Virus record (IMG/VR): IMGVR_UViG_3300032954_000055
Coordinates: 1 to 30,336 of that record
Origin: a virus
Length of the DNA: 30,336 nucleotides
Direction: 5' to 3' (one strand)
Shown: positions 1 to 30,336 of the stretch, one piece after another
Position numbering within the stretch: the stretch's first letter is position 1
How the letters are laid out: each line of letters opens with the position of its first letter
Program-made: the position numbers and the translations under genes
Notes under the pieces: model-generated
The model's input: the letters and a program-made list of their open reading frames with translations, nothing else
What the model was told of the DNA's origin: nothing
Database searches by the model: none

Positions 1-1492
1 GATTAACTATCCAACTTACTTTATTAACATAGTCTTGATACACAGCAGGAGGAGCATCCGGCATTCTCCGTTTAGTATCATCAATAGAGTCCTGTAAGGT
101 ATAAGGCTTACGAGGATCTGGTTGAGAGAACATCTGAAGAGTATTAAAATTCTTTACAGCCATAGCATCATCGGACATAAACTCACGCATATTCTGAAAA
201 GCAAATTGATTGGCTAACTGTGGTCCAAAAGCCTTAGATACAGCAGCGATAGCAACGTTCTTAGCACCTATGTCCTTTGCGGTAAATAAACCATTGATGC
301 CACCATCGACCATAGCCTTATTGAGACGGGCAGCATAACCAGCCCAGCCGTGCTTCTCATTGTTCATTGCATCTACGAAAGAGTCAAATGGTTCTAATTG
401 AGCATCAATATGCTTCTTAATCTCATCAACATCACCTCCTGTTCTATCTAACAGAGAAGGTTTACCATCTTTACCAGGAGTATTAAACTCACTCCACAAT
501 TGGTTATACAGCAATTTACGTGCAGCAGTTCCTAATTGAACTAGCTTCTCAGCATTAGTTCCAGTAGGCGGTTCTATCTCACCACTGGCAGCTTTAGCTA
601 GATACGTCTGCCAATCATCATTGGTATTAATGCCAGATCTAACTAACATACGACTCATAGAGTCTGCAATAACAAACGAAGCTCTACTATCAATAGCTTG
701 TATGGCTAGACGCTTCTGTTCTCCACGATCTATACTATCGTCTTCTGCTTTAGCTTTGTCATAGGCAAACTTGTTCTTCCACATAGTCTGGTGATTAATC
801 CAAGTATTAGCTTCAGGCAAAGAAGCATTCCCTGTGATAACCCTATTAATCATGTCGTCAGCGCCATAAACACCTTGACGATTAAGTTCATGTAAATCAG
901 TAAGAGTCTTATCTTGCTGAGCATTACGTGCAGTCATATTCCGATTAATATCTGCTAAAGCAGCTTGGATATATTCTTGAGCTACAGGATGTCCTGTAAT
1001 TTCTCTCATCTGTTGTGCTGTATAATCTCTATATCCAGGCCATTGAGTATTAATACTCTTCTGTAAAGCAGTTAGTTTACCTAGGTAATCAACCTCGGTT
1101 AACTTACGTTGGTTCCTACCTTCTTGTAGAGTACGTGCATCATCAATACTTGATTTAAGACCATCAGGAATAACACCGTAGCTCTGTTGACCCCACATGC
1201 CTGTTTGGGGCAACTGTGCAGGAGCCTGTTGTCCTTCCATCTGTTGCTGACGAACTGTAGCTAGATCATTGGTAAATTGATCTGTAAGAGGATCAGCTTC
1301 CTGATGTATCTTATTAGAGATATTCTGTTTAACCAGGGTATCAGCAGCTTCTACACTCTCGTCTAAGATATGCCCTATACCACCTAACAAATACTTACCT
1401 GCCTGATTACCTTCATAAGGTTGAACAGGTCTAGAGTATCCTATATACTGCTGAGGGTATTGCTCAGGAACATCAGGGTTAAAAGTAGGCAT
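1..1492 (-). CDS. Internal virion protein, probable DNA-ejection protein (partial, runs off left edge)
   Basis: The minus strand is open from an ATG at 1492 to the window edge, giving at least 497 codons with no stop. The start overlaps the stop of the preceding 1585-aa gene as TAATG, a junction used repeatedly in this operon. The translation begins MPTFNPDVPEQYPQQYIGY and is rich in Gln, Ala, Asp and Asn, with long predicted helical stretches and no signal peptide or membrane segment. In T7-like phages the genes after the nozzle encode internal core proteins that are ejected into the cell ahead of the DNA, and this is the third gene in that position. The role is inferred from gene order and composition; no catalytic motif was seen. 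The C-terminus is missing, so the full length is unknown. Confidence 0.6.
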   Translation of the reverse strand, partial: MPTFNPDVPEQYPQQYIGYSRPVQPYEGNQAGKYLLGGIGHILDESVEAADTLVKQNISNKIHQEADPLTDQFTNDLATVRQQQMEGQQAPAQLPQTGMWGQQSYGVIPDGLKSSIDDARTLQEGRNQRKLTEVDYLGKLTALQKSINTQWPGYRDYTAQQMREITGHPVAQEYIQAALADINRNMTARNAQQDKTLTDLHELNRQGVYGADDMINRVITGNASLPEANTWINHQTMWKNKFAYDKAKAEDDSIDRGEQKRLAIQAIDSRASFVIADSMSRMLVRSGINTNDDWQTYLAKAASGEIEPPTGTNAEKLVQLGTAARKLLYNQLWSEFNTPGKDGKPSLLDRTGGDVDEIKKHIDAQLEPFDSFVDAMNNEKHGWAGYAARLNKAMVDGGINGLFTAKDIGAKNVAIAAVSKAFGPQLANQFAFQNMREFMSDDAMAVKNFNTLQMFSQPDPRKPYTLQDSIDDTKRRMPDAPPAVYQDYVNKVSWIVN

Positions 1493-4400
1493 TACTTATT
1501 TCTTTCTTCTTGCATTTGTTGTAAGTTCTCGAAAGCATCTTGAGCCACAGACTTCCTGAACTCGGGGACATCTCTGAGATAGTAGTTCCAGTTAATACGA
1601 TTAACTAGAGAGTCATGTGTCTTAGCTGCGGTAGCATAAGCATCGTGTATACGTGTAACAGGATATCCATCTTGAACTAGAATGGTATTAGCCCTAGTAA
1701 AGTAAATAGCAGCAGTATCAGGATCGTTATCCAATAGAGACTGGTAGCCTGCACCCATCTGTTGTACAAACTTACGTACAGTATTTTCTTCAGACTGTTT
1801 CTCATATCTAACAGTTTCACCCTTGGTAAAGGCATCAGATTGTTCTTGATGCACTAAACCTGAGACAGTCATGAATAGAGCGTCTCTCCCAGTAACGTCA
1901 TCTAAGTAAGTTCCATTCTTAGACAACCAATGTCCAGTATTTAAAGCCTGCCAATATCTATTCCAAGCATTGACAGAAGATACTTCTTTAAGAGGTCCTA
2001 AGAAATCTTCAGGTCTAAATGGGAATAGTTCATTGTCTTGTTTAATGCCCATTGCAGTCTTATAGGCAGAACCCATTGCTCGCCAGAAACCATCGGTCTC
2101 TTCTAATTGATTAAACAGAGTACTTCCAGTTGCACCCCCATAGATACTCCAGAAGCTTTCATCAGAACGCATAGCTTCTTGCAGAGGTTCAAAACCTTTG
2201 GTGCCATAACGTTCACCAATGTTATAATAGTGACCTGTAACTAGATGAGTAAGAACAGATAGACCACCTTCCATTACGAAAGTATCTAACCAATTCTTAC
2301 CAATCACATATCCATTGTTCTGAGCATCCCGTCTAATCTTATCATCCAAGGGCCAACCGTATAGCGAACCTGCTACGGGTAAACCGAATAATGCAAGATT
2401 AGTACTGAAGAGCCTTGTCTTTTCAAGCAAACTAAGGCGCGAACCTGTCATAAGCTCCATAAGACGAAGCTGATAAGTATAGAATTGGAAAGGCAAAGAT
2501 AGAACACCCTTGCTTAACATAGACGAGGAAGCTCTAGACATGTTGTGCGCTAATAGATCTGCACGATCTAGGATAGCATTACGTTCAGCATTGCCTATAA
2601 CCTTCTCAGGGAATTCATCTTTGAACTCTCTATAAGCCGTATACCAAGCAGCAGTCCTAACTGACTTAAGACCAGACTTGAAGAACATAGTACCTAAGTC
2701 TAAGAACTGACTAGTCTTAGTCTTAATAATCTGATTCTTATAGATACTATCTAAGATAGCTTGTTCACCTTCGACACCAATGAACCCTGTACTATCTAAT
2801 AGACGCTGAGCTTCCATGAAGTCTCCGGCTTTACCGAAGCCCATCTTAGAAGCAATCTTATCCAGGCTATTAACCATACGAGGATTTATATAAGCCATTC
2901 CATGTAAGAACGCAGCTAGTGTGCCTGGAACAGCCATACGTGGTCCAGCAACACCTAAGACTGTAGCATAAGTAGTAGCATGGACTAAGAACTGTGGTAT
3001 AGAAAATAGACCTACCTTCATATGGTAGACATAAGATCTTAAAAACCTAGTAGGATCCTTAAGGTTAGGTAACAACCAAGAAGGTGCTAAGTTAATAGCT
3101 TTAGGACCTAGTTTACCATAGATACTATCTACTATAGATTGAGATGCAGAGTGCATTAGAGTATCTATGCTACTAGGCATACTAAGGAATTGTTTAATCT
3201 TCTGCCTATTAGCTAGTAACTGACTAATCTGTTTAGCATTAGCAGCATTAAACTTAAATGCTCCTATGCCATCAGCTTCCATGAAATACCTATATGGAGA
3301 ATAGGATACTCGACTAGGGTCTGCTTTAAGGAATGGTCTAGCATCCATAGCCCAATGTTCAATAGCAGACATTTTAACGTCATCCATGTATAGACTATGG
3401 ATAATACGATTAAGACCTCTGTTCATCATTGGAATAGGATCAATGAGCTTAGCTGCTTGCATATGGAACACAGGATTATCTTTAGATCCTCTGTCTTCTA
3501 CATGCATTACATCATAGGCATCACGTTCCTGTGTATACTGAACTTGATTAACTCTAGCTAGAGAACCTGTACGAGTGCCGTCTCTAAATGTATCTGGATA
3601 ACGTTCTTTAAGACCATTGTCTAAATCCATTACAGTCTTACCACGAGGTACTACATGGAATGGTTCATTAACATTAAACCTAGCAGGTTGACCTTTCTGA
3701 GACTGATACATACCCAGGTGTTCTTCCCAAGTCCAGGGTAAAGTCTTATTGCTTAATTCCCTAGCCTCTGGAAGTCTACCAGCTTTAATAAGTTCACGAA
3801 CATCGTTAAGAGCTTTAGCAAACTTCTTACCGACACCACGTATCTCTACTGCAGCAGCATGAGTGTCACCTTCATAGTGATCATATCCAGTAACATCATC
3901 ATGACGCATATTAGCTTGAGCTATGTAATTATCATACTCACGCTCAAAGTGGCCACCACCTCTACGAGGTATCTGATCCCAACTTAAGTCTTTAGTCTCT
4001 ACATTCTGAGCAATGATATATCTAATCTTAGAGTCACTGCCTATGAAGTCTTTAAGATCACGACGTTCAGGGTCATAGACTTCAAGTATCTTTTGTTTAC
4101 CTTGCTCCCATTCTTTCTTAAGCTTAGCTCTAAGGGTACTATCCAAAGTATTAGACTTAAGCAATAAATGGTCTCCAAGCTCAGGACGCATCACTAACAT
4201 GCTATCGTCACCAATTGGAAACTCAGACTTAAGAACAGCGGCAAAGAAAGGAGAACTAATACGCTTGCCATCTTTGAAACCAAAGAGGCTGTGCATCTTA
4301 GCACCAACTCTAGATTGATTACGATGGACAGCTACTTCACGTAACATACGATCCATTTCAACAATACGCTTAAATGCAAAGTATGCTTCTACCTCAACTT

Positions 4401-6249
4401 CATCTGGATCACGATGATACCATTGCTGATAATAGTCCCGCATCTCCCCAGGGCTCTTGTAGAAATAACCTAACTGTTTAGTATCTGGGTCAATCTTCTC
4501 TTGACCTGATTGGACAAATCTCTCGAAGTCCTTGAACCTATTCCTATTTCTAAATCCAGTTAAATCCTTGATCTCAGTAACACTCTTACGAGCAGTCTGT
4601 AACCATTTGTTAGGAGCATAGGTAGCAACCTTACGGTTAATACGATCTTCAATAGATAGGGTCTCATCAGGTGTACGTATCCAACCTAATGTAGCATTGA
4701 GCCAACTATCAGGAGTAATAGCATCAGGGACTTCTTTGAATAGACGTCTAACAGCATCATCAGTTTCTACGAAAGGATGGTGTAAGACAATCTTATATCC
4801 TAAGCCATGTGGTTGAATATCCGGGTCATGTATGCCTCTCCCGCGGGCACCTATGCGTGCATTCTGTTCATTGGTATAAATACCACCACGAGAATTGCCT
4901 AAGTGTAACTGCCATTCCCAAGTGCTATCCAGAGCCATAGGATGTGGACCAGTAACTTCAAGTATGGAGTCACTGTAATATGGATAGAGATCAACAACCT
5001 TATCTCTAAGTTCTTCTATCTTCTCTTCTGCAACCTTAGACAAAGGGACACGTTCTGATCTAGCAGTAGTAAGCAAATTACTAATGAAGTCAGTCTGTAT
5101 TTGATCATAACGATCTAAGATACGTGTTAAAGCTTCTCTGCTAAGATTACCTGAGTTAGCTAAGATGTCTTGTTTATCAATACGGAGATTAGCTGTTAAT
5201 GTAGACACGGCTTTAGACAGAGGATCTTTACCATCAATGTCTTTACCGACTAATTGAATAGCTTTCTCTACAGCAGCACGTTCGACATTACCTGCAGCCA
5301 ATGGTGCAACTACTCTAGCAGACTCTTCAGCAGTCTGAGATTTAATCATACCCGCTACAGCCTTACCTACCGAGGGTAAACCTGGAAGTGTAGCTACGTT
5401 AAACCCTGTGAAGAAGTCTCCTAATATTCTATCGGAACTAGATTGACCATAAACATCCTTAGCAAATTCTACAGCTAATGCTGGATTGTCTTGCTTAAGT
5501 CTAGTCATAATATCAGAGAACTTCTGATTGAATTGATCGGTAGGCAACATAAGAAGATTACGAGTAACATCTTCCATGTTAGTGCCCAGACCTAATCCAG
5601 ACAACCAAGAGTCTCCTGTTTGGGCACGCATCTTAAATTCTTTATACATACCCAAAGAGAGAATATCTTTAGCTTGGTCTACTCCCCAACCAAAGTATCC
5701 TTGACTATTAGCCTGTTCTTCAGCGTCTTGTAATTCATTAAGAACCTTCTGACTCTTGGTCATAAGTTCTGTACCGACTAATAACTGTTGTTTAACATGC
5801 TCAGGATTTTGAGCAGTGGCATCATTCCACCAACTATCTCCAGTCTCATGAGCACCTTGCTCTAGAGACGATAAATACTGATGAGCATAGCCTTGTTCTA
5901 AGACAAGATCAGGATTGGTCTGTGTCTTACTAGCTAAGACTTGATTAATAGCATCAGGACTTAATTGATCCAATCTACCTAAGTTCTTAATACGCTCCAT
6001 CTGGGACTCACCAGACTTCTGATCTATTGTAGCAGCAGCTTGCTGACGTACACTAGCTTCATTACCGTTTAAGAACTGTTGATACAGATCATCATAGCCT
6101 TGTCCTAAGACATCACCTAAGCCATAGGCAGTCTTAAATGCTCGGCTAGAAGCCAAGCTAGGAGAAATACCTGTGGGACTGGTACCTGTGTCTATACTAA
6201 CAGGATCAGTAACAGAGGCATTAGCATCAATAGAAACTGTATCAACCAT
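1492..6249 (-). CDS. Giant internal virion / DNA-ejection protein (1585 aa)
   Basis: This is the longest gene in the window. It starts at an ATG that overlaps the stop of the 193-aa gene (TAATG). The product is soluble-looking and mostly helical, with charged Lys/Glu/Arg segments. A short hydrophobic stretch occurs near residues 285-300, around FNVATLPGLPSVGKAV, and more hydrophobic segments lie between about residues 1075 and 1125. Size and position after the nozzle and a small ejection protein match the large internal core protein of T7-like phages (gp16, about 1300 aa), which helps form the channel for genome entry. Unlike T7 gp16, no lytic transglycosylase motif could be recognised at the N-terminus. 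The functional call rests on length and synteny. Confidence 0.65.
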   Translation of the reverse strand: MVDTVSIDANASVTDPVSIDTGTSPTGISPSLASSRAFKTAYGLGDVLGQGYDDLYQQFLNGNEASVRQQAAATIDQKSGESQMERIKNLGRLDQLSPDAINQVLASKTQTNPDLVLEQGYAHQYLSSLEQGAHETGDSWWNDATAQNPEHVKQQLLVGTELMTKSQKVLNELQDAEEQANSQGYFGWGVDQAKDILSLGMYKEFKMRAQTGDSWLSGLGLGTNMEDVTRNLLMLPTDQFNQKFSDIMTRLKQDNPALAVEFAKDVYGQSSSDRILGDFFTGFNVATLPGLPSVGKAVAGMIKSQTAEESARVVAPLAAGNVERAAVEKAIQLVGKDIDGKDPLSKAVSTLTANLRIDKQDILANSGNLSREALTRILDRYDQIQTDFISNLLTTARSERVPLSKVAEEKIEELRDKVVDLYPYYSDSILEVTGPHPMALDSTWEWQLHLGNSRGGIYTNEQNARIGARGRGIHDPDIQPHGLGYKIVLHHPFVETDDAVRRLFKEVPDAITPDSWLNATLGWIRTPDETLSIEDRINRKVATYAPNKWLQTARKSVTEIKDLTGFRNRNRFKDFERFVQSGQEKIDPDTKQLGYFYKSPGEMRDYYQQWYHRDPDEVEVEAYFAFKRIVEMDRMLREVAVHRNQSRVGAKMHSLFGFKDGKRISSPFFAAVLKSEFPIGDDSMLVMRPELGDHLLLKSNTLDSTLRAKLKKEWEQGKQKILEVYDPERRDLKDFIGSDSKIRYIIAQNVETKDLSWDQIPRRGGGHFEREYDNYIAQANMRHDDVTGYDHYEGDTHAAAVEIRGVGKKFAKALNDVRELIKAGRLPEARELSNKTLPWTWEEHLGMYQSQKGQPARFNVNEPFHVVPRGKTVMDLDNGLKERYPDTFRDGTRTGSLARVNQVQYTQERDAYDVMHVEDRGSKDNPVFHMQAAKLIDPIPMMNRGLNRIIHSLYMDDVKMSAIEHWAMDARPFLKADPSRVSYSPYRYFMEADGIGAFKFNAANAKQISQLLANRQKIKQFLSMPSSIDTLMHSASQSIVDSIYGKLGPKAINLAPSWLLPNLKDPTRFLRSYVYHMKVGLFSIPQFLVHATTYATVLGVAGPRMAVPGTLAAFLHGMAYINPRMVNSLDKIASKMGFGKAGDFMEAQRLLDSTGFIGVEGEQAILDSIYKNQIIKTKTSQFLDLGTMFFKSGLKSVRTAAWYTAYREFKDEFPEKVIGNAERNAILDRADLLAHNMSRASSSMLSKGVLSLPFQFYTYQLRLMELMTGSRLSLLEKTRLFSTNLALFGLPVAGSLYGWPLDDKIRRDAQNNGYVIGKNWLDTFVMEGGLSVLTHLVTGHYYNIGERYGTKGFEPLQEAMRSDESFWSIYGGATGSTLFNQLEETDGFWRAMGSAYKTAMGIKQDNELFPFRPEDFLGPLKEVSSVNAWNRYWQALNTGHWLSKNGTYLDDVTGRDALFMTVSGLVHQEQSDAFTKGETVRYEKQSEENTVRKFVQQMGAGYQSLLDNDPDTAAIYFTRANTILVQDGYPVTRIHDAYATAAKTHDSLVNRINWNYYLRDVPEFRKSVAQDAFENLQQMQEERNK

Positions 6250-6830
6250 TAAAATATCGAAGCCGAGTAAACACTACGTCCTAATTGAGAGTCAGGATTA
6301 ACACCAGGAGAAGTTCCAATACCTCCGAAGCTTCCTGCAAGTCTACCTAATGGGGCAGCTGCTTGAGTAATAGAACCACCCAGAGACATATAGCCTTGAG
6401 CAGTAGCCATCTGACCAGAGAGACTTGCTAATTGAGCACGGAAGGCATTGATAGAATTATCAAGACTAAAGAGATTAGTACCAATAGTAAAGTTCTGACT
6501 TAAACTTTCAGATTGATACGCACCTTGTGTAGAAGCTTGTCCTTGACCACCAGCAACACCTGAACCACCCCAGACACCTTCGCCAGTAGCATTGGCTAAA
6601 CCTGCAGCACGTGTACGCTGTACATTACGCAGGTTTTCCATTTGCTGACGCTGATTATTCAGAGTCATCTGCACCTGACGTTGCTGATTTTCTTGAGTCT
6701 CTAAACTAGCAATATTAGCTTGAGCGGCAGCTGTCTGCTGAGCAGTTTCAGTAGCTTTATGAGTACCAAATACACTGGTAGCAATACCTGCTAGAGCAGT
6801 TATACCCATCATTATACTAACTGGGTCCAT
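6249..6830 (-). CDS. Small internal virion protein, T7 gp14-like by position (193 aa)
   Basis: The N-terminus carries one hydrophobic segment (residues about 5-22, with MMGITALAGIATSVFG), followed by a Gln/Ala-rich helix likely to form a coiled coil (residues 25-75, with many QQ pairs). The rest is Gly/Ser/Ala-rich. One membrane-inserting helix plus a Gln-rich coiled coil is the typical build of the small ejection proteins that enter the outer membrane during podophage infection (T7 gp14, P22 gp7). It lies directly after the nozzle gene with a 2-nt gap and overlaps the giant ejection-protein gene by TAATG. Orthology to T7 gp14 is inferred, not shown by alignment. Confidence 0.6.
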   Translation of the reverse strand: MDPVSIMMGITALAGIATSVFGTHKATETAQQTAAAQANIASLETQENQQRQVQMTLNNQRQQMENLRNVQRTRAAGLANATGEGVWGGSGVAGGQGQASTQGAYQSESLSQNFTIGTNLFSLDNSINAFRAQLASLSGQMATAQGYMSLGGSITQAAAPLGRLAGSFGGIGTSPGVNPDSQLGRSVYSASIF

Positions 6831-6832
6831 TA

Positions 6833-9283
6833 TTAAAATCCATCATCATTATCAATCCATTCAGACCAACCTATAATATCGAAAGGCTGTCCTTGAACAG
6901 ACGAAACATTTAACTGTAGAGACATACCATGTCCTCTAATCTTATGTCTCTTAAAGATCATATTAAGATTAGACTCAGTATTACTGACTACTTGAACAGA
7001 AGAATATCTACCTGAAGTACCTGCAGAGTTGCCTGTATTAGCATAATCCCATATACCTTGAATAGTATAAGAAGTAGGAACCCTAGAGTACATCAATATA
7101 TAAGTAGGACTAAATCTACGTAGAGCCTTACCTTCTAGTCTATAACCAGTGGTAAAATAAGAAGTATAGTTAACACCAGTATTATCGTAAGAGTACCAAT
7201 CTAAGTAATGAGTATCATCGTTCTCTTCTGAGAAGGTAAAGTTAGTGCCTACTGTAGTAAGATATTTAAAAGTAGGATCAGGTTGTGTCCCTGCAACAAC
7301 TGCACCGCTAGGATAACTTAAGTATAAAATACCATTGATATAGCAATTATCATTACTAGAAATAGAATATGGATAGAAGGCTTTATTTACTGTATTATAC
7401 AATAGACAAGTATCATACTGGTACCTAGTGGTAACACTACTCTCTACTGTACTACGATATACCCATTGGACTATGTATGTAATAGGATTATAGTCTCCTC
7501 TAACGTATCTCTTACTAGCCAGAGGAATACCATTGTAGAAGGTAAGAATAGTTCCTAAGGTAATAGGCTCAACCATCAGGCCTTGCTGTTGAGAAGACTT
7601 AACTACATAAATACCTTCTTCATTCCAGAAGTAAGGTGTACCTTGAACATCTACGAAAGATGTAGAAGATATACACTGAGGGGAATTAGGTATCTTAGTT
7701 ATAGTATAATCATTGGCAGTAAATCCAATGCCTTGACTTCCAGTAATAAACCAGATGCCATTAGCAGCAAATACTAATAGACCATTCTGAAATGGAAATA
7801 ACTTATAGATATTACCACTACCTTGAATAGTTATTACACCACCATCAGTAGGCAGTAATTCAAACAATGTTTCATCAGTAGGATCATTAGTTTGATAACA
7901 TAGACCAAACAAAGAAGGATCAGTAGCTATTTGAGAGAAGTATATATTTTCTGTCCAAGTATAATAAGGTTGATCTCCGGTAGTAGCTTGTGCTGCATTT
8001 ACACCAGTAAACCATGCACGACCTTGAAACCATGTGCCAGTGGAGGCGCGTAAAGATGTTGATATATTAGATACACTAAGTCCAGATATACCAGACTGAT
8101 TTTGATTAAAAGCATTTAGAATAAAATGTCCCTGTGCTGCAGGAGAACTTGATTGAGATACATAAGGAAATGTATCTGTAGGGTCAAATACATCTGATGT
8201 ATTTTTATATGCAAACCAAATGTCTGCGTTAGAAGGATAATTATTAAAAGCAGAATGCCATGTAGTAATAAGACCTGCACCTGCATTAGATGGATAAATA
8301 GTAAAAGAACTGGTCAATGCAGAAGATGGATTTACAGGAACTGATGAACCGGAAACTACTCCTGTAATATCCACAGTCATATTATTACCGCTGCCCGAAT
8401 ACGTAGATACTTTACCAGACAGTAACCAACTAGAAGAGAAAGTAGGATTACCTGCTGGAAAGTAAAACTGAATAGAACCTGAAAGTAATATAGATTGTCC
8501 CACTACAACATTAGTTGAATTAGCTAAATTAGAGAAAGTAAAAGACCAGAAACCATTTGCAGGTGTATAGAAGTAAGAGTGACCGTCACTGGCTATTGTA
8601 GTTGGAATTATGGATGTAACAATACCAGTCCACTGTGTACTTGAACCAGCCCAACCTTGATTTAATAGATTATAGTTATGTTCGGCAGATAAAGTTCCAG
8701 GTCTAGTATTAATATTCTGAGGATTTCCTTGTACACCCAGACCATCGGGTATACCCGCAAAATCTCTAATTTGAACTGTTATAGCACTTGAAGAAACTAC
8801 ACCATTCGTAAATGTACAATAGAAAGTATCACAGTTAGGGTGATATACAAATAAGTATCCATTGCCAGTAGCAAACTGACACTCAGTCTGATACCAGAGT
8901 GCGGGAGAGCCTGCTACGACATAATTAGAAACAGAAAGAGGTACTGTAGAAATTAACGTAGAAGATAGAGGAGAAGCTATTGTAGAATTGCTAGATTGAA
9001 AGAAATACAGATTACCTCCGACCTGTAATACAACTATTTCACTCTCACCATCGCCACCAGCATTACGCCAGCGATAGGTATTTATAGCACTATCTGCAGT
9101 GGGTATACTCTGTAGAACATTGTTAAGTTCAAAGTTAATTCCTTCACGGCGTAAGACATCCCCAATTAAAGTGAAAACGCAATTGTACGTCTCAGTACAT
9201 GCGTTCTCAGGGAAATTTAGTCCGGTACTTTCTGTCTTCAGACCAGCAATAAAGTTGTTCTGAAGATTAGGAGTCATTGCCAT
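6833..9283 (-). CDS. Tail nozzle protein (tail tubular protein B-like, 816 aa)
   Basis: The N-terminus has the pattern seen in podophage nozzle proteins: an early Leu/Thr-rich lead, then ETYNC (residues 31-35) and GDVLRREGI (41-49). The body is beta-rich with many Tyr, Thr, Ser and Trp residues. The family forms the hexameric nozzle below the adaptor ring and gates the DNA channel. Length is near T7 gp12 (about 790 aa). Residues about 217-332 look inserted between NLLNQGW and the family-like stretch YPSNADIWFAYK; the insert contains SGKVSTYSGSG and resembles a segment inserted in the adaptor. The start ATG at 9283 overlaps the upstream stop as TAATG. Confidence 0.75.
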   Translation of the reverse strand: MAMTPNLQNNFIAGLKTESTGLNFPENACTETYNCVFTLIGDVLRREGINFELNNVLQSIPTADSAINTYRWRNAGGDGESEIVVLQVGGNLYFFQSSNSTIASPLSSTLISTVPLSVSNYVVAGSPALWYQTECQFATGNGYLFVYHPNCDTFYCTFTNGVVSSSAITVQIRDFAGIPDGLGVQGNPQNINTRPGTLSAEHNYNLLNQGWAGSSTQWTGIVTSIIPTTIASDGHSYFYTPANGFWSFTFSNLANSTNVVVGQSILLSGSIQFYFPAGNPTFSSSWLLSGKVSTYSGSGNNMTVDITGVVSGSSVPVNPSSALTSSFTIYPSNAGAGLITTWHSAFNNYPSNADIWFAYKNTSDVFDPTDTFPYVSQSSSPAAQGHFILNAFNQNQSGISGLSVSNISTSLRASTGTWFQGRAWFTGVNAAQATTGDQPYYTWTENIYFSQIATDPSLFGLCYQTNDPTDETLFELLPTDGGVITIQGSGNIYKLFPFQNGLLVFAANGIWFITGSQGIGFTANDYTITKIPNSPQCISSTSFVDVQGTPYFWNEEGIYVVKSSQQQGLMVEPITLGTILTFYNGIPLASKRYVRGDYNPITYIVQWVYRSTVESSVTTRYQYDTCLLYNTVNKAFYPYSISSNDNCYINGILYLSYPSGAVVAGTQPDPTFKYLTTVGTNFTFSEENDDTHYLDWYSYDNTGVNYTSYFTTGYRLEGKALRRFSPTYILMYSRVPTSYTIQGIWDYANTGNSAGTSGRYSSVQVVSNTESNLNMIFKRHKIRGHGMSLQLNVSSVQGQPFDIIGWSEWIDNDDGF

Positions 9284-9588
9284 TAGTCGATAACTCGTTC
9301 TATCTTAATATTTCTACGTTTAAAGTATTCAGTTACAAATTTCATCAACCCAGTAAATCCCGTAAACTTTTGTCTAAGCGGTTCAGGTAATATGCCAGAC
9401 TTATACTTAAGATACCAAAGACTAGTCCTAGTATCCATAATAGCATGTAACTCATTGCCACCTGTAAAGAGTTGGTTGTCTATTAAACCTGTACCTGAGA
9501 GAGTATTCTTATCGGGGTCTAGTTTAGTAAGAACCAAGATACGGTCTGTACTTGCATTCTTAGCTAGATTAAATGCTCTGCTGGCCAT
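9283..9588 (-). CDS. Conserved-type podophage protein between adaptor and nozzle (101 aa)
   Basis: A small, basic, soluble protein with no membrane segment. It begins MASRAFNLAKNASTDRIL and ends with a charged helix (YFKRRNIKIERVID). A short protein of unknown function often sits between the adaptor and nozzle genes in podophages, and its position suggests a role in tail assembly. Both ends use the TAATG overlap, so its production is probably tied to that of the adaptor and nozzle. Function is not established from sequence. Confidence 0.6.
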   Translation of the reverse strand: MASRAFNLAKNASTDRILVLTKLDPDKNTLSGTGLIDNQLFTGGNELHAIMDTRTSLWYLKYKSGILPEPLRQKFTGFTGLMKFVTEYFKRRNIKIERVID

Positions 9589-10697
9589 TACCAGTAACCG
9601 CCTCCACGTCTACCATAGTTAGGTAACTCATTGAAGAATGTATCTTTAGCTGCAATAGCCTTCCACTTCTGAACAGATTGAACTTGCTTCATAACCTCTT
9701 GTTCAGCCTTACGATGTGGCTGTCGCTTTAATTCCTCGAAGGCTAAAGACTTAGCGTCTGCTAAGAACAAAGGAAACTGTTGATCATCTAGAACAGGAGT
9801 AAAGGTATCCGACATAATAAACCTAGGTTGCATCCAAGCCATGGCCATTGTCTTACTAGATTGAATAGTTGTATCCTGAGTATTGTCATAACTATCGAAT
9901 AGAATGTAATAGTTCTTTAGGATAGTCCAATAGTCAGGTTGTTTGTCATTTTTATAATAAATAGTAAAGTTACTAGTGGTGCCGGAAGAATCATTTGTAA
10001 CTCCAAAGGTATATGAACCTACATCAGACTCAGATGGATTAAAGGTACTGGTCATCCTGATGAACTCTTCAAAAGGAACAAACCTAACATCCTGATAACC
10101 AGGACCGAAGGATGCACTATTGTTCTGAGATATAACCCAATTAGAATACGTACCTGAACCAATGGTACTAGTGATATTCAACACTAGAGTAGTGCCTGAA
10201 TAACTAGATACAGTGCCAGACATAACGTTAGCACCTGAGACTGCATAGGCAGAACTATTCTGAAGAATAGCTGTTTGATTAGCAGCAATGGTAAATGTTA
10301 CTGTGCCAGTACCAATGGTATTAGTAGAGGTAGATGTTACAGTCCAACCATTAGCATTGTTCTCAAGATCGACGTTAACATCGTGTTGAGAATAAGCTCC
10401 GAACTGATCTGATTGTAGACCATCTGAAGGATTACTATTGAAGTATTTAATCCACTCTAGACGACTAATGCCAGTGGGAGCAAAAGCTAATGTAGGTGTT
10501 GTATCATTACCAGTAGTATTAAGTTGGACTATTTCATTCCATTCAGGAAGATCATATCTCCCCATCATATTCAGATAAGTCTGTTTGACTATATCTGCAA
10601 CCTGCATTGACTCCGTAGTATCTGATATAGAGTTAACCTCATCAGAGTTCATACTACTAAGTATGCTTTGTACCATTTCTAGAAGTGTTAATTTCAT
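9588..10697 (-). CDS. Portal-to-tail adaptor protein (tail tubular protein A-like, 369 aa)
   Basis: The N-terminal part (LLEMVQSILSSMNSDEVNSI, then QTYLNMMGRYDLPEW) and the later VRFVPFEEFIRMTSTF are typical of the podophage adaptor family. These proteins form the twelve-subunit ring that joins the portal to the nozzle. The last third (FPLFLADAKSLAFEELKRQ and the Lys-rich tail) also fits the family. T7 gp11 is about 196 aa, so this protein is long. Residues about 118-190 form a Thr/Ser/Val-rich beta-type insert, with GTVSSYSGTT and GSGTYSNWVIS, placed just before the conserved VRFVPFEEF region. The gene ends one base inside the start of the 101-aa gene. Confidence 0.75.
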   Translation of the reverse strand: MKLTLLEMVQSILSSMNSDEVNSISDTTESMQVADIVKQTYLNMMGRYDLPEWNEIVQLNTTGNDTTPTLAFAPTGISRLEWIKYFNSNPSDGLQSDQFGAYSQHDVNVDLENNANGWTVTSTSTNTIGTGTVTFTIAANQTAILQNSSAYAVSGANVMSGTVSSYSGTTLVLNITSTIGSGTYSNWVISQNNSASFGPGYQDVRFVPFEEFIRMTSTFNPSESDVGSYTFGVTNDSSGTTSNFTIYYKNDKQPDYWTILKNYYILFDSYDNTQDTTIQSSKTMAMAWMQPRFIMSDTFTPVLDDQQFPLFLADAKSLAFEELKRQPHRKAEQEVMKQVQSVQKWKAIAAKDTFFNELPNYGRRGGGYW

Positions 10698-10698
10698 A

Positions 10699-11043
10699 TT
10701 ATCTACTTATCGCGTGTAAGAATAATCCAATTACTACAGTAGTGTATACAACACCTACAGTACCTGTGAGTGGTTGAGTAGTGGCCCAAGCTCCCTTCCA
10801 GTGATATATAGGAGCTATGATCTTATCTATTAAAACAATCTTAGCTGTATATATTGCCATAGGAAGAGCAAACATAGGTATCATTGCAGATACGAACCAC
10901 CATCGTTGTTCTACTGCAGCAGTACCTACGATAGACGCAGTATCTACAGCAGCATCTGCGTTAACCTTGGCTATCTCTGTATTAGAGACAATACCAAAGA
11001 TCTTACCTATGAAACCTAGAGCAGCACTAATTAAACTGAGCAT
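10699..11043 (-). CDS. Probable holin-type membrane protein with three transmembrane segments (114 aa)
   Basis: Three hydrophobic segments are visible: residues about 2-20 (amphipathic, SLISAALGFIGKIFGIV), 50-70 (FVSAMIPMFALPMAIYTAKI) and 92-112 (TGTVGVVYTTVVIGLFLHAI). Between the first two is a charged Ala-rich stretch, and WW occurs before the second. This layout resembles the three-segment holin family found in phages and gene transfer agents. It is the last of three overlapping small membrane-protein genes after the lysozyme, so a role in host lysis is likely. It overlaps the previous gene by 17 nt. Which of the three is the true holin cannot be settled from sequence. Confidence 0.5.
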   Translation of the reverse strand: MLSLISAALGFIGKIFGIVSNTEIAKVNADAAVDTASIVGTAAVEQRWWFVSAMIPMFALPMAIYTAKIVLIDKIIAPIYHWKGAWATTQPLTGTVGVVYTTVVIGLFLHAISR

Positions 11044-11293
11044 TACGTCGTCTAGCTACTTCGGTCGCAATACCTTGAAAGATCATAATCATACCTAACC
11101 AGATGACTTGCTTTCGGTTGAACCCCGTATCCAAATTCATCGATAAAAGGGGTGACCAATCCAATGCACCCAAGACCGCAGTTGTAAAACCAATTAGCGC
11201 TGTACATCGTGCTATGAAGATTGTTTCAGAGTGTTTAAAGAAATCTTTAAACGGCGACGGGGGTGGAAGTGGCTGTGGACGTTTGCGCGGCAC
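11027..11293 (-). CDS. Small lysis-cassette membrane protein, GTG start (88 aa)
   Basis: The start is GTG at 11293, preceded by an AGAGGA ribosome site about 9 nt upstream; no ATG occurs before the hydrophobic region. The N-terminus is basic and proline-rich (MPRKRPQPLPPP), followed by two hydrophobic segments at about residues 26-44 (ARCTALIGFTTAVLGAL) and 62-80 (QVIWLGMIMIFQGIATEV), then a basic tail. The two-segment form and location after the lysozyme suggest a holin or antiholin. The gene overlaps the preceding membrane-protein gene by 47 nt and the next by 17 nt. No lipobox was seen, which argues against an outer-membrane spanin. Confidence 0.5.
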   Translation of the reverse strand: MPRKRPQPLPPPSPFKDFFKHSETIFIARCTALIGFTTAVLGALDWSPLLSMNLDTGFNRKQVIWLGMIMIFQGIATEVARRRNAQFN

Positions 11294-11513
11294 TTGAGAA
11301 CCATCCTCTAATCTTTGTCCAAAGTGCAGTCAAATCTGACCAAGCGGTAGGAAGACCAACGCGACCGACGGTAAATGCTGTTGCAATACCTGCGGCCCAA
11401 AGTCCAATTGTAAACCAATTCATGTGTGAGAAACTCCAATGAGTTGTATGTTGTATGGGGAGCACATAGCCGTGATCAACACAGTATTGTGCTAGTTGAG
11501 CTTTTGTTGCCAT
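11247..11513 (-). CDS. Small lysis-cassette protein with one membrane segment (88 aa)
   Basis: It starts at the ATG that overlaps the lysozyme stop (TAATG). The protein has a soluble N-terminus (MATKAQLAQYCVDHGYVLP), one hydrophobic segment at about residues 33-52 (WFTIGLWAAGIATAFTVG), an aromatic amphipathic region with several Trp residues, and a Ser/Thr tail. The location between lysozyme and two other membrane proteins suggests a part in lysis, perhaps as holin, antiholin or inner-membrane spanin component. Sequence alone does not choose between these, and no similarity to a named family was recognised. Confidence 0.45.
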   Translation of the reverse strand: MATKAQLAQYCVDHGYVLPIQHTTHWSFSHMNWFTIGLWAAGIATAFTVGRVGLPTAWSDLTALWTKIRGWFSSAAQTSTATSTPVAV

Positions 11514-12106
11514 TAATTCTTCTTTCTAAGGAAATGAACTGCAGCATATATAACCAGAGTAATACCGGCAACTGCTGCTATTGAAATATAAGGATGAGCT
11601 TTAATAAGATCAAAGTAGTGTGCAAAGATACCTGCTCCAATACCTGCACCTGCAGCAGATACAGTAGGTACAATCTTAGGATCAGGAGTTAAGAATTGAG
11701 TACGTTCTGATTGGCGTCTACCAATGATCTCCGGTGGTTTATTCCACATTAAAAGAGCATCTGCAGCACCTTGATAATCACCAGCATTAAGTTTCCTCAT
11801 ACTAGTGCTCTTCCAGAACTTAGGACCTACGTTAAAGACTACACTAATAATTGCATCATATTGGTTCTGTGTAACAGGAACCTTTATGTATTGTGCAGCT
11901 TGCTCTTCGATAGGAGCCAAATCTTGGCGTAAGATAGTATCATTCTGGTCTTTGGTAATAACCATTCCAGAAGTGACTTTAGGAGGTCCAGCAGCAGAAG
12001 TGTGACCAGTACCGATAGTCCAAACACCTACAGAGTCTTTGTACGCATGTAGGATAACTCCTTCGCGTTGTACAATAGCTTGTAAACCTCTATTACTTAT
12101 GTTCAT
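11513..12106 (-). CDS. GH24 lysozyme (endolysin) with C-terminal membrane segment (197 aa)
   Basis: The T4-lysozyme-type catalytic pattern, Glu then eight residues then Asp then five residues then Thr, is exact here: Glu15, Asp24 and Thr30, within QREGVILHAYKDS and WTIGTGHT. The family cleaves the glycan backbone of peptidoglycan at the end of infection. Residues about 1-140 form the enzyme domain, including the family-like NQYDAIISVVFNVG. A hydrophobic segment at about 172-190 (ISIAAVAGITLVIYAAVHF) is followed by a basic tail (RKKN). The anchor is C-terminal, so this is not a SAR-type endolysin with an N-terminal signal anchor. The start overlaps the tail-fibre stop as ATGA. Confidence 0.88.
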   Translation of the reverse strand: MNISNRGLQAIVQREGVILHAYKDSVGVWTIGTGHTSAAGPPKVTSGMVITKDQNDTILRQDLAPIEEQAAQYIKVPVTQNQYDAIISVVFNVGPKFWKSTSMRKLNAGDYQGAADALLMWNKPPEIIGRRQSERTQFLTPDPKIVPTVSAAGAGIGAGIFAHYFDLIKAHPYISIAAVAGITLVIYAAVHFLRKKN

Positions 12107-14121
12107 AGTTCAGCAGACCAAGTTAATGATGCACTTGCATTATTGCTTTGCATCCATGTTGCATTTCCTGCAGCAAGACCAGATGAGACCGTGCAATATA
12201 TAATATTACTGAATAATCCTTCTGTAACACCACCGGAACTTTCACTTACTGCAGTACAAGATATTGGAGTACCACTAGCACCAATCACATAGAAATAGCT
12301 GGCAGTTGATGCAGTGAATGTAGGAATAGCTCTCATGTTCAGTGGAATACTTACAACAATATAAGCTTGAGTACTAGAAATACACTGTCCTACCCCTACT
12401 TGAGCTGCATTACTACTAGCACCCGATGGAGTCCAGTTATATAAATATCGTTGACAATTTAACAACTCTGAAAATATAGGTCTTAATTCTGCAGGCGATG
12501 GATAACTTGTAGTCGCTCCAGAAGATACTCCGGGAGTAACTCTAATGTCTAACTCAGTAATTTTTAATGTTTGTGAACCAGAGCTAAAGTTATTTCCAAA
12601 ATCAAATGAAATTTCTAAACCATTCGCAGCAGAACCAGCATCTGTAAACACATATGCAACCTGTGTCCAAGCCGTATTTGCACAAGCCTGTAAATTAACT
12701 GCACTAACATCTGTAACTGAACTTGTCCAATTATCAGCTGATCCTGCATGTTTAACCGTAAGCTTAGGAGTTATTGATCCACCCGTATTGTTGTATACTT
12801 GAGCTTGCACAGTAACTACTTGAGACGTCATAGGGGCAGATACAAAGCTTTCTATACGTTGCTTAATAATAACATCAGTGACTGAAGAAGCTCCAGTAAC
12901 TAGAAGACTATACAAAGTAGGACCTCTGCCTGAACTTTGAGACGCAACTACAGAAGCTCCTGTAGGTAAGACAATCCAACCATCTGCAGTATATTTACCG
13001 GCAGTAGTAGCTGTTATTGATGTACCTCTTTGCCAGACATCCATACCACCATTTCTAAATTTATTATTACTACCCGTTGTCCCTAAATATATATTACCAC
13101 CAGTATTAGTTACTGTGGCACCACCAGTCGGAACTAAACTAACAACCCCTGTTTGTGAATTTATAGTCGTAACACCTGACGAAACAGCTGCAATAGCTTG
13201 ACCAATAGTACTATATTTAATAGCTCCACCAGAAGTTTCATCTGCTACCAAAAGCAAATCATTAGGGGTTGGAGAAACTTTATTAGAAAGAGAACCTATT
13301 TGAAAAGATTGATAATTAGCTGCACCGCTGGAGAGATTTCCAAGAAAAGAATAACCATTAGGTTCTTGATCCAGTTGACTCAAGGATATGAAGTTAGAAC
13401 CTGTTAGAGTCGGAGAGTCTGCAAGAACAACCGCACCAGAACCTGTAGTTCCATTGCTGAGATCAGAAGCAGCTAACTGTCCTACTGTAAGAGCACCGCC
13501 TGAAGAAGTCTGTTTGACTACTTGAGACGTACCCCCAGAAGATGAGAAATTAGTATTACCTGATGGTAATGTAATGGTACCCGAACCAGCTGCAGAAGGG
13601 ACTGTAATAGTTATTCCACCACTACTAGTTCCATTAAGTGTTAAAGAACCTGTATGTCCTGTAGTTCCTAGAGAAAGTGCGCCATTAGTAATTTCAGTAG
13701 CTGTATTACTATCTACATCAGTAGTGGTAGAATAATAAGCTAAAGTATTAGCCGTACCTGGATTAACACCTGGAGTATTTTCCCAAGCAACATCAAAGTT
13801 AGTAGAACTTTGTTTAGTCAGCACTTGATTAGCTGTACCACCCGTAGGTAAAGAAGATACTGATATATCTCCACCATCCTGCAAGGTATTGAAATCTATA
13901 ATACGCATAGGCTCTGTATTAGAGATAGGCGTAGGTAGATTTATAATCCGATTAGAATTCATATCTAAATCGGCTTGCATTGAATTAGGTGTAGTACCGT
14001 CTAAAGCCAGGGCATCCTGGAAAGCAGTTGTAATAGCTGCACTATTAGCATTGATAGCTGCTATGGCAGTACTTTCATTTTGTAAAGAAGCAATATCTGT
14101 AAGACTAATATTTACAGCCAT
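12103..14121 (-). CDS. Tail fibre protein (672 aa)
   Basis: The chosen ATG at 14121 follows an AGGA ribosome site and gives MAVNISLTDIASLQNES. A longer reading from 14169 would translate through a GC hairpin, so it is rejected. The N-terminal stretch around SMQADLDMNSNRIINLP (residues about 62-78) is a familiar particle-anchoring region of podophage fibres. The middle (about 100-350) is a Gly/Thr/Ser-rich repetitive shaft. The C-terminal part (about 360-672) begins KFRNGGMDVWQRGTS and reads as a beta-rich, probably receptor- or sugar-binding domain. It is last before the lysozyme. Host specificity likely resides in the C-terminal region. Confidence 0.8.
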   Translation of the reverse strand: MAVNISLTDIASLQNESTAIAAINANSAAITTAFQDALALDGTTPNSMQADLDMNSNRIINLPTPISNTEPMRIIDFNTLQDGGDISVSSLPTGGTANQVLTKQSSTNFDVAWENTPGVNPGTANTLAYYSTTTDVDSNTATEITNGALSLGTTGHTGSLTLNGTSSGGITITVPSAAGSGTITLPSGNTNFSSSGGTSQVVKQTSSGGALTVGQLAASDLSNGTTGSGAVVLADSPTLTGSNFISLSQLDQEPNGYSFLGNLSSGAANYQSFQIGSLSNKVSPTPNDLLLVADETSGGAIKYSTIGQAIAAVSSGVTTINSQTGVVSLVPTGGATVTNTGGNIYLGTTGSNNKFRNGGMDVWQRGTSITATTAGKYTADGWIVLPTGASVVASQSSGRGPTLYSLLVTGASSVTDVIIKQRIESFVSAPMTSQVVTVQAQVYNNTGGSITPKLTVKHAGSADNWTSSVTDVSAVNLQACANTAWTQVAYVFTDAGSAANGLEISFDFGNNFSSGSQTLKITELDIRVTPGVSSGATTSYPSPAELRPIFSELLNCQRYLYNWTPSGASSNAAQVGVGQCISSTQAYIVVSIPLNMRAIPTFTASTASYFYVIGASGTPISCTAVSESSGGVTEGLFSNIIYCTVSSGLAAGNATWMQSNNASASLTWSAEL

Positions 14122-14143
14122 TATAAATCCTATATTAGGTAGA

Positions 14144-14161
14144 GGGGGGCCGAAGCCCCCC
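14144..14161 (-). terminator. GC-rich hairpin with UUCG loop between head and tail-fibre genes
   Basis: On the minus strand this reads GGGGGGC-TTCG-GCCCCCC, a 7-bp all-GC stem closed by the very stable UUCG tetraloop. It begins 8 nt after the TAA of the 193-aa gene and ends about 22 nt before the tail-fibre start. No T-run follows, so complete termination is unlikely. It may act as a partial terminator, an RNase block protecting the upstream capsid messages, or a processing site. Confidence 0.7.
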
Positions 14162-14168
14162 AGAACCA

Positions 14169-14750
14169 TTACGTATGCGAGAACGGAGTCGCAAACGCTG
14201 CACCAGTCGAGGACAAGAAAGCGTCCTTAACCAGCCACACGTTTGTAGCAACATCCTGCACAGTGAACGTTTCACCCTTGGTCACCGAACCAGTCGTGGA
14301 TCGGTTAAGAGTAATCGTGTTAGAGGTAGACTGTGCGGCGAAGCCTAACACAGCGTTACCTGAGTCTACGCGAGTACCAGGGATAATTCCTTCAAACACA
14401 TCGCTACCACCAACACCATTTGCAGATGCAGTATAGACAATATGACTGTTAGAAGTAGCCAAAGTCTTCACATAGAAGGTGAATTGAAGCCCTGAGCCAG
14501 ATGCAGCGGGCAGTGTAACCACTGAGCCTGTAGCTGTATCAAGAGCAATCACCTGTTTATTATTTGCAGAACTCAACGTCTTAGTTGAACCTGCAGCCAC
14601 AAATCGACTGCCATCATTTGCAACAGCATTCAGCTGTGCAGCAGTAGCAGTGATCTGAGTACCGACTCCACCCGGTGTGGCAGAGCCAGTAGACAGTGAA
14701 TTGACAATTAAGTCGTTTCCACTCAAATCGTAAGGAAGTGTCAAACTCAT
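14169..14750 (-). CDS. Putative head decoration or virion-surface protein (193 aa)
   Basis: This gene has the best ribosome site in the late operon, AAGGAGG at 14758-14764, 7 nt before the ATG. The protein is Thr/Ser/Ala/Gly-rich and predicted all-beta, with no membrane segment and few charged residues. It begins MSLTLPYDLSGNDLIVNSL. It is second after the major capsid protein and its codons favour C and G in third positions, as do the capsid genes, consistent with high expression. A decoration, head-fibre or minor capsid role is an inference from position and composition. A UUCG hairpin follows its stop codon directly. Confidence 0.55.
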   Translation of the reverse strand: MSLTLPYDLSGNDLIVNSLSTGSATPGGVGTQITATAAQLNAVANDGSRFVAAGSTKTLSSANNKQVIALDTATGSVVTLPAASGSGLQFTFYVKTLATSNSHIVYTASANGVGGSDVFEGIIPGTRVDSGNAVLGFAAQSTSNTITLNRSTTGSVTKGETFTVQDVATNVWLVKDAFLSSTGAAFATPFSHT

Positions 14751-14765
14751 TGATTATCCTCCTTA

Positions 14766-15302
14766 TCAATTCGGTATGGTGCCAACACCATGGTAGAAGA
14801 TACGAACACGGATTTTACCCGTAGCCGTATGGGTACCCAATGTTGCGGTAATATACTGAGGCGTAGTCCAGCCTGTGCTTTCATACGTACCAACATAGTT
14901 ACCTGCACCAGTGCTGCCCGTAGTCAGAGTGACAAGATCACCGACAGTACCCAGGTTCGATTGAGCCAGAGAACTGACGAATGCTGTACCACCGTTAGTA
15001 GGGACAGTTGATTGGTCTTGACCAATGACACCGACAGAGAGTGTGGGCGAACCAGTCGAAGACATAATGACTTCGGCAAGCAGTTCCACCTTCTCGATCA
15101 TGACATTAGCCAGAGACGGGAAGAACGTATTGTACGAAACAATCGTTGCAGTTGAAGTATTCAACAGCGAAAGGTCGATGAGAACTTCCATAACACGGTT
15201 AGAACCGTAGCTAAGAAATTCACCACCTTGTTCCGATGTTGCCTTTGACGTCCCGAACTGAAGGTACAGGGAGTCATTATTTTTCCAATTACCAGAACTC
15301 AT
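14766..15302 (-). CDS. Putative minor head or decoration protein (178 aa)
   Basis: The preferred ATG at 15302 has AGGAGA six nt upstream; the other ATG at 15308 overlaps that ribosome site and is less likely. The product starts MSSGNWKNNDSLYLQFG and is beta-rich, with TKAT-type turns, a Gly/Thr-rich middle and a C-terminal stretch GKIRVRIFYHGVG. It directly follows the major capsid gene, shares its GC-leaning codon use, and has no membrane segment. A capsid-decorating or head-completion role is likely from gene order but no named family was recognised. Confidence 0.55.
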   Translation of the reverse strand: MSSGNWKNNDSLYLQFGTSKATSEQGGEFLSYGSNRVMEVLIDLSLLNTSTATIVSYNTFFPSLANVMIEKVELLAEVIMSSTGSPTLSVGVIGQDQSTVPTNGGTAFVSSLAQSNLGTVGDLVTLTTGSTGAGNYVGTYESTGWTTPQYITATLGTHTATGKIRVRIFYHGVGTIPN

Positions 15303-15317
15303 AATCATTCTCCTCTA

Positions 15318-16286
15318 TTAGAACGACACCACACCGGTAGCGGTGAGGATATTGATCATGTTTTCAGGACGGTATAGCTCGAAGCCATATTCCGTAACGG
15401 TAAGATACTCTTCCTGTTGGAGATCCTTGTTGAATTCTGAATAAACCGTAGGCATCTGACGGAACGCACCAACGACTGGAAGCGTATCACCAGGGGCTGC
15501 AGAGAAGAAATAGTTGCAAGTACCGGTTGAAACAGTAGTGCCACTAATCGTCTCCGAGCTAATTGCCGGGAGGTAATTCGAGGAATAGAAGTCAAACCCA
15601 TAGACATTCATCTCAAACTTGAAGCCAGTCTCACCACCGTCCGCAGTAATGCGTTGCCACTTGGGGTCGGGAGTAATCAGGTTAACAAGGTTAGTTTGTG
15701 TCTGGATAGAGTAAATAACACTGGGGTCAACGATTGCGACCAAATCACGAATAGGAACGTTAGCCTTCTTCAAAGAATAACGAGCCGCTGCGAGATCGGC
15801 CAGAGTCAGTGAGGCAGCACTATTCTGTGTGCCTTGACCAACCCATCGATGCCAAGCAGTGTTGATAGTATTAGTATTAGAAGCAGTTTGTCCGGAATTG
15901 ATCTTAGACAGAATATTAGTTTCAACGCCTTCCATGAGCACTCGATGCTGTCGTGGAACGAAAGCAGCGATCACATCTTGCGAATAGAAACTATCCCGCT
16001 TGAACTTCTCCGAGATTGCATTGGCACTATACTTGTACTGGTCGAAGGAGAAGGTAAAGTTACCTGTATCCATTCCGATGTACTTGATAGCCTGACCTTC
16101 AACGAAGTCAGCTTGAGTTGCCTCACCAATCGAGGGGATGTTGATGGTTTGACCATCTGGGAAGTCTGAGAGAATACGGACCCACTTCATAGCCACAAGA
16201 TCATCAAGGAGCAGTTCTTTGATCGTACGCGACCAAATATTAGTCCTTGTAAGATAACTTGTGTTGGTTGTAAGAAAACCAGCCAT
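15318..16286 (-). CDS. Major capsid protein (HK97-type fold expected, 322 aa)
   Basis: The position straight after a scaffold-like gene and the sequence support a major capsid protein. The N-terminal arm has IWSRTIKELLLDDLVAMKWV, then an extended loop region (GQTINIPSIGEATQADFVEG) and the helix QHRVLMEGVETNILSKI, as seen in phage capsids of this class. The C-terminal part (TEYGFELYRPENMINI) is like the family's final segment. A ribosome site AAGGAT lies about 10 nt before the ATG. Codons lean to G/C-ending forms compared with the tail genes, consistent with very high expression. The fold assignment is inference from sequence pattern and synteny. Confidence 0.8.
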   Translation of the reverse strand: MAGFLTTNTSYLTRTNIWSRTIKELLLDDLVAMKWVRILSDFPDGQTINIPSIGEATQADFVEGQAIKYIGMDTGNFTFSFDQYKYSANAISEKFKRDSFYSQDVIAAFVPRQHRVLMEGVETNILSKINSGQTASNTNTINTAWHRWVGQGTQNSAASLTLADLAAARYSLKKANVPIRDLVAIVDPSVIYSIQTQTNLVNLITPDPKWQRITADGGETGFKFEMNVYGFDFYSSNYLPAISSETISGTTVSTGTCNYFFSAAPGDTLPVVGAFRQMPTVYSEFNKDLQQEEYLTVTEYGFELYRPENMINILTATGVVSF

Positions 16287-16311
16287 AAAGTTTAATCCTT
16301 ACGGTTAGAGA

Positions 16312-17052
16312 TTAATCCCCGAACTTACTATAGTCGCCGTCTTTAAACTCGTCGCCTAATAGTTCTAATTGTCGGGTCATCTCGTTTGTTATTTGTTGTG
16401 AATGATACAAACGAGGATTATCTTTCTTAAGCTGTTGGTAGTATGACCAAGTCTTCTTAGGTTCACCTTTGGGGACAAAGTTTGAACTTCGAGGAGGAGC
16501 TTGGAACGTCTCACGACGTGTATCATCTATTCCAAGAGTCTTAAGCAAAGCGACAGGAGATTGCTTCGCTAAAGTGTCGAAGGCCTCTTTCGTCAATCCT
16601 AATGTATCAATCTGTTGCTTTACTGCAGGTGCGAAATTGTCTCCGTACCGTTCTTGCAGCTTAGACTTAACTATATTGAGATTTTCCTGTTCTTTCTTTG
16701 CATTCTCGTATTCACGAAGACGCGCATCAAAACGGGTGTCAATTGCAGTTAAATCTATGGTGGGCTTACTCTCTTCGTTCGCTAGGGGTTGATTGCTACT
16801 TGTAAGGTCTTTGCCTTCAAATTTCTTGAGAAGGTCTTCTAGTCGAGCCCGTGTCTGATTAGCCTCACGTTCCTTAAGATAATCTGTACGAAGTTCGTCG
16901 GATTTCTGTTCCAGAGTCTTAATGTGGGTATCAGCGTTGAAATATGCTTTAGCAAGTTCCTGTTGATCTCGGTATTTCTTACCTTCACCAACTAACTCAC
17001 TGAAGTAATCTCTATTAGTGTTATCCATTTGGTCTAGGATACTATCGGTCAT
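16312..17052 (-). CDS. Capsid scaffold protein (246 aa)
   Basis: The protein is strongly charged and helical, with a long coiled-coil-like stretch at about residues 20-80 (KYRDQQELAKAYFNADTHI and LKEREANQTRARLEDLLKKF) and another at about 105-135. It has no membrane segment and few aromatic residues. It lies between the portal region and the major capsid gene. The QELAKAYFNADTHIKTLE motif recurs in podophage scaffolds. Such proteins guide procapsid assembly and leave before or during packaging. The start overlaps the stop of the 87-aa gene as ATGA. Confidence 0.75.
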   Translation of the reverse strand: MTDSILDQMDNTNRDYFSELVGEGKKYRDQQELAKAYFNADTHIKTLEQKSDELRTDYLKEREANQTRARLEDLLKKFEGKDLTSSNQPLANEESKPTIDLTAIDTRFDARLREYENAKKEQENLNIVKSKLQERYGDNFAPAVKQQIDTLGLTKEAFDTLAKQSPVALLKTLGIDDTRRETFQAPPRSSNFVPKGEPKKTWSYYQQLKKDNPRLYHSQQITNEMTRQLELLGDEFKDGDYSKFGD

Positions 17053-17312
17053 GTGTGCTCCTTATTGTCAAGGTTTATTAACCTCAATATATTCTTGAGG
17101 GCGGAACGCTGTCCGTTCCTATGAGCTTGTTTATAAGACCAAGATGGAGAATCATACTCAGAGAGATTAGTCTCTACGTTCTCTAATTGATCCAAGCTTT
17201 CTTTTAGTATTTCAGTCTGACGTTCAAGAACACTATAAGCATTCTCTAATTGTCGTTCAAACTTAGCTATCTCTTGAGGGTCTTTGAGATGCTTAGTCCA
17301 TGCTGTGATCAT
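17049..17312 (-). CDS. Small coiled-coil protein between portal and scaffold (87 aa)
   Basis: A short charged helical protein. Residues about 15-50 (FERQLENAYSVLERQTEIL, then SLDQLENVETNL) form a probable coiled coil, and the C-terminal YKQAHRNGQRSALKNILRL is a basic helix. It overlaps the portal gene upstream and the scaffold gene downstream, each by an ATGA junction. Its location suggests a head-assembly role, for example as a partner of portal or scaffold. No family function was recognised. Confidence 0.55.
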   Translation of the reverse strand: MITAWTKHLKDPQEIAKFERQLENAYSVLERQTEILKESLDQLENVETNLSEYDSPSWSYKQAHRNGQRSALKNILRLINLDNKEHT

Positions 17313-19171
17313 TGTGTAGCTAACAAGCCTCCTGGTTCAGCATTAGCCGGAGGTTGTCGTTTAAGATCAAATCCATTAGAAGGAGCTTGGGGCTGTTGGT
17401 CCATGTGATAATCATTATCCATGCCAGTGGCAGTACCAATCTGCTTATGCATTTGTTCTTGTAAGGCTTGCGCTTGCATCTGTCCTTCAGCTTGTTCAGA
17501 TAGAGCTACGAATGGAATAACCATTTCATATTCCTTAATGTCCAAAATCTCTTCGACAGTTTTAGCAAGTTTAATTCCAGAGAAGTGTGGTTGTATTGTC
17601 TGCCACACACCGGAACTAGTAAGGTTAGTTAAGTTCTGCATTAACTGAGCTTTCTCAGCAAAGTTACGTGCAGCTATAGGTTTAATACGGCCTACGCCGG
17701 TAATATCTTCTACAGTCAATGTTTGGAAGGTAGCGAAGTTAAGATCATCGTTAAACACTTTAATAGAAGTAGCACCAACCATATTACGTTTAGCTAATTC
17801 TAACATAGCATTTAAGACACGCTCAATCATCTGCTCTTCAAACTGATTGATCTTATTCTGGAAGACTCTAGATGCAGCGTTCTCTAGACGTTGAACTTCA
17901 AAGGCAGTCTTTTCACCAGGACTACGGAAACCCATAGCTTCCTTAGGCGCACCTGCCATCTCTTCCATTGTATCAGAATAATTCTTGATCTCAATGTTAG
18001 CTTGAAGAACATTAGTTTCAGGTGTTACGAGATTGACGTCACCTTCGTCACCGATGAATATCTTCTCACCGGGTTGCCAGACGTAATCTTCAACAAACCC
18101 TTTGATCTTCTGTACGGGATATGTGACTAGATCGAAGATATCTGCCTTCATATTCTCGACATGATCTATACGATATTGCATACCGATTAGATTATCGAGA
18201 GGACCCATACCCCAGAGATTATCTTGTTTCTTTCTCCAAGGAACATGGAAGATCGGTGGATAACCGAAGTAAGACGCATTAGGACGATCACCGATAAGCT
18301 TATGCCTATCTACGACTGTTATAACTCTGTTCTTTTCAAAGATGTTATTGTAATAATCGTACCAGTCGCCATAAAAAGTAAGTACTTCGACAAAGTCCTG
18401 GAGTAGGTATGCTCTGAAGGATGTGAAGCCATCCATGGCATATAATCTATCAAAGACATCCCAATTCTCCCCTTGGAAGGTTCTGGCATGAAATCTAATC
18501 TTCTGAAGATAGTCGAAGAGTTCTATATACTCTTGTCTATTCTCATCGTTAGACATACGATCTAAGAGTTCTTTAAGCTCACCCATAGATATAATAGATC
18601 GAATGATCTTAGGAGACTCTATGAAGTTCTCTGCAGTAGGATTAAAGACTATATTCAAAGGATTGATACGACGAACCATCGGACCCACGAAACCAGCTTG
18701 TGTCTTATCTTGAAGCTCTACGCGTTGGTCTACCCATTCGACAGTAGCAAAGCAATTGCCATAGTCAATGTAATCTAAAATAACTTTATCTATTTCATGC
18801 TTAAAAGCAGGCTGATCTATACACCATGCCATGTAATTGATAATAGAGTCTTTCTTAGCAATACTATTAGAGTCGCTATTATTAGCCTCCCAGTTAAGCC
18901 ATTTACGCTTAGGGAAGGAAGTTGCTGTATAATTAGAATAGAGATTATCTCTAATCTGACATATCTTTGGAATTACAGTCTTATTCTTCCAAGGAAGCTT
19001 AGCATTAGTAGTATACGTAGTATCTGTAGCATAGATATACCTACGTATCTCTTCTTTTTCCACTTTCCATGGTTGACGTAAAGTTTCCCACTCGACATAC
19101 TTCTCAGTAATACGAGTAGCTTTCATATCGGGAGAAATTACATTCTCTAGACTTGCAACCTTACCGGTCAT
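17309..19171 (-). CDS. Portal protein (head-to-tail connector, 620 aa)
   Basis: The ATG at 19171 overlaps the TerL stop (ATGA) and is preferred to a TTG five codons upstream. The protein begins MTGKVASLENVISPDMKATR. Regions typical of podophage portals include PPIFHVPWRKKQDNLWGMG, QYRIDHVENMKADIFDL, and the long crown-forming helix region with EKTAFEVQRLENAASRVFQN and INQFEEQMIERVLNAMLEL. Twelve copies form the ring at the packaging vertex, where TerL docks. The C-terminal 60 residues are rich in Gln, Met and Pro. Size is within the range of podophage portals. Confidence 0.85.
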   Translation of the reverse strand: MTGKVASLENVISPDMKATRITEKYVEWETLRQPWKVEKEEIRRYIYATDTTYTTNAKLPWKNKTVIPKICQIRDNLYSNYTATSFPKRKWLNWEANNSDSNSIAKKDSIINYMAWCIDQPAFKHEIDKVILDYIDYGNCFATVEWVDQRVELQDKTQAGFVGPMVRRINPLNIVFNPTAENFIESPKIIRSIISMGELKELLDRMSNDENRQEYIELFDYLQKIRFHARTFQGENWDVFDRLYAMDGFTSFRAYLLQDFVEVLTFYGDWYDYYNNIFEKNRVITVVDRHKLIGDRPNASYFGYPPIFHVPWRKKQDNLWGMGPLDNLIGMQYRIDHVENMKADIFDLVTYPVQKIKGFVEDYVWQPGEKIFIGDEGDVNLVTPETNVLQANIEIKNYSDTMEEMAGAPKEAMGFRSPGEKTAFEVQRLENAASRVFQNKINQFEEQMIERVLNAMLELAKRNMVGATSIKVFNDDLNFATFQTLTVEDITGVGRIKPIAARNFAEKAQLMQNLTNLTSSGVWQTIQPHFSGIKLAKTVEEILDIKEYEMVIPFVALSEQAEGQMQAQALQEQMHKQIGTATGMDNDYHMDQQPQAPSNGFDLKRQPPANAEPGGLLATQ

Positions 19172-20733
19172 ATAACACCGCCCCAACGAGCGTGATATTG
19201 AAACTCAGGCACTCTATTCATTGTCCCACTAAAATTACTTGAAGGAGGTAAAGCAAAGTCTATCGCAGATGTAAGAGCATCCTTGATATCATCATGCGGT
19301 GGATTGGAGAAAATAAGTTCTTCCTCTAACAGTTGGCAATTCCCTCCTGGATAATGCCATACCTGTTTGTTAGCGTATCTAGGCTCTAAGGTTGTTAATA
19401 TACGTTCTGCCTTAGCTCCTTCCCATCTAGAAGGCCTATATTCTTCTATGGCTAGAGCTAGACCATTAGGACGTATATAATTGTCCTTAAGATCATCTAC
19501 GATTACTTTCTGAGCTACGCTAACTTCTGCTCTGAGTTTCCTAAAGCTCCACTTCTCATAGAGTTTAAGGATACGTTGATAGTAATCTGATATTTTAGTA
19601 GTCTTAAACCTATCTATGTCTAAGACGTAGTAATTATTGTTTGCGTCTACTCCGATGACGACGATCGACGTGAAGTCGCTTTTCTTGCCCGTCGAGTACG
19701 CGAAGTCGACTGCGGCACAGACGTTAATTCGGTTTCCTTTGAAGTACCACTTGCCGTCTCTTCGGGAGATGTAGTTGGGTTCGTAGTATTGGAAGGCGTC
19801 TCTTTTGATTGGCGAGGACTCGATGTCGTGCGGATCGTTATAGTATTGGGCCCTGAAGTGTATTTTGTTAATGTACTTAGACTTCTTTGTGGCGAGAATG
19901 TCAGCATCGAAGCCGAACCATTTCCCATCAGATCCCTGCTGTCGAGGCCATAGAAATTCTCCGGTGCCATCCCCAACAGACTCAACCTGTTCCTGTATGG
20001 TCTCGAAAAGGGGAATAACATTGGAAACATTACCCAGTTCATCGTATTCTTCAATCTCCATTTCTATTAAATCTTGATATAAATCTTTGGGGTGGTATCT
20101 AGTACCAACAACCCATTCTTTAGCTCCTACAGCTTCTATCGAAGATAGATAACCATATTGAGCTTTAGTCTTCTCTCTGCCTTGCTCTATATAAGCATTA
20201 GTATCCACAACAACGTCGTCAAGAACAGCAATGTCGCAGTGAAGACCGACAATATTAGACGTAAGTCCTGCTGTAAATATCGAAGGATCACGGATTGACC
20301 ATTCTTTACGTTTGGGGTGATCTACAGAGATTTCTCTTTCGGTCCACTTTTCTCTCTTGGCTTCATCTTCATTAACCATTTCAGGCCAGTGTAAACGATA
20401 GTTATCAGAGACCAGTATGTCCTTAATGAATTTAAGTTGTTTGACAGCCAGATTAGACGTGGAAGAAATAAGTAATATACGCTTAGTAGGATCTTTAGTA
20501 AGTTCCCAAGCAATCCTATAGGCAACGAGAGTACTCTTCATGTGATCTCTAGGCAGCAATAAGAGTTGGTGATCTTTGGCATCTTGCCTAGTCCACCAAC
20601 TGATTATACGCCTATGGATATTCCCTAACATCCGTTTAGGATGTACTAGATGAATAAACTCTTCTAGATTACTTTCTGCAATCTGTCGTTTCTCAAGACG
20701 ATCATTTGACAGTGCATTCTTCTTACGTGCCAT
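19168..20733 (-). CDS. terL: Terminase large subunit (521 aa)
   Basis: The packaging ATPase-nuclease. A variant Walker A, LLLLPRDHMKST (residues 57-68), follows the beta strand; the Walker B is CDIAVLDD (166-173); the coupling motif VVGTRYHPKD is at 208-217. The RNase H-like nuclease domain starts near residue 338 with CAAVDFAYS (Asp343) and SDF (Asp353), and ends with the metal-binding region PPHDDIKDAL. It pumps DNA into the procapsid through the portal and cuts genome ends. The start overlaps the SGNH gene stop as TGATG. A stretch at about 19640-20030 has clearly higher GC than either flank. No small terminase subunit was recognised in the window. Confidence 0.92.
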   Translation of the reverse strand: MARKKNALSNDRLEKRQIAESNLEEFIHLVHPKRMLGNIHRRIISWWTRQDAKDHQLLLLPRDHMKSTLVAYRIAWELTKDPTKRILLISSTSNLAVKQLKFIKDILVSDNYRLHWPEMVNEDEAKREKWTEREISVDHPKRKEWSIRDPSIFTAGLTSNIVGLHCDIAVLDDVVVDTNAYIEQGREKTKAQYGYLSSIEAVGAKEWVVGTRYHPKDLYQDLIEMEIEEYDELGNVSNVIPLFETIQEQVESVGDGTGEFLWPRQQGSDGKWFGFDADILATKKSKYINKIHFRAQYYNDPHDIESSPIKRDAFQYYEPNYISRRDGKWYFKGNRINVCAAVDFAYSTGKKSDFTSIVVIGVDANNNYYVLDIDRFKTTKISDYYQRILKLYEKWSFRKLRAEVSVAQKVIVDDLKDNYIRPNGLALAIEEYRPSRWEGAKAERILTTLEPRYANKQVWHYPGGNCQLLEEELIFSNPPHDDIKDALTSAIDFALPPSSNFSGTMNRVPEFQYHARWGGVI

Positions 20734-21416
20734 CAGTGTTTATAGCCGAGAGAAGTAATTAAATTAAAGAAAGAACTTACTTGATAAGGTGCTAAAATAC
20801 TCTTAGTTAAATCATTACCATGTTGACCATCAGGTGAATATGTAGAACTGCATAAAGCAGAAGTAACATAATTACCTGCACCTACAGTAGGATCAGAAAA
20901 ATAATCTACTAATCCATCTACGCCTAAACCACCATTACCTTGAGATATTCCCCAATTCTGACGTACATTCTCATTAAATGTCTGAAAGACTGGTAATTCT
21001 GTTCCACTCATAGAAATATCACACTGAAGTGGATTGCCTCCTGCAAGACAATAACAAAGATTACCTAATCCCTTAGCCATAGAAAAGTATTGTTGTAAAA
21101 GAGAAAAGGTAGTTGCTGCGCTATCTCCATTGCGAATATTATTTGCACCACACATGAAGTGAAGTACAAAGATATGAACTCCGTCATACAGAGGCGTTAC
21201 TGTGGTAGAGAAGTTAGTAATTCTTCCGTTAATCTCTGTACCTGGAACAGAAATATTATATGGAATAATCGGATAGGGTATCTGAGGTCTTACAAAATCC
21301 ATTATGGTACGCCCAGTTTGAGAACCATTAGTCGCTAGAAAACTGTCTCCATCATTGACATAGATGATTGGAGTTAGTTTAGAAAATAGATTTTGTCTAT
21401 CTGCAATACTAAGCAT
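20733..21416 (-). CDS. SGNH/GDSL-like hydrolase, virion-associated (227 aa)
   Basis: The catalytic blocks of SGNH hydrolases can be traced: block I NDGDSF with Ser25, a Gly at 59 for block II, block III as GANN (90-93) in place of the common GxND, and block V SPDGQH with Asp196 and His199. The family removes acyl or acetyl groups from sugars or lipids. In phages such domains often act on host surface polysaccharides. It follows two probable surface-fibre genes and precedes terL, so it may deacetylate O-antigen or capsule during adsorption. No signal peptide is present. The substrate is unknown. Confidence 0.65.
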   Translation of the reverse strand: MLSIADRQNLFSKLTPIIYVNDGDSFLATNGSQTGRTIMDFVRPQIPYPIIPYNISVPGTEINGRITNFSTTVTPLYDGVHIFVLHFMCGANNIRNGDSAATTFSLLQQYFSMAKGLGNLCYCLAGGNPLQCDISMSGTELPVFQTFNENVRQNWGISQGNGGLGVDGLVDYFSDPTVGAGNYVTSALCSSTYSPDGQHGNDLTKSILAPYQVSSFFNLITSLGYKH

Positions 21417-22207
21417 TAGTAACGGATTAGTACGAAGCCTTGGGCTCCATTGCCACCAGCACCGTTGGAAGCACCACCGCCTCCTCCACCGCCGTAACCT
21501 GTAGTTGGGGCAGAACCTGCTCCACCTGCTGTAGTACCACCGTTACCTCCGTTACCGAATGCAGAAGCACCACCGCCTCCTCCTCCAGCAGCAGAAGAAC
21601 TGGCTGCACCTAGAACGCCTCTAAACCAAGCTGCGGTTGATCCACCATTACCACCGTTTTGACCGGTAGTTCCATTTGAACCTCCGCCACCACCGCCCCC
21701 TTCACCACCCATGCAGTTGAGGCCAAATGGGGTTGCGGCTGTTGCACCAGTACCTGCTGTAGTGGTCGTACCACCGGCACCACCGTTACCAGAGGCACCT
21801 GCTTGAGTAGATGAACCACCAGTACCGCCTGCACCTGCTGAACCTGTGGTAGGAACAACGTTATTAGCACCTAGGGTGGGGAATGTAGTGTTGGCACCTG
21901 TAATTGTAGTATTAGCTCCTGTACTTCCGTTGCTACCTGCAGCAGCACCTGTACCGCCAGTACCTACAGTAATTGTAAGAGTATTGCCAGGAGTTACTGG
22001 AAGAACATATCCGATGGTAGAATTGCTAGCTGCACCACCACCACCTGCGCCTCCCGTAGCAGAAGCTTGACCGCCTGCACCACCTTGACCACCACCACAA
22101 GCATCTACATAGATTGTAGTTACACCGGTAGGGACGGTCCAAGTATTAGCGCCGGTATTAGTAAAAAGAACAGACTGAAGAGGTCTGGGAAAATAACTAA
22201 GTGTCAT
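21416..22207 (-). CDS. Glycine-rich appendage protein (263 aa)
   Basis: The ATG at 22207 follows GGGAG by 9 nt; a GTG one codon earlier is less likely. The N-terminus (LFTNTGANTWTVPTGVTTIY) and the closing GAQGFVLIRY frame a very Gly/Ala/Thr/Ser-rich body with several runs of six or more Gly. This build is known from phage proteins with glycine-rich domains, and polyglycine-II packing occurs in some T-even-like adhesins. It probably forms a fibre or adhesin tip. Low-complexity Gly codons create long open readings in other frames here, which are not genes. Confidence 0.6.
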   Translation of the reverse strand: MTLSYFPRPLQSVLFTNTGANTWTVPTGVTTIYVDACGGGQGGAGGQASATGGAGGGGAASNSTIGYVLPVTPGNTLTITVGTGGTGAAAGSNGSTGANTTITGANTTFPTLGANNVVPTTGSAGAGGTGGSSTQAGASGNGGAGGTTTTAGTGATAATPFGLNCMGGEGGGGGGGSNGTTGQNGGNGGSTAAWFRGVLGAASSSAAGGGGGGASAFGNGGNGGTTAGGAGSAPTTGYGGGGGGGASNGAGGNGAQGFVLIRY

Positions 22208-22210
22208 CAC

Positions 22211-22582
22211 TTACCACTCCCGTGCAGTAAAGGTTTGACCAGTAGTCGCACCGTAGATTGAAATTGCTGTTGAAGGAACACCATTAGATGGAAATTCGTA
22301 GTAAGCTCCTGAAGGAAGCCAAAGGCTTGGTTCTGAAGCTACTGCTGTAGTGTTAGGAGAAATCCAGATATCTCCTGTACTGTTATTTTGTATCCAGAAA
22401 CCATGTCTTGAAGAGTTAGCTGCAGCCAGAGATTGCGCTGTACCTCCTGAAGTAATAGTTCCCGAGCGATCTGTGAGTGAATAATCACCACCGCTATCTG
22501 AGACTACATTACCTTCACCATCTGTGATGGTAACGTAAGTAGATTGATCAGGAGCATATAGCCCTTGAAGTTTAGACGTCAT
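22211..22582 (-). CDS. Probable virion surface protein, beta-rich (123 aa)
   Basis: A small acidic, Ser/Thr/Gly-rich protein. Residues about 40-70 (SGTITSGGTAQSLAAANSSR then HGFWIQNNSTGDIWIS) match a pattern often found as a terminal domain in phage fibre and head proteins, predicted to form a beta sandwich. The end TTGQTFTAREW fits the same module. It lies directly before the glycine-rich protein and SGNH hydrolase, so the three may form one appendage. The start follows the previous stop as TAAATG. Confidence 0.5.
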   Translation of the reverse strand: MTSKLQGLYAPDQSTYVTITDGEGNVVSDSGGDYSLTDRSGTITSGGTAQSLAAANSSRHGFWIQNNSTGDIWISPNTTAVASEPSLWLPSGAYYEFPSNGVPSTAISIYGATTGQTFTAREW

Positions 22583-22828
22583 TTAATGTTTTCCGTTACT
22601 TATAACTCGATTAAGTTGAGTTTCTATTACTGCGAAGCGGACTATATTCTCTTCATGACGATGTTGATCTTTATCTTCATGCTTATCCATAGCTTCTCTA
22701 GTAGTCTTTTCTATGGCTTTAATAATTGCTTCAATTTTGTTAAACTTATAGGATAGCCACTTAAAGAAAGCTAGACCTAAAGAAACACCAGCACCTATTG
22801 TTGCTGATGTTATATAGGGATCAAACAT
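22583..22828 (-). CDS. Small membrane-anchored coiled-coil protein (81 aa)
   Basis: Residues about 7-25 (TSATIGAGVSLGLAFFKWL) form one hydrophobic segment, followed by a long charged helix (FNKIEAIIKAIEKTTREAM then HEDKDQHRHEENIVRFAVI). The form, one N-terminal anchor and a coiled coil, is compatible with a holin-like protein or an inner-membrane spanin component, but it is far from the lysozyme. A ribosome site AAAGGA lies just upstream, overlapping the end of the 53-aa gene. The function is open. Confidence 0.5.
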   Translation of the reverse strand: MFDPYITSATIGAGVSLGLAFFKWLSYKFNKIEAIIKAIEKTTREAMDKHEDKDQHRHEENIVRFAVIETQLNRVISNGKH

Positions 22829-22829
22829 A

Positions 22830-22991
22830 CTATCCTTTGACTTTCTTAAGCCTAGGGTTCTTGGCTTTAGCTTTCTTAGATGCTTTACGCGTCTTAGAAG
22901 CTAAAATAGCTCCTGCAGCCTTCTTAGAATATCCTTCACCTTGGATTTTCTTAGATACTGCTTTGAAGCCAGGATGACCACCCTTAGCCAT
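22830..22991 (-). CDS. Lysine-rich small phage protein (53 aa)
   Basis: The sequence begins MAKGGHPGFKAVSKKIQGEG and continues with YSKKAAGAILASKTRKASKK and KNPRLKKVKG. About a quarter of the residues are Lys. Very similar short Lys/Ala proteins with the AGAILA core occur near terminase genes in many phages; the function is unknown and nucleic-acid binding is a guess from the charge. The ATG overlaps the end of the 42-aa gene by 8 nt. Codons are continuous with the flanking genes. Confidence 0.65.
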   Translation of the reverse strand: MAKGGHPGFKAVSKKIQGEGYSKKAAGAILASKTRKASKKAKAKNPRLKKVKG

Positions 22992-23112
22992 GGATAGAGT
23001 CAATACCAGACGGATTATGATCCATCGGAGCCATTGATTTCTTTAGACCGGGCATATGAGAACCTGAATGTCCTGCCATATGACCTTTAGCTTGACCACG
23101 TGATTTTGCCAT
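22984..23112 (-). CDS. Small Gly/His/Met-rich protein (42 aa)
   Basis: The reading MAKSRGQAKGHMAGHSGSHM then PGLKKSMAPMDHNPSGIDS ends IHG. It has an AGGA ribosome site about 9 nt before the ATG, overlapping the end of the previous gene, and it overlaps the next gene by 8 nt. His, Met and Gly are frequent, which could mean metal binding, but no motif is recognised. Support comes from the tight packing and ribosome site. Confidence 0.55.
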   Translation of the reverse strand: MAKSRGQAKGHMAGHSGSHMPGLKKSMAPMDHNPSGIDSIHG

Positions 23113-23115
23113 TGT

Positions 23116-23373
23116 TTAATTTCCTTTTGCTTTCTTAGACGAAGACTTCCAACTACGGCCGCCTTTGCCAGATTTCTTGTAAATAGACGTAGAACCTGCA
23201 TCATTATACGACTCAGTCTTAGAGTCAGTATCTGTAGTACCGGCGTAGTCTCCTGATTGTAACTCAGCTAGAGAATACCATTGATTCTTCTCATAGCCTT
23301 CAAAGTTCCTACGTTCCTCTTGTGTATCACAGATAGGAAGCTTATAACTGTTGATATTATTTCCTTGTTCCAT
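23116..23373 (-). CDS. Small hydrophilic protein (85 aa)
   Basis: The product starts MEQGNNINSYKLPICDTQEE and has an acidic middle with YSLAELQSGDYAGTTDTDSK. It ends in a basic Ser/Lys/Gly tail (YKKSGKGGRSWKSSSKKAKG). No membrane segment or known motif is seen. The start overlaps the preceding stop as TAATG. The split between an acidic body and a basic tail suggests binding to nucleic acid or a protein partner, but that is conjecture. Confidence 0.55.
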   Translation of the reverse strand: MEQGNNINSYKLPICDTQEERRNFEGYEKNQWYSLAELQSGDYAGTTDTDSKTESYNDAGSTSIYKKSGKGGRSWKSSSKKAKGN

Positions 23374-23507
23374 TAATCTGAACCTCTAGTAACTGGTCTC
23401 TTCTTGTGTGTGCTGTTGTAAATTCTTGCTGCTTTAGTCTTAGCTTCTTCTTCACTAAGTCCTTGTTTCATAAAAGCATCGCGCATCGCGGTATACTGTC
23501 TAGGCAT
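23373..23507 (-). CDS. Small basic helical protein (44 aa)
   Basis: Reads MPRQYTAMRDAFMKQGLSEE then EAKTKAARIYNSTHKKRPVT and ends RGSD. The middle GLSEEEAKTKAARIYN looks like a helix-turn-helix-sized segment, and short phage proteins with the pattern MRDAFMKQGLSEEEAKTKAA are familiar near packaging genes. Function is not known. Both ends are TAATG junctions with the neighbouring genes, which fixes start and stop. Confidence 0.65.
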   Translation of the reverse strand: MPRQYTAMRDAFMKQGLSEEEAKTKAARIYNSTHKKRPVTRGSD

Positions 23508-23611
23508 TACATATTCCAATCTTCTTCATCTTGAACACAATTTAAACAATACGTAATTGTATAAGGCCAAGTTGTTTTACATTTAGGACATACCCAAGTT
23601 TCTTCAGGCAT
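23507..23611 (-). CDS. Zinc-finger microprotein 4 (34 aa)
   Basis: A 34-residue protein starting MPEETWVCPKCKTTW with cysteines at 8, 11, 22 and 25, that is CxxC-x10-CxxC. Trp6 precedes the first Cys as W-x-C, as in RanBP2-type fingers, but the usual Asn three residues after the second Cys is Trp15. Almost the whole protein is the metal site plus an acidic tail (VQDEEDWNM). It overlaps the previous zinc gene by 8 nt and the next gene by TAATG. Zinc binding is inferred from the four cysteines; partners are unknown. Confidence 0.65.
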   Translation of the reverse strand: MPEETWVCPKCKTTWPYTITYCLNCVQDEEDWNM

Positions 23612-23699
23612 CGAAGAACGCCTTTCCACAACGGTAGCAGTTATTCTTATCCGTATAAAAGTTCTTCTGACAATTAGAACAGTATTTCCATTCAGGCAT
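23604..23699 (-). CDS. Zinc-finger microprotein 3 (31 aa)
   Basis: Thirty-one residues starting MPEWKYCSNCQKNFY, with cysteines at 7, 10, 21 and 24 in the spacing CxxC-x10-CxxC. Trp4 lies two residues before the first Cys, and the loop has TDKNN before CYRCGKAFFDA. Its start shares TAATG with the preceding zinc gene and its TGA lies inside the start region of the next one. The protein is a bare zinc ribbon and could bind nucleic acid or a polymerase subunit; that is inference. Confidence 0.65.
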   Translation of the reverse strand: MPEWKYCSNCQKNFYTDKNNCYRCGKAFFDA

Positions 23700-23803
23700 T
23701 AGTCTCTAAGTCTCCCACAGCGTCTACATGTGAGTCTAGTTACAGGATTAACTTTGTCACACATTACGCATCTCCAGTAGTCATCTATCGGAGTTATACT
23801 CAT
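23699..23803 (-). CDS. Zinc-finger microprotein 2, exact RanBP2-type pattern (34 aa)
   Basis: Starts MSITPIDDYWRCVMCDKVN and ends TCRRCGRLRD. Residues 10-29 fit W-x-C-x2-C-x3-N-x6-C-x2-C exactly: Trp10, Cys12, Cys15, Asn19, Cys26, Cys29. That is the RanBP2-type zinc-finger consensus, whose known members bind single-stranded RNA or ubiquitin. The C-terminus is basic. Start and stop overlap the adjacent zinc genes (ATGA and TAATG). The match is seen in the sequence; RNA binding is only suggested by the family. Confidence 0.68.
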   Translation of the reverse strand: MSITPIDDYWRCVMCDKVNPVTRLTCRRCGRLRD

Positions 23804-23883
23804 TTCCCATCAATTCTCATGTGACATTTCTTACAGGTTATACGACCTTCTTTGTTAATAAATCCACAGTATGGGCATTTCAT
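23800..23883 (-). CDS. Zinc-finger microprotein 1 (27 aa)
   Basis: Only 27 codons: MKCPYCGFINKEG then RITCKKCHMRIDGK. Cysteines are at 3, 6, 17 and 20, again CxxC-x10-CxxC, and Asn10 lies three residues after the second Cys as in RanBP2-type fingers, but there is no leading Trp. Its TGA overlaps the next zinc gene's ATG. The gene is 8 nt after the stop of the 61-aa gene. It is the shortest of the four and is essentially one metal-binding knuckle pair. Confidence 0.6.
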   Translation of the reverse strand: MKCPYCGFINKEGRITCKKCHMRIDGK

Positions 23884-23891
23884 AGTAATTC

Positions 23892-24077
23892 TTATTCATC
23901 CTCTTCGGTATAGAATTCTCCGAAGTTATTCTTAATTCTATCTTTAATATGTCTAATACCTATGTAATTAGTATTTCTATCGTAAGTATCTTCTCTACTC
24001 TGACGTTCTTCAGGAGTTAAGCTATTCCAAGCTAACCAATGCTTAGGTCTAAATTTATATCCTAGGTTAAATTTCAT
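23892..24077 (-). CDS. Small protein, first gene of the late block (61 aa)
   Basis: Starts MKFNLGYKFRPKHWLAWNSL, then has TPEERQSREDTYDRNTNY, and ends GEFYTEEDE. It is charged with no membrane segment or recognised motif. The N-terminal half is basic and the C-terminus acidic. It is the most upstream gene of the minus-strand operon; beyond it is the divergent AT-rich gene. A clear minus-strand promoter was not found upstream, so transcription may begin further back or at a non-sigma70 site. Confidence 0.5.
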   Translation of the reverse strand: MKFNLGYKFRPKHWLAWNSLTPEERQSREDTYDRNTNYIGIRHIKDRIKNNFGEFYTEEDE

Positions 24078-24079
24078 AG

Positions 24080-24107
24080 TTGACTTAGTTAATTACTGTA
24101 GTATAAT
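24080..24107 (+). promoter_or_regulatory. Sigma70-like promoter of the AT-rich gene
   Basis: TTGACT at 24080-24085 and TATAAT at 24102-24107 are separated by 16 bp, a near-consensus host promoter. It sits in the 28-bp gap before the divergent late genes. The expected start of transcription is near 24114. Two later plus-strand promoters use the same 16-bp spacing. Confidence 0.75.
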
Positions 24108-24117
24108 GCATAGTTCC

Positions 24118-24133
24118 AATAGTATATACTATT
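24118..24133. promoter_or_regulatory. 16-bp perfect palindrome just after the promoter
   Basis: AATAGTATATACTATT is its own reverse complement and begins about four bases after the expected transcription start. That location suits a repressor operator. It lies between the promoter and the likely TTG start at 24151. Confidence 0.45.
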
Positions 24134-24150
24134 ACAAAGGATTTGTCAAA

Positions 24151-24516
24151 TTGTTAGATAGAATAAAAGAAATTCATAAGCATTTAAGAATTGCTAATAA
24201 ATATTATAAAGATGAATGTAGTGATTATAATATATTAGGAACTAAAGCTAGAGTCTTCGTAGATCAAAGTTATTGGTATATTTATATATTTGGGTACTCT
24301 TGGAGTTTAGCTAAGAGGTATCTCAGTTTTATGGAGGTGTTTCAAGACGGAGATCACGAAGGAATTCTTAAATTAAATAGAATGCCTTCTTTCAAAGAAG
24401 CTATGATTATACGTAGAATTGCTGGTTTTAGGAAGAAAAGAGTACTTTCTGCTTCGGATCGTAAAAAAGCTATTGAACGTATACAAAATTTTATGTTCAA
24501 GCCCGGCTATAAATAG
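24151..24516 (+). CDS. AT-rich orphan gene, moron-like cassette (121 aa, TTG start)
   Basis: This gene runs opposite to the late operon and has its own promoter and terminator. An in-frame ATG at 24106 overlaps the promoter's -10 box, so it cannot lie on the transcript; the first start behind a ribosome site (AAAGGA at 24136-24141) is TTG at 24151. The product is basic and helical, begins with the TTG codon then LDRIKEIHKHLRIAN, and has an aromatic patch (SYWYIYIFGYSWSLAKRY) and a basic end. By hand count two 60-base lines in the gene have 13 and 11 G+C (about 20 percent), far below the surroundings. No family was recognised. Self-contained transcription and foreign composition suggest a recently acquired gene, possibly expressed outside the lytic programme. 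Confidence 0.65.
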   Translation: MLDRIKEIHKHLRIANKYYKDECSDYNILGTKARVFVDQSYWYIYIFGYSWSLAKRYLSFMEVFQDGDHEGILKLNRMPSFKEAMIIRRIAGFRKKRVLSASDRKKAIERIQNFMFKPGYK

Positions 24517-24523
24517 CCTTTTT
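24505..24523 (+). terminator. Intrinsic terminator of the AT-rich gene
   Basis: GGCTA-TAAA-TAGCC followed by TTTTT. The stem contains the gene's TAG stop codon. It is short but placed as expected for a factor-independent terminator. Confidence 0.6.
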
Positions 24524-24696
24524 CCAATCACTGGTGCGTTATTTTTAGTACATGGCTATGTACATACCTAAATGCATACTTTTGATAAAATAGACCCTAT
24601 GTTTACGCGGAGAAAATATACCGAGATATTTTTGAGGTGTAGTTTGTTGCGGCGCGAAGGGGGTGGTACAACCCCTGGTGGTGGGGTACAACCATG

Positions 24697-24716
24697 TTTG
24701 TTGCATCGGTAACAAA
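24697..24716. promoter_or_regulatory. Operator-like palindrome A
   Basis: TTTGTTGC-atcg-GTAACAAA, an almost perfect dyad of the form GTTRC-N4-GYAAC extended by TTT/AAA on both sides. The same core occurs at 24752 and three times after the 375-aa gene. Confidence 0.5.
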
Positions 24717-24725
24717 TAAATGGGT

Positions 24726-24744
24726 ATCTGGAAATCTTCCAGAT
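24726..24744. repeat. Perfect 8-bp inverted repeat
   Basis: ATCTGGAA-atc-TTCCAGAT lies between palindromes A and B. It could be a protein-binding dyad or an RNA hairpin; no T-run follows on either strand, so it is not an obvious terminator. Confidence 0.5.
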
Positions 24745-24751
24745 GTTGTTT

Positions 24752-24765
24752 GTTGCAGTTGCAAC
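24752..24765. promoter_or_regulatory. Operator-like palindrome B
   Basis: GTTGC-agtt-GCAAC, a perfect 5-bp dyad with a 4-bp spacer, preceded by TTT. It starts 52 bp after palindrome A, about five helical turns. Confidence 0.5.
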
Positions 24766-24965
24766 AGTCACAAGGTATCCTAAGAGTAGCTTACCGCTAT
24801 ACATTAGGTAAGGAATACTGACACAGATCCTAATGCATAATCGTAAGTTACAACCACAAGTTATTTCTTAGGTATTACAATAGCTTACTAAGCAAAAGTC
24901 ACTTTTAGCTAGTAACCTATTGATTTTGCTAAGGAATAACTTCTCGTTGTGCAGATGCACCAAAA

Positions 24966-25260
24966 TACAACCCTAATGCGGTTGTGTTAACTTTTGAAAG
25001 GATTATTATGATTATGAAACACCTTGCGTGTTTCACTAGCGTTTGCCGAGAGGCAGTCCCGTAGGGCGCTAGGGTTGTTTGACCAACATCTTTCTCGTTG
25101 GTCAAGATGTTTGACAAGTGAATATATCTGCACATTGACACTGTGGGCCATTGCCCATTAGTGCCAATGGATTGTTGCGCTATGCGGCGCAATGTAACAC
25201 GCCGCATTGTGCTGCAATCCATGACCGAACATTCCGTTCGGTTGTGCAGATTGTGGCATT
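24966..25260 (+). ncRNA. Hairpin-dense 5' leader with alternative pairings (putative)
   Basis: Many inverted repeats lie in 300 bases. ACAACC (24967) pairs with GGTTGT (24980), or in longer range ACAACCCTA pairs with TAGGGTTGT (25070). GAAACAC/GTGTTTC lies at 25016 and 25028. CTAGCG/CGCTAG (25036, 25067) encloses TGCC-GAGA-GGCA and CCC-gta-GGG. GACCAAC/GTTGGTC (25081, 25097) excludes AACATCTT/AAGATGTT (25085, 25104). Further pairs are CCATTG/CAATGG (25148, 25164), GCGGCG/CGCCGC (25184, 25200) and ACCGAAC/GTTCGGT (25224, 25236). Mutually exclusive stems are typical of attenuators or riboswitch-like leaders. Neither the transcript start nor a ligand is known. Confidence 0.45.
25008..25064 (+). 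CDS. Possible leader peptide (18 aa)
   Basis: AAAGGA at 24997-25002 lies 5 nt before an ATG that opens an 18-codon reading, MIMKHLACFTSVCREAVP, ending at TAG. A second in-frame ATG is at 25014. Its codons cover the GAAACAC/GTGTTTC hairpin and the left arm of the CTAGCG helix, so ribosomes on it would decide which stems form. There is no run of a single amino-acid codon such as in classical amino-acid attenuators. Coding is uncertain at this length. Confidence 0.35.
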   Translation: MIMKHLACFTSVCREAVP

Positions 25261-25279
25261 ACTACTATGGAGCATGACT

Positions 25280-26407
25280 ATGACTAACGTCGAAACACTT
25301 GCTAACAAGCCGCGCGCAATCTCGTTAGTTGCTGACTTCGCTAAGCAACTGAACGATCCCGCGTTCAAGTCAGAGACAAATCAGTTTCTGAACATGAAAG
25401 AAGGATCAGAAATTGGCGCTCTACCAATCGGTATCGAATTGTTGCGCGTTTATGGTATCGCGCGCTTCAATGAAATGCCTGTTGTTGGCACGGTACAGCG
25501 TGGCTACCGTGGCAAGGAAGGCTATGGCAATGGCCCAGAAAGCAATAACCCTGACCGTTACCCAATGACCAACGACAACAACACGGAAGTTGTCGGATCG
25601 TTCTGGAAAGACTTGGCAAAGCAATCGCCAATCGGTTTGGAGATTGCCAAGACGTTACAGGCAATCGACGACAAGGTAGCGCCATACTCGGAGGAGGAGT
25701 ATGATGATCCTGTTGACCTTGCTTCCGAGAAAAGCCGCTGGACAAAGCGACAAAACAATCTCGTTGCGCTGTACACTCGCGCCGCGAGGATCGCACAACA
25801 GTTGCTTGCGTTCCAGACTGCTAACCAATTCGGATGCAAAATCCGAACGGTCAAAGAGAAACCGGACAATGTGGTGTTCACTATGCCGGCGATTAAAGGC
25901 GCTCCGTGGAACGCTGGCGAGTATCTGGCCAACGCGGGCAAGATGATACGGATTTTCGGTATCATCGAAAAGCCGAACGCAAGCGGCGGCATGGATCGTG
26001 AGTACGTCAAGGAACAACACGTTTCTATCGGAACATTCCTTGGCTACAACGTCCCCAAGGCGTTGCAGTTGGGCGGCGAGCTAAAGCATCTTCTCGCCAC
26101 TATCTCGCGGAAGCCCAAGACGAAAGAGGAAACGCAGGCAAAGCATATCGCCAACACGAAAGAGTTGCTTGGCGTGGCTTCCGAACTTGCGGCCTACGTT
26201 AAGAACGGGGAACATTACGCGGCCATACTGCAGGCGTGCAATGCTTCCGACGGCGGGCAACTGATCTATTCCATTGGTACGATCGTCCAGGGTTTGGACG
26301 GCGTATGGGAAAAGATCAAAAACCGTTTCGAGGTAATGGTTGCCGCCGAAAGCGACAACGCGGAAGGCGCGGCCGATAAGACTAAGGGCAAGGTAGTCAA
26401 CGAGTAA
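25280..26407 (+). CDS. Unknown soluble protein in a single-gene transcription unit (375 aa)
   Basis: The ATG at 25280 has GGAG 7 nt upstream; a nearer ATG at 25274 would be too close to it. The product starts MTNVETLANKPRAISLVADF. It is soluble, with helical N- and C-terminal regions and a central charged segment (YSEEEYDDPVDLASEKSRW), and ends in an Ala/Glu/Lys tail. It has no signal, membrane segment or nucleotide-binding motif, and no family was recognised. Codons favour G/C endings more than the tail genes, and the gene has a structured leader and a strong terminator of its own. Operator-like palindromes flank it on both sides. These traits suggest an abundant, tightly regulated phage protein, perhaps a DNA-binding or early control protein, but this is inference. 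Confidence 0.7.
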   Translation: MTNVETLANKPRAISLVADFAKQLNDPAFKSETNQFLNMKEGSEIGALPIGIELLRVYGIARFNEMPVVGTVQRGYRGKEGYGNGPESNNPDRYPMTNDNNTEVVGSFWKDLAKQSPIGLEIAKTLQAIDDKVAPYSEEEYDDPVDLASEKSRWTKRQNNLVALYTRAARIAQQLLAFQTANQFGCKIRTVKEKPDNVVFTMPAIKGAPWNAGEYLANAGKMIRIFGIIEKPNASGGMDREYVKEQHVSIGTFLGYNVPKALQLGGELKHLLATISRKPKTKEETQAKHIANTKELLGVASELAAYVKNGEHYAAILQACNASDGGQLIYSIGTIVQGLDGVWEKIKNRFEVMVAAESDNAEGAADKTKGKVVNE

Positions 26408-26422
26408 TGCTGCAATAACTAC

Positions 26423-26457
26423 AACCCTAGCGTCAGCAATGGCGCTAGGGTTTTTTT
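26423..26457 (+). terminator. Intrinsic terminator after the 375-aa gene
   Basis: AACCCTAGCG pairs with CGCTAGGGTT across a 10-base loop, and the right arm runs into a T7 tract. It begins 15 nt after the stop codon. The arms match elements in the leader of the same gene (ACAACCCTA at 24967 and CGCTAGGGTTGTTT at 25067). Confidence 0.88.
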
Positions 26458-26678
26458 ATGTCTGCATTGTTTGTTACGCCTGTAACTATTATTGTTGCAT
26501 ATGCAACTATCAATCGTTACCGATGTAACTATCTAATCGAGTGTGGGTTGTGTCAACAACTAACTACAACCCGACCGTTATGACAGGTCGCGCGTATATA
26601 ATCGCACGCAACACAACGCCATAACAACGCCAACAACTAGCCACATTCAAACTCAATCTAAACAACAGCGAACTCAAG
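26458..26678. other. Intergenic control region before the early operon
   Basis: Together with the promoter and leader that follow, about 330 bases lie here without a supported gene. The region contains three phased palindromes, the inverted repeat GGGTTGT/ACAACCC (26545, 26566), a dyad CGACC/GGTCG (26572, 26586) and a perfect TATAAT at 26597-26602 lacking a good -35. The stretch 26600-26678 is rich in CAAC words and shows nothing else. Confidence 0.5.
26473..26529. promoter_or_regulatory. Three phased operator palindromes (C, D, E)
   Basis: GTTAC-gcct-GTAAC at 26473-26486, GTTGC-atat-GCAAC at 26494-26507 and GTTAC-cgat-GTAAC at 26516-26529, each followed by TAT. They start 21 and 22 bp apart, two helical turns, so bound proteins would line up on one face. 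They share the core of palindromes A and B upstream of the 375-aa gene. A dimeric repressor or activator is the simplest reading. Confidence 0.6.
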
Positions 26679-26706
26679 TTGATTTAATTTCTAGTTGTAG
26701 TATACT
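26679..26706 (+). promoter_or_regulatory. Sigma70-like promoter of the five-gene early operon
   Basis: TTGATT at 26679-26684 and TATACT at 26701-26706 with 16 bp between. The bases around the -10 (CTAGTTGTAG-TATACT) resemble those of the promoter at 28074. Start of transcription is expected near 26713. Confidence 0.7.
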
Positions 26707-26713
26707 GATAATA

Positions 26714-26754
26714 GGGCATCAGAAAGCAGCGCCGCAATGGCCTGTTAAATGCCC
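26714..26754 (+). other. Stem-loop at the 5' end of the early transcript
   Basis: GGGCAT (26714-26719) pairs with ATGCCC (26749-26754), enclosing an inner stem CAG-c-GCC with GGC-CTG. The structure starts at the predicted transcription start and ends before the ribosome site. It may protect the 5' end of the RNA. Confidence 0.5.
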
Positions 26755-26785
26755 GTAATCAACTGGGATTTATCGGGAGAACATC

Positions 26786-27088
26786 ATGCTTAGAGTTACT
26801 GAACATACCTATGACGAAGGCAACGACGGTCTACATGCATGGACTGCACGTAAGCCTACCAAGGTTAAAACCTTGTGTGAACAAGAATACAACATGGACG
26901 AAGAAGATGACGGTGAGTTGTACGTCAAACTCTTTCTATTTGCTGCGGGTTGTTATCAGACGGGTCTGTTTCGCAGCAATGAACCATGGCGAGACTTTAC
27001 CTACGTCTATCTAGCCAAGACTGTGCAGAAACGTAGAGTACAACTGCACGCTCGCGTCCGTTCTGAATTCCTCTACTTAATTCCATAA
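26786..27088 (+). CDS. Early-operon protein of unknown function (100 aa)
   Basis: First gene behind the promoter at 26679. The ribosome site CGGGAGAA precedes the ATG by about 6 nt; the same CGGGAGA word precedes several other genes here. The product begins MLRVTEHTYDEGNDGLHAWT, has an acidic patch (NMDEEDDGELYVKLF) and a basic C-terminal half (KTVQKRRVQLHARVRSEF). No membrane segment or known motif was recognised. Small unknown proteins in this position are often host-takeover factors, which is only a suggestion. Confidence 0.6.
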   Translation: MLRVTEHTYDEGNDGLHAWTARKPTKVKTLCEQEYNMDEEDDGELYVKLFLFAAGCYQTGLFRSNEPWRDFTYVYLAKTVQKRRVQLHARVRSEFLYLIP

Positions 27089-27101
27089 TCGGGAGACAGT
27101 C

Positions 27102-27323
27102 ATGGTTGCAACTGCATTGCAGATACTGCATCAACAAGACTTCATTGCTGAAAAGCAATTTGAAGTTATTGTTGGCATGGACAATATCGCACGAGTAAAC
27201 ATCGACGGTATTTGTGCTATCCGCGTCAGACTTACATCTGACTGTGAAATTGTTTTGGATGCTGATACTTCGGAAGAAAGCATCTTCAGAAAGACAAACG
27301 ATGAAATCATCGGTGGATCATGA
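27102..27323 (+). CDS. Early-operon protein of unknown function (73 aa)
   Basis: CGGGAGA stands 6 nt before the ATG. The protein starts MVATALQILHQQDFIAEKQF and is acidic and compact, with alternating hydrophobic residues in the middle (FEVIVGMDNIARVNIDGI, then IRVRLTSDCEIVLDA) that suggest a beta sheet. No family was recognised. Its stop overlaps the next start as ATGA, so the two are likely translated together. Confidence 0.55.
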   Translation: MVATALQILHQQDFIAEKQFEVIVGMDNIARVNIDGICAIRVRLTSDCEIVLDADTSEESIFRKTNDEIIGGS

Positions 27324-27637
27324 CCGAGGATTACGTTAATCACAAGTATCCGCGCGTAGACGATTACGTCTATGTCGCCTCAAGACTGCGTGAGGGTAAG
27401 AACCCTTACGCTTCTATTATCTCTGTAGACCGATCAGAACGAGAGGTAATGCTTCTGTTCTTCGGTGCAGGATATCAACTGTGTTACCAGCGTGGCAACG
27501 TAAAGAGTTGTCGAGACTGTATCCACACTAATCCATCATGGTTCAATGGTGGTGGTGATGTGGATACGTATTCGTTCGATGAGTTTGAAGGTAACTGGTC
27601 ATCACACGACGGAGGAACTGGGCAATGGGAGATTTAA
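27320..27637 (+). CDS. Early-operon protein of unknown function (105 aa)
   Basis: Start overlaps the previous stop (ATGA). The product begins MTEDYVNHKYPRVDDYVYVA, has a hydrophobic strand-like part (REVMLLFFGAGYQLCYQ), two close cysteines (KSCRDC) and a Gly/Asp/Trp-rich acidic end. The C-terminal 13 bases overlap the next gene. No catalytic motif or known family was recognised. Confidence 0.55.
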   Translation: MTEDYVNHKYPRVDDYVYVASRLREGKNPYASIISVDRSEREVMLLFFGAGYQLCYQRGNVKSCRDCIHTNPSWFNGGGDVDTYSFDEFEGNWSSHDGGTGQWEI

Positions 27638-27855
27638 TTAGCATTGAAGCAGTCAGAGACTTAGTTAATAAAGGTTATATGAATTTACAGAACTATCGCG
27701 ATATGTACAAACGTCGTTTCAATAGAGCAACCATATTAACCGACGATGAAATCATTGACATAGTTGCAAACCAGCGTGCACCTGACGAACCCACACGTGC
27801 TTTACAAATGTTCGAGTTGGAGCAGAAGAAGATAACCTCGGGAGAACTTACATGA
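27625..27855 (+). CDS. Early-operon protein of unknown function (76 aa)
   Basis: Starts inside the end of the 105-aa gene with GGAGGAACTGGGCA just upstream as ribosome site. The sequence MGDLISIEAVRDLVNKGYMN then RDMYKRRFNRATILTDDEII is helical and charged and ends in EQKKITSGELT. Its stop overlaps the next start as ATGA. The function is not known. Confidence 0.55.
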   Translation: MGDLISIEAVRDLVNKGYMNLQNYRDMYKRRFNRATILTDDEIIDIVANQRAPDEPTRALQMFELEQKKITSGELT

Positions 27856-28082
27856 CTGCACGAGTAGGACTTAAACAGGCAATCAAGGAACTTAAATCCA
27901 TCATCGCAGAGACCAAGGCTATACGTAGCAGGAACTTGCATCACGATGATCTTATGGCAAAAGCCATCGTTCACGATTGCAACTGCATGTTAGCTGAGTG
28001 TGAACGTGAGTTGCATTCTCTCACAATTAACAGGCGACATACAAAATCAATACAACACATCGTGTCGTCTAGGTTGCATTAA
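27852..28082 (+). CDS. Early-operon protein of unknown function (76 aa)
   Basis: CGGGAGAA lies 6 nt before the ATG, which overlaps the previous TGA. The product is basic and helical (MTARVGLKQAIKELKSIIAE), has several His residues and one Cys pair (DCNCMLAECERELHSL). It is the last gene of the operon; no terminator lies before the next promoter, so read-through into the 164-aa gene is possible. No family recognised. Confidence 0.55.
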   Translation: MTARVGLKQAIKELKSIIAETKAIRSRNLHHDDLMAKAIVHDCNCMLAECERELHSLTINRRHTKSIQHIVSSRLH

Positions 28083-28101
28083 CTTCTGGTTGTGCTATAC
28101 T
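28074..28101 (+). promoter_or_regulatory. Extended -10 promoter of the 164-aa gene
   Basis: TTGCAT at 28074-28079, 16 bp, then TATACT at 28096-28101 with TGC directly before the -10 (extended -10). The -35 overlaps the end of the preceding gene. The flanking CTTCTGGTTGTGC resembles the promoter at 26679. Confidence 0.7.
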
Positions 28102-28132
28102 AAAGATACTGGGAAATTAACGGGAGAAATCT

Positions 28133-28627
28133 ATGGCTAATCGTGTAATGCAAGCGAAGGCATTAAAGCTACGTAAGCAACGTATAAAGCGTAGACATCT
28201 TAAGAAATACGCTGCGGACGTTGTGTCTCCACGTAGCAAGACGCGCAAGGTAACTGCGCAAGATATGAAGGAATACCACGGCACTATTGATGGCCGTGAC
28301 GAAGATCAGATACGTAGGTTCGGTCTCGATCCTAAGATGCCGTCTGAGACTAGACGTGCAGTCTTGGATAACTTGAAGCAACTATTGAACGGTGCACAAC
28401 CATTTAACTACGTAGAGCTTTACAAGAGTAAAACTCTGCTCGCATTTATGTTTTGGCGTATTGTACACAATGATGGGGTTAGGGGTAAGCAGCAGGAACT
28501 GTTTATCGTGGAACACTATCCCGAGAAACGTTTCTTCAGACGGTCTACCACGTATTCAGACCGCGCTGTGTTGCTGCAATCAAATCAGTTGAGTATGGTT
28601 GCGTGGGAGTATTCGTACAAATACTAG
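28133..28627 (+). CDS. Basic protein of unknown function (164 aa)
   Basis: It has its own promoter and a CGGGAGAA ribosome site before the ATG. Residues 1-30 are strongly basic (MANRVMQAKALKLRKQRIKR then RHLKKYAADVV), which suggests nucleic-acid or ribosome binding. The rest looks like a compact alpha/beta domain with VELYKSKTLLAFMFWRIV and QELFIVEHYPEKRFF. It has no membrane segment and no recognised family. It is followed by two hairpins and a strong terminator, so it can be made as a single-gene message. Confidence 0.6.
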   Translation: MANRVMQAKALKLRKQRIKRRHLKKYAADVVSPRSKTRKVTAQDMKEYHGTIDGRDEDQIRRFGLDPKMPSETRRAVLDNLKQLLNGAQPFNYVELYKSKTLLAFMFWRIVHNDGVRGKQQELFIVEHYPEKRFFRRSTTYSDRAVLLQSNQLSMVAWEYSYKY

Positions 28628-28651
28628 CTAGTGGATCCCGACACTAGTTAG
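28624..28651 (+). other. 10-bp hairpin at the stop codon of the 164-aa gene
   Basis: CTAGCTAGTG pairs with CACTAGTTAG (one G-U) over an 8-base loop; the stem includes the TAG stop. No T-run follows. A second short stem GGTCC/GGACC lies at 28656 and 28676. Together with the terminator this gives three 3' stems in a row. Confidence 0.5.
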
Positions 28652-28685
28652 AGTAGGTCCCGCTTCCCAGGGCGCGGACCAATAG

Positions 28686-28727
28686 CCCCGTCAGTAGCGT
28701 CGTAAGACTCTGCTGGCGGGGTTTTTT
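28686..28727 (+). terminator. Strong intrinsic terminator
   Basis: CCCCGTCAGTAG pairs with CTGCTGGCGGGG (12 bp, two G-U pairs), loop of 12, followed by TTTTTT. It closes the 164-aa gene's transcription unit. Confidence 0.88.
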
Positions 28728-28753
28728 ATTTGTCACTTTCAATGGTGATCTGC

Positions 28754-28954
28754 ATGCGAATAATCTGCAAAGGCTGTGGTAATTCTTGGTCTAAGCAACC
28801 ATTCAAAAGCAATACTGTGATCTATCGTCCCTGTTGTTCGGAGTGTAATTTCTTAGCTCGTTGCATAAAAACAAAGGGTGATGGGCATGACGCTCCAAGA
28901 CCTACGGGACCAAAGTATCCTGTTCTACCACGACGCGTTACAAAAACTGGGTAG
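28754..28954 (+). CDS. Small zinc-ribbon-like protein (66 aa)
   Basis: ATG at 28754 is preceded by GGTGATC, complementary to the 16S rRNA tail; an upstream ATG at 28742 has no ribosome site. Cysteines at 5, 8, 28 and 31 (IICKGCGNSW and PCCSEC) give CxxC-x19-CxxC, a likely zinc site. The C-terminal half is Pro/Lys/Arg-rich and disordered. The end overlaps the next gene by 68 nt. It lies just after a strong terminator, and no promoter is obvious between them, so expression may depend on read-through. Confidence 0.5.
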   Translation: MRIICKGCGNSWSKQPFKSNTVIYRPCCSECNFLARCIKTKGDGHDAPRPTGPKYPVLPRRVTKTG

Positions 28955-29333
28955 CATACGCGTAACGGCAAACACTGATCTCAGCCCCATTTGGATGGCG
29001 GCTGTTATTTGTTTGACGATTATCTTGGCTAATCTGTACTTCTATAACCTCGACAAGCGTCTAACTCGGGATGCAGGGCGCACTGGGATGACTAAACGGG
29101 AACGTAACCGATATATCCGCGAGAGAATGGCGGACCATATCGAGGATATGATTGAGGATATGATATTCAAGAATGAACTAACGGAACTCGAAGCTAAACG
29201 CGAGTACCGTAGGTTCGCTTGGTGCTATCCTGATCTCAAACCACGTAAACGCAATGAAACCAAGGAGGCTAAACTCATACCAAAGATCAAGAATGAATTC
29301 GACGCCATGATCAAATCCATGTACAAAGCCTAG
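28887..29333 (+). CDS. Membrane protein with charged cytoplasmic helix (148 aa)
   Basis: The ATG at 28887 has AAAGGG 8 nt upstream and is preferred to GTG or ATG codons at 28878 and 28881. One hydrophobic segment lies at about residues 33-53 (SPIWMAAVICLTIILANLYF), and the rest is a long charged helical part with DHIEDMIEDMIFKNELTELE and several basic stretches. The layout is a short outer part, one membrane anchor and a large inner domain. No family was recognised. It is followed 12 nt later by the amidotransferase-like gene. Confidence 0.6.
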   Translation: MTLQDLRDQSILFYHDALQKLGSIRVTANTDLSPIWMAAVICLTIILANLYFYNLDKRLTRDAGRTGMTKRERNRYIRERMADHIEDMIEDMIFKNELTELEAKREYRRFAWCYPDLKPRKRNETKEAKLIPKIKNEFDAMIKSMYKA

Positions 29334-29345
29334 GAGCACTGGACT

Positions 29346-29960
29346 ATGTCCAAATCACTACCCGGAATAATCATGTGCAAAGTCAAAGGGGAAGACATAC
29401 CCTCTGACTTCTTGAACAAGGTCACTGGCGATGGTTGGTCAGTGGGCTTGGCTATGGCTGCACTGTCTAACGGTGTGCCATATGTCGCAGGTTCACACAA
29501 CCTCAAGGCTGCTGAGATATCGTGGGATCACGTTACCAAGACATACCACGATACTGCGTTGGCCTTGTACTTCGTCAAGGGTACACCACCGTTCGACGAA
29601 GACAATCTCCAACCATGGACGCTATTCACCAATCAGAAAGGCAAGGATGCTGCTGCCTGTTTCTTGAGTGGTGACTATGTAGGGTTCGATGAACCCGAGT
29701 CCGCGTTGCCTCCCGAACGTCATTTCTTCGACAAAATCCTCAAACCCAAATTCGCTAAGCTTTATATCGAAGGTGGTCAGAGCATCGAAAAGTTCATGAC
29801 TGAACTGGCTACGCCCTTGATCAAGACTGAGATCAACGCAATGTGTGGTAACAATTCCACACTCTTGATCCTGGGTCAGAATGGTCAGTTCCTTCCTCAA
29901 CAATCCCAAGCAGAAGAGTTTCAAGTGGGGTTGGGCGAGCGATACCTTGGGCTATGGTGA
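29346..29960 (+). CDS. Protein resembling class II glutamine amidotransferase (Ntn hydrolase), possibly frame-disrupted (204 aa)
   Basis: GGAG lies about 10 nt before the ATG. Residues 10-35 read MCKVKGEDIPSDFLN then GDGWSVGLAM: a Met-Cys, then a GDGW motif, as in class II amidotransferase-type Ntn hydrolases, where the Cys after the initiator Met is the nucleophile. Here Met10-Cys11 is internal, so a start at Met10 (29373) or processing would be needed. LQPWTLF and ACFLSGDY loosely match the positions of the family's HPF and HNG regions. The last residues (PQQSQAEEFQVGLG) seem out of place, while the overlapping frame reads FKWGWASDTLGYG, like the family's ending. The enzyme call is uncertain. 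Confidence 0.45.
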   Translation: MSKSLPGIIMCKVKGEDIPSDFLNKVTGDGWSVGLAMAALSNGVPYVAGSHNLKAAEISWDHVTKTYHDTALALYFVKGTPPFDEDNLQPWTLFTNQKGKDAAACFLSGDYVGFDEPESALPPERHFFDKILKPKFAKLYIEGGQSIEKFMTELATPLIKTEINAMCGNNSTLLILGQNGQFLPQQSQAEEFQVGLGERYLGLW

Positions 29961-30336
29961 ACATCCCGAAGTCATCCAACAGCCTGTTGTTGAGGATAAG
30001 TCATCGGATGATGGCTTCAATCTGGTGAAGAAAACAGGGGCTCAACCTGTCATAACGCCGGCAAAAACCGTCGAGGATGTCGTTAAACCACCGCCGACGG
30101 ATACGGCTCCGCCGAAGCCTGTCGATCCCGAACAGGTCGTCATGCACCCGCCACCGTGGCTGAAGAACAACAACGATCTCAAGGAATGGTACGACCGCAA
30201 GGGATCCCGTCCTCAGAACTGGAAAGACAAGCCTCCCATTGTGATCAAGAGAAACTTCTTGTCCAAGCGTGAGATCGAATATCTCGCAGGATCGTCTACC
30301 GAGACTGTGACTGCGGTAGACAAGGTCACTGGCAAG
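29881..30336 (+). CDS. Proline-rich protein, or C-terminal half of the amidotransferase-like gene (partial, runs off right edge)
   Basis: An open frame runs from an ATG at 29881 to the window edge, at least 152 codons, overlapping the 204-aa gene by 80 nt in the +1 frame. It begins MVSSFLNNPKQKSFKWGWAS, has a Pro-rich linker (about residues 69-95, with KPPPTDTAPPKPVDPEQ) and then a folded-looking part with HPPPWLKNNNDLKEWYDRKG and KRNFLSKREIEYLAG. The ribosome site before the ATG is poor. If the TTCC duplication at 29889-29896 is ignored, the two frames join into one protein. No family recognised for the C-terminal part. Confidence 0.55.
   Translation, partial: MVSSFLNNPKQKSFKWGWASDTLGYGEHPEVIQQPVVEDKSSDDGFNLVKKTGAQPVITPAKTVEDVVKPPPTDTAPPKPVDPEQVVMHPPPWLKNNNDLKEWYDRKGSRPQNWKDKPPIVIKRNFLSKREIEYLAGSSTETVTAVDKVTGK

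Follow-up and report, generated by a model that had tools for sequence, protein, structure and literature searches.

Four overlapping genes for predicted single-finger zinc microproteins near the head of a virion-gene operon in a cobavirus relative

What might four consecutive microprotein genes, each with four cysteines in the same spacing, be doing near the head of a phage virion-gene operon? The question arises from the window, that is, the whole stretch of 30,336 nucleotides analysed here (IMG/VR record IMGVR_UViG_3300032954_000055). The phage is a relative of the Zobellviridae/Cobavirinae: its large terminase subunit (TerL) is 58–61% identical, over 91–97% of the length, to those of the marine cobaviruses SIO1, P12053L and ICBM1/3, and 62–74% identical to those of 80 IMG/VR contigs. 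The terL, portal, scaffold and capsid genes follow each other as in MEP401, and portal, capsid and endolysin genes belong to the same minus-strand unit as terL. Naming the host through bacterial genomes was attempted, and the two TerL matches in metagenome bins (Dependentiae and Saprospiraceae) were too weak for this. For the six ORFs scanned in the right part of the contig (25151–29960, plus strand), PHROG yielded nothing at E ≤ 0.01. The array makes up genes 2–5 of the minus-strand operon, and the features of the region are as follows:

24121..24149, minus strand: sigma-70-type promoter TTGACA-17-TATACT, 11/12, 44 nt ahead of the 61-aa gene
24080..24107, plus strand: opposing sigma-70-type promoter TTGACT-16-TATAAT, 11/12, interleaved with the leftward promoter
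23892..24077, minus strand: 61-aa gene that opens the leftward operon and precedes P1, coding supported by codon usage
23800..23883, minus strand: P1, 27-aa microprotein MKCPYCGFINKEGRITCKKCHMRIDGK, C-x2-C-x10-C-x2-C with the RanBP2 Asn and without the Trp, charge +4.5
23699..23803, minus strand: P2, 34-aa microprotein with the complete W-x-C-x2-C-x3-N-x6-C-x2-C of a RanBP2-type finger
23604..23699, minus strand: P3, 31-aa microprotein MPEWKYCSNCQKNFYTDKNNCYRCGKAFFDA, C-x2-C-x10-C-x2-C with Trp at −3 (shifted by one) and no Asn
23507..23611, minus strand: P4, 34-aa microprotein MPEETWVCPKCKTTWPYTITYCLNCVQDEEDWNM, W-x-C retained, Trp in place of Asn, acidic tail, charge −4.5
23373..23507, minus strand: 44-aa anchor gene, conserved (MRDAFxxxGxSxxxAKxKAAxIxN), following immediately on the array and starting in the stop of P4
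19168..20733, minus strand: large terminase subunit gene terL, 2.8 kb downstream of the array

An earlier note on this DNA had described these four genes of 27, 34, 31 and 34 codons, with identical cysteine spacing and start-stop overlaps, at the head of a late operon. A re-check of the open reading frames agrees on positions, lengths and spacing, and the overlaps are 4 nt between P1 and P2 (ATGA), 1 nt between P2 and P3 (TAATG) and 8 nt between P3 and P4; the P4 stop and the anchor-gene start likewise share 1 nt (TAATG). The place in the operon also holds in substance, the array being close to the head and behind the 61-aa gene, for which a family search gave nothing above noise. As had been noticed, one protein completes the RanBP2 pattern and others keep the Trp or the Asn: in the array the full W-x-C-x2-4-C-x3-N-x6-C-x2-C signature is found only in P2, while P1 has the Asn and P4 the Trp at −2.

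Profile searches agree with the family assignment suggested by this pattern only below threshold. P2 matches Zn_ribbon_RanBP (E=4e-4, 20.0 bits vs. a gathering score of 27) and P1 matches Zn_ribbon_3 (E=3.1e-5), both under the gathering score. Against PF00641 (gathering 27), P4 scores 7.2 bits, P1 and P3 have no match, and none of the four reaches the threshold; the best score among the relatives tested, 24.5 bits for the first finger of the relative L018, is also under it. The best PDB sequence match of P2 is the C4 finger of MDM2 (E=2e-5), and that of a profile built from the clade is the archaeal ribosomal protein eL40. Structure models, which cover P2 and P3, point the same way. The AlphaFold model of P2, with a core pLDDT of about 95, is a two-hairpin C4 zinc ribbon of the RanBP2 type, and its top Foldseek matches are nearly all RanBP2-type fingers (MDM2, Nup358, Trabid, RBM5, HOIP, Nup153 and ZRANB2), most superposing within 0.4–0.6 Å over 24–26 residues and most with a probability of 0.96–1.0. 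The model of P3 (pLDDT 86.8) has a ZRANB2 finger as its first match (probability 0.92), weaker than that of P2. Owing to the shortness of the proteins, Foldseek E-values for both exceed 0.05. From these models, the RanBP2-type fold is near certain for P2 and less firmly assigned for P3. Furthermore, among 17 clade fingers chosen by their cysteines only, a set that includes P1–P4, Trp stands at −2 in 11 (p about 1e-16 for a 1.5% background) and 10 have the RanBP2 Asn in its place (p about 8e-9 for a 6% background); these p-values are indicative, since they rest on assumed background frequencies and on proteins that are not independent of each other.

Similar microproteins recur in related phages. 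Across 876,585 bases from TerL-related loci, a scan found 28 Cys4 microproteins, vs. 0–3 in resampled sequence. L018 carries four fingers consecutively, all with the complete RanBP2 signature, and a fifth with its stop codon overlapping the start codon of the 44-aa anchor gene. L036 and L048 have two fingers each at the very head of a rightward operon, with a promoter match within about 50 nt of the pair (10/12 and 12/12, respectively). In related phages, such arrays and pairs do recur upstream of terL. Between these two phages, whose TerLs share 84% identity, the fingers correspond one to one as collinear orthologs, with identities of 56% and 45%, and all eight cysteines are retained. Their pN/pS is 0.33/0.66 (about 0.5) for the finger pair and 0.11/0.64 (0.17) for terL. 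For the window's own P1–P4, no ortholog came to light. Elsewhere, L009 has a single finger gene, and L031, L051, L067 and L069 have similar finger genes on the opposite strand; the RanBP2-like microprotein of L067 (1182–1265) is the first called gene of the opposite-strand operon and adjoins the strand switch. Directly downstream of terL, one or two zinc microproteins are present in L054 (7004–7105), L058 (11573–11668) and L059 (11563–11771, between terL and portal), a second recurrent insertion point. Single-finger proteins of the RanBP2 type occur in many further IMG/VR contigs as well, and L127, L151 and L172, which were found by pattern and not by TerL, carry adjacent or overlapping pairs of them.

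The position itself is more constant than its content. The anchor gene was detected in 11 TerL relatives, and in 9 of the 11 a promoter matching at 10–12 of 12 positions lies upstream of it; the same conserved promoter also precedes finger-free operons. When whole relatives were searched by profile, 6 of 30 records matched, SIO1, P12053L and MEP401 being without a match, and tblastn found no close P2 homolog in named phages. Because most relatives with both promoter and anchor gene hold other small genes, or none, in this slot, the fingers are optional cargo of a conserved slot. One such other gene, at the first position of the slot in L018 (1128–1367), L017 (2921–3226) and L021 (5112–5420), encodes a small Cys-rich protein (CCxxxxCHPxxxC...CHxCI), which in L017 and L021 has a hydrophobic segment at its N-terminus.

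Are the four frames translated at all? The alternative, in which the cysteine pattern of untranslated frames is a coincidence or a relic, draws on the poor codon-usage signal and the weak ribosome-binding sites of the array. Codon usage lends weak support to P4 (0.043 of open shuffles score equally high), no significant support to P3 (0.33 of open shuffles) and none to P1 and P2, for which it is uninformative or unfavourable. With only about 30 Cys-rich codons per gene, such a weak signal is expected and therefore indecisive. Against coincidence stands the codon pattern of C-x2-C-x10-C-x2-C, which occurs four times in the 30-kb window, every time in register within the array, where 0.05 occurrences are expected; none of 100 shuffles reached four. 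The recurrence of slot and signature in relatives and the purifying selection on the orthologous pair of L036 and L048 argue in the same direction. Hence P1–P4 are very probably real genes, and we regard the untranslated alternative as very improbable. An RNA element in place of genes was also considered and dropped, as the Rfam search gave no match and no tRNA was found, and so was one multi-finger protein fused by frameshifting, each finger being separated by stops. That all four genes fall below gene-calling cut-offs, as had been supposed, is too strong: with the usual gene-caller minimum of 90 nt, this applies to P1 (84 nt) alone and not to P2–P4.

The origin of the set is a separate matter. 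The earlier note saw in it an expanded family, a view that is not sustained: the mutual similarity of P1–P4 is no greater than that of random sets of four unrelated phage fingers, and only P1 and P2 stand above background. Recent tandem duplication of the four was rejected on this ground. Positions outside the Cys, Trp, Asn and Gly residues are free to vary.

The promoters at the operon head suggest when the array would be expressed. Sites at the 11/12 level occur just twice in the 30-kb window, both here, where 0.65 would be expected by chance. Host RNA polymerase would read the slot from the start of infection through the near-consensus sigma-70 promoter; such early expression is likely, given the promoter in front and the lack of an RNA polymerase gene in cobavirus SIO1 (PMC6775973). 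The two near-consensus promoters at 24080–24149 face each other and their predicted start sites abut, so that only one of them should be occupied at a time, a polymerase on either probably blocking the other; the pair is a possible early/late switch. On the plus strand, TTG 24151, preceded by AAAGGA, is the probable start codon of the ORF at 24106–24516, whose end lies at a terminator-like hairpin (24505–24518).

Taken together, the reading that we prefer is that the array is exchangeable cargo of host-directed, protein-binding adaptors made from a promoter read by the host, to which we give a probability of about 0.45. Each gene would encode an autonomous RanBP2-type C4 zinc finger and almost nothing else, and the overlapping genes would be translated by coupled re-initiation. 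Each finger may then act as a small adaptor whose exposed face binds a host (or phage) protein, the set as a whole being fast-evolving, exchangeable accessory cargo that would tune the host during take-over. RanBP2-type fingers do bind proteins, as in MDM2-RPL11 and Nup153-Ran. Since charges range from +4.5 to −4.5 and no surface residues are conserved, a different protein target for each finger is favoured over a shared nucleic-acid function. Zinc binding by P1–P4 is predicted, and it counts against the adaptor reading that in Haloferax several microproteins with a predicted zinc site turned out not to bind the metal (PMC11241148), that codon usage does not favour P1 and P2, and that the promoter is also present ahead of finger-free operons. 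Tentatively, and with more doubt, the slot may be a modular battery in which each phage keeps its own combination of fingers, each directed at a different host protein of transcription, translation or defence, expressed early from a conserved host-type promoter and traded like anti-defence genes.

The main rival to the adaptor reading holds that the fingers are RNA-binding translational regulators of the phage Mu Com or ZRANB2 type, controlling the downstream operon. Phage Mu offers a precedent in Com (62 aa; PMC6483171), a small C4 zinc protein that binds mRNA; P1 and P2, both basic, retain the Arg at C3−3, and the fingers of EWS and FUS bind GGU using just that Arg of the pair (PMC6384913). 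RNA-binding RanBP2 fingers, however, require an aromatic residue together with one or two Arg (PMC6384913), and of the ZRANB2-type features for single-stranded RNA (an aromatic residue after the Asn, R19 and R20), P1 and P2 keep R20 alone. The Arg-Arg pair is found in 0 of the 17 clade fingers, an aromatic residue at the stacking position in 2, and the fingers of P4 and L018 are acidic or neutral. Canonical GGU-RNA binding was thus discarded, its signature being missing from all 17, and the suggestion of the earlier note that the proteins may bind RNA finds no support in the canonical single-stranded RNA signature. No window protein matches the Com family, and neither Com nor Ogr/delta families are among the Pfam matches of P1–P4 up to E=10. 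RNA regulation is judged unlikely.

Still less probable, though conceivable from the setting, is a role of the proteins as transcription factors that would activate the late operon by binding the RNA polymerase of the host, in the manner of P2 Ogr and P4 delta. In P2-like phages small zinc proteins are such late-operon activators, and the array lies between two divergent units, beside two interleaved promoters, in a relative of a phage without its own RNA polymerase (SIO1; PMC6775973). Against this, Ogr/delta Pfam matches are absent, cysteine spacing and protein size differ, and the fingers appear unneeded for the operon because many relatives with the same promoter have none. The least probable of the rivals is that they are NZF fingers for ubiquitin-like partners, another suggestion of the earlier note. 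The fold is common to the NZF fingers of Trabid and HOIP, but the Thr-hydrophobic dipeptide after the second Cys is absent from all 17 clade fingers, so that canonical ubiquitin binding was set aside, and there is no evidence of a ubiquitin-like system in the host.

RanBP2-type fingers are usually viewed as modules within larger eukaryotic proteins; here a bare finger is the whole product, and phages of one clade carry as many as four or five of them in operon arrays. A literature search for RanBP2 fingers in phages, or for operon arrays of bare RanBP2-type fingers, found no description among the papers covered, which does not disprove their existence. Gene callers and homology searches tend to overlook such proteins. 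Should the slot prove to be an early accessory locus, it would offer a compact, addressable site for finding new host-binding phage proteins, together with a natural collection of binding scaffolds about 30 residues long.

Among known systems, the RanBP2-type fingers (PF00641; ZRANB2, Nup153, Npl4/NZF, MDM2) share the cysteine spacing, the Trp and Asn of P2 and its predicted fold, whereas the phage proteins consist of one finger only, score below the Pfam gathering threshold and lack the RNA and ubiquitin contact residues. The same C-x2-C-x10-C-x2-C ribbon is present in archaeal eL40, a ribosomal protein without Trp at −2, and this likeness may be convergent. The C(P)XCG micro-proteins of Haloferax volcanii, like those of the array, have fewer than 70 aa and one C4 zinc site; many are encoded per genome and their functions are mostly unknown (PMC6562870, PMC11241148). 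Their genes are archaeal and chromosomal, however, and the HMM of the HVO_2753 family weakly matches no more than one or two of the phage proteins. Phage Mu Com is likewise a small phage C4 zinc protein but has 62 aa, a disordered tail and a role as RNA-binding translational activator (PMC6483171). The zinc ribbons of Bacillus phage G (about 35 copies; PMC7824862) resemble the array in that many occur in one phage, several of them neighbouring. They were rejected as kin, being a larger family of different spacing: the ribbons of phage G have about 92–118 aa, a second knuckle that is wider and mostly C-x3-C, and a common C-terminal tail, and are clearly paralogous, whereas the window fingers are single, of about 30 aa, and not paralogous-looking.
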